In this document: positions 1 to 64,000 of the stretch, piece after piece | Numbering within the stretch: the stretch's first letter is position 1 | Layout of the letters: the number at the start of each line of letters is the position of its first letter | Assembly: GCA_019119815.1 (NCBI GenBank) | Contig: DWWH01000022.1 | Span: 124,001-188,000, forward strand | Origin: Candidatus Eisenbergiella intestinipullorum | GTDB taxonomy: Bacteria; Bacillota; Clostridia; Lachnospirales; Lachnospiraceae | Length of the DNA: 64,000 nucleotides | Reading direction: 5' to 3' | Position numbers and translations under genes: made by a program | Notes under the pieces: model-generated | The model's database searches: none | Seen by the model: the letters and a program-made list of their open reading frames with translations, nothing else | What the model was told of the DNA's origin: nothing

Positions 1-1
1 C

Positions 2-2461
2 CAGAAGTCTCTGACTATCATCTTAAAACACGGCTACGCCCCGGAAGAACAGTACCGCTCCCATGGCGAACAGGGGCCGTGGACGGATGTGTACGCCCTT
101 TGCGCTGTCCTTTACCGGATGCTCACCGGAAAGGTCCCGGAGCCTGCCATGGACCGACTTTTTTCCGATGGGTTAAAACGCCCGGAGGAGTTGGGAGTGA
201 AGGTCAGCCCTGCCGTGTCCGAGACCATCATGCGTGGCCTGGCGGTGAAGAAGGAAGACCGGATTCAGTCTGTGCGGGAGCTGATGGATGCCCTGTATGC
301 GGGCAAGAAGCTGAAAAAGAAAGGAAAGCAGATTCAGATTGGAAAACATCCCATTTCCGCCCGCGCGGCGGCGCTGGCTGTTGGCTGCGTGTTCATCCTT
401 GCGGCGGGGATTGCTGCCGTCGGAATTGGCCTGTCCGGCCGGAATACGCCCTCTGCCGCTGTGGCGGATGGACTGGAAGCAGCCGTTACGGATGGGACAG
501 GAGCGCCGGAATCAGGACAGACGGGAAGAACCGATGCGGACGGAACGGCTTTGCCGGAAGCAGTGGACGGGACTGCCGCAGCTGAAACGGTTCCGGCCTC
601 AGGAACCGGACAGGCGCCGGAGGGAGCCGAAACCCTGATGTTGGAGGAAAAAGCGTACGAACCGGGCGAGCAGATTGTCTGGCCGAAGGCGGAAACCATG
701 ATTGCAGGTGGATACAAGCATCTGGTTTCCCTGCGTGATGACGGGACTGTTCTGGTGGCGGGAGATAATGGCGCAGGACAATGTAATGTGCAGGACTGGG
801 AGTCCGTCGCTGCTGTCTACGCACATGATTCGATTACGGCGGGTCTGCGTACGGACGGTACGGTGGTAGTGGCAGGCCGGGAGGCATTGAGTGAAAGTGT
901 TTCTTCCTGGGAGGAAGTGACCATGCTGGCGTTGGGAATCAACCATATCCTCGGCCTGACGCAGGACGGTAGGGTTCTTTCTGCCGGAACCAATCAGGAA
1001 GGCTGCTGCGAGACAGGAGACTGGGAAAATATCGTGTCCATTTGGGCGGACGACTACCTTTCCGTCGGTATCCGGGAGGACGGGAGCGTGGTGCTTGCCG
1101 GTATGGCCGCAGACACGGAGGAAGAACAGAAAGCAGCTGAGGAGGAACTCGCGTCCTGGACGGGGATACGTCAGATTGTGGTATACAACAATATTTTTTA
1201 TGGCCTGAAGCAGGACGGCACGGTAGTATGCGCCGGAAGGGAAGACGAAAGTCTGAGACAGCAGATTTCCGGATGGAGCGGTATCCGTTCCCTGTCTGTG
1301 GGAGACGGTTTTGTGGCAGGCCTGAGAGAGGACGGTACAGTGGCCGCCGTTCAGTATAGCATAAACGACCAGAGGGCAGAGGTGACGCAGTGGAAGGATG
1401 TGGCCGCGCTGACCGGAACAATGTACAATCTGGCGGCGCTGCTTGAGAACGGAAGGATTCTGGTAACGGAACCATCGCGCAGCGGAAACTGTACGATGGA
1501 GGAAATCCTTTCGCTGTCCGATGCGGTTCAGGCGGCATGGCAGGGTGACAGTCTGGCGGTACTCTGTCAGGACGGAGCGGTCAGAAATACAGGGTATGTG
1601 GAATATTACAGAGATGAAACAACGGAAATAAATGAATGGCAGGATATTTCCGCTATCGCAGCCGCTGGCATAACAATGGGAGGCATCCGAAGGGACGGAA
1701 CGGTAACGAGAACGGCTTTCGGGGGAGCCAGCGTATCCAATGCTCTGATCGAGGAACTCGGCTGGGAAGAGGCGGCCAGAGTGGCGAAGGAGAGAAAAGC
1801 GCAGACGCCCGATCTGATCTCCGGTTGGACGAACGTAAAGGAACTTTCCTTCTCAGAAGGCCATGCGGCAGCCCTCTTGACGGACGGAACCGCTGCAGCG
1901 GCCGGTTTTCCGGAGGATCAGTCGAGTGTGGACTATCGCACCGGCCTGACGCTGGACGGCTCCTGCCAGGTAGACGGCTGGTCGGACCTGAAGCAGGTGC
2001 TGGCCCTGAACGGGGAAACCATCGGCCTGAAAAATGACGGAACCCTTCTGACCACCGGGGAAATGCCAGAAGAATGGAATTCTTATACCGATTTGGAAAG
2101 CATATGGGGATATCAGCGTACAGCCGCCGCCATTCGCTCCGATGGAACGGTGGTATACCTGTACAAAGGCGACGACAGCTACGGCCAGAACAACATCAGC
2201 GGCTGGACGGATATGGTACAGCTTTCCATCGGTGAAAATCATACCGTCGGCCTGCGCTCTGACGGCACGGTCACGGCAGTTGGCGACAACTACGCCGGAC
2301 AGTGCGACGTGGAAGGCTGGAGCGGCGTGGCAAGTATTGCCGCAGGAGAAAGCGGCACCGTGGGAATTACGGAGGACGGCAGAGTGCTCCTTGCGGGAAC
2401 CCTGCCGGGTGATTATTTTGTGGCCGAGACCTGGCCCGCCGTGACGGTGCCGGAGGGATAA
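2..2461 (+). CDS. Hanks-type Ser/Thr kinase with RCC1-like outer domain (5' end outside window)
   Basis: The reading frame is open from base 2, so only the end of the kinase C-lobe is present. It begins at the activation-segment end ([19 protein letters not shown]) and continues through [15 protein letters not shown] basic stretch and one membrane segment (about 355-440) follow, then a Thr/Ala/Gly-rich linker. From about 690 to the end there are many repeats of roughly 40-50 residues of the type 'GLRxDGTVxxAGxNxxGQCxVxxW', which is the RCC1/propeller repeat pattern. The inferred architecture is a cytoplasmic kinase, one transmembrane helix and an extracytoplasmic propeller that could sense a ligand. 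It is a tandem paralogue of the next gene, and its kinase part is nearly identical to it at DNA level. The start and the catalytic HRD/DFG motifs lie outside the window. Confidence 0.85.
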
Positions 2462-2492
2462 CCCAAAGCTTGGAAAAGGAATGGAGATTGAT

Positions 2493-5400
2493 ATGGAACT
2501 GTGGAATCATTTTTGTCCCGGCTGTATGCGGGAGATAAAAGAAAATAAAGCGGTCGGAATCGGAAAGGACGAAGGAAACGCGGAAAAGTCCGCCGGACGC
2601 GGACACGGCCGGACAGATTTTCGCTGTCCTTACTGCGGTTTTTCAGAATCCGGATACAAGCAGAATCCCCGCTGCCTGCCCCTAAATACCATCCTCGCCG
2701 GAAAATACCTGGTAGGGAAAGTCCTCGGTGAGGGCGGCTTCGGCATCACATACATGGGCTACGACCTGAATATGAAGACCCGCATCGCCATCAAGGAATA
2801 TTTCCCCGTGGAGCTGGTCAGCCGCGACACCACCCGTCTCACCTCGCCGGACGGAAGGCCCGTTTCCGGCGGCGGAAGCGACCGTGTGATCTCCTTAAGC
2901 GGCGAGAAAAGCAAAACCTATCAGCAGGGCCTGAAAAAATACGTGGACGAAGCCCGGAATGTTTCTCAGTTCGCGGGCATCCCCGGCATCGTATCGGTGA
3001 AGGATTTCTTTTATGAAAATGATACGGCCTACATCGTGATGGAGTACATAGAAGGCGTGAGCCTGAAGGAGTATCTGCGGCAGAAGGGCGGACAGCTTTC
3101 CGAAGAAGAAGCCCTCGCTATCATGCGGCCGATGCTGGAAGCGCTGGAAAAGGTACACGCGGCGGGAATCGTACATAGGGATATCAGCCCGGACAACATC
3201 ATGCTGACCTTTGGGGAGCAGGGAATGGCGAAACAGGGAAAGGCGGAACAGCCGCCCGCAACCAATACCGTTTCCGCTCCGTCAACCGCAGCATCCGCCG
3301 CCGTTTATGGAGACATCGCCGCCGTCCGTCTCATCGACTTCGGCGCGGCCCGCATGACATCGAAGAACGACCAGAAGTCCCTGACCATTATTCTGAAACA
3401 CGGCTACGCCCCAGAGGAGCAGTACCGTTCCCACGGGGAACAGGGTCCTTGGACGGATGTGTACGCCCTCTGCGCGGTGCTTTACCGGATGCTCACCGGA
3501 AAAGTCCCGGAGCCTGCCATGGACCGGCTTTTCGCTGATGGGTTAAAGCGCCCGGAGGAGCTGGGAGTGAAGGTCACTCCGGCAGTATCGGAAGCCATCA
3601 TGCGCGGCCTCGCGGTGAAGAAGGAAGACCGGATCCAGAGCGTGCGGGAACTGATGGACGCCCTGTATGCAGGAAAGAGGCTGAAAAAGCGCGGAAATGG
3701 AAAGCTGTCCCGTCCGGCTCTGGCCGCCGCGCTGGCGGCAGGCGTGCTGGTTGTGATCCTTGCGGCGGGGATTACAGGCGCACTCCGGACAGGACACGGC
3801 ACAGCCGGAAGGAATGCGGCGTCTGGCCAGAATACGACAAACGGCCAGAATGCGGACAGCCGGAATACAGAGGGTTTGCCGGGCGCGCAAAACCCGGCCG
3901 ATGCCGGAAATCCGGGACAAAACTCCGATAAGGACGCTCTGGCGGAAGAAAACACCCTTGTTCTGGAAGAAGAAACCGAGGAAGAAGACTGGGAGATCCT
4001 TGTGACCAGGACGCCCCAGACCAGCGGCGCGGCCGGAGGGAGCCATGCGGTTTTCGTGCGGGAGGACGGGACAGTGGCTTCCTGCGGAAGCAATACCTTC
4101 GGCCAGAGAAATCTGTCGGAGTGGAGCCGGGTGGCCGCCGTGGCCACGGGCGACAGCTTTACGGCCGGACTGCGGGAAAACGGAACGGTTCTGGTGGCGG
4201 GCGAGCTGGAGGGGAAGGACGATGTGGAGCGCTGGGAAAATGTGACGGCCATCTCCGCCTCCGAAGAGCATCTGCTGGGGCTTACCGCAGACGGAAAAAT
4301 CCTTGCCAACATCGATTATTCGGGCATGGATGCCGGAGAGAATACGGATTTTACGGAATGGGAAAATATCCGCGCCATTTCGGCGGGCCTGTATGTGATG
4401 GCCGCGCTGACGGAGGACGGCCGGGTGCTGACGGTGGGCTTTGACGGCTGGACGCCCGCGGAGATTTCGGGCTGGGAGGATGTAACGGCACTGGCCTGCA
4501 GCCAGAGGATCGTTTACGGTCTGACGGAGGACGGCTCGGTAAAAGCTGCGGATATGTGGTCAAACCAGCCGCCCTATGAGCGGATCGAAGGAATAGAAGA
4601 GCTTCAGAATCTGGTGCAGATCGGCGCCGACATTACCAGCGTGTATGGTGTGACGGCAGACGGAAAGCCATGTCTGGCGGGACAGGAGTATGAAACGCAG
4701 GAAGCTGCGGAAATCTTTGCCGGATGGAATTCCCTTTTCTGCCTGGCAAGGGCGAACGATACCGGAAGCATGGCGGGCCTGGGAACGGATGGAAGCCTGA
4801 TAAAGGGAAACACCAACTATGGAACCAGCACGCCGGAAGAAATGACCGGGATCACGCGCGTTGAGATTTTAAGCGGACTGGACAGCTACGGAACGGCACT
4901 GATCGGAATGACGGAGGACAATCGGTTTATTACCTATGGAGATAACCGGTATGTCCTTACCTCGCAGCTGACAGCCGCCGAACAGGTGAGTCAGATCGTC
5001 GAGCTGGAGTATATGGATTCGGTGGGGCTTTCCTACAGCCCGGCCTGGCTGGACGGAGACGGCACTCTGTACATGGAAAAGGATTTTTGGATCGAACCGG
5101 TTCTGGAGGGCTGCGTTCAGATCGTTCCGGGGAATAAAGATCAGATTTACTGTATCTGCGCGCTCATGGAGAATGGAACGGTGAAGGTACTGTCGGCGGA
5201 ATATGAAGGAACTTTGCCTGATGGAATCCGGGAGGCTGCGGAATGGAACGGCATTACTCAGCTTGCCGGCTGTTCCGACCGCTTTAGGAGCGATAGCATC
5301 ATTCTGGGTCTGAAGGAGGACGGGACAGTGGTATCCGCCGCCACCTCCGGCTTTTCCCAGATGCCGGAGGGTGACTGGACCCAGATCGATTCCCTGTATT

Positions 5401-5708
5401 CGGGAGATTATGCCATCGGCGCCATCCGGAAGGACGGGACGGCCCGGTTTCTGGAGGACGGTCCGGAATACAACTATGGACAGTACAACACCAGCGGATG
5501 GACGGACCTGATTCAGCTCGCTCTGGGCCAGTTCCATACGGCGGGACTTCGCTCCGATGGAACGGTATACGCCACAGGAAGAAACGACGATGGACAGTGC
5601 GATGTGGAAGGCTGGACGGACATGGTCTGGATCGCAGCCGGACCGAGCTGTACCGTGGGCGTCCGTGCGGACGGCACCCTGGAGGTGGCCGGAGAGATCG
5701 GCTGGTAA
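2493..5708 (+). CDS. Transmembrane Ser/Thr protein kinase with N-terminal zinc ribbon and C-terminal RCC1-like repeats
   Basis: A complete Hanks-type kinase. An N-terminal pair of CxxC motifs (CPGC and CPYC, about 40 residues apart) suggests a zinc ribbon. The glycine loop GEGGFG is at about residue 79, the ATP lysine (AIKEY) at about 101, HRDISPDN at about 228 and DFGAAR at about 282. The C-lobe ends near residue 395, a single membrane helix lies at about 409-428, and an Asn/Gly/Glu-rich linker precedes RCC1-like repeats running from about 505 to the end. The family phosphorylates Ser/Thr in the cytoplasm; the propeller should sit outside the membrane (inference). An in-frame ATG at 2481 exists, but the one at 2493 has GGAG six bases upstream, so 2493 is preferred. 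It lies 31 bases after its paralogue and 21 bases before the secreted-protein gene, so they are probably one operon. The repeats replace the PASTA domains usual in Firmicute kinases. Confidence 0.9.
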   Translation: MELWNHFCPGCMREIKENKAVGIGKDEGNAEKSAGRGHGRTDFRCPYCGFSESGYKQNPRCLPLNTILAGKYLVGKVLGEGGFGITYMGYDLNMKTRIAIKEYFPVELVSRDTTRLTSPDGRPVSGGGSDRVISLSGEKSKTYQQGLKKYVDEARNVSQFAGIPGIVSVKDFFYENDTAYIVMEYIEGVSLKEYLRQKGGQLSEEEALAIMRPMLEALEKVHAAGIVHRDISPDNIMLTFGEQGMAKQGKAEQPPATNTVSAPSTAASAAVYGDIAAVRLIDFGAARMTSKNDQKSLTIILKHGYAPEEQYRSHGEQGPWTDVYALCAVLYRMLTGKVPEPAMDRLFADGLKRPEELGVKVTPAVSEAIMRGLAVKKEDRIQSVRELMDALYAGKRLKKRGNGKLSRPALAAALAAGVLVVILAAGITGALRTGHGTAGRNAASGQNTTNGQNADSRNTEGLPGAQNPADAGNPGQNSDKDALAEENTLVLEEETEEEDWEILVTRTPQTSGAAGGSHAVFVREDGTVASCGSNTFGQRNLSEWSRVAAVATGDSFTAGLRENGTVLVAGELEGKDDVERWENVTAISASEEHLLGLTADGKILANIDYSGMDAGENTDFTEWENIRAISAGLYVMAALTEDGRVLTVGFDGWTPAEISGWEDVTALACSQRIVYGLTEDGSVKAADMWSNQPPYERIEGIEELQNLVQIGADITSVYGVTADGKPCLAGQEYETQEAAEIFAGWNSLFCLARANDTGSMAGLGTDGSLIKGNTNYGTSTPEEMTGITRVEILSGLDSYGTALIGMTEDNRFITYGDNRYVLTSQLTAAEQVSQIVELEYMDSVGLSYSPAWLDGDGTLYMEKDFWIEPVLEGCVQIVPGNKDQIYCICALMENGTVKVLSAEYEGTLPDGIREAAEWNGITQLAGCSDRFRSDSIILGLKEDGTVVSAATSGFSQMPEGDWTQIDSLYSGDYAIGAIRKDGTARFLEDGPEYNYGQYNTSGWTDLIQLALGQFHTAGLRSDGTVYATGRNDDGQCDVEGWTDMVWIAAGPSCTVGVRADGTLEVAGEIGW

Positions 5709-5729
5709 AAAGGCATGGAGGGAAGGGGT

Positions 5730-8408
5730 ATGTTTTTTTCAGAGCGAATCAGAAAATCTGGAAAAGAAGAAAAGAATCGAAAAAAAATCGGGCAAATTCA
5801 CCAGGGGGCAGTTCCCTCCTTCGGGACGGGCCTAAGGCTCCTTCCGGTTCTTCTGTGCATGACACTGCTCGCCGGATTTTTCCCGGTACAATCTGCGGCA
5901 TCCGGGATCGTCTCTGGGACAGCGGGGACAGCCTCCGGGCTATCCGGAACCCCGGAGGCAGCAGATTCCGGACAGCCGGTGACGCTGACCGACCTGGGCG
6001 AGCTGGACGCCCCGGAAACCTACCCGGCAAAAGGCGCGCTGTGCCTGCAGGTGGCCCGTTCCAAAAGCATCGGGACGGACGGAGGGACCAGCTACATCTA
6101 TGAGGAGGCTTTCCTTCCCGTAGTGGTGGCGGAGGATCACAGCGTGTACGGGGAGCTGGAGACCCTGGCCGGACTGCTTGGGATGAACGTCCAGTATTTT
6201 GACAGCACCGCCCTCGTCACCTTTTTTGAAACGGACGTATACCTGGCGCTGGGGGATTCCCAGGCCGGATATACCACGCCTTTGTTCAGCGTGATGGCCG
6301 GGATGGGACGTGCTCCCGTCCTGCTGGATCAGATGTGGTATGTCCCTCTGGACGAGTTTTTGAGCCTGACCGGAACGCTCCAGAAATACGGGGAGACAAA
6401 CTGGCTGGGGAAAAAACAGCTCGCTCTGATCCCGCCCCAGAGGACGGTTCTGGACGACATCGGCGCTTTTTACCGGGACGCTTATTCCCGGTACGCGTTC
6501 AGCTATGTGAAGGATCTGGGATATACGGAGGAGCAGGCGGCGGAGCTTGCCGGACAGGCCTCCGTGATCCAGTACGTGGAGGGCATTGGCTCTCTGGATC
6601 TGCGGACCTGGCTTGCCATCGCCTTCGGCGGATATGATGCCGTCCGGTATTATGAAAGCGGCTACGCGGAAACCTTCCTGAGCTGCCTGCTTCAGGAAAA
6701 TGAGGAAATCGCCGTAAAACGCCTGGAGGACAGCAAACAGAATCTGGATTATATGGGCTGCATGCTGGACATCTGCACTTCTGCCATGAAAAAGACCGGG
6801 ACTTCCGGAACCGCAGAGCTGCAGTCGGCCCTGGCGGATACGAAAACGACGCTTTCCATGCAGGGAGCGGGAAGCTATGCGGGAGATTTCGGCCGTTACA
6901 TTACCGCTTATCAGAACTCGGCGACGGCGCTTTCCCATCTCATCAGCCTGGCTGCGCTGGGGCTGACCTTCGGAAATGCGGACGGGCAGATGGCGGATGC
7001 CGCGGAGACCTTTTATGAAAACAGGAATCTTCTCACAGAAAGGTCGATGCGGGAGGATCAGTACCGGACGGTGGAAAAGAAGATCCGCCAGTTTTCCGGC
7101 TCTGCCTCCAAAGCCGCCGTGGATCAGTTCATTCTGGACAATGGAGCGCGCCTGCTTCTGGACGCGGCGGCCATCGCGGAATACGGCGCGGCAAAAACCG
7201 CGGCGGGCGGCTCCGCCCTCTGGAGCGCGTCGGCCAGGCTGGTGGGCGGGGACTGGATCGACGCCTCGGAGAGCTTTCTGGTGGGGATGTTCGGCATGCA
7301 GTATGAGGCGGATGCCGTGGCGCTTGCCAGACAGGAGCTGGACCGCCTGCTTTCGGAGCAGAATACCGCTCTGGGAGAAGCGCAGGAAAAGGAGCTTCGG
7401 AACCTGTTTTTCCACGCCGCGAAGGCCTGCCTGGTGACCCGCACCTACGGCTGCGCGGGCTGCCCCGCCATTCTGGAAAAATACCCGCAGCTTCAGACGA
7501 AGCAGAGCGCGGTCAACGGGGAGCTTTCCTCCATCGCGGCCCGCATCTCCAATCCGGCGGTTCCCTTCGGCCGGCTCCCCGGACAGCTCCTGTCCGCCGG
7601 GCCGTACCGGCAGGAGCATTACAAACATGTGCTTTACAATTTCTGCAGCCTGCGGGGACAGATCCTGGACTGGAAGAACGAACGCCCGGCGAAAAACGTG
7701 CGCGTGGAGGTGGTGAGCAAAAGCGGCGAAAAGCTGGCGGAATTCGTTACTGATAAAAACGGCCGGTTCGAGGCGGAATTTGCTCTGGAAGAGATCAACG
7801 TCCGGGAGCAGACGCCCCTGGTGCAGGAGCTCACCCTCCGCCTGTATTACAAAAGAAATCCCGTGGTGCTGGAGGACATCCAGGCCGACTATTTTCACAG
7901 CTATGAGGTGAACGGCCTGCATGTGGGCCGCAAAACACAGGAAAGTCTGGCGTATGTACAGGGAGCGTCCGTACAGGACGGACAGACCGCGGTGCAGATT
8001 CTGCGCATCGGGCTGGATGAGGACGTATGGAGCCTGGACGCGCCGGACGGCTTCGGCGGGAGCTATCCCGCCTATGTGGCTCTGCCGGGACAGATGCACA
8101 CCGCATCCGACGCGGAGACTGTCCTGCTTGAGGAGGGCGTGGAGCTGGAAACCGTATATGGACGCCTGATGCCGGAGGGCAGCGCGCTGCGCGGGATCCT
8201 GGATTTTGTGAACGAAACCGGAGGCTTTGCGCCGGACGGCCTGACCGAAGCCAGCCTTTCCGGCGCGCAGGAGATTCAGGACTATGTGGACGCCTACTAT
8301 GAGATCAATGGCCAGTATCCCGTTTTTCTGCTGAAAACCGTGAACAGCCTGGTCGTTTCGGCAGAGCCCGCGATGGTGGTGGCAGACGAAGCGGACATTC
8401 CGCGCTGA
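5730..8408 (+). CDS. Large secreted or surface protein, copper-amine-oxidase-N-like domain plus Ig-like domain
   Basis: About 892 residues. The N-terminus is very basic (RIRKSGKEEKNRKK) and is followed by a hydrophobic stretch ending FFPVQSAAS, which fits a signal peptide of about 55 residues. Residues about 115-240 (SVYGELETLAGLLGMNVQYF, then a run ending WLGKKQLALIPPQ) resemble the stalk-like 'copper amine oxidase N-terminal' domain common in Clostridia surface proteins. A helical middle follows. At about 650-700 the stretch KNVRVEVVSKSGEKLAEFVT / DKNGRFEAEF looks like a carboxypeptidase-regulatory or Ig-type beta fold. No catalytic motif was recognised. ATG 5730 has GGAGG eight bases upstream; an in-frame ATG at 5715 is less well placed. 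The position directly after two membrane kinases suggests it belongs to the same envelope system, possibly as a ligand or cell-wall partner. That is inference only. Confidence 0.75.
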   Translation: MFFSERIRKSGKEEKNRKKIGQIHQGAVPSFGTGLRLLPVLLCMTLLAGFFPVQSAASGIVSGTAGTASGLSGTPEAADSGQPVTLTDLGELDAPETYPAKGALCLQVARSKSIGTDGGTSYIYEEAFLPVVVAEDHSVYGELETLAGLLGMNVQYFDSTALVTFFETDVYLALGDSQAGYTTPLFSVMAGMGRAPVLLDQMWYVPLDEFLSLTGTLQKYGETNWLGKKQLALIPPQRTVLDDIGAFYRDAYSRYAFSYVKDLGYTEEQAAELAGQASVIQYVEGIGSLDLRTWLAIAFGGYDAVRYYESGYAETFLSCLLQENEEIAVKRLEDSKQNLDYMGCMLDICTSAMKKTGTSGTAELQSALADTKTTLSMQGAGSYAGDFGRYITAYQNSATALSHLISLAALGLTFGNADGQMADAAETFYENRNLLTERSMREDQYRTVEKKIRQFSGSASKAAVDQFILDNGARLLLDAAAIAEYGAAKTAAGGSALWSASARLVGGDWIDASESFLVGMFGMQYEADAVALARQELDRLLSEQNTALGEAQEKELRNLFFHAAKACLVTRTYGCAGCPAILEKYPQLQTKQSAVNGELSSIAARISNPAVPFGRLPGQLLSAGPYRQEHYKHVLYNFCSLRGQILDWKNERPAKNVRVEVVSKSGEKLAEFVTDKNGRFEAEFALEEINVREQTPLVQELTLRLYYKRNPVVLEDIQADYFHSYEVNGLHVGRKTQESLAYVQGASVQDGQTAVQILRIGLDEDVWSLDAPDGFGGSYPAYVALPGQMHTASDAETVLLEEGVELETVYGRLMPEGSALRGILDFVNETGGFAPDGLTEASLSGAQEIQDYVDAYYEINGQYPVFLLKTVNSLVVSAEPAMVVADEADIPR

Positions 8409-8504
8409 ACATGCGGCAGCCGCTTCCGCGTTCCAGGGCAGCAGGACCGCGCCGGAAACGCTGCCGTGAAGGGGAGAACGGGGCGAAACATAGGTCGGAC
8501 GGCT

Positions 8505-8590
8505 GATTTTCCGCCCGGGAATTTGCGCCGGAGCGTCACAAATTCCCATGAAGGCAGCCCCGTCGCTGCGCTCCGGAATGGAGAATATGA
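8505..8590 (+). promoter_or_regulatory. Leader hairpin resembling the dispersed leader repeat
   Basis: The stretch ATTTGCGCCGGAGCG (8521-8535) is later matched by CGCTCCGGAATGGAGAATATG-like sequence (8568-8589). They form a stem GCCGGAGCG/CGCTCCGG that ends at the ribosome site. The layout copies the leader repeats at 25.9, 48.9 and 51.9 kb, but with changed stem bases. Confidence 0.4.
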
Positions 8591-9279
8591 TGAAAGAAAA
8601 AAAGATGATCCTGATCGCTTCCATATCAGGCGGGGCCGCGCTTCTCATTCTGCTCACGGCCCTCGTGATTCTGATCGGAAGCACTTCCCGTTCGGCGGCC
8701 GGAGCCGCCCGTACCTTTGAAGCGCTGCTTTCGGAGGGAAAGCTTGCGGAGCTGGAGGCCTGCTGTTATCTGCCGGATACGGGACAGGCCCCGGCTCTAT
8801 CCGGAGAAAGCGGAGAGAGTCGGGTCCGCTTCACCACTCCGGCGGAGCTGGCGCAGCACTTCGGCGCGGACGCCGTCCTGGCCGGGCATGATGCGTCGCC
8901 GGAGGAGGAGCTGCTTCCCGTTATCATGCGTTACAGCAGTCTGCGCGTTTCCACCGGCATGGTGATCGGAAGCCGCGCCTCTGCCGCTCTCACCCTCACC
9001 GGCCCGGATTTTACCGCCTGGACGGGCGGTTCCGGCGGGGAAGAGGCTTCTGCCGCTGCGCTTCCGGAGTCTCTTGCCGCTGCCCTGCTGGCATCCGGGG
9101 ACGATCTTCCGGAGGTGCTGGAAGCCTGCCTTGCGGACGGCTCCGTTCCCCTGAGGACGGTGACGCTGCGGATCCCCATGCGGAAGCAGGACGGCTCCTG
9201 GCGTTTCGCAGTGTCCAGGGAGACGGAGGATGCCTGGTTCGGCGGGCTGCTTCTGATGGGAACGGGCCGGAACGGATAA
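8590..9279 (+). CDS. Single-pass membrane-anchored protein of unknown function
   Basis: About 229 residues. A basic N-terminus (MKEKK) is followed by one strongly hydrophobic segment (MILIASISGGAALLILLTAL and onwards), and the rest is soluble and Ala/Glu-rich. This topology fits a small N-terminally anchored extracytoplasmic protein such as a DUF4878-like lipocalin or NTF2-type fold, but I do not recognise the family. ATGs at 8548, 8578, 8587 and 8590 are in frame; 8590 has GGAG six bases upstream and gives the shortest tail before the membrane segment. It follows the secreted protein by 181 bases and precedes a sigma factor, so it may belong to the same envelope cluster. Confidence 0.6.
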   Translation: MKEKKMILIASISGGAALLILLTALVILIGSTSRSAAGAARTFEALLSEGKLAELEACCYLPDTGQAPALSGESGESRVRFTTPAELAQHFGADAVLAGHDASPEEELLPVIMRYSSLRVSTGMVIGSRASAALTLTGPDFTAWTGGSGGEEASAAALPESLAAALLASGDDLPEVLEACLADGSVPLRTVTLRIPMRKQDGSWRFAVSRETEDAWFGGLLLMGTGRNG

Positions 9280-9310
9280 AACGGCCGCTAAAAAAAAAGC
9301 ACCGCCGATG

Positions 9311-9364
9311 TCCCCTTTTTATTTCTGACTCACAATTAGTTTGTGAGAGGGGGAAAAAGGGATG
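9311..9364 (+). promoter_or_regulatory. Possible occluding hairpin over the sigma-factor start
   Basis: TCCCCTTTTT (9311-9320) can pair with AAAAAGGGA (9354-9362), which includes the A of the ATG and lies next to the purine-rich ribosome site. An inner stem CTCACAA/TTGTGAG (9329-9335 with 9341-9347) closes the loop. If this forms in the mRNA, it would hide the start of the sigma gene. Confidence 0.4.
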
Positions 9365-9868
9365 ACGGATTGGGAACTGCTGGAACTGCTTGAGGCAGAC
9401 CCTGGCCTCGGCATACTTGCTCTGATTGAACAATATACGGATCTTCTCAGCTATGTGGTTTCTCTTCGGCTGAGAAATCCGCTGGATATACAGGAATGTG
9501 TGCAGGATACCTTTACGGATTTTTATCTGAGCAGGAAAAATTTCAATCCGGAAAAGGGTACCCTGTCCGCCTATCTGGTTGCCATCGCGAGGCATAAGGC
9601 GATCTACCGCTTCCGGGAAATACAGAAGGAAAAAGAGCTGACCCTTGCCGCAAAGCCGCCGGAAGACCCGGTGGGGATGGAGGAGCATGCCGCGCTGGAG
9701 CACACGCTTTCCCAGCTTGCGGACACCGACGCGAAGGTCCTGCGCATGAAGTATTATGAAGGCTATACGGCCAGAGAGATCGGAGAGATCCTGGGGCTCA
9801 GCCATGAGGCGGTGAAAAAAAGGATTCAGCGCGCGCTGAAAAAGGCCATGTCCCTGATGGCGGAATGA
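9362..9868 (+). CDS. ECF-like RNA polymerase sigma factor
   Basis: 168 residues, the usual length for an ECF sigma factor. The sigma-2 region is at about 20-85 (CVQDTFTDFYLSRKNFNPEK, then YLVAIARHKAIYRFRE). The sigma-4 helix-turn-helix is at about 110-165 (LRMKYYEGYTAREIGEILGL followed by SHEAVKKRIQRALKKAM). These factors redirect RNA polymerase to stress or envelope promoters and are usually held by an anti-sigma protein encoded next door. Here the downstream gene is an ABC exporter behind its own promoter, and no obvious anti-sigma is seen. The membrane-anchored protein just upstream is the only local candidate. The ribosome site is GAGAGGGGG. It may be regulated by the 5' hairpin noted separately. 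Confidence 0.88.
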   Translation: MTDWELLELLEADPGLGILALIEQYTDLLSYVVSLRLRNPLDIQECVQDTFTDFYLSRKNFNPEKGTLSAYLVAIARHKAIYRFREIQKEKELTLAAKPPEDPVGMEEHAALEHTLSQLADTDAKVLRMKYYEGYTAREIGEILGLSHEAVKKRIQRALKKAMSLMAE

Positions 9869-10008
9869 GAAAGGGACGGCCTCAGGCCGGAGCGCTTTCC
9901 TGATCCGTCCATGCGCAGGCCTGAATTGGCCGGCCGGAATGGGCCGGAACAGCCGCGGAAAGGGTACAATAGAAAAAGTTCGTACAAAAAAACTCCCTGG
10001 ACAGATCC

Positions 10009-10038
10009 TTGAAAAAGGAAACGTCCGTCGTTTATAAT
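10009..10038 (+). promoter_or_regulatory. Sigma-A promoter for the ABC exporter
   Basis: TTGAAA (10009-10014), an 18-base spacer and TATAAT (10033-10038). Confidence 0.75.
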
Positions 10039-10052
10039 AAAAGGCAGGAATG

Positions 10053-10109
10053 CCTGACGGCAGCCGTCAGGCTGCGGGAAAGGAGCCGGAATCCCTTCCC
10101 CGCAGCCTG
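10053..10109 (+). promoter_or_regulatory. Two consecutive leader hairpins upstream of the ABC exporter
   Basis: CCTGACGGC/GCCGTCAGG (10053-10061 with 10063-10071) is a perfect 9-bp stem. It is followed by GGCTGCGGG pairing with CCGCAGCC (about 10070-10109). Both lie between the promoter and the start codon and could act as an attenuator or mRNA stabiliser. No T-run follows, so this is not a simple terminator. Confidence 0.45.
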
Positions 10110-10127
10110 GCGAAAAGGGAGATACGG

Positions 10128-11915
10128 ATGAAAAAATATAAGGAACACATCAAAAAGCACCGGTACTGCTTTCTTCTTGCGCCGCTGTTTATGACGCTGG
10201 AGGCGGCCGGAGAATTCATCCTGCCGTTCATCAACGCGAACATCATCGACCGGGGCGCGGCCAACGGGGACATCCCCTATATTCTGGAAAACGGTTTTTA
10301 CATGCTGCTGATCGCGGCGGCCATGCTGGCCTTCGGTGTTCTGGGGGCTTTTTTCGCGGTGCGGGGCTCGGCACGGGTGGCGGCAGGCGTGCGCCGGGAC
10401 GCCTTTGCCCGCATTCAGACCTTTTCCTTTTCGGATATCGACCGTTTTTCCACAGGCTCGCTGATCACGCGGGTTACCAACGATACCACTCAGGTGCAGA
10501 CCTTTCTCCAGACTCTGATGCGCGGCTTCTTCCGAAGCCCGGTCATGCTGGTGGGGGCACTGGTCATGTCCTTTCAGCTGAACGCAGAAATCGCCATGGT
10601 GATTCTGATCGTTCTGCCTTTTCTGGCGCTCGCCACCTTTCTCATCATCAGAACCGCTTCTCCCCGCTATACCGCCATGCAGGAGAGGATCGATACGCTG
10701 AATACCGGAATCGGGGAGACGATCACCAATGAGAAGGTGATCAAGTCCTTCGTCCGTGAAGAACATGAAAAGAAAAAATTCCGGAAAATCAACACCGCTC
10801 TGATGAAAAAGAGCGTATCCGCCCTGAAAATGTTGATCCTGATGCAGCCGGTTTCCGCCCTCGCCATCAACGTGACCACCCTGGTGGTGGTGTGGGTGGC
10901 CGGACGGCAGATCATGGTGGGCGGCATGGAAATCGGCTCCCTGACCGCTTTTATCACCTATCTTTCCCAGGTATTGACCGCGCTGAATTTTCTGGCGAAC
11001 ATCTTTCTGCAGGGAACGAGGGCTGCCGCTTCCAGCCGCCGTCTCAGCGAAGTGATGGATACCTGTCCGGACATCAGCGATGAAAAGGCTGCCAGACGGG
11101 ACTATCATGTAAAGGAGGGCGGTATCGAGTTTCAAAACGTATCCTTCCGGTATTTTAAAAATGCGGGCGCGCCGGTGTTGGATGACGTCAGCGTGAAAAT
11201 CGGGCCGGGAGAATTCGTGGGCATCATCGGTTCCACCGGCTCGGGGAAAAGCACGCTCATATCCCTGATCCCGCGGCTGTACGACCCGGACGCCGGAAAG
11301 GTACTGGTGGACGGCATCGACGTGAAGGAGCTTTCCCTGTATGAGCTGCGGGAGAGCGTGGCCGTGGTGCTGCAGAAAAACACGCTTTTTTCCGGAACCA
11401 TCGCGGAAAACCTGCGCTGGGGAAATGAGGAGGCGTCCGATGAGGAGCTTGTGCAGGCCTGCCGGATCGCCCAGGCGGACAGCTTCATTCAGTCCTTCCC
11501 GGACGGCTATGACACGCAGATCGGGCAGGGCGGCGGCAGTCTGTCCGGCGGGCAGAAGCAGCGGCTCTGTATTGCCCGCGCCCTGCTGAAGAAGCCGAAG
11601 ATCATGATCCTGGACGATTCCACCAGCGCTGTGGATACGGCCACGGACGCGGCCATCCGGCGGGCGTTTGCAACGCAGCTTTCCCACGTGACAAAGCTCA
11701 TCATCGCCCAGCGCATTTCCTCCGTGATGGACGCGGACAGGATCCTTGTGATGGACGAGGGGCGTCTCGTGGCCTGCGGCACCCATGAGGAGCTGATGCG
11801 AAGCTGCAGGGCCTATCAGGAAATCTATGATTCGCAGAAGGGCGCGGCAGAAAGGCCGTCCGTACAGGACGGCGGAAGCGTCCGGCCTGCCCGGAAGGAG
11901 GAAGCCCATGAATGA
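10128..11915 (+). CDS. Heterodimeric ABC exporter subunit, degenerate ATPase site
   Basis: 595 residues in the type IV exporter layout. Six membrane helices lie in the first 320 residues, followed by a nucleotide-binding domain with Walker A GSTGSGKST, signature LSGGQKQR and Walker B IMILDDSTSAVD. The residue after the Walker B Asp is Asp rather than the catalytic Glu, which marks the non-hydrolysing half of BmrC/LmrC-like heterodimers. Start ATG 10128 has AGGGAG six bases upstream; longer in-frame starts run into the leader hairpins. The gene overlaps the partner subunit by 8 bases (ATGAATGA). It is likely a drug, lipid or peptide exporter; the substrate cannot be read from sequence. Confidence 0.92.
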   Translation: MKKYKEHIKKHRYCFLLAPLFMTLEAAGEFILPFINANIIDRGAANGDIPYILENGFYMLLIAAAMLAFGVLGAFFAVRGSARVAAGVRRDAFARIQTFSFSDIDRFSTGSLITRVTNDTTQVQTFLQTLMRGFFRSPVMLVGALVMSFQLNAEIAMVILIVLPFLALATFLIIRTASPRYTAMQERIDTLNTGIGETITNEKVIKSFVREEHEKKKFRKINTALMKKSVSALKMLILMQPVSALAINVTTLVVVWVAGRQIMVGGMEIGSLTAFITYLSQVLTALNFLANIFLQGTRAAASSRRLSEVMDTCPDISDEKAARRDYHVKEGGIEFQNVSFRYFKNAGAPVLDDVSVKIGPGEFVGIIGSTGSGKSTLISLIPRLYDPDAGKVLVDGIDVKELSLYELRESVAVVLQKNTLFSGTIAENLRWGNEEASDEELVQACRIAQADSFIQSFPDGYDTQIGQGGGSLSGGQKQRLCIARALLKKPKIMILDDSTSAVDTATDAAIRRAFATQLSHVTKLIIAQRISSVMDADRILVMDEGRLVACGTHEELMRSCRAYQEIYDSQKGAAERPSVQDGGSVRPARKEEAHE

Positions 11916-13815
11916 AAGGACTGGACGGAGGGAAGAACGGCTCTCCCGCCTGGAGATGAAATACGGCGGCCTGTCCGGAGGCGCGGGAGGAGAAAAAAGG
12001 CAGATGGATGTGGGAAGGAATGCGGGCCGCGACCGCGCCATGGCCGCATCCGGACGGCCGAAGGATTTCAGAGCGTCCGTGGGAAGGCTGCTCCATTATG
12101 TCGCGGAAGAAAGGCTGCTGATCGGGACGGCGGTTTTCTGCTCTCTGCTCTATACGGTCTCCTCGCTGGCGGCGTCCTATCTGCTGCGCCCGATCATCAA
12201 CCGGTTTATTTATTATGACGCGGACGCCTCTGATCTGACGGAAAGAATCAGGGGCCTTGCGGGCTGGCTCTGTCTGCTTGCCGTCATATATGCCGTTTCC
12301 GTGCTCACCCAGTGGCTGCAGCAGAGGCTGATGCTGCAGGCCTCCCAGCGCACGCTGGTGCGCATGCGCTCAGAGCTGTTCGACCGGCTGCAGAGCCTGC
12401 CCGTGCGCTATTTCGACGTCCATGCGGCGGGAGACATCATGTCCCGCTTCACCAACGACATCGACACCGTAGGTGAAATGCTCAACACCACGCTGATTCA
12501 GATCATCTCCGGCGCGATCACCATTCTGGGAACCATCGCCCTGATGCTCTATACCAGTCCGGTGCTGGGGGCCATCACCATCATCGCCACGCCTCTTTTC
12601 ACTTATCTGAGCAAGGCGATCATGCAGAAGGGACGGAGGGCCTACACCCGCCAGCAGCGGGGGCTTGGCATGCTGAACGGCTTTACGGAGGAGATCATTT
12701 CCGGACAGAAGGTGGTCAAGGTATTCAACCATGAGGACGTGGCGCTGGATGAATTTTCTTATCTGAACGATAACCTCTGCGCCGCCCAGGAGCAGGCCCA
12801 GTTCCGTTCCGGCATCCTTGGCCCGGTGACCCACCAGCTCTGCAACATGGTCTATGCCCTTTCTGCCTGCGTGGGAGGCATCCTGGTGGCCCTGGGCCGC
12901 TTCGACGTGGGAGGGCTTACCGTATCACTGAACTACACCCGCCAGTTTAACCGGCCCATCAACGAGGTTTCCATGCAGATGAACACGGTTTTCGCCGCTC
13001 TTGCCGGAGCGGAGCGGGTCTTTGAGGTGCTGGATACCCCGCCGGAGGAACCGGACCGGGAAACGGTTCCCATGGAAAAAATCGAAGGACATGTGGTTCT
13101 CGATCATGTGAGCTTCGGCTATACGCCGGAGGTTACGGTCCTGCACGACATTTCCCTTTACGCGAAGCCCGGTCAGAAGATCGCCTTTGTGGGCTCCACC
13201 GGCGCGGGAAAAACCACGGTCACCAACCTGCTTTCCCGTTTTTATGACATTCAGGATGGGACGATCACCATCGACGGAGTCCCCATTGAAAAAATCGACC
13301 GCTCCTTCCTGCGCAAAAACATCGCCATGGTGCTGCAGGATACCCATCTTTTCACCGGGACGGTCCGGGAAAACATCCGCTATGGACGGCTGGACGCCTC
13401 GGATGAGGAGGTGGAGCAGGCGGCGAAAGCGGCTTCCGCCCACTCCTTTATCGTGCAGCTGGAGCACGGTTACGATACGGTGCTGGAAAATGACGGCGCC
13501 AATCTGAGCCAGGGACAGAGACAGCTGTTAAACATCGCCCGCGCCGCCCTTTCCCGCGCGCCCATCCTGATTCTGGACGAGGCCACTTCCTCCGTGGACA
13601 CCCGGACGGAGCGCCATATCGAGGAGGGGATGGATATGCTGATGGAAAACCGCACCACCTTCGTGATCGCCCACCGGCTCTCCACCGTCCGCAAATCCAA
13701 CGCCATCATGGTGCTGGAAAAGGGGCGCATCATTGAGCGCGGCACCCACGAAGAGCTTCTCGCCGCGGGCGGAAGGTATGCGGATCTGTATCATGAGATT
13801 ATTGAGCTGGAGTAA
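11908..13815 (+). CDS. Heterodimeric ABC exporter subunit, canonical ATPase site
   Basis: 635 residues. A roughly 45-residue hydrophilic N-terminal tail precedes six membrane helices. The nucleotide-binding domain has Walker A GSTGAGKTT, signature LSQGQRQ and Walker B ILILDEATSSVD with the catalytic Glu. Together with the upstream subunit (Asp at that position) it forms one active and one degenerate site. ATG 11908 is preceded by GAAGGAGG and overlaps the upstream stop. A stem-loop with T-run directly follows the stop at 13815. Confidence 0.93.
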   Translation: MNERTGRREERLSRLEMKYGGLSGGAGGEKRQMDVGRNAGRDRAMAASGRPKDFRASVGRLLHYVAEERLLIGTAVFCSLLYTVSSLAASYLLRPIINRFIYYDADASDLTERIRGLAGWLCLLAVIYAVSVLTQWLQQRLMLQASQRTLVRMRSELFDRLQSLPVRYFDVHAAGDIMSRFTNDIDTVGEMLNTTLIQIISGAITILGTIALMLYTSPVLGAITIIATPLFTYLSKAIMQKGRRAYTRQQRGLGMLNGFTEEIISGQKVVKVFNHEDVALDEFSYLNDNLCAAQEQAQFRSGILGPVTHQLCNMVYALSACVGGILVALGRFDVGGLTVSLNYTRQFNRPINEVSMQMNTVFAALAGAERVFEVLDTPPEEPDRETVPMEKIEGHVVLDHVSFGYTPEVTVLHDISLYAKPGQKIAFVGSTGAGKTTVTNLLSRFYDIQDGTITIDGVPIEKIDRSFLRKNIAMVLQDTHLFTGTVRENIRYGRLDASDEEVEQAAKAASAHSFIVQLEHGYDTVLENDGANLSQGQRQLLNIARAALSRAPILILDEATSSVDTRTERHIEEGMDMLMENRTTFVIAHRLSTVRKSNAIMVLEKGRIIERGTHEELLAAGGRYADLYHEIIELE

Positions 13816-13820
13816 CGGAT

Positions 13821-13857
13821 AAAAAGCAGAAAGTCGGAAAAAGACGGACTGCTTTTT
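13821..13857 (+). terminator. Rho-independent terminator after the ABC exporter
   Basis: AAAAAGCAG (13821-13829) pairs with CTGCTTTTT (13849-13857), with an inner GTC/GAC. It is followed by a T-rich end. Confidence 0.75.
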
Positions 13858-13939
13858 GTGCGATGAGCCTGAAAGAGAAAAATGTGGAAGAATTTCTCCT
13901 GCCGGACCGGAAAGAGAATATATTTTTTGTGAAAAAAAG

Positions 13940-13968
13940 TTGCATAAAAAATTAATGGTGTTTATAAT
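13940..13968 (+). promoter_or_regulatory. Promoter of the truncated AAA ATPase
   Basis: TTGCAT (13940-13945), a 17-base spacer and TATAAT (13963-13968), about 35 bases before the start codon. Confidence 0.75.
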
Positions 13969-14003
13969 ATAAATGAGTAAAAAGAAAGCAGGAGGAACGA
14001 GCG

Positions 14004-14723
14004 GTGATTATAGAATTGAGAGTGAAAAACTGCTACGCTTTTGAGGATGAAATCACATTTTCCATGAAGGCAGATATGCGCAATAAAAAGTTTGGAACCA
14101 ATGTGCACAGAGAAAATCATTTTAATGTGCTGAAAACGGCGGGAATATATGGTCCAAACAATGCGGGGAAAACCTGCCTGATTAAGTGTATCAGAGCGGT
14201 CAAAAAGGTACTGCTGAATCAAAAAAGCGGGCTGATGTCCAATATTTTTTCACAGAACTCCGTATGTGAATTGGGCATAACTTTTTTATCAGCCGGAAGA
14301 AAATTTTCCTATGATTTTAAATACGATGTTGAAAAAGAAGAGTATATCTATGAAGCATTTGGAGAGATTTTGAAAGATCAGTATAACAATGAGAAGGAGG
14401 TCTGCTGGCTGAAAAAAGACAGCATTCATGAAGTATTTGAATGTATTGATGAAGATATCCTGCCCATGATTCCTGTCGTTTCAAAAAACAATCTTCTGTA
14501 CTATGTGATAAATGCCGACAAATTTGAGCATGTCAATGAAATGAAGAGGATTCTTGTCGGATTTGCGGAGAAAATTGATGTTGTTAATATGAATAATATA
14601 CCGATACAGCATACAATTGAACTGATGAAAAATAAAAATCAGATGCAGGAAAAAATTGTAGTGCAATATTCGGCCGAACGGTGTGAAGATTTCGCTTCAG
14701 ACGGTGTGACGGTTTCGGCTTGA
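14004..14723 (+). pseudogene. AAA-family ATPase (SMC/OLD-like), truncated by an IS21 element
   Basis: The N-terminus MIIELRVKNCYAFEDEITFS and Walker A GPNNAGKTCL are typical of AAA_15/OLD-like ATPases found in defence islands. The family usually runs to about 350-450 residues and carries its signature, Walker B and H-motif in the C-terminal half. Here homologous sequence stops near residue 226 (VVQYSAE), and the last residues are read from the end of the insertion sequence. No continuation is seen beyond the element, so insertion was probably followed by deletion. The gene is clearly AT-richer than its neighbours, which suggests horizontal origin. It is very likely non-functional. Confidence 0.75.
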
Positions 14724-14780
14724 TCGGTGCGGTGTTTTCGGATAACGGTGTGACTGCCGGGTTGATATGGTAAACTCTTT

Positions 14781-14799
14781 CTTGCAGCAATGCTGCAAG
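14781..14799 (+). repeat. Hairpin before istA
   Basis: CTTGCAGCA and TGCTGCAAG form a perfect 9-bp stem with one loop base, immediately before the istA ribosome site AAGGAG. It could block translation of readthrough transcripts from outside the element. Confidence 0.5.
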
Positions 14800-14816
14800 A
14801 AAGGAGACAAACAAAT

Positions 14817-16373
14817 ATGCAACCCTGTTCCACGATTTTAGGCATCATAGAAATGCGTTTGAGGGGCATTTCTTACGACGATTGCCGCCGGCGGTATGGC
14901 GTCGGCAACAGCACCATTACCCTCATCATGGATCGTTATACGGCCCATGGCGTTCCCCTGGAGGATCTGAAGGAGCTAAGTGCCACCGATGTGGAATCGA
15001 CCTTTTATCCGCCGGACAATATCCGCCGAAAGGCCGAGGATGTCATGCCGAATTATGAAGCCATCTACGAAAGAATCATGCGTGATGGCAGCAAGGCTAA
15101 CCTCTACTTCATGTGGCTCAAGTACAAGCAGGAACACCCCTCTGGCTACCAGTACACCCAGTTTTGCCACCACTACAACCAGTATCTGAATGCCCACCAT
15201 GGTTCCAAGGCGCTCAGTATGGCCGTGGAACGGGTTCCGGGGGAGCGGATATACATCGACTGGGTCGGGGACCAGCCTGAGCTTCTGGTGGATCCTAAGA
15301 CTGGAGAATTGCAGAAGGTGCATTTCTTTACCACCACCGTCGGTGTCAGCAGTATGGTCTATGCCGAGGCCTTCCTGGATGAAAAACTGCACAGCTTCAT
15401 TGCCGGTACTGTCCACGCTCTGGCATATTACGGAGCGGTGCCCAAGTATCTGGTTCCTGACAACCTCAAAGCAGCCATTACAAAACATACCAAGGACGAG
15501 CTGCTGGTTAACTCTGCATACCAGGACCTGGAACGGTTTTACGATGTGGTGGTGCTCCCTCCTCCTGCCAGAAAGCCCAAGGGAAAGCCTACTGTTGAAA
15601 AAGGAGTCCAGTGGCTGGAAACCCACTTGCTGGAGGAAGTGAAAGAACGGATCTTTTACAGTGTGGAAGATCTGAACCGGGAAGTCCGGCGCATTGTGAA
15701 TGAGCTCAATTCCAGAAAGAAAACCGGAGAGCCTTACTCCAGGCAGGAAGCTTTTGCATCCTTTGACAAGCCGAAGATGCGGCCTTTGTCCAACGGCAGC
15801 TTCTGTCCCTGTGAGTATCGATATTTTGGAAAGGTTCCCAGCAACTACCACCTGCACTACGATGAGCATTACTATTCCGTACCCCACACCCTGTATGGCC
15901 AGCCTGCTTTCCTGAAAGCAACGATGGCTGAAATCCGGATTTGTGACCGAAATAATAAGCTGATTTGCACTCACAGACGGTCTTATACTACTTTCCCCAA
16001 GTACATTACCAAGTCGGAGCATATGCCTTCCGAGCATCGCTATTACCGGGAGGTAAATGAGAAGGACGGCAATTATTACAGGCAGTGGGCCAAGAGCTTT
16101 GGACCTTATACCGTCAAGATGATTGATACTGTTTTGCTGTCCTCTCAGCATGAGGAGCAGTCCTATAACAGTTGCAACGGCATTCTCCATATGTGTACCG
16201 GCCAGTCCAAGCTGTTGGTGGAAGAGGCCGCCCGGCTCTGTGTGGAATCCAATGCCTGCCGGTACTCCTATTTCAAACGGTGTCTGAAGCAGCTGTCGGA
16301 ATTGCCTGCCGGGACAGAGAAGCAGAACCTTCCTGAACACGAGAATCTGCGTGGGAAGGAGGCATACAAGTAA
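14817..16373 (+). CDS. istA: IS21-family transposase IstA
   Basis: About 518 residues. The N-terminal helix-turn-helix region (MRLRGISYDDCRRRYGVGNS) binds the element ends. The DDE integrase core has the segment YIDWVGDQPELLVD and a later VPDNLKAAI with an invariant Asp. The C-terminal part has KMIDTVLLSSQHEEQSYNSC. It catalyses strand cleavage and transfer, with IstB as its ATPase helper. ATG 14817 has AAGGAG ten bases upstream; the longer reading from 14790 starts inside the preceding hairpin. The stop codon TAA shares its last A with the istB ATG (one-base overlap), so the two are translationally coupled. Confidence 0.93.
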   Translation: MQPCSTILGIIEMRLRGISYDDCRRRYGVGNSTITLIMDRYTAHGVPLEDLKELSATDVESTFYPPDNIRRKAEDVMPNYEAIYERIMRDGSKANLYFMWLKYKQEHPSGYQYTQFCHHYNQYLNAHHGSKALSMAVERVPGERIYIDWVGDQPELLVDPKTGELQKVHFFTTTVGVSSMVYAEAFLDEKLHSFIAGTVHALAYYGAVPKYLVPDNLKAAITKHTKDELLVNSAYQDLERFYDVVVLPPPARKPKGKPTVEKGVQWLETHLLEEVKERIFYSVEDLNREVRRIVNELNSRKKTGEPYSRQEAFASFDKPKMRPLSNGSFCPCEYRYFGKVPSNYHLHYDEHYYSVPHTLYGQPAFLKATMAEIRICDRNNKLICTHRRSYTTFPKYITKSEHMPSEHRYYREVNEKDGNYYRQWAKSFGPYTVKMIDTVLLSSQHEEQSYNSCNGILHMCTGQSKLLVEEAARLCVESNACRYSYFKRCLKQLSELPAGTEKQNLPEHENLRGKEAYK

Positions 16374-17137
16374 TGCCATACGAAATATCTCTTTCCGCAG
16401 AGGATTATGCCCTTTGCAGCAAGCTGAAGTCCATGAAGTTTTCCGGTATGGCGGAAGCCCTGGAAGATATCCTTGCAGATCCCAACGCTGATTTAATCCC
16501 ATTTCGGGAAAAGGTATGTCGATTGGTGGATGCCGAGTGGGATCTGCGATACAACAAAAAGCTGAACCGCTATATTAAGAAGGCCACACTGAAATATCCC
16601 CATGCCGATCTGGATGAGACGATCTATGACCCGGAACGGCTGCTGGATGCCAGGGCCATTGAACGGCTGGCCAAATGTGAGTGGATTGAACAGGGAAAGA
16701 ATCTCATGGTCACCGGCAAGACCGGTTCCGGCAAAAGCTATCTGGCCAATGCCTTGGCCATTAGCGCCTTGCGTCAGTTTAAGACGGCCAAGTATTGCAA
16801 GGCCAGCCACCTGATTGACGAATTAAACCGAGCTGAGGCTATGGATTGCTACCGGGAGACGCTGGCCCAGCTGGTATCCTATGATCTTCTGGTCATTGAT
16901 GACTTCGGCCTGATGCAGCTGGATCTGAACAAATGCCGGAATCTTTTTGAGGTTCTGGAATGCCGGGATCCGGGCAAATCCACCATGGTGGTCTCTCAGT
17001 TTCCGGTGAAATCCTGGTATGATCTGTTTCAGGAGCACACCTATGCAGATGCCTGTCTGAACCGCATGCTGAACAACGCATACCGACTGGAAATGAACGG
17101 GAAGAACATGAGAAATCTGAACCCGGTCACCCCCTGA
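16373..17137 (+). CDS. istB: IS21-family helper ATPase IstB
   Basis: 254 residues, the normal family length. It is a DnaC-like AAA+ ATPase with Walker A TGKTGSGKSYLA and Walker B LLVIDDFGL, followed by the sensor segment STMVVSQFPV. IstB remodels target DNA and recruits IstA to it. Its ATG overlaps the last base of istA. Confidence 0.94.
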   Translation: MPYEISLSAEDYALCSKLKSMKFSGMAEALEDILADPNADLIPFREKVCRLVDAEWDLRYNKKLNRYIKKATLKYPHADLDETIYDPERLLDARAIERLAKCEWIEQGKNLMVTGKTGSGKSYLANALAISALRQFKTAKYCKASHLIDELNRAEAMDCYRETLAQLVSYDLLVIDDFGLMQLDLNKCRNLFEVLECRDPGKSTMVVSQFPVKSWYDLFQEHTYADACLNRMLNNAYRLEMNGKNMRNLNPVTP

Positions 17138-17318
17138 CGGGCCCGCTGAAAAAGTACCTAAATTTCACACCGCTTCAACCGAACTGCCCACACCGTTCAT
17201 CCGAACCGGGCGTTCCGTTGAAGCGAATTTAGCACTCTGAGATTTCAGACACGGAATAGGCAGCCGGTTTCCTTTGAGATATAATAAAGAAAAGACAGGT
17301 GGTGAAAGAATTTTGGCT

Positions 17319-18014
17319 ATGACGAATTACAAAATACTGCTGGTCGATGATGACTGCGATTTGCTGGAAATGCTGCTCTCCATTTTCCGGCGGGCAGGAT
17401 ATACGAAGCTTCTGACCGCTTCGTCCGGCCCGGAGGCGCTGCGGGCATGGAAGGAAGATCAGCCGGACCTGATCATACTGGATGTTATGATGCCGGGCAT
17501 GGATGGATTTTCTGTCCTGAAGGAGATACGCCGGACAAGCCGTGTGCCCGTTCTGATGCTGACGGCGCGAGGGGAAGCGGAAGACCGCATCGAGGGGCTG
17601 GAAATCGGCGCGGACGATTATCTTCCCAAACCGTTCCTGCCAAGAGAACTGCTGCTTCGGGCCGGCGCGATCCTGAGCCGCGCTTACCCGGAACAGAACG
17701 GGCTGGTCGAACTGGCCGGAGCCACTGTGGATATGGCCAATGCCGAGGTATGGAAAAACGGAGAAAAGCAGACGCTGACAGCAAAAGAGCTGCAGCTGTT
17801 TGAAAAGCTGTATCAAAACGCGGGACGGATCGTTACAACGGGCGTTCTGTGCGAGACGATATGCGGAGAGTTCTGGCAGGGATATGAAAGCACGCTTTCC
17901 ACTCACATCCGGCATCTTCGGGAAAAAATTGAAGAAAATCCTTCGAAGCCGGTTTCCCTCATTACCGTAAAGGGGCTTGGTTACCGCCTCAATCTCAAGG
18001 AGGTGCAGCCATGA
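17319..18014 (+). CDS. OmpR/PhoB-family response regulator
   Basis: About 231 residues. The receiver domain has acidic pocket VDDDCD, phospho-acceptor Asp at about residue 55 (LIILDVMMPGMDG), Thr in MLTARGE and Lys in PKPF. The C-terminal winged helix ends in LITVKGLGYRLNL. It acts as a DNA-binding output for the kinase that follows, which overlaps it by four bases (ATGA). ATG 17319 is chosen; TTG 17313 is also possible, and AGGTGGTG lies 8-14 bases upstream. A TATAAT (17280-17285) lies just outside the IS21 right end, so the element may have replaced the original upstream control region. Confidence 0.92.
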   Translation: MTNYKILLVDDDCDLLEMLLSIFRRAGYTKLLTASSGPEALRAWKEDQPDLIILDVMMPGMDGFSVLKEIRRTSRVPVLMLTARGEAEDRIEGLEIGADDYLPKPFLPRELLLRAGAILSRAYPEQNGLVELAGATVDMANAEVWKNGEKQTLTAKELQLFEKLYQNAGRIVTTGVLCETICGEFWQGYESTLSTHIRHLREKIEENPSKPVSLITVKGLGYRLNLKEVQP

Positions 18015-19381
18015 ATACGGTGCAGCGTTTCTTCCGGCGGTACGTTTTTTCCATGGTCGGAACCATGATTCTGTTTTTGGCCGTCAATGTTGCATTGCTC
18101 TCTGCCATCATAATCGCAGGAAGTATGAGCGGTTCGGACAGCTCTTTTTCCATCGGGGAGTTTTCAGATCATGTTGTTTTGCAGGATGGGGGCTGGGGGA
18201 CAGATGACGCCGCCATATCCATGCTGAGGGAGGAAGCTGCCTGGGCGATGCTGCTGAATGAGGACGGCGATGTGGTATGGCAGCAGGATCTGCCGGAAAA
18301 CCTGCGGCGTTCCTATACGAGCGCGGAGGTTGCATCTTTCAGCCGCTGGTATCTGGAGGACTATCCGGTAAAAATATGGACGCGTGAGGACGGCTGCCTT
18401 ATGGTCGTCGGCTTCCAGCCCAGAACGCTGGTGAAATATTATTTTTCTCTGGAATGGCCCTATATGGGAGTTATGTTTGCCGGGATTGGGGCGGTCTTTA
18501 TCGGCAATCTGGTGTTCATTGTTTTCCTGGTCCTGCGCAACACCCGCCGGGTGGAACGGGCCATGACTCCGATTCTGGAGGGCATTCAGAATTTAAGCCA
18601 CGGCAGGGCGCAGCATCTTAAGGAACAGGGAGAGCTGGCTGAGATCAACGCCGGGCTGAACCGGGCTGCGGATTATATGAGGAAAAAGGATAACACAAGA
18701 GCGGAATGGATCCGCGGCGTTTCTCATGACATCCGTACACCGCTTTCGATGGTTCTGGGATATGCCAGCGAGCTGGAAAATGACCGTGTCCTTCCGCAGG
18801 AGGCCAGAAAACAGGCGGGCATTATCCGCCGGGAAGGCGAGAAGATGAGACGATTGATCGATGAGCTGAATCTGACTACCAAACTGGAATACGCGCTCCA
18901 GCCCATCCGCTTCAAAGACGTGGATTGGGTGGAGATCAGCCGTCAGGCAGTCAGCGAGGTCCTGAATGGCGGGCTGGAAAGCCGATATGAGCTTGTATTT
19001 TCTGAGATGCAGCCGGGGCGGTCCATCTACCTTCTGGGAGATGACGGGCTCCTGCGGCGTATGCTGGATAACCTGATTCGCAACAGCATTACCCACAATC
19101 CTCAGGGATGCAGGATTGTGCTTTCTGTCGGTGAAGAAAACGGACGCTGTCTGTGCACGGTTTCAGATGACGGGTTGGGGATTGCTCCGGAATTTCTGAA
19201 CGCGCTGAATCGGGGAAATGATATCACCAGCACGCAGGAGAGTGAGGAAGGAGCGGAGCATGGCCTGGGCCTGAAGCTGGTGATGCAGATCGTCAGGGCC
19301 CATCGGGGAAACATCTGTTTTGCCGACAGCTCCCCGCATGGCCTGGAAGTCAGAATTTCCCTCCCCGCCTGGTCCTCCTGA
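18011..19381 (+). CDS. Sensor histidine kinase
   Basis: 456 residues. A first membrane helix lies at about 14-40 and an outer sensor region of about 100 residues follows. A second helix lies at about 150-178 and leads into a linker. The H-box GVSHDIRTPLSMVLGY carries the phospho-His at about residue 239. The catalytic domain has N-box DNLIRNSITHNP, G1 DDGLGI and G2 GLGLKLVMQI. It is the partner of the overlapping response regulator. The signal is unknown; no ABC transporter sits beside it. Confidence 0.92.
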   Translation: MNTVQRFFRRYVFSMVGTMILFLAVNVALLSAIIIAGSMSGSDSSFSIGEFSDHVVLQDGGWGTDDAAISMLREEAAWAMLLNEDGDVVWQQDLPENLRRSYTSAEVASFSRWYLEDYPVKIWTREDGCLMVVGFQPRTLVKYYFSLEWPYMGVMFAGIGAVFIGNLVFIVFLVLRNTRRVERAMTPILEGIQNLSHGRAQHLKEQGELAEINAGLNRAADYMRKKDNTRAEWIRGVSHDIRTPLSMVLGYASELENDRVLPQEARKQAGIIRREGEKMRRLIDELNLTTKLEYALQPIRFKDVDWVEISRQAVSEVLNGGLESRYELVFSEMQPGRSIYLLGDDGLLRRMLDNLIRNSITHNPQGCRIVLSVGEENGRCLCTVSDDGLGIAPEFLNALNRGNDITSTQESEEGAEHGLGLKLVMQIVRAHRGNICFADSSPHGLEVRISLPAWSS

Positions 19382-19404
19382 ATTTCCCTGCCTGCCCGGT
19401 ATTC

Positions 19405-20778
19405 CTAAACGAGAATCAACGCTGCGATGCCCATGGCCACAATGCCCGAGATGACCGGAATCAGATTCTTACGTGCAAGTTCCGCAGGAGAAATGCCGCA
19501 GATGGCCGCCACGGGAACCACGCCCCAGGGAATGACGGTTCCGCCGCCCACCCAGACGGTGGTGATCTGTCCCAGCGCCGCCAGCACTGCGGTGTCGAAG
19601 CCAGTGGTGGAAGAAAATGTTCCGGCGATGGAACCCACCAGAGGCAGGCCGGAAAAGCCGGAGCCGTCCAGTCCGGTGATGACGCCCACCAGGATCTCGA
19701 TGATGACGCAGAAGATGTTGTTGACGGGCAGATGGGCGGAGATAAAATAGCTGATATCGTTCAGGATGGCAGGCGCGCCTTCTCCCAGAATCTTTACGGC
19801 GTAATCTTCGCTTCCCAGGAAGAAAAAGGCCGCGATGACCAGCACGGGCGCGAAAATACGCACGGAAAAGACGAAACCTTCCTTTAAATAATCAACAGTA
19901 TCGCTCAGGGCGGCCTGGAAGCCGGAACCGGCGATGGTGATGACGCAGGTCAGGATGAGAGCGGCTCCGGCGACGAGGGCCGTGGCGTCTCCGCCCTGAA
20001 TGTCCATCGTTACCATGGCGACGATGATGGCGGCGAAGGTGGCGGTGACCAGGACGGCCAGGACTCTGGAAAGCACGGGCCGTCTGATTTCAGAGGCCGC
20101 ATAATCGCCAGTGATTTCCTGCTCGCCCTTCAACAGATTCTTCTTCATTTCCCGCTTCATCATGAAAAAGGAAACGGCGGCGGTGGTGATGGACATGACC
20201 AGCCAGAGAGGAACAGAAGCGGAGATGACGGAGGTGACCGGAAGCTCCGCGCTTGCCGCCGTGATGGCGGGCGCGCCCTGAATGAAGAAATCGGAGGAAA
20301 GCCCCATGCCGTGCCCGAAGATGTTCATCGCCACAGCGGCCCAGATGGCGGGAAGCCCCACCCGGCCCGCGACGGGAAGGAGAAGAGCGCCGATCAGAAC
20401 CACAGCCGGGGAGGGCCAGATGAGCCAGGAAACGATAAGCATGCACAGGCCGATGCCCCAGTAGGCGCCTGACGGCTTTTTAATGATTTTTCTCACAGGA
20501 CGGATCATGAGCTCGTCAATGCCGACGGTATGCATGGCCTTCGACAGGGCCGTAACCAGAGCGATGACCAGCATGATGCCGAACAGCTCTCCGTTGGAAG
20601 CGATGATGGCATTGTTCAGAACCTGAACCGAGGATACCACATTTCCCGTATAGGCGAGACCGATCAGAAGAATGCCGGCCACGCAGGGAATGACGATTTC
20701 CTTTTTGAAAATGAGAAAAATCAGAATGAGAACAGTCATAAAAATAAAGATATAATGTACCAGAGACAGAGTGACCAT
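19405..20778 (-). CDS. Multi-pass permease, probable organic-anion transporter
   Basis: 457 residues with about 11-12 hydrophobic helices over the whole length. The paired regions around WLIWPSPAVVLIGALLLPVA and GVITGLDGSGFSGLPLVGSI look like the re-entrant loops of ion-transporter-superfamily carboxylate permeases. I cannot name the exact family. It is transcribed away from a flavoprotein oxidoreductase, with a shared 290-base control region, so it may import that enzyme's substrate (inference). It converges with the histidine kinase at 24 bases with no strong terminator between them. Confidence 0.75.
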   Translation of the reverse strand: MVTLSLVHYIFIFMTVLILIFLIFKKEIVIPCVAGILLIGLAYTGNVVSSVQVLNNAIIASNGELFGIMLVIALVTALSKAMHTVGIDELMIRPVRKIIKKPSGAYWGIGLCMLIVSWLIWPSPAVVLIGALLLPVAGRVGLPAIWAAVAMNIFGHGMGLSSDFFIQGAPAITAASAELPVTSVISASVPLWLVMSITTAAVSFFMMKREMKKNLLKGEQEITGDYAASEIRRPVLSRVLAVLVTATFAAIIVAMVTMDIQGGDATALVAGAALILTCVITIAGSGFQAALSDTVDYLKEGFVFSVRIFAPVLVIAAFFFLGSEDYAVKILGEGAPAILNDISYFISAHLPVNNIFCVIIEILVGVITGLDGSGFSGLPLVGSIAGTFSSTTGFDTAVLAALGQITTVWVGGGTVIPWGVVPVAAICGISPAELARKNLIPVISGIVAMGIAALILV

Positions 20779-20862
20779 GAGAGAACCCCTTTTCTATGTA
20801 GGATATGGCGCAGAACACCTGAAAGCAAACAATTTGGCTGATACTCTGCTCCGTTAAAGTAA

Positions 20863-20891
20863 AAGGTAGCATAGGACAGAGGGAAAGTCAA
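20863..20891 (-). promoter_or_regulatory. Promoter of the permease
   Basis: On the minus strand TTGACT (20891-20886), a 17-base spacer and TACCTT (20868-20863). Confidence 0.55.
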
Positions 20892-20940
20892 TAATCAGGG
20901 CGAAAAACGAAAAGATTTCCGCCAATGTTCCGGCAGGGTA

Positions 20941-20969
20941 TTGACAAAAGAAGAGAAAAAAACTATGGT
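20941..20969 (+). promoter_or_regulatory. Promoter of the flavoprotein gene
   Basis: TTGACA (20941-20946), a 17-base spacer and TATGGT (20964-20969). The intergenic region 20779-21069 holds this and the opposing promoter. Confidence 0.6.
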
Positions 20970-21069
20970 GGTCTTAAATGGGAATACGGTCGGTCCGGGC
21001 GGGATATGCTGCCCGAAAAGGCAAAAGGCCGTATTTTACAGATTGAAAGAAGTAAAGGAGAAAACGGAT

Positions 21070-22344
21070 ATGAAAAAGGTTGTGATTGCGGGAGGCGGCT
21101 GGTCCGGATGCGCGGCTGCCGTTGAGGCGAAAAAACTGGGCGCGGAGGTTACCCTGCTGGAGAGAACGGATATGCTGCTGGGAACCGGCCTGGTGGGCGG
21201 TATCATGAGAAACAACGGAAGATATACCGCTACGGAAGAGATGATCGCCATGGGCGGCGGCGAGCTGTTCGGCGTCATCGAACAGAACCTCCGGCATAAA
21301 AATATTGAATTCCCGGGCCATGCCCATGCAGACCTGTACGATGTGGCCACCATTTCCGGCGCGGTCACCAGATATATCCGTTCCCTGGGTGTGAAGGTAT
21401 GCCTGCAGGCGAGAATCACGAAGCTGCAGAAGGACGGGGACAGAATCGTGAGCATCGAGGATGCGGATGGAAACGTGTATGAGGGCGATGTTTTCATCGA
21501 CACCACCGGAACGGCCGGGCCCATGAACAACTGCTCCAAATATGGAAACGGCTGCGCCATGTGCGTGCTCAGATGCCCCAGCTTCGGCGGGCGCGTATCT
21601 GTTACAGGGCTTGCCGGAGTGGAAGAGATGCAGGGAAAGAAGGCGGACGGAAGCATCGGTTCCATGAGCGGTTCCTGCAAGATCCTGAAGGAATCCCTGG
21701 CTCCGGAAATCGTGGAGGAGCTGGATGAAAAGGGCGTTGTGGTCTATCCGATTCCGGAGGAACTGAGAGAGGATCATCTGAGCCTGAAGTGCTGCCAGCA
21801 GTACGCGCTGCCTCAGTTCCGGGACAATATCGTTCTTCTGGATACCGGCCATGCCAAGCTGATGACGCCTTTTTATGATCTGGAAACGATGCATCAGATT
21901 CCGGGATTTGAAAACGCGCGCTACGAGGATCCCTATGCGGGCGGCAAGGGCAATTCCATGCGTTATTTTGCCATGGCTCCCAGAAGCAACGCGCTGAAGG
22001 TGGAGGGCGTGGAGAATCTGTTCTGCGCCGGAGAAAAGGCCGGTCTTCTGGTGGGCCACACGGAAGCGATCGTGACGGGCGTTCTGGCAGGATACAATGC
22101 CGTTCAGTATGCGGAAGGAAAAGAGCCCCTGACGCTGCCGGAAAGCACGCTGATCGGCGACGCCATCGCCTATGTGAAGCAGGAGATGGAGACCGAGGAA
22201 GGGCGTTCCAGAAAGTATACCTTCTCCGGTTCCGTGTATTTTGAGAGAATGAAGGAAATCGGCCGTTACAGCACGGATACGGAAGAAATCCGCGGCTGGG
22301 TGGAACAGGCCGGCATGCTGGGCGTATTTGACGCGAAGCAGTGA
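21070..22344 (+). CDS. FAD-dependent oxidoreductase (FAD_oxidored/GidA-like)
   Basis: 424 residues. The N-terminal Rossmann motif VVIAGGGWSGCAAAVEAKKL binds FAD, and the C-terminal LFCAGEKAGLLVGHTEAIVT closes the FAD site as in GidA/TrmFO-type folds. At about 155-180 there is a compact cysteine cluster (NCSKYGNGCAMCVLRCPSFG) that could hold an iron-sulfur cluster or a redox disulfide. The start is ATG 21070 with AAAGGAG upstream; the longer frame from 20941 begins in the promoter. It is divergent from the permease, so the two may act on the same substrate. It lacks the length and domains of MnmG or TrmFO, so tRNA modification is unlikely. Confidence 0.82.
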   Translation: MKKVVIAGGGWSGCAAAVEAKKLGAEVTLLERTDMLLGTGLVGGIMRNNGRYTATEEMIAMGGGELFGVIEQNLRHKNIEFPGHAHADLYDVATISGAVTRYIRSLGVKVCLQARITKLQKDGDRIVSIEDADGNVYEGDVFIDTTGTAGPMNNCSKYGNGCAMCVLRCPSFGGRVSVTGLAGVEEMQGKKADGSIGSMSGSCKILKESLAPEIVEELDEKGVVVYPIPEELREDHLSLKCCQQYALPQFRDNIVLLDTGHAKLMTPFYDLETMHQIPGFENARYEDPYAGGKGNSMRYFAMAPRSNALKVEGVENLFCAGEKAGLLVGHTEAIVTGVLAGYNAVQYAEGKEPLTLPESTLIGDAIAYVKQEMETEEGRSRKYTFSGSVYFERMKEIGRYSTDTEEIRGWVEQAGMLGVFDAKQ

Positions 22345-22467
22345 GCCGGACGCGGCCGGAAAATAAAAAACGGCAAAAATGGCACATGGCCGGAAAGAAA
22401 AGGCGGAGAAACAGCGGTCCGTCATGCGCGCGGAGACGGGCATGGCGGAATCCGGGAAAGGAGCGGG

Positions 22468-23091
22468 ATGGGGAAACAGATTCATATCGTAACAATCAGC
22501 CGCCAGTATGGAGCGGGAGGCAGCGAGCTTGGGCTCCTTCTTTCCGAAAAGCTGGGAGTCCCGCTGTACAATCATCAGATTCTGTCTGAAATGTCCAGAA
22601 GGACGGGAATCCGGGAAACCGTTCTGCAGGCGGCGGATGAACGAATGGACGATTATCAGGCGAACCGGCTGGTGGAATTTCTGCCCGGAGAGGAACGCAG
22701 AGCGCTGGAGGCGGACACGGTCTTTGACCGGAAAACCCTGTATACGATCCAGGAAAGCACCATCCGCCAGCTGGCGGAGAACGGTCCCTGTGTTTTTGTG
22801 GGGCGGCTTGCGGATTATGCGCTGCGGGAAAGGAAGGACGTGCTGTCCGTATTCCTCTATGCGCCGAAGGAGTGGCGCATCCGGCGGCTGATGGGACAGG
22901 AGGGCCTGTCCTATGACGAGACCTTGAGAAAGCTGCGCCGCATCGACCGGGAGAGACGGAATTACTGCAAATACTATACGGGCGGACAGTGGGACGAGAG
23001 GAACAGATACGGTTATATGTGCAATACCTCTTCTATCAGGCTGGATGACATCGCGGAGCTGATCTGCCGCAGGATGGAAGCGGAATGCTGA
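22468..23091 (+). CDS. Cytidylate-kinase-like protein
   Basis: 207 residues. The N-terminal HIVTISRQYGAGGSELGLLL holds the P-loop variant (GAGGSELG) of the cytidylate kinase-like family (pfam Cytidylate_kin2). Further motifs are GPCVFVGRLADYALRERKDV and RRLMGQEGLSYDE, then RRIDRERRNYCKYYTG as the lid Arg region. The true substrate of this family is not settled; it is not the housekeeping Cmk. It starts at ATG 22468 after GGAGCGGG and lies 123 bases after the flavoprotein gene, possibly in one transcript. A long hairpin follows. Confidence 0.85.
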   Translation: MGKQIHIVTISRQYGAGGSELGLLLSEKLGVPLYNHQILSEMSRRTGIRETVLQAADERMDDYQANRLVEFLPGEERRALEADTVFDRKTLYTIQESTIRQLAENGPCVFVGRLADYALRERKDVLSVFLYAPKEWRIRRLMGQEGLSYDETLRKLRRIDRERRNYCKYYTGGQWDERNRYGYMCNTSSIRLDDIAELICRRMEAEC

Positions 23092-23230
23092 AAAGCATGG
23101 GCGGTCTGCCCGAGGCCTGCGTGGAAAGAAGCATGCATGCGGAACCGGAAGCGGCCTTTGACCGGCTTCCGGTTCCGGCGTTCCTCTGACAGGAAACTTT
23201 CCGCAATGGAAAAAGAAACCGGGAAGGCGT

Positions 23231-23275
23231 GAGAAACCGGGAAGGTGTGATATTCCGAAGCCTTCCCGGTTTCTC
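23231..23275 (+). terminator. Strong hairpin, probable terminator
   Basis: GAGAAACCGGGAAGG (23231-23245) pairs perfectly with CCTTCCCGGTTTCTC (23261-23275). A second copy of the left arm (GAAACCGGGAAGG, 23215-23227) offers an alternative fold. No clear T-run follows, so termination is likely but not certain. Confidence 0.6.
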
Positions 23276-23326
23276 TGTCAGACGCCGGCCCATGTAGGAG
23301 GTTCCCGGCAGGAGCTGCCGGAATGA

Positions 23327-23355
23327 TTGACAGCAGAACGTAAGTAGGCTATCAT
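23327..23355 (+). promoter_or_regulatory. Promoter of the diguanylate cyclase gene
   Basis: TTGACA (23327-23332), a 17-base spacer and TATCAT (23350-23355). Confidence 0.7.
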
Positions 23356-23391
23356 AGGGACAGCTAAGCCTGATATAAAGGAGCGGTATAC

Positions 23392-24849
23392 GTGGGAAAA
23401 AAGAGAGAGCCGGTAAAAAACGGCGGATATCTGTTCTGGGGACTTACGGCGATCGAGCTGTTCATGTCGTTTTCCTTTCTGGGCTATCTTCATATTGAGC
23501 CGATTTCACTCACTTTTGCCTATGTTCCCGTGCTGGTCGCGGGCTGTATCCTTGGCGCGGGGGAGTCTGCCGCAATCGGTGCCGTATTCGGGCTGGCTTC
23601 TCTGTGGAAGGCGTCTGCCTTCTATGTGGCGGCGGGAGACGCGGTTTTTTCACCGATGATGAGCGGAAAGCCGCTGGAAAGCTTCCTTTTAAGCGTGGGT
23701 ACGCGCACGCTCTTCGGTTTTCTCATCGGACTTCTGTATCAGGCTGCGGAGAAAGGAAAGCATCCTCTCGCCGGCATTCTGGTGGTTTCCACGGTGGGAA
23801 GGCCTCTGCATACGCTTCTTGTCTACGCGGGAATGGGCTTCTTTTTTCCTGAGATGGGCTACAGCATTTTCAGTACGCTGGATGATATGAAACGGCTGGA
23901 TTTTTTCCCGTTTATTCTGATCGTGGACGGCATCGTCCTTCTCTGCTATCTTTTTTCCCGTTCCAGATTTCTGAATCAGCTCCTGTACCGGATTCAGCGG
24001 GTAAAGGGAGCGAATCTGTCCATAGCGCACAGCGGAAGAAGCGCTGTGGTCATGGCAGTGCTGATCGGCCTGGTTTTTCTTTCCTCCGTCAGTGTGGCGC
24101 TGTATTTTACGGAGCGGATGGGAAATGTGATGTCCAGCCATGGAATCGAGATGTCAGAGGAAGTGCTCTATGATGTGATGCATCTGCAGATTCAGTTTCT
24201 GCTGGGAATGATCGCTCTTGCGGCCATGGTCGTTATCGTGATTATCATGTATCAGAAGAATTTCAATTATCTGTATTATGAAGCCAGGCTGGACGGCCTG
24301 ACTGGCCTTCTGGGCAGAAATCAGTTTTTCCAGAATGGAGAAAGGCTTTTAAAAACCATAAAATGGGACGAGTCAGGAAGGACCGGCTGCTTTATCATTC
24401 TTGACGTGGATCATTTCAAGGAGATCAATGACAGATACGGACATCCGGAGGGAGACCGGGTTTTAAGGGAAGTGGCAGGAAATCTGCAGAAGGTATTTAG
24501 CGGGAAGGGAATTTTGGGAAGGCTTGGGGGCGATGAGTTTGTCGTGCTGGTGAGTGAAGCTATGAGCCGTCCGGAAGCCGAAACGCTTTTGAACAGTCTG
24601 AGAAAGGGAATCAGGCGGATCCGGGTTCAGGAGGAGGCGATCACCTGCAGTATCGGTGTGATTCCTGTGGAACCGGAATGTACCATCGAGGAGCTGTATC
24701 GAAATGCGGACCGTCTGCTTTATGACGCGAAGAAGAAAGAGAAGGATCAGTTTGTGTTTGGGTCACGTTTGTGCGAGCTGGGATGGGAGAAGGAGCCGGC
24801 CGTCACAGACGCTGATGAGACGGAAGAAAATGACGGGATTACAGAATAA
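23392..24849 (+). CDS. Membrane-bound GGDEF diguanylate cyclase
   Basis: 485 residues. The N-terminal half has about eight hydrophobic helices and resembles an ECF-type S-component fold (SLTFAYVPVLVAGCILGAGE). The C-terminal GGDEF domain at about 300-465 keeps the active site RLGGDEFVVLV and metal-site Asp FIILDVDHFKEIND, so c-di-GMP synthesis is expected in the cytoplasm. The inhibitory RxxD just before GGDEF is absent (sequence SGKGILGR), so product feedback is unlikely. It uses a GTG start at 23392 with AAAGGAG upstream. Its end overlaps the ApbE gene. No EAL or PilZ partner is seen in the window. Confidence 0.9.
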   Translation: MGKKREPVKNGGYLFWGLTAIELFMSFSFLGYLHIEPISLTFAYVPVLVAGCILGAGESAAIGAVFGLASLWKASAFYVAAGDAVFSPMMSGKPLESFLLSVGTRTLFGFLIGLLYQAAEKGKHPLAGILVVSTVGRPLHTLLVYAGMGFFFPEMGYSIFSTLDDMKRLDFFPFILIVDGIVLLCYLFSRSRFLNQLLYRIQRVKGANLSIAHSGRSAVVMAVLIGLVFLSSVSVALYFTERMGNVMSSHGIEMSEEVLYDVMHLQIQFLLGMIALAAMVVIVIIMYQKNFNYLYYEARLDGLTGLLGRNQFFQNGERLLKTIKWDESGRTGCFIILDVDHFKEINDRYGHPEGDRVLREVAGNLQKVFSGKGILGRLGGDEFVVLVSEAMSRPEAETLLNSLRKGIRRIRVQEEAITCSIGVIPVEPECTIEELYRNADRLLYDAKKKEKDQFVFGSRLCELGWEKEPAVTDADETEENDGITE

Positions 24850-25897
24850 ACGGGAAAAAGGATTGATTCTGCGGGGATGGAAGATGCTAGCAGGAGTCCT
24901 GCTTCTTCCGGCGGCTCTTTCCGGCTGCGGATGGGTAAACCCACAGCCGGCGGAGGCGGAAAACAGCTTTTTTGCCATGAATACGTATATGAGCTTCACC
25001 GCTTATGGAGAAGAGGCGGAGGCGGCGCTTTCGGATGCGGAGGAAAGGGTGGAAGAGCTGGAGGCGCTCTGGTCCGTTACGGATGAGGAAAGTGAAATTT
25101 ACCGTGCCAACCACAGCGGAGGAGAACCGGTGCAGGTCAGCGAAGAAACGGCGCGGCTGGTTTCCTTCACGCTGGAAATGGCGGAGAAAACGGATGGGGC
25201 TCTGGATCCTGCCATCTATCCGGTGCTGGAGGCCTGGGGCTTTACCACGGATACGAAGCGGGTCCCTGCACAGGAGGAAATCGATGCCCTTCTGGAGCAT
25301 GTGGATTATAAAAAAATCACGCTGAAAGGAAATCTCCTGACGGTGCCGGAGGGAATGGAGCTGGATTTTGGCGCGGTAGGAAAAGGGTATGCCGGAGATC
25401 TTGCGGCCAGGGCGGTTCGGGCACAGGGAGTTGAGAGCGCCATTCTCAGCCTGGGAGGAAATATACAGGCGGTGGGAAGCAGGCCGGACGGTACCGCCTG
25501 GCGCGTCGGAGTAAGAAGCCCGTGGGAGGACGGCACGCTGGGGGTCCTTAAGGTCAGCGACTGTGCGGTGGTGACCTCCGGCGGATATGAAAATTATTTT
25601 GAGGATGAGGACGGAAACCTCTACTGGCACATCCTGGATCCGGCGACCGGATACCCTGCGGACAGCGGTCTTGCATCCGTTACCATCGTCTGCCCGGAGG
25701 GACGCCTGGGGGATGCTCTGTCCACAGCATTTTTTGTGATGGGGCCGCAGAAGGCGGAGGAATACTGGCGGGAAGAGGGAGGATTTGAAATGCTTCTGGT
25801 AACGAAGGAGGGAGAAATCCTGATTACGGAAGGACTTGCCGGCCGGTTTACTCCTGGGGAAGGGCGTACGGAAACAGTCAGTGTCCTTTCCCGGTGA
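24830..25897 (+). CDS. apbE: FAD:protein FMN transferase, lipoprotein (ApbE)
   Basis: About 355 residues. A lipoprotein signal ending LSGC (LLLPAALSGCG) anchors it outside the membrane. Family motifs are MNTYMSFTAYG, ALDPAIYPVLEAWGF, DFGAVGKGYAGD (Mg/FAD region), LSLGGNIQ and HILDPATGYPADSG. ApbE transfers FMN to a Thr of target proteins such as the Rnf/Nqr or fumarate-reductase-like flavoproteins. ATG 24830 overlaps the cyclase end by 20 bases; ATG 24884, directly before the hydrophobic signal, is an alternative start. The first possible start codon upstream (24704) would add an unlikely Arg-rich tail. Confidence 0.92.
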   Translation: MTGLQNKREKGLILRGWKMLAGVLLLPAALSGCGWVNPQPAEAENSFFAMNTYMSFTAYGEEAEAALSDAEERVEELEALWSVTDEESEIYRANHSGGEPVQVSEETARLVSFTLEMAEKTDGALDPAIYPVLEAWGFTTDTKRVPAQEEIDALLEHVDYKKITLKGNLLTVPEGMELDFGAVGKGYAGDLAARAVRAQGVESAILSLGGNIQAVGSRPDGTAWRVGVRSPWEDGTLGVLKVSDCAVVTSGGYENYFEDEDGNLYWHILDPATGYPADSGLASVTIVCPEGRLGDALSTAFFVMGPQKAEEYWREEGGFEMLLVTKEGEILITEGLAGRFTPGEGRTETVSVLSR

Positions 25898-25906
25898 GAT
25901 GCTTTT

Positions 25907-25993
25907 TTCAATCAGGATTTGCGCCGAAGCACAAAACTGCTGTGATCGCAGAGTGGCCTCAGCGTAGAACGCTTCGGCATGGAGGTAAAAATG
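25907..25993 (+). repeat. Dispersed leader repeat, copy 1 (before the Dus gene)
   Basis: It contains TTTCAATCAGGATTTGCGCC then GAAGC, a 40-base loop and GCTTCGGCATGGAGGTAAAA ending in the start ATG. The stem is GCCGAAGC/GCTTCGGC. The same core is found at about 48.9 kb (minus strand) and 51.9 kb. Confidence 0.75.
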
Positions 25994-26962
25994 CGATATT
26001 ATCTCGCGCCTATGGAAGGAATTACAGGCTACGTTTACAGGCGTGTTCAGCACGCCCTTTTTCCTGCCTTTGACAAATATTTTTCACCTTTTCTGGTCCC
26101 AAGACCGAAGAAAACCTTTCATTCCAGAGAGGTGAAGGAGATCCTTCCGCAGAACAATGAGGGAATCACGCTGGTTCCACAGCTTCTCACGAACCGGGCG
26201 GAGGATTTTATCCGGGCGGCCTGCAGACTGCAGGAATATGGCTGGCAGGAAATCAATCTGAATCTGGGCTGTCCCTCCGGCACAGTGGTGTCCAAGGGAA
26301 AGGGAGCCGGTTTTCTCGCGCAGCCACGGCTTCTTGAGGAGTTCCTGGATGAAATTTTTTCCGCATTTCCCGTTTCCGGCGGAGAGGAGGGATGCATGCG
26401 GATTTCCCTGAAAACCAGGCTGGGAATGGAGGATGCGGAGGAATTTTTATACCTTATGGAGATTTTCCGGCGTTATCCGCTGAAGGAGCTGATCATTCAT
26501 CCGCGGGTGCGGGAGGATTACTATGGAAACCGTCCGGACTGGAATGCCTTCGGACAGGCTCTGGAAAGCGCGCCCTTTCCGGTGGTGTATAATGGAGATC
26601 TTTTTACCGTGGAGGATGTAAGCAGGTTTCGGGAACGCTTCCCTCAGGCAGACACGGTGATGCTGGGGCGGGGAGCGGTGGCGGATCCGTCCCTGATCCG
26701 GCAGCTGAAGGGCGGTGAGGCGTTATCCGCCGGAGAGCTGCAAGAGTTTCTGGCACGGCTGGCTTCCGATTATGGGGAAGCGCTTTCCGGAGAACGGGAT
26801 GTGCTTTTTAAGCTGAAGGAACTGTGGTTTTATCTGGCCGGACTGTTTCCTGAGGGAGAGGCAGAGCTGAAAAGGATCCGTAAGGCGCAGAGCATGCCTG
26901 AATATCGGGCGGCGGTCCGCAATCTGTTGAGGACGCTGGAGAGGAGAAATGAAAAATGCTGA
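25991..26962 (+). CDS. tRNA-dihydrouridine synthase family protein
   Basis: 323 residues. A TIM-barrel flavoprotein with N-terminal YYLAPMEGITGYVYRR, catalytic-Cys loop NLNLGCPSGTVVSKGKGAGF, FMN-binding LKTRLGM, IIHPRVREDYYGNRPDW and phosphate-site VVYNGDLF. It reduces uridines in tRNA D-loops. It is shorter in the N-part than typical DusB, as in other Clostridia Dus paralogues. The start is ATG 25991 with GGAGG five bases upstream, both supplied by the leader repeat. The next gene overlaps its 3' end by seven bases. Confidence 0.92.
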   Translation: MRYYLAPMEGITGYVYRRVQHALFPAFDKYFSPFLVPRPKKTFHSREVKEILPQNNEGITLVPQLLTNRAEDFIRAACRLQEYGWQEINLNLGCPSGTVVSKGKGAGFLAQPRLLEEFLDEIFSAFPVSGGEEGCMRISLKTRLGMEDAEEFLYLMEIFRRYPLKELIIHPRVREDYYGNRPDWNAFGQALESAPFPVVYNGDLFTVEDVSRFRERFPQADTVMLGRGAVADPSLIRQLKGGEALSAGELQEFLARLASDYGEALSGERDVLFKLKELWFYLAGLFPEGEAELKRIRKAQSMPEYRAAVRNLLRTLERRNEKC

Positions 26963-27597
26963 CAGCGGTGATCCTTCTGTTTCTTTTCCTGTGGCTGTAC
27001 CTGAAAAGAAGCGCCTATAATCCCTATGACGGGAAATACAGCCACAGCTCCTACTATGACTGTACCTTTACCGGGCCGGAAAAATGTACGGAAAGAATCC
27101 TTTCCGTGATCCGTCAGGCGGCGGGAACCTCCAGGCTGGTTCCTGCCTCCCGTCTGACCGGAGACCGGGGAGAAAGGGGAGCGGATCTTCTGCTGATCCA
27201 TGAGTCCGGTATCTACGCGCTCACCTCCGCTGACCTGAGCGGAGCCATTTCCGGAAATCCTGCCGGCCGTTACTGGATTCAGACCTTCCGCAGCCGTTTT
27301 CCGGCCTGCCGTAACTTTTTCTACAGTCCGTTTCTGATCAATAAAAGGAGCCTGGACCTGGTGCAGTGGGAGTGCCGGGACATGCCCTCTCTGCCCTGCT
27401 ATTCTCTGGCGGTGTTCGGACCGAAGGGAATTCTTCTGACCTCGGGAGGCTTGGGAGAAAACCGCTGGGCGGTGACCCTGACAGATTTTCCCGGCCTGAT
27501 GGCGGACATCATGCGCCATAACAGGAGGTATCTCAGGCCGGAGCAGGTGGAGCTGATCTATGAAAGACTGTCGGGAAAGTATGGAAAGAGCGCTTAA
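26956..27597 (+). CDS. NERD-like membrane-anchored protein
   Basis: 213 residues. One N-terminal membrane helix (MLTAVILLFLFLWLYLK) is followed by a domain with GADLLLIHESGIYALTSADL and then SGAISGNPAGRYWIQ. This follows the nuclease-related (NERD) pattern of hydrophobic strand, 'GIYAL', and Gly-rich turn before 'W-Q'. The expected Glu-x-Lys after 'ALTS' is not obvious, so nuclease activity is doubtful. It overlaps the dus end by seven bases and so is coupled to it. A long repeat region follows. Confidence 0.65.
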   Translation: MLTAVILLFLFLWLYLKRSAYNPYDGKYSHSSYYDCTFTGPEKCTERILSVIRQAAGTSRLVPASRLTGDRGERGADLLLIHESGIYALTSADLSGAISGNPAGRYWIQTFRSRFPACRNFFYSPFLINKRSLDLVQWECRDMPSLPCYSLAVFGPKGILLTSGGLGENRWAVTLTDFPGLMADIMRHNRRYLRPEQVELIYERLSGKYGKSA

Positions 27598-27600
27598 GAC

Positions 27601-27803
27601 CTGTCCCCGCCTGGGGGAAACCGCCATGCCAAGCGGGAGGTCGCTGCGCGTCCTCCCGCTTGCGGCTGACCGCCGTATGTCCATTCGGTCAGGAATTCTT
27701 CTGCAGGCAGGCCAGCGCTGTCCCCGCCTGGGGGAAACCGCCATGCCAAGCGGGAGGTCGCTGCGCGTCCTCCCGCTTGCGGCTGACCGCCGTATGTCCA
27801 TTC
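27601..27803 (+). repeat. 117-bp-period direct repeat with internal hairpin
   Basis: The unit beginning CTGTCCCCGCCTGGGGGAAA occurs at 27601 and again at 27718. The first roughly 86 bases of each copy are nearly identical. Each contains AAGCGGGAGG/CCTCCCGCTT as a strong stem. Reading frames across it are by-products of the repeat and palindromes. Confidence 0.85.
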
Positions 27804-27869
27804 AGCCGGGAACTCTTCTGCAAGCAAGCTTGCGACAGAGTTCCCGACCGAATGGACGCATGGCGGTTT
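27789..27869 (+). repeat. Long imperfect hairpin before minC
   Basis: CCGCCGTATGTCCATTC (27789-27805) pairs with GAATGGACGCATGGCGG, and inside it CGGGAACTCT pairs with AGAGTTCCCG around a CAAGCAAGCTTG apex. The arms are about 36 bases each. The whole lies between the repeat and the minC promoter. Confidence 0.75.
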
Positions 27870-27894
27870 TTGAAACAAAATTTGACAAAAGTCT

Positions 27895-27922
27895 TTGCAG
27901 ATTGGCCTGGAAAAGGTATAAT
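27895..27922 (+). promoter_or_regulatory. Promoter of minCDE
   Basis: TTGCAG (27895-27900), a 16-base spacer and TATAAT (27917-27922). An additional TTGACA lies at 27882, too far upstream to pair with this -10. Confidence 0.65.
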
Positions 27923-27977
27923 TGCCTGGTACGGCAGATTAATTTACAAATGAATGCCGGTTTCAGCTGGAGGAGAT

Positions 27978-28721
27978 ATGTCAAACGATATTTTAATTAA
28001 GCGTAACAGATATGGCATAAATCTGATTCTCAATGATCAGCTTCCCTTTCCTGAGCTGGTAAGGCAGGTGGGAGAAAAATTCAGGGAATCAGAGAAATTT
28101 TTCGGAAATTCAAAGGTGGCGATTTCCCTTGAGGGAAGGGAGCTGTCTGAGAAGGAAGAGAAGGAAATTCTTGACGCCATTGCGGATAATTCCTCCATTC
28201 AGATTGTCTGCATCATGAACCATGATCCGCAGACGGAGGAGCAGATGAGGCAGCGTGTGGAGCAGGCGCTTGCGGGAGAAAGGACTTCCGGGAAAGAAGC
28301 GGCAGAGGCGCGGAGTGTTCCGGAGGCGCAGGAAGCGGGACCGGAATCGGATTTTTATAAGGGAAATCTTCGTTCCGGCCAGGTTTTGGAGAGCGCGTCC
28401 AATGTGACTTTAATTGGGGACGTGAATCCGGGAGCCAGAATCGTTTCTCAGGGAAACATCGTTGTCCTCGGCTCCATGCGGGGAAACGCGTGGGCAGGAG
28501 CCGGCGGAGACAGCAGCTGCTTTATTTTTGCGCTGGATATGAAGCCGATACAGCTGCAGATTGGAGACTATATAGCCAAGAGTCCGGACCGGGAAAAGGA
28601 GAAACGGCGGCTGCTGCGGAAGGGGAAAAATGAAGAAACGGATATTCCGCGGGTCGCGCTGGTCCGAGATGGAAATATCTGTATCGAACCCATGACAAAG
28701 GGTTGTCTGGACCAGATCTGA
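27978..28721 (+). CDS. minC: Septum-site inhibitor MinC
   Basis: 247 residues. The C-terminal MinC beta-helix has VLESASNVTLIGDVNPGARI followed by VSQGNIVVLGSMRGNAWAGA and then FIFALDMKPIQLQIGDYIA, all typical of the domain that binds MinD. The N-terminal domain (about 1-95) has low conservation, as usual. MinC blocks FtsZ assembly near cell poles. Start ATG 27978 follows GGAGGAG. First gene of minCDE; a repeat and hairpin region lies upstream. Confidence 0.93.
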   Translation: MSNDILIKRNRYGINLILNDQLPFPELVRQVGEKFRESEKFFGNSKVAISLEGRELSEKEEKEILDAIADNSSIQIVCIMNHDPQTEEQMRQRVEQALAGERTSGKEAAEARSVPEAQEAGPESDFYKGNLRSGQVLESASNVTLIGDVNPGARIVSQGNIVVLGSMRGNAWAGAGGDSSCFIFALDMKPIQLQIGDYIAKSPDREKEKRRLLRKGKNEETDIPRVALVRDGNICIEPMTKGCLDQI

Positions 28722-28818
28722 GAGCGGTCCCTGCCTGAAAGAAAGCAGGAGAAATACCGGTGAAGGAAGAAACAGCAGGTTTCTGCCGGAGATAAGAAAC
28801 AGCAGGAGGAATCAGAAA

Positions 28819-29610
28819 ATGAGTGAAGTAATCGTAATTACATCGGGAAAGGGCGGTGTTGGAAAAACCACCACAACGGCGAACGTGGGGTGCGGCCTTG
28901 CGATGCTGAATAAAAAGGTGGTCATGATCGATACGGATATCGGACTGCGGAACCTGGACGTGGTGCTGGGGCTGGAGAACCGGATCGTTTACAACCTGGT
29001 GGATGTGGTAGAAGGAAAATGCCGTCTGAAGCAGGCGATGATCAAACATAAAAAATACCCGGAGCTGTGTCTGATTCCTTCCGCGCAGACGAGGGACAAG
29101 GATTCCGTGACCCCGGAGCAGATGAAGGAGCTGGTGGAGGAGCTTCGTCAGGAGTTTGACTACATCCTTCTGGACTGCCCGGCGGGAATTGAGCAGGGCT
29201 TTAAAAACGCCATTGCCGGAGCGGACCGGGCGCTTGTGGTGACCACGCCGGAGGTTTCCGCCATCCGCGATGCGGACCGGATTGTGGGCCTTCTGGAAGC
29301 GAATGAGATGAAGCGGATCGATCTCATCATCAACCGTATCCGCATGGATATGGTTAAGCGGGGCGACATGCTGAAGGTGGAGGATGTGTGCGATATTCTG
29401 TCCATTCCGCTGATCGGCGTGATCCCGGACGATGAGCAGATCGTGGTTTCCACAAACAACGGCGATCCGCTGGTGGGCGGCAGCAGCCCGGCCGGAAAAG
29501 CCTATAACAATATCTGCCGCCGTATCGTCGGAGAAGAGGTTCCGTTTATGGATCTGGATGCCAGAAAGGGAATGCTCAGCGTGATTAAGGGACTGTTCGG
29601 AATGAACTAG
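28819..29610 (+). CDS. minD: Septum-site ATPase MinD
   Basis: 263 residues, standard length. The deviant Walker A SGKGGVGKTTTTANVG, switch I VMIDTDIGLRNLDVVLG and switch II YILLDCPAGIEQGF are all present. The C-terminal amphipathic helix (GMLSVIKGLFGMN) should hold it at the membrane. It recruits MinC and is stimulated by MinE. ATG 28819 has AGGAGG upstream. minE follows after 17 bases. Confidence 0.97.
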   Translation: MSEVIVITSGKGGVGKTTTTANVGCGLAMLNKKVVMIDTDIGLRNLDVVLGLENRIVYNLVDVVEGKCRLKQAMIKHKKYPELCLIPSAQTRDKDSVTPEQMKELVEELRQEFDYILLDCPAGIEQGFKNAIAGADRALVVTTPEVSAIRDADRIVGLLEANEMKRIDLIINRIRMDMVKRGDMLKVEDVCDILSIPLIGVIPDDEQIVVSTNNGDPLVGGSSPAGKAYNNICRRIVGEEVPFMDLDARKGMLSVIKGLFGMN

Positions 29611-29627
29611 AAGGGGAGGAAGGTAGC

Positions 29628-29927
29628 ATGGGACTTCTGGATTTTTTTAACAGGAAAAGCTCCAGTGAGGTTGCGAAGGACCGTCTGAAGCTGCTTCTGG
29701 TGTCGGACCGCGTCAGCTGTTCGCCGGAAGTGATGGAAATGATCAAAAACGACATTATCGAAGTGATCTCCAAATATATGGATATTGACGCGCAGGGACT
29801 GGACATCCAGATTTCCGAATCGGATAAGGAGATGGACGGCAGCTCCACCGGCCCTGTGCTGTTCGCGAACATTCCGATCAGAGAAGTAAGACACAACGCG
29901 GGAAAAAATCGGAAGAAAAGGGGGTAG
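29628..29927 (+). CDS. minE: Topological specificity factor MinE
   Basis: 99 residues. The N-terminal helix MGLLDFFNRKSSSEVAKDRL is the membrane and MinD-binding segment, and the C-terminal dimerisation domain has IIEVISKYMDIDAQGLDIQI. It drives pole-to-pole MinD oscillation. GGGGAGG-type ribosome site. Its presence with minC and minD shows that this organism uses the Min oscillator rather than only DivIVA. Confidence 0.95.
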   Translation: MGLLDFFNRKSSSEVAKDRLKLLLVSDRVSCSPEVMEMIKNDIIEVISKYMDIDAQGLDIQISESDKEMDGSSTGPVLFANIPIREVRHNAGKNRKKRG

Positions 29928-30167
29928 ACTTCCGGGGCACGGCCCGGGTCCGGCCTGTCATCACGGATCGCCTGCAGGCGACAGGCGGGCCGGATCCTGA
30001 CCGGGACGTTTTCCTTCCGCCCGTACCGGCCTGTGAGGGACCGGCGCTCCCTTCGTCCGCTCAGAATCAGTCATCTGTTCGTGCAGACACGACATCTGCC
30101 TGGTTCCGGCGGACGAGTGAACTGTAACCATATGTAACGGAAAATGGGCAGAAAAGGAAAAAATGTC
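29928..30167. other. Intergenic region after minE
   Basis: It contains GC-rich inverted stretches (CGCCTGCAGGCG, and GCCTGTC/GACAGGC around it), but no T-run and no ORF with a ribosome site. Nothing else was recognised. Confidence 0.5.
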
Positions 30168-30196
30168 TTGCAAAAAGGGCCAAGAGACAGTATAAT
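30168..30196 (+). promoter_or_regulatory. Promoter of tRNA-Thr
   Basis: TTGCAA (30168-30173), a 17-base spacer and TATAAT (30191-30196), 16 bases before the tRNA. Confidence 0.8.
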
Positions 30197-30212
30197 AATT
30201 TTTGTCGCAAAT

Positions 30213-30285
30213 GCTGGAATAGCGCAGTCGGTAGCGCAACTGATTCGTAATCAGTAGGTCGAGGGTTCAAGTCCCTTTTCCAGCT
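30213..30285 (+). tRNA. tRNA-Thr (anticodon CGT)
   Basis: The acceptor stem GCTGGAA pairs with TTCCAGC. The anticodon arm is ACTGA TTCGTAA TCAGT, which gives anticodon CGT for ACG codons. The T-arm is GAGGGTTCAAGTCCCTT. The CCA end is not encoded. Confidence 0.95.
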
Positions 30286-30301
30286 TTGAATGGATCCTGA
30301 A

Positions 30302-30353
30302 AAAAGCATTCCAGAGGCTACGGTCTGCGGACCTGTCTTTGGAGTGCTTTTTA
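30302..30353 (+). terminator. Terminator after tRNA-Thr
   Basis: AAAAAGCATTCCA pairs with TGGAGTGCTTTTT around a loop of about 25 bases, with T-run 30349-30353. Confidence 0.75.
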
Positions 30354-30390
30354 CCATGTACCGGCCGGCGGATCGTACAGAAGAAATCAG

Positions 30391-30420
30391 TTGACAGACT
30401 GATCGGCAGCGGCATATACT
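30391..30420 (+). promoter_or_regulatory. Promoter of the VanZ-like gene
   Basis: TTGACA (30391-30396), an 18-base spacer and TATACT (30415-30420). Confidence 0.7.
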
Positions 30421-30449
30421 GAACACAGGTTGCAGGAAGGAACGCGGCC

Positions 30450-30968
30450 ATGGACCGGAGAGGGCGTGCCGCGGATTTATTTCATATGAGCAGAATGGAA
30501 AAACGGGCGGCGGCAGTTTCGTGGGCGATGTTTGTTTTTGTGCTGGCGGTGATCTGCGTGCTGTCCTTTCAGAGCGGGAGCGCCACAAAGGCGCTGGAGA
30601 AGCCGTTTGTGGAGGGCGTGACCGGGACGGTCGACCGGCAGCTTTCAACGGAGACGGTCCTTACGATCACTTTTTATATCCGTCAGGCGGGAAGAGCGGT
30701 CCTCTTTTTTTTCCTCGGTTTTTTGGGAGGGAGCGGTGCGCTTCTGTGTTTTGGAAACAGAAGCCGGCCTGTGACTGCGGTCTGTGCCTGTGCGGCGCTC
30801 TTTGGAATTTCCTATTTTACGGAAAAGATGAAAATTTTTATAGAAGGCAGACATTATGCGTTTGCAGAATGTCTTGAGGGCTTTATTTTTGCGGTGCTCG
30901 GTTATCTGTGTATCGCTGTATTTTTTTCTGTTCTGCGGAAAAGAAGAGCAGAGAAAAGGAACGGATGA
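30450..30968 (+). CDS. VanZ-like membrane protein
   Basis: 172 residues with four hydrophobic helices. Early in the protein is VLSFQSG (about 33-39). Then come ITFYIRQAGRAVLFFFLGFL and TEKMKIFIEGRHYAFAECLE, with charged residues near helix ends as in VanZ-family proteins. The family is linked to envelope and glycopeptide tolerance, but the activity is unknown. Start ATG 30450 has AGGAAGG upstream; ATG 30486 is an alternative. It lies 53 bases before the sugar transferase and probably shares its transcript. Confidence 0.75.
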   Translation: MDRRGRAADLFHMSRMEKRAAAVSWAMFVFVLAVICVLSFQSGSATKALEKPFVEGVTGTVDRQLSTETVLTITFYIRQAGRAVLFFFLGFLGGSGALLCFGNRSRPVTAVCACAALFGISYFTEKMKIFIEGRHYAFAECLEGFIFAVLGYLCIAVFFSVLRKRRAEKRNG

Positions 30969-31021
30969 TGGCGAAAGAAAACTGACAGGCGAAGGAAAAA
31001 CGCTGAGAGGGAGCGGTTGTT

Positions 31022-32437
31022 ATGTATCAGAAAAAATCGAATCTGCAGAATCTGATCATCATCACGATCGACTGTATCGTGCTGGTGCTCAGCCTTGGTA
31101 TTGCAAACTATATCAGACATCAGAAATTTTTTAAGGGACTGAACAATCCTGCGGACATGAAGGTGCTGATCTTCGTGTTCCTGGTGGTCTTTCTGGTGAT
31201 CAATCTGTATAAGAATTTTTATAAGCAGATGCTCCTGCGGGGGCCGTTTCAGGAGCTTCTGGAGGTCATCAAGATGAACCTGGTGACCCTGGCCGGCGCA
31301 TCCTTTGTGCTGTATCTGACCAGGATCATCGATGAATATTCCCGTATGGTGCTGTTCTGGTTCGTTGTCATCGATGTGGTGCTGATGTTCCTTGTGCATC
31401 AGATCTATAAAAGGTATCTGCCCGTCTTTTACCGGATGAGCGGGACGGCAAGACAGCTCCTCCTGGTGGCTCCGAAGGCCATGGCACCGCGGCTGGTGGA
31501 GGAAATGCGGTCGATCCGTGACTGCAGCTATGAGATCAAGGGCATTGTGGTCCTGGACGGAGCGGACGGAGCGGATGTGGAGGGCGTTCCCGTGGTGGGC
31601 GGCCGAAAAGAGCTGGTGGATTACTGTCTGTCCTCCTCTCTGGACGAAGTGATCATCAGCGCGGACAGGCAGACGGAGGAAAGCCTGCGGGAGGAGATGG
31701 AGAACATCGCGGCTATGGGCCTGACCATTCATCTGCAGATCCCCGTACTCGAGCTGAAAGAGGCGCCGCAGAGGATGCTGTCCCAGTTCGGAAAGCTTCA
31801 CATGATCACCTATGCCAACAAGGTAGCTCCCTTCGGTCAGCTCATGCTGAAGCGCCTGCTGGATATTTTGGGAGCGCTGGTCGGAATGGTGGTCCTTGCC
31901 GTGCTTACCATCGTGCTGACGCCCATCATCAAGCTGGATTCTCCCGGACCCGTGTTTTTTGCGCAGAAGAGAGTGGGACGCAACGGGCGTATCTTCAAGA
32001 TGTACAAATTCCGTTCCATGTACATGGATGCGGAGGAACGCAAGAAGGAGCTCATGGCAAAGAATGAGATGAACGGCCTGATGTTTAAGATGGAGGACGA
32101 TCCCCGGATTACGAAGGTCGGAAAGTTTCTCCGCAGGACGAGTCTGGATGAATTCCCTCAGTTCATCAACATCCTGAAGGGAGATATGAGTCTGGTGGGG
32201 ACCAGGCCGCCCACGCTGGATGAGTTTGAACAGTACAAATCCTATCACAAGAAGCGCCTGAGCTTCCGCCCCGGCCTGACCGGCATGTGGCAGGTGAGCG
32301 GCAGGAGTGACATCACGGATTTCGAGGAGATCGTCCGGCTGGATGTGGAGTATATTAACAACTGGTCCGTGAGCCTGGACATCAAGATCCTGATCAAGAC
32401 TGTTTTGGCCGTGTTCACGGAAAGCGGAGCAAAGTAA
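31022..32437 (+). CDS. Undecaprenyl-phosphate sugar phosphotransferase, exopolysaccharide initiation
   Basis: 471 residues. Four N-terminal membrane helices (LIIITIDCIVLVLSLGIANY and later ones) are followed by a nucleotide-fold middle part with LLLVAPKAMAPRLVEEMR. A C-terminal bacterial sugar transferase domain carries KRLLDILGALVGMVVL, GPVFFAQKRVGRNGRIFKMY, KFRSM, LRRTSLDEFPQFINILKGDM and SLVGTRPP. It places the first sugar phosphate on the lipid carrier for surface polysaccharide. No other capsule genes are in the window. Confidence 0.92.
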   Translation: MYQKKSNLQNLIIITIDCIVLVLSLGIANYIRHQKFFKGLNNPADMKVLIFVFLVVFLVINLYKNFYKQMLLRGPFQELLEVIKMNLVTLAGASFVLYLTRIIDEYSRMVLFWFVVIDVVLMFLVHQIYKRYLPVFYRMSGTARQLLLVAPKAMAPRLVEEMRSIRDCSYEIKGIVVLDGADGADVEGVPVVGGRKELVDYCLSSSLDEVIISADRQTEESLREEMENIAAMGLTIHLQIPVLELKEAPQRMLSQFGKLHMITYANKVAPFGQLMLKRLLDILGALVGMVVLAVLTIVLTPIIKLDSPGPVFFAQKRVGRNGRIFKMYKFRSMYMDAEERKKELMAKNEMNGLMFKMEDDPRITKVGKFLRRTSLDEFPQFINILKGDMSLVGTRPPTLDEFEQYKSYHKKRLSFRPGLTGMWQVSGRSDITDFEEIVRLDVEYINNWSVSLDIKILIKTVLAVFTESGAK

Positions 32438-32855
32438 GGAAGGGAGCGTTCTGCCGCTGCCCGGAACAGGGGGGAGCGCGGTTTTGGAAGAGACGGAAAA
32501 ATATATGCTTTTTCGTGTATGAAAAGGCTTTGCACAGGACGGTATCTTTGGGATGCCGTCCTTTTTTTGACTGAAAACAGTTATTAGAAGCTGTAAAATA
32601 AACTGAATAAGCTTTATAAATAGATGACAATCCAACATTTTTATGCAGAATAGCAGAATAAGCGAGAAAAAATTGGACGTATGTGCCAGATACGGCACCT
32701 GTCAAAAGGGAAAACGGGCGGTTTCTGGAAATGTGACAGAATATACGATAAAATGCTACTACAGTTCAGTTGAAAAAGCAATTCTTACTTTGGGAATATG
32801 TTAAACTTAACTCGTACCGGGCCTGGTAAATCTTGGAAGTAAGGTGTGCTGAAAG
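32438..32855. other. Intergenic region between the sugar transferase and the XRE regulator
   Basis: Apart from the terminator at 32536, the stretch 32570-32855 is AT-richer and carries no ORF with a ribosome site. Possible promoter elements (TTGAAA at about 32770, TAAAAT at 32750) do not pair at good spacing. Nothing else was recognised. Confidence 0.4.
32536..32568 (+). terminator. Rho-independent terminator after the sugar transferase
   Basis: AGGACGGTATC pairs with GATGCCGTCCT, followed by a run of seven Ts (32562-32568). Confidence 0.88.
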
Positions 32856-33134
32856 ATGTTGGATTATATTGCGATCATGCGCGGCCTGCGGGAAGACAAT
32901 GATGTCAAGCAGAGAGAAGTCGCGGATTATCTGAATATTGATCAGAGAGTCTATTCCCGGTACGAGCGAGGGCAAAATGCGATGCCGGTCCGTTACATCC
33001 CGCTTCTGTGTGATTACTACAATGTATCGGCCGATTATCTGCTGGGACGGACGAAGGAAAAGGACTATCCCGGTGCGGACAGGAACAGAAAGCTCGGAAG
33101 TACCAGGCGGACGGAGAACGAAAAGAAGAAATAA
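32856..33134 (+). CDS. XRE-family DNA-binding regulator
   Basis: 92 residues. A helix-turn-helix of the Cro/CI type at about 7-62 has VKQREVADYLNIDQRVYSRY, then ERGQNAMPVRYIPLLCDYYN and VSADYLLGR, followed by a charged tail (RRTENEKKK). It probably acts alone as a small repressor, perhaps on its own promoter. ATG 32856 follows a GGAAGTAAGGTG stretch. A minus-strand gene converges 112 bases downstream. Confidence 0.9.
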   Translation: MLDYIAIMRGLREDNDVKQREVADYLNIDQRVYSRYERGQNAMPVRYIPLLCDYYNVSADYLLGRTKEKDYPGADRNRKLGSTRRTENEKKK

Positions 33135-33246
33135 AGGAAAAGCGATAAGAAAAAGTGAATACGGTAAAATGCTCCGGAAGGAGCGCATGGCGGCGGGCGT
33201 CCTGAATGGATGGCCCGCCGTTTCCGGTTCCTTTACCGGGAAAGTT

Positions 33247-34359
33247 CTATTTTTTCAGGAAGATCACGTATCCTCTGGCGGTGAGAAGCGACGCAGCCCT
33301 GTCGATGGCATCCGGTCCGTAGAATTCGATGCGGAGCACGCCTTCCTCCGCCTCCCGGTTGTGGGTGATGCCGATGTTTTTGATGCTGATGCCGTTCAGA
33401 GCGAGCAGAGTGGCAACGGAGGCCAGGGAACCGGCTTCATCCGGGATTTCCACGTTGATGGTGTAGACCTTTTTAATGGGCCCGCTGGATGCTTCAATGA
33501 AGGAATCCCGGTAACGCCTCGCCCCGTCAAAGAAGGAGTAAAGACGCTCTGCGTCGGCGCTGTCGATCTCTTCCTTCACCCTTCTGAGGCTTTCGATGTA
33601 CTGCTCCAGCAGACCGGAAATGTTGGCTGCATTGGTCAGACAGATCTGCTGCCACATGACGGTGGAGGAAGAAGCGATCCGGGTGATGTCCTTGAAGCCT
33701 CCCGCCGCGATCATTTTCATCAGGCCGTCCCTGCTGTCGCTGTCCCGGACCAGGTTGACGAGCGAGGAGGCGATCACATGGGGCAGGTGGCTGACGGCAG
33801 CCGTGATGCGGTCATGCTCCCGGTAGTCCAGGACCAGCGGGATGGCGCCGAGGGAACGGACGAGTCCGGCGAAGGCATCTGTCCGTTCCTGAGGAACGTG
33901 CCCGGAAGGCGTCAGGATGTAATAAGCATTCTCCAGAAGGGACGCGCGGGAGTTGGCAAAGCCGATGCGTTCGCTCCCTGCCATCGGATGCCCCCCGATG
34001 AAGCAGCCGGAAAGGCCTTCCTGCTCTGCCAGTTCGTGGATGGGCGTTTTGACGCTCCCCACATCCGTCAGAATGCTGTCTGAGCGCAGATATTTTTTCA
34101 GGAACCGGAGATTTTCATTGTTGTGAGATACCGGCGCACAGAGAAACACATAGTCGGCGTCGCAGAAGGCGGGAGCGCAGGAAGGGGAAAGCTCCGGGAA
34201 AACTTCATCTGCGATGCGTTCCTCCTTCGCCTGTCTGAGGGCGCTCTCCTGCACGTCACAGGCAAGAATGCGCGCTTCGGGCCGGGCCATGCGGAGAGCT
34301 CTGGCAATGGAGCCTCCGATCAGCCCGAGCCCGTAAAAGGAACAGGTCAGTGGTCTCAT
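33247..34359 (-). CDS. tyrA: Prephenate dehydrogenase with ACT domain
   Basis: 370 residues. The N-terminal dinucleotide motif YGLGLIGGSIARAL binds NAD. DVGSVKTPIHEL, FIGGHPMAGSERIGF and AVSHLPHVIASSLVN are the prephenate dehydrogenase core. A C-terminal ACT domain (about 297-370, VEIPDEAGSLASVATLLALN) should sense tyrosine. It makes 4-hydroxyphenylpyruvate for tyrosine. It lies four bases after aroF and forms an aromatic-acid operon. Confidence 0.94.
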   Translation of the reverse strand: MRPLTCSFYGLGLIGGSIARALRMARPEARILACDVQESALRQAKEERIADEVFPELSPSCAPAFCDADYVFLCAPVSHNNENLRFLKKYLRSDSILTDVGSVKTPIHELAEQEGLSGCFIGGHPMAGSERIGFANSRASLLENAYYILTPSGHVPQERTDAFAGLVRSLGAIPLVLDYREHDRITAAVSHLPHVIASSLVNLVRDSDSRDGLMKMIAAGGFKDITRIASSSTVMWQQICLTNAANISGLLEQYIESLRRVKEEIDSADAERLYSFFDGARRYRDSFIEASSGPIKKVYTINVEIPDEAGSLASVATLLALNGISIKNIGITHNREAEEGVLRIEFYGPDAIDRAASLLTARGYVIFLKK

Positions 34360-34362
34360 GCT

Positions 34363-35397
34363 TCATTCTCCCTTCCGGGCAGCGGGAAAGCTTCTTCCCT
34401 CCAGCCGGGCATAGGGGATGAGCTGTTCCATCAGCGTGCCGAATTTTTCAAAGGTGAGGGACTGCGGGCCATCCGACAGGGCGTGGGCGGGATCGCCGTG
34501 TACCTCCACCATCAGGCCGTCCGCGCCGCAGGCAACGGCTGCCTTTGCCAGCGGGATCACGTATTTGTATACGCCGGACGCATGGGAAGGATCCACGATC
34601 ACCGGGAGGTGGGTCTTTTCCTTCAGTACGGGAACGGCGCTGATGTCCAGCGTGTTGCGGGTAGCGGTCTCAAAGGTGCGGATTCCCCGTTCGCACAGGA
34701 CCACGTTGGAATTTCCCTCTGCGATGATGTATTCCGCGGCGTTGAGCCATTCCTCGATGGTGGCGCTCAGGCCCCGTTTGAGAAGGACGGGCAGTCCGGC
34801 ACGGCCGGCTTCCTTCAGCAGGATGAAATTCTGCATGTTGCGCGCCCCGATCTGGATCATGTCCACATATTTGACGGCGGCCTCCAGGGACTCATGGCTG
34901 ACCACTTCGCAGACGGTGGCAAGCCCCGTTTCCTTTCCGGCAAGCTGCATGTAGCGCAGCCCTTCCTCCTCCAGCCCCTGGAAGGAGTAGGGAGAAGTGC
35001 GCGGCTTGTAGGCGCCTCCTCTTAAAATGGTGGCGCCTGCGGCCTTTACCGCACGGGCCACGCCGAGAAGCTGTTCTTCTCCCTCCACCGCGCACGGGCC
35101 TGCCATGACGGTAAGGGTACCGGGGCCGATGACGGTGTTCCCGACGTGTACGACAGACGGCTCCGGATGAAATTTTTTATTGGCGAGCTTGTAGGGCTCC
35201 GTTACCGGAACGATGCGGTCCACATCCTTGAAGCTGATCAGGTTTTCTGTGGAGAGACGGTTCTTGTCGCCCACCACGCCGATGATGGTGACCTCCGTTC
35301 CCTTTGACAGATGGGCGTTCAGCCCGCTTTCCCGAATGTAGTCTGCGATGGCCTGTATGCTGCTTTCCGCTGCGTGCGGTTTCATGACGATGATCAT
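34363..35397 (-). CDS. aroF: DAHP synthase (type I beta)
   Basis: 344 residues. An N-terminal ferredoxin-like domain (IIVMKPHAAESSIQAIADYI) is followed by a TIM barrel with VMAGPCAVEGEEQLL, LRGGAYKPRTSPYSFQG, IGARNMQN, VILCERGIRT-like NVVLCERGIR and VDPSHASG. It condenses phosphoenolpyruvate and erythrose-4-phosphate, the first step to aromatic amino acids. The start is ATG 35397 with AAAGGA upstream; longer in-frame starts (35424, 35505) lie in or near the promoter. tyrA follows after three bases. Confidence 0.94.
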   Translation of the reverse strand: MIIVMKPHAAESSIQAIADYIRESGLNAHLSKGTEVTIIGVVGDKNRLSTENLISFKDVDRIVPVTEPYKLANKKFHPEPSVVHVGNTVIGPGTLTVMAGPCAVEGEEQLLGVARAVKAAGATILRGGAYKPRTSPYSFQGLEEEGLRYMQLAGKETGLATVCEVVSHESLEAAVKYVDMIQIGARNMQNFILLKEAGRAGLPVLLKRGLSATIEEWLNAAEYIIAEGNSNVVLCERGIRTFETATRNTLDISAVPVLKEKTHLPVIVDPSHASGVYKYVIPLAKAAVACGADGLMVEVHGDPAHALSDGPQSLTFEKFGTLMEQLIPYARLEGRSFPAARKGE

Positions 35398-35495
35398 AAC
35401 GTTTGTTTTCCTTTCTTCTGTCATTCCCGAATGGTCCGGCAGGAACAGGGAGAGGAGTTCCCTTCCCCTTTTCCCTGTGTGCCTCTGTCGAGAAA

Positions 35496-35524
35496 AATAT
35501 AGCACGTTAAAGTGCGAAAGTCAA
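35496..35524 (-). promoter_or_regulatory. Promoter of aroF-tyrA
   Basis: On the minus strand TTGACT (35524-35519), a 17-base spacer and TATATT (35501-35496). The spacer contains GCACTTTAACGTGC, a near-palindrome (one mismatched pair) that could be an operator. Confidence 0.75.
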
Positions 35525-35536
35525 CCGGAATGTATC

Positions 35537-35610
35537 AGCCCGGATGCTTCCGGCCGGTCTGTTTTCGTACGGTCTGCGCAGGGAATGCGCAGACCTGGTT
35601 GAGTAGCAAC
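35537..35610 (-). repeat. MITE-like repeat, truncated copy A
   Basis: It matches the complement of the first half of the intact copies: GGATGCTTCC, GGTCTGTTTTCGTAC, the stem GGTCTGCGCA/TGCGCAGACC, and the end CTGGTTGAGTAGCAAC. The other end is missing; its break lies just next to the aroF promoter. The rest of 35611-35742 shows no gene. Confidence 0.75.
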
Positions 35611-35742
35611 GCCTTTGCTGTTCTGCGGAGGAACAGGCGCGGCAGCGCACAGATCAGGCAGGGAGGCGTGCCGAGATCAAGGCGGAAAACAGCCTGCGTG
35701 AAATGCTGTGAAAAATAACTTGTATAACCTTACGAAAATTGC

Positions 35743-35771
35743 TTGTAATATTTCCTGAGATTTAGTAAAAT
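35743..35771 (+). promoter_or_regulatory. Promoter of the EF-G paralogue
   Basis: TTGTAA (35743-35748), a 17-base spacer and TAAAAT (35766-35771). Confidence 0.6.
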
Positions 35772-35880
35772 GTACCCATGGGGTTCTGGAAGAGAAAAAT
35801 ACAGTCTGGAAATAGCTTGTAAAAGGGATTGGGGACTTTGACAGAAAACCCGTAAACTGCATAATACGGAGGATTGCACT

Positions 35881-37971
35881 ATGAACATTTACACAACCGA
35901 CAAGATCCGCAACGTCGTGCTCCTGGGACATGGCGGATCAGGCAAGACCAGTCTGGTGGAGGCAATGGCATATCTGTCCGGCATCACATCCAGAATGGGC
36001 AAGGTGAGCGACGGAAATACGGTCAGCGATTTCGGCAAGGAAGAGCAGAAGAGAAAATTTTCAATCAGCACGTCTGTGATCCCGATCGAATGGGAAGGCG
36101 TGAAGATTAACATATTGGATACTCCCGGATTTTTTGATTTCGTAGGAGAAGTAGAGGAAGCGGCAGGAGCTGCGGACGCCGCCATCATTGTCGTTTCCGG
36201 AAAGGCCGGCGTGGAGGTCGGAACGCAGAAGGCGTGGGAGCTGTGCGATAAGTATAAGCTGCCCCGCATGGTGTTCGTAACGGATATGGATATTGACAAC
36301 GCCTCCTACCGCCAGGTGGTGGAGGATATGACGGCTCTGTACGGAAAGAAGATCGCTCCGTTCCACCTTCCCATCCGGGAAAATGAGAAGTTTGTCGGCT
36401 ACATCAACGTGGTTTCGGAAAAGGCCTATCGCTGGCAGGGCAAGGAGGTCGTGGAGTGCGACATCCCCGACTACAGCAAATCCAATCTGCAGATCTGCCG
36501 CGATACGCTGCTGGAAGCGGTGGCGGAGACCAGTGAGGAATTCATGGAGCGCTACTTCGGCGGGGATACCTTCTCCGAGGCGGAGATCCGTGCGGCCATG
36601 AGAACGAATGTGGATGACGGAAGCATCGTTCCCATGTCCATGGGATCCAACATCCTCTGCCAGGGGATTTATACGCTGCTTGATGACATCGTGAAGTATA
36701 TGCCGAGTCCGGAGGGACGCAGGATTGCCGGGATCAACATGAAGACCAAGGAGATCTTCCAGGCAGATTATGATTTCTCCAAAGCGAAGAGCGCGTTCAT
36801 TTTCAAGACCATTGTAGATCCTTTTATCGGAAAGTATTCCCTGATCAAGGTCTGCTCCGGCGTGCTGAAGCCCGACGATCAGCTTTTCAACTACGACAAG
36901 GATGTGGATGAAAAGATCGGAAAGCTGTATGTGATGCAGGGAAGCAGGCCCATTGAGGTGAGCGAGCTGCATGCGGGGGACATCGGCGCTCTGGCAAAGC
37001 TGACCGGCGCGCGCACGGGCAATACGCTTTCCACAAAGAATACACCCATCGAATACGGCAAGACGGAGATTTCCGTTCCTTATACCTATAAGCGGTACAA
37101 GGCGAAAAACAAGGCGGACATTGACAAGATCTCCCAGTCCCTGACCAAGATGATGCACGAAGACCTGACCCTGAAGGTGGTCAATGATTCCGAAAATCAT
37201 CAGTCGCTTCTGTACGGTATGGGCGACCAGCATCTAGATGTGGTGGTCAGCCGCCTGATCAACGAATACAAGGTGGAGATCGAGCTGAGCAAGCCCAAGG
37301 TGGCGTTCCGTGAGACCATCCGCAAGAAATCCGATGTGGAATACAAATATAAAAAGCAGACCGGAGGACATGGGCAGTATGGGCATGTAAAGATGCGCTT
37401 TGAGCCTTCCGGAGATCTGGAGACGCCTTATGTGTTTGAACAGGAGGTTGTGGGCGGAGCGATCCCGAAGAATTACTTCCCCGCTGTGGAGAAGGGACTT
37501 CAGGAATCCGTTCAGAAGGGACCGATGGCGGCATACCCGGTAGTTGGCGTGAAGGCCATCCTGTACGACGGCTCCTACCATCCGGTGGATTCTTCCGAGA
37601 TGGCTTTCAAGATGGCGACGATCCAGGCCTTCAAGAAGGGCTTTATGGAGGCAGGCCCCGTTCTGCTTGAGCCTATCGCTTCCATGAAGGTGACGGTGCC
37701 GGATCAGTATACGGGCGACGTGATGGGCGACCTGAACAAACGCCGCGGCAGAGTGCTCGGCATGAATCCCATCGCGGGTGGAAAGCAGGTGATTGAGGCC
37801 GATGTGCCCATGATGGAGCTGTACGGCTACTGCACCGATCTTCGTTCCATGACCGGCGGCAGGGGAGATTACTCCTATGAATTTGCCCGCTATGAGCAGG
37901 CTCCTTCTGATATTCAGGAGAAGGAGGTCGCAGCGAGAGCGGCCAAACTGGAAGACGGAAACGATGATTAA
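35881..37971 (+). CDS. Elongation factor G paralogue
   Basis: 696 residues with the full EF-G layout. The G1 loop is GHGGSGKTS, G3 is DTPGFFDF, and domain IV has TGGHGQYGHVKMRFEP and VVGGAIPKNYFPAVEKG. The C-terminal end has GGRGDYSYEFARYEQAP. G4, normally NKxD, reads TDMD (about 134-137, VFVTDMDID), and the usual switch-I EF-G sequence is replaced by KVSDGNTVSDFGKEEQKRKF. It is therefore one of the accessory EF-G2-type factors and probably not the housekeeping translocase, which normally sits in the str operon with rpsL, rpsG and tuf. GGAGG precedes ATG 35881. It stands alone behind its own promoter. Confidence 0.9.
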   Translation: MNIYTTDKIRNVVLLGHGGSGKTSLVEAMAYLSGITSRMGKVSDGNTVSDFGKEEQKRKFSISTSVIPIEWEGVKINILDTPGFFDFVGEVEEAAGAADAAIIVVSGKAGVEVGTQKAWELCDKYKLPRMVFVTDMDIDNASYRQVVEDMTALYGKKIAPFHLPIRENEKFVGYINVVSEKAYRWQGKEVVECDIPDYSKSNLQICRDTLLEAVAETSEEFMERYFGGDTFSEAEIRAAMRTNVDDGSIVPMSMGSNILCQGIYTLLDDIVKYMPSPEGRRIAGINMKTKEIFQADYDFSKAKSAFIFKTIVDPFIGKYSLIKVCSGVLKPDDQLFNYDKDVDEKIGKLYVMQGSRPIEVSELHAGDIGALAKLTGARTGNTLSTKNTPIEYGKTEISVPYTYKRYKAKNKADIDKISQSLTKMMHEDLTLKVVNDSENHQSLLYGMGDQHLDVVVSRLINEYKVEIELSKPKVAFRETIRKKSDVEYKYKKQTGGHGQYGHVKMRFEPSGDLETPYVFEQEVVGGAIPKNYFPAVEKGLQESVQKGPMAAYPVVGVKAILYDGSYHPVDSSEMAFKMATIQAFKKGFMEAGPVLLEPIASMKVTVPDQYTGDVMGDLNKRRGRVLGMNPIAGGKQVIEADVPMMELYGYCTDLRSMTGGRGDYSYEFARYEQAPSDIQEKEVAARAAKLEDGNDD

Positions 37972-38073
37972 GGTCTTTTTCAGAGAAGAATAGTATGGGG
38001 CGGAAGCGGTGCGCGTTGGGGGACGCGCGCCGCTTCCTTTTGCGGTCCGGCCGGACCGTTTTCTGCCGGAGGG

Positions 38074-38180
38074 ATCCGGATGCGGGAACTCCAAGCGCTT
38101 CGCGACAGGCCGGATGCTTCCAGCCGGTCTGTTTTCGTACGGTCTGCGCAGGGAATGCGCAGACCTGGCTGAGTAGTAAC
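38074..38180 (-). repeat. MITE-like repeat, truncated copy B
   Basis: It contains CCAAGCGCTTCGCGACAGGC and CGGATGCTTCCAGCCGGTCT, then the stem GGTCTGCGCA/TGCGCAGACC, ending GGCTGAGTAGTAAC. Only the far end is changed or lost (GGATCCGGATGCGGGAACT). Confidence 0.8.
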
Positions 38181-38210
38181 CATAAATCACAAAATACCAC
38201 AAAAATTATG

Positions 38211-38239
38211 TTGATTCACGACCGAATTGGGTGTATTAT
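38211..38239 (+). promoter_or_regulatory. Promoter of rhaD
   Basis: TTGATT (38211-38216), a 17-base spacer and TATTAT (38234-38239). Confidence 0.6.
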
Positions 38240-38360
38240 GAAGTATAAGAGCAAAAAGTGGGGAAAAGATCACAAAACAACAGATTCTGTGACCGCAGTG
38301 CTGAGCGGGAGGTTCAGCATTCGCTCCCCGGTGCAAAAGCGTTTTGAAATGGAGGCAAAA

Positions 38361-39188
38361 ATGAAAATTCTGGATGCAAAATTTGTACAGGACTTTATCA
38401 GGATGGCGAATGACGGCTATCTGCAGGGGTGGCATGAAAGAAACGGCGGCAACCTCTCCTACCGGATCAGACCGGAAGAGGTGGAAAGCATCAGAGACTG
38501 CCTGGATGAAGAGGGAGAATGGACGCCCATCGGTGTCAGCGTGCCGCTTCTTGCCGGAGAATTTTTCATGGTGACGGGAACCGGGAAGTATTTCAGGAAC
38601 ATCATCATCGCTCCGGAATCCTGTCTGACGATCATCGAAATTGACGGAACGGGTGAAAACTACCGCAAACGCTGGGGACTGGTGGAGGGCGGCGGCCCTA
38701 CCAGCGAGCTTCCCACCCATCTGATGAACCATGAGGTGAAGAAGCGTCTCAGCGGCGGAAAGCATCGGGTGATCTATCATGCGCATACCACGAATGTGAT
38801 CGCATTGACCTTTGTGCTGCCTCTGAAGGATGAGATCTTCACCAGAGAACTGTGGGAAATGGCTACGGAATGCCCTGTCGTATTTCCGGACGGCGTAGGA
38901 GTAGTCGGCTGGATGGTGCCCGGCGGCAGAGAGATTGCCATCGAGACCGGAAAGCTGATGGAGAAGTACGATGCGGTGATCTGGGCGCATCATGGCATGT
39001 TCTGTTCCGGAGAAACATTTGACGCTACCTTCGGCCTGATGCATACGATTGAAAAGTCGGCGGAGATCCTGATCAAGGTGCTTTCCATGAAGCCGGACAA
39101 GCTGCAGACCATCACTCCCGATAACTTCCGTGATCTGGCAGGAGCCTTCCACCTGGAGCTTCCGGAACGGTTCCTTTACGAGAAATGA
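38361..39188 (+). CDS. rhaD: Rhamnulose-1-phosphate aldolase
   Basis: 275 residues, matching the length of the E. coli enzyme. A class II aldolase with GWHERNGGNLSYRI, FMVTGTGKYFRNI, GGGPTSELPTHLMNHEVK, zinc-binding HAHTTNVIALTFV, FPDGVGVVGWMVPG, AHHGMFCSG and TFGLMHTIEKSAE. It splits rhamnulose-1-phosphate into dihydroxyacetone phosphate and lactaldehyde. Normally it sits with rhaA and rhaB; here no other rhamnose gene is nearby. ATG 38361 has GGAGG five bases upstream in the context ATGGAGGCAAAAATG, the same layout as the leader repeats. Confidence 0.93.
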   Translation: MKILDAKFVQDFIRMANDGYLQGWHERNGGNLSYRIRPEEVESIRDCLDEEGEWTPIGVSVPLLAGEFFMVTGTGKYFRNIIIAPESCLTIIEIDGTGENYRKRWGLVEGGGPTSELPTHLMNHEVKKRLSGGKHRVIYHAHTTNVIALTFVLPLKDEIFTRELWEMATECPVVFPDGVGVVGWMVPGGREIAIETGKLMEKYDAVIWAHHGMFCSGETFDATFGLMHTIEKSAEILIKVLSMKPDKLQTITPDNFRDLAGAFHLELPERFLYEK

Positions 39189-39311
39189 CAGAACTCTTCT
39201 GTTTGTCTGGCACAAACGGCTCTTTCGTGATATAATGGGCGAAAAGCGGTTATCCTGTAAAAGAGGCCGCAATACAGCCGCCGGCGGAGCCCGGCAGAAA
39301 AAGAGGAGAAA

Positions 39312-40952
39312 ATGAAAAAAGGAATCCTGTATCCGATCATCGGAGCTGTCGCTCTCATAGCGGCGTTTGTCTACTATTATATTACACTTCCGGCTATCAA
39401 CATTCATTCCAGCGGCTTCTGGTTTTTCCTGATGGGGGCCATCGCAGCGGTGATGCTGGTCTATATGATCCGGAAGCTGGGGAAGGAGGCTGCTTCCTCA
39501 GGAGTGGCCTCCCTGCATTTTTCTCTGCGGGAATATCCTCTGCTGAAATGGCTGGGGATCCTGCTGCTGGTGGTGCTGGCCGCTTATGGGATCGGAACCC
39601 TGCTGTCCTCGCCGGTCATCAATGCGAAGAAATACCAGCAGCTCATGACCGTGGAGACCCGGAATTTTTCAGAGGATATCAAAGAGGCGGATTACCGTTC
39701 GATTCCGCTTCTGGATAAGGATTCCGCCGCCCTTCTGGGGGACCGGAAAATGGGAAGCCTGGTGGATATGGTTTCCCAGTTTGAAGTGGCGGACGATTAT
39801 ACCCAGATCAACTATAACAATATTCCGGTGCGCGTTACGCCCCTGGTCTATGCCAACCCCATCAAGTGGCTGACCAATCAGAAAAACGGGATCCCCGCCT
39901 ATATCCGCATCGACATGACGACCCAGGATACGGAATGCGTCATGCTGGAGGAGGGCATCAAATATTCCAAATCGGAGTATTTCAACCGGAACCTGTACCG
40001 CCATCTGCGCTTTCACTTCCCCACCTATATTTTCGGGGATCAGCTGTTCTTTGAGATCGACGATGACGGCGTGCCCTACTGGGTCTGCCCGGTGAAAAAG
40101 TTCAACATCGGCCTGTTCGGCGGAGAAACGGTGGGCCGGGTGGTTCTGGTCAACGCCATCACGGGAGAGTGCACCGACTATGCGGTGGAGGATGTGCCGA
40201 CCTGGATCGACAAGGTGTATTCCGCCGAGCTTCTGATGCAGCTCTATGATTATTACGGCATGTATCAGCATGGCTTTTTCAACAGTGTTCTGGGACAGAG
40301 AGACTGTCTGGTAACGACCAATGGATACAATTATCTGGCGCTGGATGACGATGTGTGGGTGTATACGGGGGTGACCTCCGTGAATGGGGATCAGTCCAAC
40401 GTGGGCTTTGTGCTCATGAATCAGCGCACCATGGAAACCCGCTATTACGAGGTAGAGGGCGCTACCGAGCTTTCCGCCATGTCCTCCGCGGAAGGCCAGG
40501 TGCAGAACCTGGGATACCGGGCTTCCTTCCCGCTTCTTTTGAATATCGCGGATGAGCCCACCTATTTTATGGCGCTCAAGGACGACGCAGGGCTGGTGAA
40601 GAAATATGCCATGGTCAATGTCCAGAAGTATCAGTGGGTTGCCATCGGGGATACGATTGAAGAGTGTGAGAAGGATTATAAGGAGCTTCTGTCTACCAAT
40701 GGAATCGTCAGTCAGAATCAGGGAGAAAGCCTGGAAATATCCGGGGTGATCGAGCTGATCGCGCCGGTCGTCATCGATGGCGGCACCCATTATTATATCG
40801 GAATCACCGGAAGCGACGAGCTGTTCGACGTGGATGTCTCTGAGGAAGGCATGTATGAAATCGTGCGTTACCAGGAGGGCGACCGGATCAGCCTGGTCTA
40901 TACGGAGAATTATGGCTTAAATCCGGTACAGGAAATCCGGGATGACGGCTGA
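39312..40952 (+). CDS. Membrane protein of unknown function (546 aa)
   Basis: Three hydrophobic helices lie in the first 105 residues (ILYPIIGAVALIAAFVYYYI, FWFFLMGAIAAVMLVYMI, LLKWLGILLLVVLAAYGIGT). They are followed by a soluble domain of about 440 residues with no recognised motif (for example IPVRVTPLVYANPIKWLTNQ and YWVCPVKKFNIGLFGGETVG). The C-terminal part appears outside the membrane. ATG 39312 follows an AAAAGAGGAGAA site. The stop codon TGA (40950-40952) lies inside a solo end of the MITE-like repeat, so the protein end may have been altered by insertion. The function is unknown. Confidence 0.8.
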   Translation: MKKGILYPIIGAVALIAAFVYYYITLPAINIHSSGFWFFLMGAIAAVMLVYMIRKLGKEAASSGVASLHFSLREYPLLKWLGILLLVVLAAYGIGTLLSSPVINAKKYQQLMTVETRNFSEDIKEADYRSIPLLDKDSAALLGDRKMGSLVDMVSQFEVADDYTQINYNNIPVRVTPLVYANPIKWLTNQKNGIPAYIRIDMTTQDTECVMLEEGIKYSKSEYFNRNLYRHLRFHFPTYIFGDQLFFEIDDDGVPYWVCPVKKFNIGLFGGETVGRVVLVNAITGECTDYAVEDVPTWIDKVYSAELLMQLYDYYGMYQHGFFNSVLGQRDCLVTTNGYNYLALDDDVWVYTGVTSVNGDQSNVGFVLMNQRTMETRYYEVEGATELSAMSSAEGQVQNLGYRASFPLLLNIADEPTYFMALKDDAGLVKKYAMVNVQKYQWVAIGDTIEECEKDYKELLSTNGIVSQNQGESLEISGVIELIAPVVIDGGTHYYIGITGSDELFDVDVSEEGMYEIVRYQEGDRISLVYTENYGLNPVQEIRDDG

Positions 40953-40960
40953 GTAGTAAC
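40947..40960 (-). repeat. Solo end of MITE-like repeat
   Basis: GGCTGAGTAGTAAC is identical to the last 14 bases of copy B. Its TGA is used as the stop codon of the preceding gene. Confidence 0.6.
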
Positions 40961-40990
40961 CTGAGGAGAGCAAATTTTGTGCGTAACAGC

Positions 40991-41019
40991 TTGACAAACC
41001 CGTGTCCTGCCCTTAAAAT
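40991..41019 (+). promoter_or_regulatory. Promoter of leuS
   Basis: TTGACA (40991-40996), a 17-base spacer and TAAAAT (41014-41019). Confidence 0.8.
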
Positions 41020-41035
41020 AAGGAAAGTCAATAAT

Positions 41036-41290
41036 AAAGCGACGATGAGGAAGAGTAGAAGGCAAGCGTTTCAGAGAGCCGCCGGATGGTGCGAGGCGGC
41101 AGCGCCCAGCTTTGAACTGGCCTCTGAGCTCCCTTTGCCAAAGCAGGGCGAGTAGTGAAGGGCGGGAAGTCCCGTTACAGACAGAAACGAGTGCGCGGCG
41201 TGCTGCATCATCAGCTCTGCCGTGAAACAGAGTGGTACCGCGGAAGCTGCCCTTCCGTCTCTGGAAACGGAGACGGAAGGGCTTTTTTCA
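41036..41290 (+). promoter_or_regulatory. T-box leader of leuS
   Basis: The T-box sequence AGTGGTACCGCGG is at 41231-41243. The terminator stem GCCCTTCCGTCTC/GAGACGGAAGGGC with TTTTTT is at about 41248-41287. A specifier-loop candidate CTG lies at 41117-41119 within the 5' stem region. Uncharged tRNA-Leu should stabilise the antiterminator and allow leuS expression. Confidence 0.92.
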
Positions 41291-41333
41291 TGGAATCGGT
41301 AATCATTTTATTGGAAAGGCTGTTGGAGGAAAA

Positions 41334-43751
41334 ATGGAAAAGGTTTACAATCCGAAAGAGATCGAGAGAAAATGGCAGAAGATCTGGGAGGACGAGAAGG
41401 CGTTTGTCGCTGTGGACGATTACAGCAAGCCCAAGTATTACGCGCTGGTGGAGTTCCCCTATCCGTCAGGACAGGGACTGCATGTGGGACATCCCAGACC
41501 GTATACAGCGCTGGATATTGTGGCAAGAAAGAGAAGGATGGAGGGCTACAACGTGCTGTATCCCATGGGATGGGACGCGTTCGGACTGCCCACGGAGAAC
41601 TACGCGATCAAGAATCACATCCATCCGAAGATCGTGACGAAGAATAATGTACATCATTTTAAATCCCAGCTTCAGTCCCTCGGCTATTCCTTTGACTGGG
41701 ACAGGGAGATCAACACCACCGATCCCGACTATTATAAGTGGACTCAGTGGATTTTCCTGAAGCTGTTCAAGGCCGGTCTCGCCTACAAGGCGGAGATGCC
41801 GATCAACTGGTGTACTTCCTGCAAGGTCGGACTTGCCAATGAAGAGGTGGTGAACGGCCGCTGCGAGCGCTGCGGCAGCGAGGTCATCCGTAAGGTCAAG
41901 AGTCAGTGGATGCTGAAAATCACGGCATACGCGGACAAGCTGATCGACGGGCTGGATACGGTAGACTATATCGAACGCGTCAAGGTATCTCAGAAGAACT
42001 GGATCGGACGTTCCCAGGGCGCAGAGGTGGATTTCTCCATTAAGGGAAAAGAGGAAAAGCTGCGCATTTACACCACCAGACCGGATACGCTGTTCGGCGT
42101 GACCTACATGGTCATTTCCCCGGAGCATCCCTATATCGAGAAGTTCGCGGATGAGATTCAGAACATGGACGAGATCCGGGCCTATCAGGAACAGGCTGCT
42201 AGAAAGTCCGACTTCGAGCGTTCCGAACTTGCCAAGGACAAGACGGGCGTCATGATTCAGGGACTTACCGCTATTAACCCGGTCAACAATGAGGAGATTC
42301 CCATCTGGGTTTCCGACTACGTGCTGATGAGCTACGGAACGGGCGCCATCATGGCCGTTCCCGCCCATGACGAAAGAGACTGGGAGTTCGCGAAGAAATT
42401 CAACATGCCCATCATTCAGGTGGTGGAGAGCAGCGCCGGTCCGGTTGACGTAAATGAAGCCGCCTTTACGGACGTTGCCACCGGAAAGCTGGTCAATTCC
42501 GGATTCCTGAATGGGCTGGAGGTGACGGAAGCGAAGAAGGCCATCATCGAATATCTGGAGAAAAACGGCTTTGGTACGCCCAAGACCAATTACAAGCTCA
42601 GAGACTGGGTGTTCTCCAGACAGCGCTACTGGGGAGAGCCGATCCCGATCGTGCACTGCCCGAAATGCGGTTATGTGCCGCTGCCGGAGGATCAGCTTCC
42701 GCTGGAGCTTCCCGACGTGGAAAGCTATATGCCCACCGATAACGGAGAATCTCCGCTCGCAGCGATGAGAGACTGGGTGGAGACCACCTGTCCCTGCTGC
42801 GGAGGACCGGCGGAAAGGGAGACGGACACCATGCCTCAGTGGGCAGGCTCTTCCTGGTACTTCCTGCGCTATACGGACCCGCACAACGATAAGGCTCTCG
42901 CAAGCCCGGAGGCTTTAAAATACTGGCTTCCCGTTGACTGGTACAACGGCGGAATGGAGCACACCACCCTGCATCTTCTGTACTCCCGCTTCTGGCACCG
43001 CTTCCTGTATGACCAGGGCGTGGTACCCTGTCCGGAACCCTATCAGAAGAGAACCTCTCACGGCATGATCCTGGGAGAAAACGGGGAGAAGATGAGCAAA
43101 TCCCGCGGAAACGTGGTGAATCCGGACGATATCGTGAACGATTTCGGCGCGGACACCCTGCGCACCTATGAGATGTTCATCGGCGCCTTTGATTTAAGCG
43201 CCGCCTGGAGTCAGGAGGGCGTGAAGGGCTGCCGCCGCTTCCTGGACCGTGTCTGGAAGCTGCAGGAGCTGGTGACGGATGAGAAGGGCTACTCCAAAGA
43301 TCTGGAAACGAAGATGCATCAGACCATCAAGAAGGTTTCCAACGATTATGAGAACCTGAAATACAATACCGGCATCGCGGCCCTGATGTCCCTGATCAAC
43401 GATTTCTACAAGGCAGGAAAGGTGACGAGGGATGAGTTCAAGACCTTCCTCATCCTGCTGAATCCGGTGGCTCCTCATATCACGGAGGAACTCTGGGAAA
43501 TGGAGGGCTATGGCGGAAGGCTGTATCAGACCGCATGGCCTGTCTGGGATGAGGCGAAAACCGTGGAGTCTGTGATCGAAGTTGCCGTACAGGTGAATGG
43601 AAAGGTACGTGCTACCGTGAAGTTGCCTGCTGACGTGGATAAGGATACGGCGATCGCTGCCGGAAAGGAAGCGGTTGCAGACAGACTTACCGGAAATATC
43701 GTAAAGGAGATCTACGTGCCCGGAAAGATCATCAATATCGTATGTAAATAA
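41334..43751 (+). CDS. leuS: Leucyl-tRNA synthetase
   Basis: 805 residues, the usual length. The class I HIGH motif is HVGH in [19 protein letters not shown], and KMSKS is at about 586-590 ([12 protein letters not shown]). The editing domain has [20 protein letters not shown], and the zinc segment has CPKCGY...CPCCG. It charges tRNA-Leu. ATG 41334 follows GGAGGA; longer readings would begin inside the T-box. Confidence 0.97.
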
Positions 43752-43775
43752 GACTGTCAATTCAGAAAAAGCAGG

Positions 43776-43827
43776 AAAAACGTTCCGGCCCGCATGTCCG
43801 ATATGGACGGCGGGCCGGAACGTTTTT
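43776..43827. terminator. Bidirectional terminator
   Basis: AAAAACGTTCCGGCCCGC (43776-43793) pairs with GCGGGCCGGAACGTTTTT (43810-43827). It serves leuS and the converging ABC operon. Confidence 0.9.
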
Positions 43828-43873
43828 AGCCGCAGGCCGGATCAATGTTCAAAGGCGCTGCTGTCTGACGAAA

Positions 43874-46198
43874 TTACTGCTGGAGCCGGATAACGTCCAC
43901 GATTGCCATTCTGCTGATCCGCCGGATGGGGCGTCTGATCGCACCGGCCGCGGACGCAAGGCAGAGAAACACGATCAAAAGAAGGGAACCCACAGGGATG
44001 CGCCATGCGGTTCCCCATTTATCCGCAATCAGGAACTGGAACATCAGCCTGTTTAACGGCAGGCCCAGGACGCATCCGACAACACAGCCGAGTATCGCGT
44101 AGGTAAAGGCCTCCGCCGCAATCATCCGGGCAAGCTGACTGGCCCCCATTCCGATAGAACGCATCATGCCGTACTGCCTTGTTCTGGACGTTGTGCTGGC
44201 GTTCATGCTGTTGAAAATATGAAATACCGTGATCAGCGCGATAATGATGAGGAAGCCGTAAATAAACACCGCGCCTGTATAGTAGGAGCTTTGGGATTCG
44301 GAATTGGTAAGCCTTCTGTCAGAAACGGTACTGTCGGATGGGATCATGTTCCGTATGGCGGAAACCGTATCATCCCCGCCGGTGGAAGAAAACTGAACAT
44401 CAATCGCCGTATAGCCGGAATCGCCGGCCAGAGCGGCAAAGGCCCGTTCCGAGCAGATCATGTATCCGCTGCCGCCCGCTGTACCGGCTGAAGCCGCCTC
44501 CAGTATTCCGGCAATCGTTACCTGCTTATCACCGGAAGGGGTATGAAGGATTACGGTATCTCCAGCCTTCCAGTTTACGCCATTCTGATAAGTGACCAGA
44601 ACATGATCTGTAAGTTCCATGGCAGGCCTGATGCTGCCCTCATTCAATTCTTCTCTGGCCCACCTGAACTGGTTATCCTCGTAGGAAAGGAGCGTGACAG
44701 TTCCTGTTCCGGAATCAGAGGAAACTGAAAGACCGGCCATTTCCATCCGGCCAAAAACGTTGTCCACCCCCTGTATTTCGCTGATCTGTTTCACCAGCGA
44801 CTTCTCCAGAGGCGTATTTCCCATTGTAATCGATACATCTGCCGCCGACGGAGAGAGCGCGGGCATCCCCTGATTGAGAAAGACCACCATAACCTGAAAC
44901 GACAGGAACATCATGATGCTGACAGCAAACGAACAGGTCATGAGGAACAGATTCTTTCTGTCGGACAGCGCGTGGAAAATTCCCATGCCGGTTTCGATGT
45001 GAAACAGCCTTGTATTTGCAGCCCTTCTGTTCTGCGTAAACTGCGCGCTGCCGTTTATTGCGGTGACCGGTGATACTCCGGAAGCCCTTTTCGCCGGGGA
45101 CAGGGATGCCAGCAGCACGATCAGAACACCGGTCAGAGCACCGGCAATCAGTCCGCCTGCACTGACCGGAAAAAGCGGTAGCTCTGAAAAGCGTTCCCCG
45201 CTGATGGATTTCAGCAGAAAGCAGGCGCCCCATGTAAGGATCTGTCCGGCAGCCAGCCCGGCCGGTACGCCCTTCCCGCATTGGCGCAGCCCCTGAAGAA
45301 TGACGAAGTGCCTGACCTGTGCTCTGGATGCGCCCAGGCAGCGCAGAAGGCCATAAAACTGAATCCGTTCCAGAACATTTGTGCGAAAGCTGGAGGCAAT
45401 CATTACTGCGCCGGCAATCAGCACCAGAAGGACGAGAAAGCCTGCGACGATATACAGGGACTGCATGGTGCTGTTTTCGCTTTGTCCCATCAGTCCAAGA
45501 AGCGCCGAGTTTTCGTTTACCTGACGGTCTGAAAGGTTATACTGCGCTTTGATTTCCTTCATGGCCTTCTGAATGTTGACGCCGCCTTTGAACTGAACGC
45601 GGAACGTGGTTCCGTCTGCAGCATTTTCATCCGCGATCCGGCGAAAACCTTCCTCTGTCAATACCATACCGTATACATCCGCCTGAAGCAGACTTCCCAT
45701 ATCGGCAAGGACGCCGGTAATGCGGTATTTTCGGCTGGAACCGTCCGGCACCGTAACGGTAACCGTATCGCCAATTGCAAGGCCCAGCTGTCTGCAGGCC
45801 GTTTGATTCAATAATGCTTCATCGGGACGGACGGGGTAGGAGCCGCTTTCCATCTCCATTTCTGTCAAAATGGAAAAGGTGTCCTCATCCGCGCCCGCAA
45901 AGCTGACCGTTTTGGAGCCGATGGAGCCGGAACTTCCCTGATAAGCCCATCCGCAGAGGGCAACATCGATCCGCGCCTTTATCAGTTCCGCCGTCTGTTC
46001 GTCAATACCGGTCAGACTGATGTGGTATTCTCCATTCGTTTTGATAAAATAATTTTTCTGCGCGCGCAGCGCCATGTCCGCCATGCTGAAAATGGCGGTT
46101 ACCAGCAGCACCGAAAGGGCAATACAGAGCGCTGAAATCCGGCTGCTCCTGCGGTGTACCTTTTCATATTGCGGCACCAGTCCAAGATAGCTTTTCAA
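43874..46198 (-). CDS. ABC transporter permease with two FtsX domains
   Basis: 774 residues. One N-terminal helix with an outer MacB-like domain is followed by an FtsX domain (about 240-380). There is then a second helix with an outer domain and a C-terminal FtsX domain (about 640-770) with MRSIGMGASQLARMIAAEAF. This is the LolE/MacB-type 'ABC3' layout used to export or extract peptides and lipids rather than import. It overlaps the ATPase gene by four bases (46195-46198) and is the last gene of a four-gene operon with a histidine kinase and regulator. The substrate is unknown; antimicrobial-peptide resistance is a reasonable guess. Confidence 0.9.
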   Translation of the reverse strand: MKSYLGLVPQYEKVHRRSSRISALCIALSVLLVTAIFSMADMALRAQKNYFIKTNGEYHISLTGIDEQTAELIKARIDVALCGWAYQGSSGSIGSKTVSFAGADEDTFSILTEMEMESGSYPVRPDEALLNQTACRQLGLAIGDTVTVTVPDGSSRKYRITGVLADMGSLLQADVYGMVLTEEGFRRIADENAADGTTFRVQFKGGVNIQKAMKEIKAQYNLSDRQVNENSALLGLMGQSENSTMQSLYIVAGFLVLLVLIAGAVMIASSFRTNVLERIQFYGLLRCLGASRAQVRHFVILQGLRQCGKGVPAGLAAGQILTWGACFLLKSISGERFSELPLFPVSAGGLIAGALTGVLIVLLASLSPAKRASGVSPVTAINGSAQFTQNRRAANTRLFHIETGMGIFHALSDRKNLFLMTCSFAVSIMMFLSFQVMVVFLNQGMPALSPSAADVSITMGNTPLEKSLVKQISEIQGVDNVFGRMEMAGLSVSSDSGTGTVTLLSYEDNQFRWAREELNEGSIRPAMELTDHVLVTYQNGVNWKAGDTVILHTPSGDKQVTIAGILEAASAGTAGGSGYMICSERAFAALAGDSGYTAIDVQFSSTGGDDTVSAIRNMIPSDSTVSDRRLTNSESQSSYYTGAVFIYGFLIIIALITVFHIFNSMNASTTSRTRQYGMMRSIGMGASQLARMIAAEAFTYAILGCVVGCVLGLPLNRLMFQFLIADKWGTAWRIPVGSLLLIVFLCLASAAGAIRRPIRRISRMAIVDVIRLQQ

Positions 46199-46878
46199 CG
46201 CGACGTCACCCCCAAATCCTTCAGCACGCCATCGGTCATACGGAACACGCGGTCTGCCGCTCCGGCGTGGTTCTGGTTGTGGGTGATCATCAAAATGGTC
46301 TGCTGATACCTGGCCGACATGGACTGCAGTAAAGCCAGAACTTCCCGGCTGTTTCTGCTGTCCAGATTTCCGGTCGGTTCATCCGCCATAATCAGGGCAG
46401 GGTGTGTGACCAGTGCCCGGCCGATCGCCACACGCTGCTGCTGGCCGCCGGAAAGCTGGCCGGGAAGGTGTTTCCGGCGTTCATCAAGCCCAAGCACCTG
46501 CAGCAATTCATCGACGAACTGCTGATCCGGCTTTTTATAGTCAAGCAGCAGCGGAAATGTGATATTCTGTTCCACATTCAGCTCCGGGATCAGATTGAAC
46601 GACTGGAAAATAAATCCGATGTGCTGCCGCCGGAACACGGTCAGTTTCTTCTCCGGCATGGAAAAAATATCCTGCCCGTCAATCCATACCCTGCCGGAAG
46701 TAGCGCCATCCAGAGCGCCGATCACATTTAACAGGGTGCTTTTGCCCGATCCGGACTCACCAATGATGGCGATAAACTCGCCCCTGCGGACAGAAAAAGA
46801 GACATGCTTTAAAGCGTGGACTTCTGTTTCGCCTGTGCCATAGGTTTTGCACAGATCCTGCACTTCAAGAATATTCAT
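46195..46878 (-). CDS. ABC transporter ATP-binding protein
   Basis: 227 residues. Walker [10 protein letters not shown], signature [14 protein letters not shown], Walker [13 protein letters not shown] and switch His MITHNQNH. This is the MacB/LolD/SalX-type ATPase ([20 protein letters not shown]). It powers the adjacent FtsX-type permease, with which it overlaps by four bases. Confidence 0.95.
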
Positions 46879-46940
46879 ATTCAGGACCTCCTTACAGATC
46901 CATCATATCCCGCGGGACTTACTTCCAGGTGACATCCGTC

Positions 46941-48176
46941 TTACTTCTCTGTAAGGTTGAAAAAGCTTAATGTAAACGTAGTTCCTTCACCCAAACTGCC
47001 GGTTACGGAAATGGCGCCGCCGTGGGCTTCTACAATCGATTTGGCCAGAGGCAGTCCCAGGCCGATACCCTGAACATCCGAAGAAAAGCGGCTGCGGTAA
47101 AACCGTTTGAAAATGTTGTACAGATCTTCCGGATGGATTCCTTTTCCGTCATCGGAAATTTCAATCTGTGTCAGGAAAGGGGACTGGCTCCACTTTATTT
47201 CAATGCGGCCGCCGTCCTCCGTATACTCCAGGGCATTTTTTACAATGTTGCCGACAGCTTCCGAGATCCACAGGGCGTCGCATGATAAAACAACATCTTC
47301 TTTACCGGAAAGCGTAATTGTTTTATGCTCCCGCTCTGCCCTCGTTTCAAAGCGTTCGGAAACATCCTGCATCAGAAGGAAAAGATTTTCCGGGGCCTTT
47401 TTCATCCGGATCATTCCTGCGTCCAGCCGCGCCAGCTTCAGCAGGGTGTAAATCACGTCCTCCATCCGCCTGATTTCTCTTTGGGATTTTTCGGTGAAGT
47501 TTTTTACGACAGCGGCATCATCCTTATGGCTTTCCATGGTCTCATGGTACATTTTCAGGGCGGACAGCGGCGTTTTCATCTGATGTGAGACATCCGAAAT
47601 GATGTCCTGCAGAAATTTTTTTGTCTGCCGCTGGTTTTCAGCATGAGCGGAGAGGATGGCGGCCATTTCATTGACGGCATGAAACAGGCTGTACCAGTCC
47701 CCATCCTGGGAACATTCAATGCGGGAGTCGGCATTGCCATCCAGAAACCGGCGGATGGCATGCTCGGCGCTGCGGAAAATCCCGTGCTGACGGCGAAGAT
47801 AGAGAGACAGCGATAAGAAGATGGCCCCGAACGGGAAAACCAGCAGCAGAAATACAGAAAGCATCGCCTGATTCCGGTATGCCCGGACGGCAGGCAGAAA
47901 GCGCATGGGAGCCGTTTCGTCATATCCGACAGAAGCCAGAGCCTCCCTGCCGCGCCTGATGTCATTTTCGTCCGGCTGCGCAGTGAAAGCGGAGATTGAC
48001 AGCCCGTTTTCCTGGTTCAGCAGATGGCCCGCGACACCATAATCATGGAGCAGCAGCTCCCGCTGAAAGCTTTTTGCCAGAAATGCGGCGATCCCGCCTG
48101 CCAGGAGAAAGGAGATGAGGCAGACAGCGGTAATGACGATGAACAGTGTCCTGGTTTCTTTCCCTGATTTTCCCAT
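46941..48176 (-). CDS. Sensor histidine kinase of the ABC operon
   Basis: 411 residues from ATG 48176. Two membrane helices (about 8-32 and 107-125) flank an outer sensor of about 75 residues. A HAMP-like linker follows, then the H-box SDVSHQMKTPLSALKMYHET near residue 200. The N-box is AVGNIVKNALEYT, and the G-boxes are DDGKGI and GLGLPLAKSIVEAHGG. The small outer domain suggests that the transporter itself may be the sensor, as in Bce-like modules (inference). A start at 48197 would overlap the regulator; 48176 has GAGGTTGG upstream. Confidence 0.92.
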   Translation of the reverse strand: MGKSGKETRTLFIVITAVCLISFLLAGGIAAFLAKSFQRELLLHDYGVAGHLLNQENGLSISAFTAQPDENDIRRGREALASVGYDETAPMRFLPAVRAYRNQAMLSVFLLLVFPFGAIFLSLSLYLRRQHGIFRSAEHAIRRFLDGNADSRIECSQDGDWYSLFHAVNEMAAILSAHAENQRQTKKFLQDIISDVSHQMKTPLSALKMYHETMESHKDDAAVVKNFTEKSQREIRRMEDVIYTLLKLARLDAGMIRMKKAPENLFLLMQDVSERFETRAEREHKTITLSGKEDVVLSCDALWISEAVGNIVKNALEYTEDGGRIEIKWSQSPFLTQIEISDDGKGIHPEDLYNIFKRFYRSRFSSDVQGIGLGLPLAKSIVEAHGGAISVTGSLGEGTTFTLSFFNLTEK

Positions 48177-48186
48177 GAATCCAACC

Positions 48187-48870
48187 TCACGCAACAACCC
48201 ACTTGTATCCGATTCCCCGTTCAGTCAGCAGATATCTGGGCGCATTTGGCGTATCTTCGATCTTGTTCCGCAGCCGTCTGATATAAACAGATAAGGTATT
48301 ATCATCCACAAAATTCCCGTTGCCATCCCACATCCGGTCTAAAATCAGTTCCCGGGACAGGAGATGATTGGGATTCTGCATGAACAGGCACAGAAGTCTG
48401 TATTCTGCCAGAGGCAGGTCAACCGGCCTGCCGTTTTTCCAGACGAGCCTTTCTGCGGTATCGATGCGAATGCCATTTGCCTCCAGGATCGTCTCCGCCC
48501 TGGAAAACTGCAGAGAACGCCGAAGAAGCGCCTTCATTCTGGAAAGCAGTTCATTGAGCCGGAAGGGCTTTGTGATGTAATCATCCCCGCCCATGTCAAG
48601 GCCCTTCACAATGCTGATCTCCTGATCGGACGCGGTTAAAAAGATGATCGGGACCGTGGAACTGCTTCGCACCTTTCTGCAGACATCAAATCCTGTGCCG
48701 TCCGGCAGAGTAACATCCAACAGCAGCAGATCGTAGCGGCCGTTTTGAAACAGGGCCAATGCCTCCCTGACGGTTCTCGCATTGTCTACGGCATATCCGC
48801 TGCTTTCCAGAGTATACTGCAGGCCGTCGATCAGGCCTGGATCATCCTCAACATAGAGTATTTTCTGCAT
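48187..48870 (-). CDS. OmpR-family response regulator of the ABC operon
   Basis: 227 residues. Acidic pocket VEDDPG, phospho-acceptor Asp52 (DLLLLDVTLPDGTG), Thr in FLTASDQ and Lys in ITKPF. The C-terminal winged helix ends with YLLTERGIGYKWVVA. ATG 48870 has GGAGG five bases upstream, provided by the leader repeat; the in-frame ATG at 48882 lies in the repeat. First gene of the operon regulator-kinase-ATPase-permease. Confidence 0.94.
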   Translation of the reverse strand: MQKILYVEDDPGLIDGLQYTLESSGYAVDNARTVREALALFQNGRYDLLLLDVTLPDGTGFDVCRKVRSSSTVPIIFLTASDQEISIVKGLDMGGDDYITKPFRLNELLSRMKALLRRSLQFSRAETILEANGIRIDTAERLVWKNGRPVDLPLAEYRLLCLFMQNPNHLLSRELILDRMWDGNGNFVDDNTLSVYIRRLRNKIEDTPNAPRYLLTERGIGYKWVVA

Positions 48871-48945
48871 TTTTACCTCCATACCTCAGCAACGCTTCGG
48901 CGCAAATCCTGATTGAAAAATAAGCCATCGGGCTTATTTTTCAAT
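48868..48945 (-). repeat. Dispersed leader repeat, copy 2
   Basis: On the minus strand a perfect hairpin TTGAAAAATAAGCC/GGCTTATTTTTCAA (complement of 48913-48926 and 48931-48944) is followed by TCAGGATTTGCGCCGAAGC, GTTGCTGAGGTATGGAGG and TAAAAATG, the start of the response-regulator gene. Confidence 0.8.
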
Positions 48946-49027
48946 CGGTGTTCCTTTCTCTGCCCGGTTCTGCCGTCTGACGGCTCCTGTTTCGCCCTTT
49001 TGGCATCAGCCGGACAGCTCTCAGGCT

Positions 49028-49056
49028 ATTATAATCCGTTCTCCCGAATCGTACAA
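49028..49056 (-). promoter_or_regulatory. Promoter of the two-component/ABC operon
   Basis: On the minus strand TTGTAC (49056-49051), a 17-base spacer and TATAAT (49033-49028). Confidence 0.65.
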
Positions 49057-49099
49057 GCGCGGGAGTTCCCCGGCGTATTTACCGGCGGATGGGAAAGCT

Positions 49100-49762
49100 G
49101 TGAGGAGGCGTTTTTTCAGAACCCATTGTGTGGATTATGAGGTTCATGCTTACCGGCACAGTGATAACCTGCAGTACGATTTACAGGATGGAATTTCCTG
49201 TGATCTGTTTCTGCTGGATATTGAAATGCCCGGGATGGACGGAATGGCTCTGGCAAAGGAAATTAACGCCGTTCTCCCAACGGCCGGAATTATCTTTATT
49301 ACTTCCCATCTGGAATATGCCGTCGCGGCTTATGAATATTCCGTGTTCCGTTATATCCCCAAAAACCGGATTGACGGGAAGCTGACTGCCGCGTTAAAGG
49401 ATTTTTACAGGCTTTATGAACTGGAACGTAACGACTGCTATCTGATAAACGTGAAAAATCATGTGGAGAAACTTCCCTATAAGGATATTTTCTATGTTTT
49501 GAAAGATGGAAAGTATGCGGTATTCCATCTGAGAAACGGACAGACTGCCTCCATACGCAGGACATTGTCGCAGGTTTATGCCCAGGTCAATCAGGAATAT
49601 TTCTGCTTTGCTGACCGGGGATGTATTATCAATCTCGCAAACGTGATGGGAATGAATGGGGAAAATATTATTATGCCGGACGGGCAGCATATCACGATAA
49701 GCAGATCAGGTGTAGCCGGGTTTAAGTCGGTATTGCTTCGTTTCTGGGAGAAACAGATATGA
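49100..49762 (+). pseudogene. LytTR-type response regulator lacking its N-terminal receiver part
   Basis: The protein starts where residue about 30 of the family would be (VDYEVHAYRHSDNLQYDLQD). The phospho-site LFLLDIEMPGMDG and the C-terminal LytTR DNA-binding domain (about 125-220, YFCFADRGCIINLANVMGMN) are present. The first beta strand with the two acidic metal-binding residues is missing. The in-frame sequence upstream has no ATG and no match to the family start; instead it contains the promoter of the minus-strand operon. The best start is a GTG at 49100. It is likely a remnant of an AgrA-like regulator cut by the upstream rearrangement. Confidence 0.7.
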
Positions 49763-50476
49763 CAACATTGGGAATTTGTTTTGAATGGCTTGTCGTATTC
49801 ATCGAGTTTACATTAGGCCATTATTTCATGAACATTTTCTTTGAAAAACAGTTTTCAGGAAAAAAGCAGCGGGTCGTCTTTTTTGTTATCATATCGGTTA
49901 CGACAACAGGAATTATTTTGCTGAATCTGATAGACATTTCGTTCAGCATTGTAACGGTGCTGTTTGCGGTTCTCTCAATCGCAATCGGAAGCTGTGTTTT
50001 GTATCAGGGAAGCTTTATTGATTTCTTGATCGTATCCCTCAGCTTCATAACGGGCATGAATCTTCTGGAATGGTTCTATCTGGATGCGATCGCGCTTATC
50101 TGGTCTCCCGCGGTGGTAAGGGCAATGGAATCCGGCTTCAGCATATTGAGGATTCTTGCGCTTGCGCTGATCAAGGGGATTGAAATCGTTCTCAGCCTGG
50201 TCATTGCAGGCCCGTTTCTGAAAAAACTGGTATTGCGGGTGGAGAAAACAAAAGCGGCATTGCTTGCCTCTGCCGCGGCATTTTTGTCATCGACCTGGTT
50301 CATCTGCAATCTGGGGACAGGGTTTAAATCAGAATTCAATCCCGTTCAGCTTGTTTTGATGATACTTATTATCTTTCTGCTTTGCTTTGGCTATTTATGC
50401 TATTGTCTGAACCGCATCCGAAACGAACAGAGATTTACCGCACGGCAGAATTATTTTTCCCTTGAAAAACAGAAAA
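49759..50476 (+). pseudogene. AgrC-like sensor kinase, membrane part only
   Basis: About 235 residues with six or seven membrane helices and a coiled start (RQNYFSLEKQKKEQ), where GHKL-type kinases normally continue into the His and ATPase domains. Instead the sequence changes directly into a lipoprotein signal sequence in another frame, so the kinase core is deleted. The open frame runs on to 50661, but the tail (GCHSSRTLRFSGRMRR) is just the lipoprotein gene read out of frame. It overlaps the truncated LytTR regulator by four bases, a normal pairing for the Agr-like class. Confidence 0.7.
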
Positions 50477-51622
50477 AGGAACAGGATATTCACGGCTGTC
50501 ACAGCAGCCGCACTTTGCGTTTCTCTGGCCGGATGCGGCGATGCTTCCAAAATGCCGCCGCAGACAGCAGCGTCAGGGCAGGCGGAAACCGGCGAAAGCG
50601 TTTCCGAAGAATCTGCCCCTTCCGGAATTACAATACCGGCCCCTTCCGGAACAGGGATTGAAATTCCGGAGCGTTATGAGAAAGAAGCGGGTCATGTTTT
50701 TTTTCAGACAGACATAAACGTTTCTGCAAATGTCCGGGAGAATGGCCTGCGGAAATTATCTGTGGCTGTACAAAAACCGGACCCGCAGAAAGTGTTTGAC
50801 TGCCTCATGAAGGATACGGAAATCAAAGCGAAAAATGAGGAAGATAACAATTACTGGTATGAGGGAACAAATCATGAAATCCTCACGGTCAATCATACCT
50901 CTATCGGTTTTTCCACGGATTTTTATGTCTATGTAAGCAACGCTTTCCGGCTGCAGCAGGAATATTCCGACTATAATGCGGATTAATACGAGCTGGATCA
51001 GGATCTGTGGTTTGCCTCCAGACAGGAGGCCTTTGAGCATATTCGGCAGGCGCTTCAAACAATGGGGATTGAGATGGAAGAAGAGTATCAGTGCTATGTG
51101 CTGGAACATTCCATGCTTCAAAGCGAGGAATATGTGATGGATATGAACGGAAACGTGGACAGGACAGGGTATAAGGATTCCTGGACACAGGACGATGATT
51201 CCTATTATTTTGTCATTAACCAGAAATACGATGATACGCCGGCTTATCATGTATTTTATGATAATTTCCCGCTGTCTGCGGACGAAAATGCCCCGATTCA
51301 GGTGTTATACAATAAAGATGGGATCCAGTTTCTGCAGCTTGAAAAGGTATTTTCCTTCACGGAGCAGGAAAGCAATTATGACTTAAAGCCATTTGAAGAA
51401 ATCGCAGAGGTGATTGAAGCGAAATATGGAATGCAGCCGGATGGCAGTACCTTTTGCGTAAATCAGGCGACGCTGTATTACATGGAAAATAAGGTGGGCG
51501 ATGGGCAGTATGAAGTGATTCCCGTCTGGATTTTTAACACAGCAGATAACGAAACCGGCAAAATTTTACAGGATGTTGTAAATGCGGAAACCGCTGAGGA
51601 GATGATCCTGGAAGAAACTTAA
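50462..51622 (+). pseudogene. Lipoprotein gene with internal stop codon
   Basis: The signal segment RIFTAVTAAALCVSLAGCG has a lipobox (LAGC). The frame is open to a TAA at 50984-50986 (after YSDYNAD) and then continues in the same frame (YELDQDLWFASRQEAFEHIR) to 51622 without any shift. A single base change therefore splits one roughly 386-residue protein. The start is a TTG at 50462 with no ribosome site, because upstream sequence was replaced by the truncated kinase. It resembles Lachnospiraceae lipoproteins of unknown function encoded near LytTR systems. Confidence 0.75.
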
Positions 51623-51626
51623 AGAA

Positions 51627-51784
51627 ATTCAGACATTACTACTCAGCCAGGTCTGCGCATTCACTGCGCAGACCGTATGAAAACAGACAGGCTGGAAGCA
51701 TCCGGCCTGGCGCGAAGCGCTTGGAATGGCCGGATGCCGTTACAGATAGCTCTGCCGAAGGCTGAGCGGTAACATTCAGACATT
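51627..51784 (+). repeat. MITE-like repeat, intact copy C with target duplication
   Basis: The element (about 51635-51773) begins ATTACTACTCAGCC and ends GGCTGAGCGGTAAC, i.e. inverted ends. It contains the stem GGTCTGCGCA/TGCGCAGACC. The direct repeat ATTCAGACATT flanks it (51627-51637 and 51774-51784), a clear insertion footprint of 8-11 bases. Confidence 0.85.
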
Positions 51785-51802
51785 TTGATGCGGCTTTCTG
51801 AC

Positions 51803-51831
51803 TTGATAACTGAAACGGCGGATGCTAAAAT
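51803..51831 (+). promoter_or_regulatory. Promoter of the dipeptidase gene
   Basis: TTGATA (51803-51808), a 17-base spacer and TAAAAT (51826-51831). Confidence 0.65.
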
Positions 51832-51863
51832 GAGTCATAAATAACGACAGAAGCGGAGGCAGG

Positions 51864-51934
51864 ATTGAAAAAAATAAGCCCGATGGCTCTTTCAATCAGG
51901 ATTTGCGGCGCTTCGGCATGGAGGAAAAAGGATG
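51864..51934 (+). repeat. Dispersed leader repeat, copy 3
   Basis: TTGAAAAAAATAAGCCCGAT and GGCTCTTTCAATCAGGATTT are followed by GCGGCGCTTCGGCATGGAGG and the start ATG at 51932. It is a shortened form of copies 1 and 2 (the loop between the stem arms is almost lost). Confidence 0.75.
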
Positions 51935-53356
51935 AATCAGGAACAGGCAGAAATCTGCATAAAGAAACTGGAAAGCTACATGGACAGCCATGAGGAGGAG
52001 ATGCTTCAGGACGCCATGGCGCTCATTTCCATCAACAGCGAAAAGATGGAAGCAAAGCCGGGAAAGCCCTTTGGAGAGGGAACCGCACGGGTATTTGAGG
52101 AAGCGCAGCGGATTCTTTCAGGACATGGCTTTCCGGTAAAAAATCATGAAAATTATGTGCTGGCCGCTGATCTGAACGATGGAGCCCGAAAGCTGGATAT
52201 TCTGGCCCATCTGGACGTGGTTCCGGCGGGAGAGGGATTCACGGTAACGGAGCCCTTCCGTCCGGTGGTAAAGGACGGGAAGCTTTACGGAAGAGGAAGC
52301 GCGGATGACAAGGGCCCGGCTGTGGCAGCTCTTTATGCCATGCGCGCCGTGAAGGAGCTGGGCTTTCCGGTCACGGGGAGCTGTCGTCTGATCCTCGGAG
52401 CGGACGAGGAATGCGGCAGCAGTGATATTCAGTACTATTTTGAACGGGAGCCGCATGCGCCCATGACCTTTTCCCCGGACGCGGACTTTCCGCTGATCAA
52501 TCTGGAAAAGGGCGGCCTGCATATCACCTTTGAGGCGCAGGTTCCGGAGCAGCCCGAAGGAATCCGCCTGGTCTCTGCTCAGGCGGGAACCAAGGTAAAT
52601 GTGGTTCCGGGGAAGGCGCGGGCGGTTCTTTCCGGGATCGGCATGGATGTGCTGGCGGAGCTTGCGGCTGGCGTGGAAAAGGAAACGGGAACGGTCTTTA
52701 CCATGGAACAGGAGGCGGACGGCATCCATCTGCTGGTGAAGGGGGAGGCTGCTCATGCGGCCAGCCCGCAGATGGGAAACAATGCGCTTACCGCGCTGCT
52801 TCTCCTGTTATCCCGGATCCCTTTTTCCTCGAAGGAGCTGAAAGAGCGCCTCGGCAGTCTGACGCGGCTGTTTCCCCATGGAGACTGGCGGGGAGCAGCG
52901 CTGGGTGTGGATCATGAGGACGCGCTTTCCGGCTGTCTGACCCTGAGCCTGGATCTGTTTTCCTTCTATGGAAACCGCCTTTCCGGTACCTTTGACTGCC
53001 GCGCCCCTCTCTGCGCAAACGAAGAGAATACCGGCGACGTGATCCGTGCCCGTCTCCGGAAAGCGGGCTTCCTTCCGGATGACGAGAGGATGTTCGAGGC
53101 GCATTATGTGCCGGAGGACAGTGAGCTGGTACAGGTCCTTCTGTCCTGCTATACCCGCGTCACCGGAAAGGAAGGAAAACCTGTCGCCATCGGCGGAGGC
53201 ACCTATGTGCATCATATCCCTAACGGCGTGGCCTTTGGCTGCGCGGATCCTGAAGTGGATAATCACATGCATGGGGCGGATGAATTTATGGTGGTGGAGC
53301 AGATGAAGAAGAGCGCGGTGATCTTTGCCCTGGCCATTCTGGAGTTGTGCCGGTAA
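51932..53356 (+). CDS. pepV: M20-family dipeptidase (PepV-like)
   Basis: 474 residues. A zinc peptidase of the Sapep/PepV type with metal motifs LAHLDVVPAGEG, YGRGSADDKGP, GADEECGSSD, FSPDADFPLINLEKGG and a C-terminal His loop AIGGGTYVHH. A lid domain lies between the two halves of the catalytic domain. It cleaves dipeptides with an unblocked N-terminus in the cytoplasm. Start ATG 51932 has GGAGG upstream, supplied by the leader repeat. A perfect hairpin follows the stop. Confidence 0.94.
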   Translation: MNQEQAEICIKKLESYMDSHEEEMLQDAMALISINSEKMEAKPGKPFGEGTARVFEEAQRILSGHGFPVKNHENYVLAADLNDGARKLDILAHLDVVPAGEGFTVTEPFRPVVKDGKLYGRGSADDKGPAVAALYAMRAVKELGFPVTGSCRLILGADEECGSSDIQYYFEREPHAPMTFSPDADFPLINLEKGGLHITFEAQVPEQPEGIRLVSAQAGTKVNVVPGKARAVLSGIGMDVLAELAAGVEKETGTVFTMEQEADGIHLLVKGEAAHAASPQMGNNALTALLLLLSRIPFSSKELKERLGSLTRLFPHGDWRGAALGVDHEDALSGCLTLSLDLFSFYGNRLSGTFDCRAPLCANEENTGDVIRARLRKAGFLPDDERMFEAHYVPEDSELVQVLLSCYTRVTGKEGKPVAIGGGTYVHHIPNGVAFGCADPEVDNHMHGADEFMVVEQMKKSAVIFALAILELCR

Positions 53357-53388
53357 GGCAGCAGAACTGGCCGGAGCAGAAAAACAGG

Positions 53389-53424
53389 ATGAGAGGCTGT
53401 CCCGCCGACGGGACAGCCTCTCAT
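53389..53424. terminator. Perfect hairpin between convergent genes
   Basis: ATGAGAGGCTGTCCCG (53389-53404) pairs with CGGGACAGCCTCTCAT (53409-53424), a 16-bp stem with a 4-base loop. No T-run follows, but it is placed as a bidirectional terminator. Confidence 0.6.
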
Positions 53425-53470
53425 GGGCTGGAGAAGTATCTGAGTATCCGGAGGAGAATTCCTCTGCGTA

Positions 53471-54001
53471 TTATACGTCGCGTTTAACAGCGGCCCAGTA
53501 ATTCTGAACGATTTTTTTCTTCCAGGCAAGAAAAAGACAGCAGGCAAAAAGCAGGATTGCACCCAAAAGAACGACCCATGGACTTAAGCCGGAGCTGTCG
53601 ATAAATTTTGCCGCGTCATCCGTCTGAGGCGCCTGACCCAGCAGATACAGAACCGGCACAATCACCCATGCGAGTATGGAGCCTGCCGGAATGAGAATAA
53701 AGAGGAAGGAAAAAATCCGGTAAAAGATACTTTTTATTCTGCTTCGGTAGGTCAGCGAGTAAAGGATGGATACAAGAACGGGCAGCAGCATTCACGAGAT
53801 ATGGAAAAGGGACAGCGTGAAGGAAGTGAATATGCCGCCTTCGTAGGCCATGTATGCGCCCAGAATGCGGAACTGTGTAATCCGTGCGCCGCACAGAACC
53901 GCCGTCAGAGCATGCCCGCTTTCGTGCAGGACGATGTACAGGGGGATGAGGATCAGAATACTGGCAAACAGGGACAGTATCTTTGTGGCTTTCAGATTCA
54001 T
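53471..54001 (-). pseudogene. M50-like membrane metalloprotease, split by a TGA
   Basis: The first part (69 residues, 53792-54001) has a membrane helix with the zinc motif LHESGHALTAVLCGARI and FRILGAYMAYEGGIF. It ends HIS-stop. The next codon is ATG in the same frame, and the following 106 residues (MLLPVLVSILYSLTYRSRIK, then membrane helices) continue the protein without a shift. One TGA at 53794-53792 (likely from GGA) therefore breaks it. The motif HESGH fits site-2-protease or M50 HExxH. It is probably non-functional unless readthrough occurs. Confidence 0.75.
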
Positions 54002-54071
54002 GGATTCACCTCAGAGTTTTTTCTTATGATATAACAGATGTGCACCTGTTTCAAGGAAGAAAGGGAAATGG

Positions 54072-54764
54072 ATGAGAAAAGGAAGGTGCCTCCTGCCGGT
54101 TCTGGCGGCGGTGACAGTTCTGGCCTCCTGCGGCCGGACAGCAGAGACTCCCGGCGAAGCTGTTCTTTCATCAGAATCCGCAGATGAGGCTGGCAGTCTG
54201 CCAGCCACTGAAATGGACGAAAGCCGCGGACTTCTGGAAGAGAGCAGGCAGGCTTTTGGAAAGGCATTATGGGATGTGTATCTTCGGGGGATTCTGCCGG
54301 ATGGAGAAAAACTGGAGTATGTGGATAGGGAAGTGGCTGAAGGAAACAGCTTTTACGAAAATGGGATGGTGGAAATCGGATGGTCCCATAATCAGGGACT
54401 TTCGAGCTCTTTTTGGCCCTATTTCGTTTACGCCTATGATGCCGGAAGCGATACCTGGCGGTCTGTTGGAGGAGCAGATGCCTGGGAAAAGAGCGTATGG
54501 GAAGAGGACTACAGTGGGAACCCTTTTCCGGAAGAGACAGATACCGACGGAGACGGTATGGTTTACTTTATTCTTCCGGCTGACTGGGACGGGCGATATG
54601 AAGGGATTCGGCCGGTAGACGGGGAGGAATATGAGGAATGGAGAAATTCCTGGCTGGATGGGGCGGCAAAAATGGACAGTTCCTTTCAGAAGCTGACGGA
54701 AGAAAATATTGCGGCGCTGGGGTATCCGAAGCCGGACTATCCTGACCTGCAGCCGCTGGGATGA
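54072..54764 (+). CDS. Lipoprotein of unknown function
   Basis: 230 residues. The signal MRKGRCLLPVLAAVTVLASC has a lipobox LASC. The mature part is acidic, with regions SFWPYFVYAYDAGSDTWRSV and TDTDGDGMVYFILPADWDGR. No family was recognised. The start is ATG 54072 (ATG 54068 lies out of frame). It is divergent from the broken protease gene. Confidence 0.65.
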   Translation: MRKGRCLLPVLAAVTVLASCGRTAETPGEAVLSSESADEAGSLPATEMDESRGLLEESRQAFGKALWDVYLRGILPDGEKLEYVDREVAEGNSFYENGMVEIGWSHNQGLSSSFWPYFVYAYDAGSDTWRSVGGADAWEKSVWEEDYSGNPFPEETDTDGDGMVYFILPADWDGRYEGIRPVDGEEYEEWRNSWLDGAAKMDSSFQKLTEENIAALGYPKPDYPDLQPLG

Positions 54765-54803
54765 GGAACAGGAGAAAATACGTCTCCCTTTTTCATCAGA
54801 CGA

Positions 54804-54817
54804 TGCGCAGACCTGGC
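54804..54817. repeat. Possible MITE remnant
   Basis: TGCGCAGACCTGGC equals part of the core hairpin arm of the MITE-like repeat. It is too short to be sure. Confidence 0.25.
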
Positions 54818-54880
54818 AATGGAAGAGGGGGAATCCTGTGGGGCTGTTTATGGTGGCTGTGTATGCAATGCGGTGCAGGA

Positions 54881-54960
54881 GGTGCAGCGCTATCTCGGGA
54901 GATGCAGCGCTATCTCGGGAGATGCAGCGCTATCTCAGGAGATGCAGCGCTATCTCCCGC
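54881..54960. repeat. Four 20-bp tandem repeats
   Basis: The unit GATGCAGCGCTATCTCGGGA is present four times with few changes (first unit GGTGCAG, third CAGGA, fourth CCCGC). The last unit overlaps the 3' end of the minus-strand gene (stop at 54950) and forms GCAGCGC/GCGCTGC, a possible terminator stem. Confidence 0.85.
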
Positions 54961-55237
54961 GCTGCATCAGCCTCATGATCTGATTCATTTTTAAAAGCTC
55001 TTCCGGCGTGCTGTATTTTTTAATCGCCTCAATGATGGTGTTCATCTCTTCCGTGGAGAAGGTGATATTCGAGGACCTGCTCCGCTGGGCGAGCGCCATC
55101 AGGAAGGGCAGCAGCTCCTTCTGGGAGAGCTCTCTGCTTTCAAATACCATTTTCTGCAGAAAGTCCAGCTTTTCCTGCGGGATGTCCTGAAGCGAAGGCT
55201 CCGTCATCCAGCGGGGCTTTTCCGCGTATTCTGCCAT
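54950..55237 (-). CDS. Small conserved-looking protein of unknown function
   Basis: 95 residues, mostly helical and charged (MAEYAEKPRWMTEPSLQDIP, then EKLDFLQKMVFESRELSQKE). The second half (STEEMNTIIEAIKKYSTPEE) reads as a Leu/Ile-rich helix pair. There is no signal and no known motif. It lies two bases after the larger partner gene, so they form a pair. Its C-terminal end is embedded in the 20-bp tandem repeat. Confidence 0.6.
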   Translation of the reverse strand: MAEYAEKPRWMTEPSLQDIPQEKLDFLQKMVFESRELSQKELLPFLMALAQRSRSSNITFSTEEMNTIIEAIKKYSTPEELLKMNQIMRLMQRGR

Positions 55238-55239
55238 AT

Positions 55240-55761
55240 TCAGTTCTCCTTTTCCGGCGGCTTTTTCTCAGCCGCCTCTGTCTGAAATTCTGACTGAAAC
55301 ATCTGGAACATTTCTTTCTGGGAAGGGGAAAGCATTCCCATCAGCATGCTCATGGGATCCAGGGAGGGGCCTTCTGAAGAAGCGGATTCTTTGCTTCCTC
55401 CCGTCGGACCGGTACCGGCATCTCCGAACAGTTCCATCATCTGCCTCATTTCCTCATACATCCGCATGGCGTTCTGCATGGACTGGAACTGCTCCAGCAT
55501 GGTTCTGAGCGCGGGAGGGCAGTAGCTGCTGATCTTTTCGCAGAGCTCCTCAAAAGAGAGGGAAGGAGGGCTGTGGAAGGCTTCCGGATGGGAACGGACG
55601 AAGGAGAGCGTGTACTGGAGCTCCAGAAAGCGGATCAGGACAGCCAGACTTCTCTGTGTGTCCGGAGCGCAGTAAGGCAGCAGGATTTTTAAAATCTGTA
55701 TCTGATTGGTGGTATACAGGGTATCAAAAGCCTGTATGGAATCCTGTTCCTGTTTTTCCAT
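55240..55761 (-). CDS. Helical protein of unknown function, partner of the 95-aa protein
   Basis: 173 residues, soluble and helical, with a Met-rich C-terminal half (QSMQNAMRMYEEMRQMMELF, PMSMLMGMLSPSQKEMFQMF) and a Ser/Gly linker. No family was recognised. Translation is probably coupled to the next gene (two-base gap). Both may be adaptor-type cytoplasmic proteins, but this is only a guess. Confidence 0.6.
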   Translation of the reverse strand: MEKQEQDSIQAFDTLYTTNQIQILKILLPYCAPDTQRSLAVLIRFLELQYTLSFVRSHPEAFHSPPSLSFEELCEKISSYCPPALRTMLEQFQSMQNAMRMYEEMRQMMELFGDAGTGPTGGSKESASSEGPSLDPMSMLMGMLSPSQKEMFQMFQSEFQTEAAEKKPPEKEN

Positions 55762-55893
55762 TGCCCGGTCCTTTTCCCTTTACAGAAATTGTATGTCAGG
55801 GGAGGGTGTATAAGAACCGAAACGGACACATCTCAGAAGGCGTTGCGGGAAACGGCAGAATTCCTGCCGTTTCCCGGAAAAGTCATCCGGCCA

Positions 55894-56142
55894 TCAGCAG
55901 CAGAGGCCGTTTCCACCGCCGCCGCAGCACAGCAGGATCAGGATCCAGATCCAGCTTCCGCATCCATTGCCGGAATCTCCGCATCCGCTTCCCATGTTGA
56001 AGCCATTTCCATTCCCACAGCAGCAGCACAGCAGGATCAGGATCCAGATCCAGTTCCCGCATCCGTTTCCTGTCGCCGCACATCCGCAGCTGTTGTTAGA
56101 GGAACCGCCGCATCCGCAGCCGCTCGCCGTTAAATCACTCAT
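55894..56142 (-). CDS. Small Gly/Cys-rich protein with duplicated hydrophobic motif
   Basis: 82 residues from ATG 56142 (GGAGG eight bases upstream). It is extremely rich in Gly, Cys and Asn (CGCGGSSNNSCGCAATGNGC). It contains two copies of GxWIWILILLCC (one followed by CCGNGNGF, the other by GGGGNGLCC), and the DNA repeat CAGGATCAGGATCCAGATCC reflects the same duplication. The pattern is similar in style to short Gly-rich sporulation or coat proteins such as the YjcZ type. The function is unknown; membrane insertion or coat assembly are possible. Confidence 0.7.
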   Translation of the reverse strand: MSDLTASGCGCGGSSNNSCGCAATGNGCGNWIWILILLCCCCGNGNGFNMGSGCGDSGNGCGSWIWILILLCCGGGGNGLCC

Positions 56143-56309
56143 GTCTGTTGCCTCCAAAGTTGGTTTTTATGGTTTATCCTATGCTTCCGGCATGTCTGTG
56201 TTTCCGCAGGAGAAAAAAACTTCTCTTTTTTCTTTTGCGGACAGCTGCGGGATTCTGGCACAGGTTCGGAAACTTTTCATAATGATAAGAAAAAAGGCGG
56301 AGATACAGC

Positions 56310-57254
56310 ATGGACCATGCAAGAAAACTGATTCATGCGCAGGAGTGGGAGATCTATCCCTACGACGGCTCCGGTGTGACGGCAGCTATCCTGGATACGG
56401 GGATCGCCATGCATCCGGACCTCGCAGACCGGGTGATCGGCTTTAAGGATTTCGTGGGAAACAGCCGTCTTCCCTATGATGATTGCGGACATGGGACGCA
56501 TGTGGCTGGATGCCTGTGCGCAGACGGCACCTGCTCCGGCGGAAGGTATGCGGGCGTGGCCAGAGGCTGCCGTGTTCTTTCCGGAAAAGTTCTGGATGAA
56601 AAAGGAGACGGTACGATCTCCTGCATGATCGAAGGAATAGACTGGGTGCTGGACAACCGGGAGCTGTATCAGGTGAAGATTTTGAACATTTCCGTCAGCA
56701 TGGGAGCATTCCCTTCCGGAAATGCTTCCCAGGAGGGGAAGGAGCGGGAGGCGCTCGTTCATAAGCTGATCGCGAAGCTGGAAGAGGCATGGAGAAGGGG
56801 GCTGTTTGTCGTGGTGGCTGCAGGAAACGCGGGGCCCGCCGCAGGGAGCCTTTCCAGACTGGGACTGGGAAACCGCGTGGTGACGGTGGGCTGCTGCGAC
56901 GGAGAGGAAGGAGAGGACCGGCCGGATTCCTGTGAGGCCTGCTCCGGCCGGGGACCTTCCGGAGATATTTTGAAAAAGCCGGATCTGGTGGCTCCCGGAA
57001 CAGGAATTGTGTCCTGTAATGCGCATTTTCGCCGGACAGCAGGAGGCTGCAGGAATGCCTATGCGGAAAAAAGCGGCACCTCCATGTCCACGCCGATGGT
57101 TGCAGGCGCGGCGGCTCTGTGCCTTCAGAAATATCCGGGATCTACGAACGAGCAGGTCAGAAGGAGGCTCCTGTGGACGGCCTCCGATCAGGGAAAGCCC
57201 TGGAACAGACAGGGCTGGGGGATGCTGAACGTGGCGCGCATGCTGGGGAGATAG
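56310..57254 (+). CDS. Subtilisin-family serine protease (cytoplasmic)
   Basis: 314 residues without a signal peptide, in the size range of intracellular AprX-like subtilases. The catalytic triad is visible: Asp in AAILDTGIAMHPDL, His in DCGHGTHVAGCL and Ser in SGTSMSTPMVAGAA. The oxyanion Asn region is VVVAAGNAGP. There is no pro-domain, only a short N-terminal segment (MDHARKLIHAQEWEIY). It may act in stationary-phase protein turnover (inference). It starts 168 bases after the divergent Gly/Cys-rich gene. Confidence 0.92.
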   Translation: MDHARKLIHAQEWEIYPYDGSGVTAAILDTGIAMHPDLADRVIGFKDFVGNSRLPYDDCGHGTHVAGCLCADGTCSGGRYAGVARGCRVLSGKVLDEKGDGTISCMIEGIDWVLDNRELYQVKILNISVSMGAFPSGNASQEGKEREALVHKLIAKLEEAWRRGLFVVVAAGNAGPAAGSLSRLGLGNRVVTVGCCDGEEGEDRPDSCEACSGRGPSGDILKKPDLVAPGTGIVSCNAHFRRTAGGCRNAYAEKSGTSMSTPMVAGAAALCLQKYPGSTNEQVRRRLLWTASDQGKPWNRQGWGMLNVARMLGR

Positions 57255-57316
57255 GGATCCGGAAAAGCCGGATTCCTTTGAAGCCGGAGAAGGAAAGAAC
57301 CGGAGAAGGAAAACGG

Positions 57317-57345
57317 TTGACAGAGATTGGATAATTGTATACAAT
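57317..57345 (+). promoter_or_regulatory. Promoter of the citrate-synthase-like operon
   Basis: TTGACA (57317-57322), a 17-base spacer and TACAAT (57340-57345). Confidence 0.85.
57334..57345. promoter_or_regulatory. Palindromic operator candidate
   Basis: ATTGTATACAAT is a perfect 12-bp palindrome extended by AT at both sides with one mismatch. It covers the -10 box. FadR/FCD-type GntR regulators bind sites of the form TnGTnnnACnA, and such a regulator is encoded in the operon. Confidence 0.65.
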
Positions 57346-57404
57346 AATGCATGGATTATAGAATTCACGCATTGCAGATGCAAAAATGCAGGAGGAGAGC
57401 AGCC

Positions 57405-58883
57405 ATGAATACGAATGATACCTTTTCCAACCGTCCGGTCACGATGAATGAGAAGAATAATCTCCTTGAGATCGAGGAGCACATGTATATTCTGGATGAC
57501 GTGAAGAAGCCAAACGTGTTCCGGAATATGTTTCCTTATTCGGAGATTCCCAAGATCCCTTTCAACGACAGGATCGTTCCCCACAATATGCCGAAGGACA
57601 TCTGGATCACGGACACCACCTTCCGCGACGGACAGCAGTCCCGTGCGCCCTATACCACGGAGCAGATCGTTACCATCTATGATTATCTGCACAGGCTGGG
57701 CGGACCCAACGGCATGGTGCGTGCCTGCGAATTCTTCCTTTACAGCAAGAAGGACAGGGACGCGGTCTATAAGTGCATGGAGAGAGGGTATCAGTTCCCG
57801 GAGGTGACCAGCTGGATCCGGGCGAGCAAGGAGGACTTCCGTCTGGTCAAGGAGATCGGCATGAAGGAAACCGGTATTCTGGTCAGCTGCTCTGATTATC
57901 ATATTTTCATGAAGCTGAAGATGACCAGAAGGCAGGCGATGGACCACTATCTGAGCGTGATCCGTGACTGCCTGGAGGAAGGGATCAGCCCCAGATGCCA
58001 TCTGGAGGACATCACCCGGGCGGACATCTACGGATATGTGGTGCCCTTCTGTATGGAACTGATGAAGCTGATGGAGGAGTACAAGATCCCGATCAAGATC
58101 CGGGCCTGCGATACCATGGGCTACGGCGTGAACTATCCCGGCGCGGTGATCCCCAGAAGCGTGCCCGGCATCATCTATGCCCTGCACACCCATGCGGGCG
58201 TTCCCCATGCGATGCTGGAGTGGCACGGTCACAATGATTTTTATAAGGCCGTCACCAACTCCACCACCGCCTGGCTGTACGGCTGTTCCGGCGTGAACGC
58301 TTCCCTGTTCGGCATCGGGGAACGCACCGGAAATACCCCTCTGGAAGCGATGGTGTTTGAATACGCGCAGCTCAAGGGAGATCTGAACGGGATGGATACC
58401 ACCGTCATTACGGAGCTTGCGGAGTATTATGAGAAGGAGATCGGCTACCACATTCCGGAGCGCACCCCCTTTGTGGGAAAGAACTTCAATGTGACGCGTG
58501 CGGGGATTCATGCGGATGGTCTCTTGAAAAATGAGGAAATTTATAATATATTTGATACGGAAAAGTTTCTGAACCGTCCGGTGATCTGTGCTGTGTCCAA
58601 TACCTCGGGCCTGGCGGGGATCGCTCACTGGATCAACGCGCATTACGGCCTGAAGGATGAAAATGCGGTGGATAAGAATTCTCCTCTGGTCCATGAGGTG
58701 AAGAAGTGGGTGGACCAGGAATATGCGGACGGACGTGTGACGGTGCTCACGGACGAAGAGCTGACCGCAGTGATCGACGATGCCTGCCGCAGGCTGTCCG
58801 TAAGCCTGACGGGAAAGGCCGCGGCGGGAAGCAGGGCGGAGACGGCCGGAAAGCAGGAAGCGGGTGCACAGGCTGATGAATGA
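57405..58883 (+). CDS. Re-citrate synthase-like enzyme (homocitrate/isopropylmalate synthase family)
   Basis: 492 residues. A DRE-TIM metallolyase with the active-site loop ITDTTFRDGQQSRAPYTTEQ, HLEDITRAD, metal-binding EWHGHNDFYKAVTN, GIGERTGNTPLEAM and FNVTRAGIHADGLLKNEEIY. In Clostridia without ordinary citrate synthase, members of this subfamily (as in C. kluyveri) make citrate from oxaloacetate and acetyl-CoA. The neighbour is NADP isocitrate dehydrogenase, which fits 2-oxoglutarate and glutamate synthesis better than leucine or lysine synthesis, and no LeuA regulatory domain is present. ATG 57405 has GGAGGAG seven bases upstream. The last bases overlap the GntR gene (ATGAATGA). Confidence 0.85.
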   Translation: MNTNDTFSNRPVTMNEKNNLLEIEEHMYILDDVKKPNVFRNMFPYSEIPKIPFNDRIVPHNMPKDIWITDTTFRDGQQSRAPYTTEQIVTIYDYLHRLGGPNGMVRACEFFLYSKKDRDAVYKCMERGYQFPEVTSWIRASKEDFRLVKEIGMKETGILVSCSDYHIFMKLKMTRRQAMDHYLSVIRDCLEEGISPRCHLEDITRADIYGYVVPFCMELMKLMEEYKIPIKIRACDTMGYGVNYPGAVIPRSVPGIIYALHTHAGVPHAMLEWHGHNDFYKAVTNSTTAWLYGCSGVNASLFGIGERTGNTPLEAMVFEYAQLKGDLNGMDTTVITELAEYYEKEIGYHIPERTPFVGKNFNVTRAGIHADGLLKNEEIYNIFDTEKFLNRPVICAVSNTSGLAGIAHWINAHYGLKDENAVDKNSPLVHEVKKWVDQEYADGRVTVLTDEELTAVIDDACRRLSVSLTGKAAAGSRAETAGKQEAGAQADE

Positions 58884-59691
58884 GAAGAACGCAGCATATG
58901 AGGATCCTGTGCCTTATGAAGAGGAGATGCCGCATGCAGACAGCATACGGCAGGACGAAAAGAGGAAGAAAGACCGGGGCAGGAAAGGAAAGAAGGACAT
59001 GCTCAGCCAGGCGGCGGAGACGGCCGACAGATATTCCCTGCGCGGCCGGGTCTTTCATCGTCTGCGTGATGACATCCTGAATGGAAAATACCGGGAATAT
59101 GAGGAACTCCGGGAGGCGGCCATCGCGGAAGAGATGGGTGTCAGCCGCACGCCCGTCCGGGAGGCGTTAAGGCAGCTCGAGCTGGAGGGGCTGGTGCAGA
59201 TCATCCCCAATAAGGGCGCCTATGTGACGGGCATCACGGTAAAGGATGTGAAGGACATCTATGCGATCCGTTCCCTGCTGGAGGGGCTGTGCGCGAAATG
59301 GGCCACGCAGAACATCAGCCCGGAGCAGATGGAGGAGATGGAGGAAAACGTGTATCTGGCCGCTTTTCATGCCGGAAAAGGACATGCCGGGCAGCTTGCC
59401 GAGCTGGACAACCGTTTCCATGAGATCATGTACGAGGCCTCCGGGAGCAAGATGCTGGAGCACGTGCTGCGGGAATTCCATGAATACGTGCTGCGGGTGA
59501 GAAAGAAGACGCTTTCCGACGGCAACAGGAGCATCCAGTCCAACGAGGAGCACAGGCGGATCATGGAGGCCATCCGTGACAAAAATGCGGATCTGGCAGA
59601 ACAGCTGGCCAATGCTCATATCAGAAACGCTTATTCCAACATGGTAAAAAGCGGCCTGTACGAGGCCTATCGGGAACCGGAAAACAACTGA
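58876..59691 (+). CDS. GntR-family regulator (FCD subfamily)
   Basis: 271 residues. A long charged N-terminal tail (about 55 residues) is followed by the winged helix-turn-helix [20 protein letters not shown] to [20 protein letters not shown]. The FCD ligand-binding domain has [20 protein letters not shown] and [20 protein letters not shown]. Such regulators respond to organic acids. It lies between the citrate-synthase-like gene and icd, so the ligand may be citrate or 2-oxoglutarate (inference). ATG 58876 overlaps the upstream stop by eight bases; ATG 58999 has a better ribosome site and would remove the tail. Confidence 0.88.
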
Positions 59692-59707
59692 AGACGTGGA
59701 GGTAAAA

Positions 59708-60916
59708 ATGGAAAAGATCAAAATGACAACGCCTCTGGTGGAGATGGACGGAGACGAAATGACCAGGATTCTGTGGAAGATGATCAAGGAGGAGCTGCTG
59801 TCTCCTTTCATTGATCTGAACACGGAATATTATGATCTCGGTCTGGCTCACCGCAACGAAACGGATGACAGAGTAACGGTGGAATCTGCGGAAGCCACGA
59901 AGAAATACGGCGTTGCCGTCAAATGCGCCACCATCACGCCCAATGCGGCACGTATGACGGAATACGGCCTGAAGGAGATGTGGAAGAGCCCCAACGGGAC
60001 CATCCGAGCCATCCTGGACGGCACGGTTTTCCGTGCTCCCATCGTAGTGAAGGGGATCGAGCCCTGCGTGAAAAACTGGGAGAAGCCCATCACCATCGCC
60101 CGTCATGCCTACGGTGATGTCTATAAGAACGTGGAAATGAAGATTTCCGCTCCCGGAAAGGCGGAGCTGGTCTTTACGGATGAAAACGGGACGGAGAAAC
60201 GGGAGACCATCTTTGAATTCAAGGGTCCCGGCGTCCTGCAGGGCATGCACAACACGGAGGCTTCCATCCGCAGCTTTGCCCGTGCCTGCTTCCAGTATGC
60301 GGTCAGCACGAAGCAGGATCTCTGGTTCGGAAGCAAGGACACCATTTCCAAGAAATACGATCATACCTTTAAGGATATTTTCCAGGAGGTTTATGAGACG
60401 GAATATAAGGAAGCCTTTGAGAAGCTGGGCCTGACCTATTTCTACAGCCTGATCGACGACATTGTGGCCCGTATCATGAAGGCGAAGGGCGGCTTTATCT
60501 GGGCCTGCAAGAATTATGACGGAGACGTGATGAGCGATATGGTTTCCTCCGCTTTCGGTTCTCTCGCCATGATGACCTCTGTTCTGGTCTCTCCCGACGG
60601 CGTGTACGAGTATGAAGCAGCTCATGGGACCGTTCAGCGCCATTACTATAAGTATCTGAAGGGAGAGGAAACCTCCACCAACCCGGTTGCCACCATCTTC
60701 GCCTGGACCGGCGCCCTCAGAAAGCGCGGTGAGCTGGACGGCATCGAGGCTCTCATGACCTTTGCGGACAAACTGGAAAAGGCTACCATCGATACCATTG
60801 AAAGCGGCGTGATGACCAAGGATCTCGCGCAGATCACCACTCTGGAAAACGTGACTGCCTTAAACAGCCAGGATTTCATCCATGCCATCCGCACCCGTTT
60901 GGAAAAGCTGCTGTAA
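59708..60916 (+). CDS. icd: NADP-dependent isocitrate dehydrogenase
   Basis: 402 residues, the size of the eukaryote/Thermotoga type II enzyme. Substrate motifs are [29 protein letters not shown] and [19 protein letters not shown]. The metal and phosphate region is [20 protein letters not shown] and the NADP loop is [17 protein letters not shown]. It oxidises isocitrate to 2-oxoglutarate. GGAGG lies five bases upstream of ATG 59708 (context GTGGAGGTAAAAATGG). It sits 16 bases after the GntR gene. No aconitase gene is in the window, but one is needed between the synthase and this enzyme. Confidence 0.95.
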
Positions 60917-60939
60917 GAGCGGCCCTTTCACAGGAAAAT

Positions 60940-60961
60940 GGGGACTGTCTGCACAGTCCCC
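60940..60961 (+). repeat. Hairpin between icd and gtrA
   Basis: GGGGACTGT (60940-60948) pairs with ACAGTCCCC (60953-60961). No T-run follows, so it may be an attenuator or RNA-stabilising loop, not a firm terminator. Confidence 0.45.
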
Positions 60962-60976
60962 GGCATGGAGGAAATG

Positions 60977-61378
60977 ATGAAAAAATTATTGGAACAGATC
61001 ATTAAATTCGGACTGGTGGGTTTTCTGTGCTTCTTCATCGACTATGGCATCATGGTCGCCCTGACGGAGCTTTGCGGCATCAATTCCACAGTTTCCAGCG
61101 GCATCTCCTTTTCCGTATCGGTGATCGTTAACTATATCCTGAGCATCACCGTGGTCTTTGATGCGGACAGAGAAGCCAACAAGGCAAAGCAGTTTATCAT
61201 CTTTCTGGTCCTGAGCGTCATCGGCCTGGGGATCAACACCCTGATCATGTGGGCGGGGACCGGAATCCTGGACCGGTATATGGAGCGTTCCTACATGCTG
61301 GTAAAGATTTTTGCCACAGCGGTTGTGATGGTCTATAACTTCATTACCAGGAAGATCTTTATTGAAAAAAAGGACTGA
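60977..61378 (+). CDS. GtrA-family membrane protein
   Basis: 133 residues with four membrane helices (IIKFGLVGFLCFFIDYGIMV and later FIIFLVLSVIGLGINTLIMW). The GtrA signature at both ends (QIIKFGLVG, VMVYNFITRKIFI) is clear. The family flips or handles lipid-linked sugars in surface glycosylation. ATG 60977 has GGAGG five bases upstream; an ATG at 60974 is equally close. A terminator follows. Confidence 0.9.
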   Translation: MKKLLEQIIKFGLVGFLCFFIDYGIMVALTELCGINSTVSSGISFSVSVIVNYILSITVVFDADREANKAKQFIIFLVLSVIGLGINTLIMWAGTGILDRYMERSYMLVKIFATAVVMVYNFITRKIFIEKKD

Positions 61379-61437
61379 CGCAGCCCGGAAAGGGATCGTC
61401 CGCAGCTCCGGACGCCTGAAACGGTCTTTGCATGATA

Positions 61438-61487
61438 AAAACCGCTTCCCTGCAGGTTTTCTCAACCGGCAGGGAAGCGGTTTTTTT
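61438..61487 (+). terminator. Terminator after gtrA
   Basis: ACCGCTTCCCTGC (61441-61453) pairs with GCAGGGAAGCGGT (61469-61481), followed by seven Ts (61481-61487). It lies at the stop of the converging gene. Confidence 0.88.
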
Positions 61488-63489
61488 ATTCCGACAGCGC
61501 TTCCCATTCCTCCATCTTTGCAAGCAGTTCTTCTTCGATCTGCGCCTTTTCTTTGGACAGAGTCTGGAGCTTCGCCACATCGGTGCAGACCTCCGGAAGG
61601 GCCATCTCAGCATCGATCTGTGCGCTGCGTTCCTCCAGAACGGTGATGCGCTCCTCACAGCGTTTCAGCGCATTTTCCTTTTTCCTCTGGGCGGCCTGCG
61701 CCTCTTTCTGGCTTTTCCAGTCCTGCTTGAGCGCGCTTTCTGAAGCGGGAGAAGCTGCCGCATTCTTCCCCCGGGCAGCCGGGGCGGATCCGGCAGAAGC
61801 GTTTCCTGACAGCCCGCCCTTTCCCGGGATCTGTTCCGTTCCGTCTGAGCGGGAAGCGGGCTGACCGGACAGAGACTGCTCAAGCTGCGCCTTCTTTTCC
61901 AGATAATAGTCATAATTTCCCGCATAGCCGGTGAGCGCTCCGTTCTCCAGCTCCAGGATGCGGCCGGCAGTGCGGTTGATGAAATAACGGTCGTGGGAGA
62001 CATAGAGAACGGTGCCGGTATACCGGTTCAGCGCGTCTTCCAGGATCTCCTTGCTGGTGATGTCCAGGTGATTGGTGGGCTCGTCCAGGATCAGGAAATT
62101 GGCCTCGGAGAGCATCAGCTTGGCAAGAGACACCCGTCCTCTTTCGCCGCCGGAAAGCATTTTGATCTGCTTGAACACATCCTCTCCGGTAAACAGGAAG
62201 GCGGCGAGAACATTGCGGATCTCCGTATTGGAAAGAGAGGGGTATTCGTCCGAGATCTCCTCAAAAATAGTCTTGTCCGGATGCAGCACATGGTGTTCCT
62301 GATCGTAATAGCCGATCTGTACCTTGCTGCCGATGCGGATTTCTCCCGCATCCGCATCCACCAGGCCGTTGATGATCTTCAGGATCGTGGTCTTTCCCGT
62401 ACCGTTGTCTCCGATGATGGCCACATGCTCACCCCGCTTCAGGAAGAAGGACAGATCGGTGAAGAGGGGGCGGGAGTCGAAGGCCTTGGCCAGTCCCTCT
62501 ACGCTGAGCACGTCGTTTCCGCTTTCGATGCGGGGCGTCAGCTCGATGCGCATATCATCGCGCACCTGCGTGGGTTTTTCCAGGACCTCCATCTTCTGGA
62601 GCATCTTTTCCCGGCTTTCCGCCCGGCGGATGGATTTTTCCCGGTTGAAGGAACGCAGCTTTTCAATGACCGCCTCCTGGTGACGGATTTCCTGCTGCTG
62701 ATTCAGCCAGGCGTGCATCTGGGCGGAGCGGATCTGTTCCTTCTTCACCGCATAGTCGGAATAGCTTCCGGAAAAGACACTGGCCTTTCCCCCATCCAGC
62801 TCGATGATCTTGGTGGCGATCCTGTCCAGGAAATACCGGTCATGGGAAACGATCAGCACCGCACCCTTATAGCCGGTCAGCCAGGTCTCCAGCCAGGCGA
62901 TGGAGGACATGTCCAGATGGTTGGTGGGCTCGTCCAGGATGATCAGATCCGGCCGGGTTAGGAGCAGCCGGCCCAGGGCGACACGTGTTTTCTGGCCGCC
63001 GGAAAGGGTGGATACCCGCTTGGAGAATTCCTCCTCGCAAAAGCCGAGTCCCTTGAGCACGCCGGTCACCTCGCTGCGGCAGCTGTAGCCGTCCGCCTGC
63101 TCAAAACGGTGCATAAGCTGGGTATACCGTTCCATCAGGTCTTCCAGTGCCTGTCCCTTTTCCTGCTTCATCTGCAGCTCGCACGCACGGATCGCTTCTT
63201 CCAGATCCAGCACGTCCCGTTTGGCCTCCAGAACCTCTTCATAGATGGTCTGATCTCCCTCGGCCTGGGCATTCTGAGGGAGGTAGCCGAAGCGGACATC
63301 CTTTCCCCAGACCACCGTTCCCTCGTCCGGATCCAGCTCGCCGGTGAGAATGCGTAAGAGAGTGGTCTTTCCGGCCCCGTTGATGCCGACGATGGCCGCC
63401 TTTTCGTGATCTTCTATATGAAAGGAGCAGCCTTTGAAGATCTGCTTTTCATGAAATGCCTTTCCCACATTCTGACAGGATAAAACCAT
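61486..63489 (-). CDS. ABC-F family ATPase
   Basis: 667 residues with two ATPase domains and no membrane helix. Domain 1 has Walker A GINGAGKTT, signature LSGGQKTRVALGRLLL and DEPTNHLD. The linker (about 235-300) has coiled-coil Arg/Lys-rich helices. Domain 2 has GDNGTGKTT, LSGGERGRVSLAKLML and DEPTNHLD. A long C-terminal extension (about 540-667) has Ser/Gly/Ala linkers and a helical coiled coil (ALKRCEERITVLEERSAQID). The family acts on ribosomes in translation or antibiotic protection, and the sequence is closest in style to YdiF/Uup-type. The start is ATG 63489; in-frame ATG 63522 is upstream. Confidence 0.93.
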   Translation of the reverse strand: MVLSCQNVGKAFHEKQIFKGCSFHIEDHEKAAIVGINGAGKTTLLRILTGELDPDEGTVVWGKDVRFGYLPQNAQAEGDQTIYEEVLEAKRDVLDLEEAIRACELQMKQEKGQALEDLMERYTQLMHRFEQADGYSCRSEVTGVLKGLGFCEEEFSKRVSTLSGGQKTRVALGRLLLTRPDLIILDEPTNHLDMSSIAWLETWLTGYKGAVLIVSHDRYFLDRIATKIIELDGGKASVFSGSYSDYAVKKEQIRSAQMHAWLNQQQEIRHQEAVIEKLRSFNREKSIRRAESREKMLQKMEVLEKPTQVRDDMRIELTPRIESGNDVLSVEGLAKAFDSRPLFTDLSFFLKRGEHVAIIGDNGTGKTTILKIINGLVDADAGEIRIGSKVQIGYYDQEHHVLHPDKTIFEEISDEYPSLSNTEIRNVLAAFLFTGEDVFKQIKMLSGGERGRVSLAKLMLSEANFLILDEPTNHLDITSKEILEDALNRYTGTVLYVSHDRYFINRTAGRILELENGALTGYAGNYDYYLEKKAQLEQSLSGQPASRSDGTEQIPGKGGLSGNASAGSAPAARGKNAAASPASESALKQDWKSQKEAQAAQRKKENALKRCEERITVLEERSAQIDAEMALPEVCTDVAKLQTLSKEKAQIEEELLAKMEEWEALSE

Positions 63490-63551
63490 GTGTATTTCCG
63501 TCCTTTCGTTTTCGGCCCCCAAACCCGGTTTCGGGCCCTTTGTCCAGAATC

Positions 63552-63580
63552 AGTTTAACGGGAAGCGGGCAGGATGTCAA
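63552..63580 (-). promoter_or_regulatory. Promoter of the ABC-F gene
   Basis: On the minus strand TTGACA (63580-63575), a 17-base spacer and TAAACT (63557-63552). Confidence 0.75.
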
Positions 63581-63582
63581 TG

Positions 63583-63596
63583 GTTACTGCTCAGCC
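63583..63596 (+). repeat. Solo end of MITE-like repeat
   Basis: GTTACTGCTCAGCC matches the left end of copy D except for one base. It lies three bases from the -35 box of the ABC-F promoter. Confidence 0.6.
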
Positions 63597-63602
63597 GGTG
63601 CG

Positions 63603-63753
63603 GCTGTCAGGTTACCGCTCAGCCAGGTCTGCGCATTTACTGCGCAGACCGTACGAAAACAGACCGGCTGGAAGCATCCGGCCTGGCGCGAAGCGCTTGG
63701 AATGGCCGGATGCCGTTACAGCGCTGCCGAAGGCTGAGCTGTAACGCTGTCAA
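63603..63753 (+). repeat. MITE-like repeat, intact copy D with target duplication
   Basis: The element 63611-63745 begins GTTACCGCTCAGCC and ends GGCTGAGCTGTAAC. It contains the stem GGTCTGCGCA/TGCGCAGACC and the GCGCGAAGCGC core. Flanks are GCTGTCAG before and GCTGTCAA after (7 of 8 identical), an insertion footprint. It sits between the ABC-F promoter and the rex promoter. Confidence 0.85.
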
Positions 63754-63774
63754 TGAGGAGGCCGGCGTTGTGCA

Positions 63775-63803
63775 TTGACATATTTTTAACGGACGACTAT
63801 AAT
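63775..63803 (+). promoter_or_regulatory. Promoter of rex
   Basis: Full consensus: TTGACA (63775-63780), a 17-base spacer and TATAAT (63798-63803). Confidence 0.9.
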
Positions 63804-63847
63804 GGGAAAGGAATCCAGAACAGTGACTTGATGGGAGACTTGAAACA

Positions 63848-64000
63848 GTGGAAAAAGAAATTTCTCAGGCGGTGATCGGACGCCTGCCCAGATATTTCCG
63901 GTTCCTGGGCGAGCTGAAGGATCAGGGAGTGGAACGGATCTCCTCCCAGGAGCTGAGCAGGCTGATGCATGTGACGGCGTCGCAGATCAGGCAGGATTTC
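63848..64000 (+). CDS. rex: Redox-sensing repressor Rex (5' part)
   Basis: 51 residues before the window end. Read from GTG 63848: EKEISQAVIGRLPRYFRFLG, ELKDQGVERISSQELSRLMH and VTASQIRQDF. This is the Rex winged-helix N-terminal domain. The missing C-terminal Rossmann domain binds NADH/NAD. Rex senses the NADH/NAD ratio and represses fermentation genes when NAD is high. GGGAG precedes the GTG start. Confidence 0.9.
   Translation, partial: MEKEISQAVIGRLPRYFRFLGELKDQGVERISSQELSRLMHVTASQIRQDF

Follow-up and report, generated by a model that had tools for sequence, protein, structure and literature searches.

An array of transmembrane Ser/Thr kinases with RCC1 ectodomains and a linked secreted protein in an Eisenbergiella genome

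Introduction

A transmembrane kinase with an extracellular sensor and a PP2C phosphatase is a well-known bacterial design. The PASTA kinases (PknB, PrkC, StkP), which are thought to sense cell-wall or envelope material, and PknD of Mycobacterium tuberculosis, which has a propeller as its sensor, are Hanks-type kinases with one transmembrane (TM) segment, a C-terminal extracellular sensor and a PP2C partner. To our knowledge, few bacterial receptor kinases have an identified ligand; cell-wall fragments, in the case of the PASTA kinases, are the exception. Propeller repeats of the WD, PQQ or NHL type have already been described on bacterial kinases (PMC1262709). RCC1 propellers are known on kinases from plant CR4 (PMC4617170) and from animal NEK8 (PMC11974183). 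The plant CRINKLY4 receptors (ACR4/CR4; PMC4617170; PDB 7a0j, 7a0k) have an RCC1-related seven-bladed ectodomain with repeats of ~39 amino acids, one TM segment and a Ser/Thr kinase. Kinase, vWA, phosphatase and FHA genes are grouped in novel type VII secretion loci, the TscD/TscE/TscF loci, which encode a TM kinase, a vWA protein, a PPM phosphatase and an FHA protein together (PMC11217815). In Xanthomonas, a transmembrane Hanks-type kinase, PknS, is reported to be connected with an ECF sigma factor, EcfK (PMC13147305). A literature search of incomplete coverage did not find any bacterial kinase described with an RCC1 ectodomain.

Here, we analysed a stretch of 64,000 nucleotides (the window) from Candidatus Eisenbergiella intestinipullorum, together with the DNA upstream of it. 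The locus has the same parts as the PASTA kinases and PknD. However, it bears RCC1/BLIP-II double propellers where these have PASTA or NHL domains, and its six paralogues stand in a row with an FHA/VWA set and a secreted protein (SEC) encoded in line. The plant CRINKLY4 ectodomains match our model at Z 21-22, but in the plant receptors the ectodomain is N-terminal and the kinase C-terminal, an order that is reversed here, and the plants have one ring with cysteine-rich repeats, whereas two rings are predicted here. This resemblance is a likeness of design, and no common descent of the whole proteins is claimed. The nearest solved fold for the first ring is BLIP-II of Streptomyces (PDB 1jtd, 3qhy), which also has short bacterial blades; BLIP-II is a free secreted beta-lactamase inhibitor, whereas here two rings are placed on a kinase, and binding of beta-lactamase is not implied. 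The TscD/TscE/TscF loci differ in that WXG100 and EssC were not found here. Compared with PknS-EcfK, the link of the sigma factor (SIG) to the kinases is positional only, and SIG is absent from a relative (G201) that has the kinases.

Results

The window corresponds to positions 124001 to 188000 of contig C74 (window position = C74 position minus 124000) in an assembly, G000, of 3.52 Mb in 94 contigs that is 92.6% complete. The initial annotation described two tandem Hanks-type kinases with RCC1 repeats instead of PASTA domains. Both kinases, K5 and K6, are real and have this composition (in K6, RCC1_2 E 2.8e-32 and 110 bits against a cut-off of 22), and a domain search found no PASTA match in any of the receptor kinases, K1 to K6 (NCBI PASTA kinase equivalog 139 against a cut-off of 450). 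The pair is, however, the end of an array of six receptors accompanied by PP2C, FHA and VWA genes (Table 1), and K5 is cut by the window edge; since its gene starts upstream of that edge, all but the end of its kinase domain lies outside the window. The array extends 22 kb upstream, so that the window contains only its 3' end. Encoded in these 22 kb are four further RCC1 kinases, two PP2C proteins, an STK-FHA kinase and five separate FHA proteins, of which one also contains VWA. The whole locus thus has six TM Ser/Thr kinases with RCC1 ectodomains, K1 to K6, of which K3 is frame-broken. The nearest named relatives of the kinases are in chicken-gut Eisenbergiella assemblies (L077, L080).

All locus genes, from the first PP2C to SIG, are on one strand, and the intergenic gaps between K4 and SEC measure 32 bp (K4-K5), 19 bp (K5-K6) and 6 bp (K6-SEC). 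Promoter-like and terminator-like sites within the block were not above chance level. An ABC transporter pair begins 181 bp 3' of SIG. Elsewhere in the window, an IS21-type pair (IstA-like, 14790-16373; IstB, 16373-17137) lies in segment 14004-17137, at a local dip in G+C (0.46), and it is adjoined by an apparent short AAA-domain gene (14004-14723).

Table 1 Features of the kinase locus, with positions on contig C74 and in the window.
Feature	C74 position	Window position	Strand	Evidence
PP2C phosphatase	101903-102637
FHA protein with CxxC pairs	102723-103226
VWA-TM-FHA protein	103214-104950
STK-FHA kinase	105007-106365
Second PP2C	106377-107186
FHA protein	107342-108001
TM-FHA protein	108153-109001
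K1 receptor kinase	109126-112122
TM-FHA protein	112202-113416
K2 receptor kinase	113488-116754
K3 receptor kinase, frame broken	116910-119988	-7090 to -4012
K4 receptor kinase	120028-123123
K5 receptor kinase, 1101 aa	123156-126461	gene start -844
K5 C-terminal 819 aa: kinase-domain end, TM, RCC1 ectodomain		2-2461	+
K5 TM segment		~371-427	+
K5 RCC1 ectodomain		~650-2458	+
K6, complete, 1075 aa: CxxC pair, kinase, TM, RCC1 ectodomain	126481-129708	2481-5708	+
K6 kinase domain		2703-3695	+	Pkinase E 9.4e-30; invariant columns
K6 TM segment, residues 413-431		3717-3773	+	hydropathy scan
K6 propeller 1, seven blades, model residues 12-273		4023-4808	+	AlphaFold, VIA-align
K6 propeller 2, seven blades, model residues ~284-568		4839-5693	+	AlphaFold, VIA-align
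SEC, secreted, 897 aa, signal peptide	129715-132408	5715-8408	+
TM (membrane protein), 243 aa, one N-terminal TM segment	132548-133279	8548-9279	+
SIG, ECF-type sigma factor, 168 aa	133362-133868	9362-9868	+

The receptor kinases carry the motifs of active enzymes: the G-loop, the catalytic Lys, HRD...N and DFG are intact in them and invariant across seven relatives, and the activation-loop SLT is conserved in the kinase domain of K6. A hydropathy scan places a single TM segment in each, with basic residues before it and a C-terminal ectodomain of ~570-680 amino acids after it. From the basic residues preceding the TM segment we infer that the kinase is inside the cell and the ectodomain outside. 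Paired CxxC motifs are found at the N-terminus of K1, K2 and K6. By reading of the sequences, GR, S-x-x-H and NG are retained in 4 of the 6 FHA domains, and the two CxxC-FHA proteins have R-E-x-H instead. Both PP2C proteins retain DGxGG, GDSR and SDG.

RCC1_2 was recognised in all six ectodomains (75-115 bits, curated cut-off 22). The ectodomain of K6, the only one that was folded, was modelled with AlphaFold2 from residues 504-1075 and seven relatives. The model, with a pLDDT of 82 and a pTM of 0.79, has 14 three-stranded blades, which fit two seven-bladed rings, as had been expected when propellers were first proposed. In VIA-align, where rows differing by less than 1 Z unit were treated as tied, ring 1 aligned to BLIP-II with a Z of 22.5 over 231 residues (rmsd 2.9, 22% identity), and the ectodomain aligned to plant CR4 (Z 21.9), UVR8 (21.7) and ACR4 (21.4). 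Ring 2 aligned to HERC2 RLD2 (Z 21.3, model residues 274-560) and also resembles sugar-binding Photorhabdus lectins (Z ~16). A PDB sequence search with the ectodomain profile matched the propellers of RCC1, HERC, RPGR, UVR8 and a small number of further proteins; BLIP-II was not among these matches and was recovered through fold comparison only. The last blade or blades (K6 residues 1018-1075 and their equivalents in K2, K4 and K5) are 54-75% alike between paralogues, against ~14-57% over the remaining ectodomain.

The two halves of the receptors have different histories. In pairs among K2 to K6, the kinase domains are 87-90% identical while the ectodomains are 26-45% identical. Identity drops between K6 residues 384 and 436, where the kinase domain ends and the TM segment lies. 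The dS values of these pairs are 0.6-1.0 for the kinases and mostly ~2 for the ectodomains, the latter being saturated and rough at ~30% identity. Purifying selection alone is insufficient as a cause of the alike kinases, since kinase dS in K2 to K6 is also below ectodomain dS, against 0.81 (kinase) and 1.10 (ectodomain) in the ortholog pair K1/G402_K1. The ectodomain tree contains classes common to several genera, mostly with starred support, and some members are nearly the same in G411, where two ectodomains are 97% (G411_a) and 98% (G411_b) identical to those of K3 and K4, respectively. Two of the ectodomain classes are not clades in the kinase tree (AU p 4e-7 and 1e-6); the groups for this test were taken from the ectodomain tree, that is, from other alignment columns. 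Moreover, G201_b and G201_c have sister kinase domains (support 98/93) and ectodomains in different classes (AU p 1e-52 against joining them). Judged by these trees, which conflict strongly, the ectodomain classes are of old origin and extend over several genera, and the kinase domains are alike within a lineage. Such a conflict would be expected from recombination between neighbouring genes, from gene conversion of the kinase half, or from both.

Two array members are interrupted. K3 has a frameshift at the juxtamembrane region, where the G411_a copy is uninterrupted. Programmed frameshifting is not favoured for K3, as its junction lacks ~20 bases that are present in the uninterrupted copy. 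In G408, another array member is interrupted inside the ectodomain (L201:12582-15815).

The three genes that follow K6 were initially annotated as a large secreted protein with copper-amine-oxidase-N and Ig-like parts, a single-pass membrane protein and an ECF-like sigma factor. SEC is indeed secreted, but both of its domain names are below threshold, and names scoring below Pfam cut-offs were treated as leads only. The copper-amine-oxidase-N part had no Pfam match up to E 1 in SEC of the window and a sub-threshold one (E 0.006) in two SEC relatives of 28-31% identity, and it was rejected on these grounds. The Ig-like part (bMG3/CarboxypepD_reg; residues 645-690) scored E 0.0002-0.0008, under the Pfam cut-offs. 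The AlphaFold model of SEC had a pLDDT of 35, so SEC was left out of the fold search. The membrane protein is anchored at its N-terminus, as annotated, and encoded on the same strand; a domain search recognised no anti-sigma domain in it. SIG is an ECF-type sigma factor, as annotated (sigma70-ECF 80.9 bits against a cut-off of 42.9), with regions 2 and 4 only.

The genomes compared are mostly metagenome assemblies, in which the absence of a gene may reflect an assembly gap; G200 and G202 are apparently the same assemblies as G408 and G411, as their contig coordinates are identical, and were counted once. SEC is present in exactly those genomes of the genus that have RCC1 kinases, 5 of 13 (G000, G402, G405, G408 and G411; Fisher p 0.0008), with G405 counted from the ectodomain end alone on its contig. 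Orthologs of SIG (84-87%) are found in four of these five genomes, the exception being G405, whose contig stops within SEC; the remaining eight genomes of the genus have none. The order kinase, SEC, TM, SIG is retained in G408, G411 and G402, so the initially proposed neighbourhood does recur in related array-bearing genomes. In G408, a 115-residue nucleotidyltransferase-like ORF that is absent from the window lies between TM and SIG (L164:8831-9178).

Two relatives of SEC, both lipoproteins, are encoded by G201, which lies outside the genus; their identities to SEC are 28 and 31%. One contig has the order RCC1 protein, SEC, TM, STK, STK, with the RCC1 gene cut at the contig end; another has SEC with an RCC1 kinase downstream. 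An NB-ARC/TPR (STAND-type) gene adjoins a SEC relative (L166:10021-12147). SIG was not found in the G201 genome. The initial proposal of a sensing pathway is supported for the propellers and the conserved cluster but not for the sigma factor as the inside target, since G201 keeps the kinase, SEC and TM genes without SIG, which is thus not a universal output.

The linkage of SEC concerns one class of ectodomain. The six RCC1 ectodomains encoded directly before a SEC gene (K6, G402_x, G408_f, G411_f, G405_x and G201_d) fall in one class with a support of 100/99. Since they come from related genomes and partly represent a single arrangement passed on by inheritance, they do not count as six independent events. 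The class also includes L079_615, a kinase-free RCC1 protein of Blautia, and holding it together without this protein was mildly rejected (p 0.03). L079_615 is a 615-residue protein of Blautia SUG67, encoded directly 3' of an RCC1 kinase (L079:14501-16348). Some K6-class members of the array lack their own SEC, and G063 (89% complete) has a K6-class kinase with no SEC found. A profile of five SEC sequences, searched against 397 genomes of the family, returned its own genome and one weak match of 94 residues (G016, E 5e-8); SEC as a general companion of the kinase family was rejected on this result.

K6 was matched at E <= 1e-20 in 43 of 200 genomes sampled from the same family, nearly always through its kinase domain. 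A manual count over 20 inspected neighbourhoods gave PP2C nearby in 17, FHA in 13, VWA in 6 and RCC1 in 1. The C-terminal parts of the related kinases include LRR, BspA-type LRR/DUF285, C-type lectin, MORN with Big_2, DUF5050, and PASTA with Listeria-Bacteroides repeats; several different sensors thus occur on this common kinase, the RCC1 form being one of them. Beyond the five genomes of the genus, RCC1 kinases were found in G063, G201 (Clostridiales U_126911), Blautia SUG67 and Ruminococcus RUG12253. Relatives of the LRR type (L059:9463-18239; similar in L060 and L061) lie beside genes for PP2C, a DUF6709 protein, a MoxR ATPase, DUF58 and a transglutaminase, which is a second type of setting for the kinase family. 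The source genome also has a separate STK with a TM segment (G000:C94:54510-55673; L025:4510-5673), adjoining genes that resemble SpoIIGA and sporulation sigma factors.

Discussion

We consider it somewhat probable that the locus encodes a multi-receptor Ser/Thr phosphorylation system, based on phosphothreonine signalling, with SEC as a likely ligand or partner. In this system, six kinases with similar cytoplasmic halves, nearly the same in K2 to K6, would display different RCC1-type double propellers outside the cell. Each ectodomain may bind a surface protein, as BLIP-II binds proteins, and the adjacently encoded SEC would serve the K6 class as ligand or partner. Binding would activate the kinase, which would then phosphorylate its own threonines and those of the FHA/VWA proteins; the FHA proteins would read the phosphothreonine and the two PP2C enzymes would reset the signal. 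SIG may be co-expressed with the array or respond to it, in these species only, and SEC, instead of being a ligand, could itself be an output. The close likeness of the K2 to K6 kinase halves suggests that these receptors feed a single shared output.

Several observations support this reading. The nearest folds are those of a protein-binding protein (BLIP-II) and of receptor-kinase ectodomains (CR4/ACR4). SEC and SIG co-occur with the array, the kinase-SEC-TM order persists in G201 at ~30% SEC identity, SEC is linked to one ectodomain class, and the trees of the two halves conflict. The PP2C, FHA and VWA genes, which stand in the array and again near related kinases in many genomes of the family, support it too, as do the motifs kept by the kinases, the PP2C proteins and most of the FHA domains, and the single TM segment.

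An unlikely alternative is that the ectodomains sense cell-wall or envelope material and not protein; SEC and TM would then be regulated envelope outputs, and the kinases would adjust envelope building. The PASTA and lectin ectodomains on the same kinase family in other genomes agree with this, as do the lectin-like second ring of K6 and SEC itself, which is secreted and has weak matches to carboxypeptidase-regulatory and copper-amine-oxidase-N domains, typical of envelope proteins. However, the top fold matches (BLIP-II, RCC1, UVR8 and HERC2) are protein binders, and SEC is linked to one ectodomain class, not to every kinase of the family. A role of the locus in conflict or anti-phage defence, with the receptor kinases sensing non-self proteins, is considerably less probable. 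Its presence is patchy, its ectodomains are diversified and shuffled, and an NB-ARC/TPR gene stands beside SEC in G201, yet the ectodomain classes are not hypervariable but old and conserved (98% between species for K4). The kinase domains match the PADLOC models PD-T4-6 and mad6 at 140-150 bits, but these models have no given cut-off and may match many kinases of this type; the NCBI MAD6 model scored 120 against a cut-off of 460, and no other known defence gene was found in the parts tested.

The same kinds of parts, a TM kinase, a vWA protein, a PPM phosphatase and an FHA protein, would also suit the regulatory half of a type VII secretion system like that of the TscD/TscE/TscF loci (PMC11217815). 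This is very improbable, and type VII secretion was rejected on the missing WXG100 protein and EssC/EccC ATPase: no WXG100 protein was found in the genome (92.6% complete), no ATPase was recognised in the locus, and the EssC model scored 111 bits against a cut-off of 778, a kind of sub-threshold match that also occurs in 9 of 14 control genomes.

Within the multi-receptor system, the repertoire may have arisen by module exchange, a more specific proposal that we regard as possible though doubtful. Gene conversion would have homogenised the kinase halves in each lineage, with the result that all receptors signal to a common FHA/PP2C output. The ectodomains, in contrast, would belong to four old classes that have persisted across genera and been transferred from kinase to kinase; at least one class would have its cognate secreted protein ligand encoded alongside. 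If this is true, the system would work like the receptor kinases of plants that recognise protein ligands, on a small scale. The combination of a propeller, a TM segment and a Ser/Thr kinase exists in bacteria too, in the order opposite to that of CRINKLY4. The array is a natural domain-swap experiment, with near-identical kinases, very different sensors and one phosphatase/FHA set, and the tie of SEC to one ectodomain class, by position and inheritance, makes a direct binding test possible.
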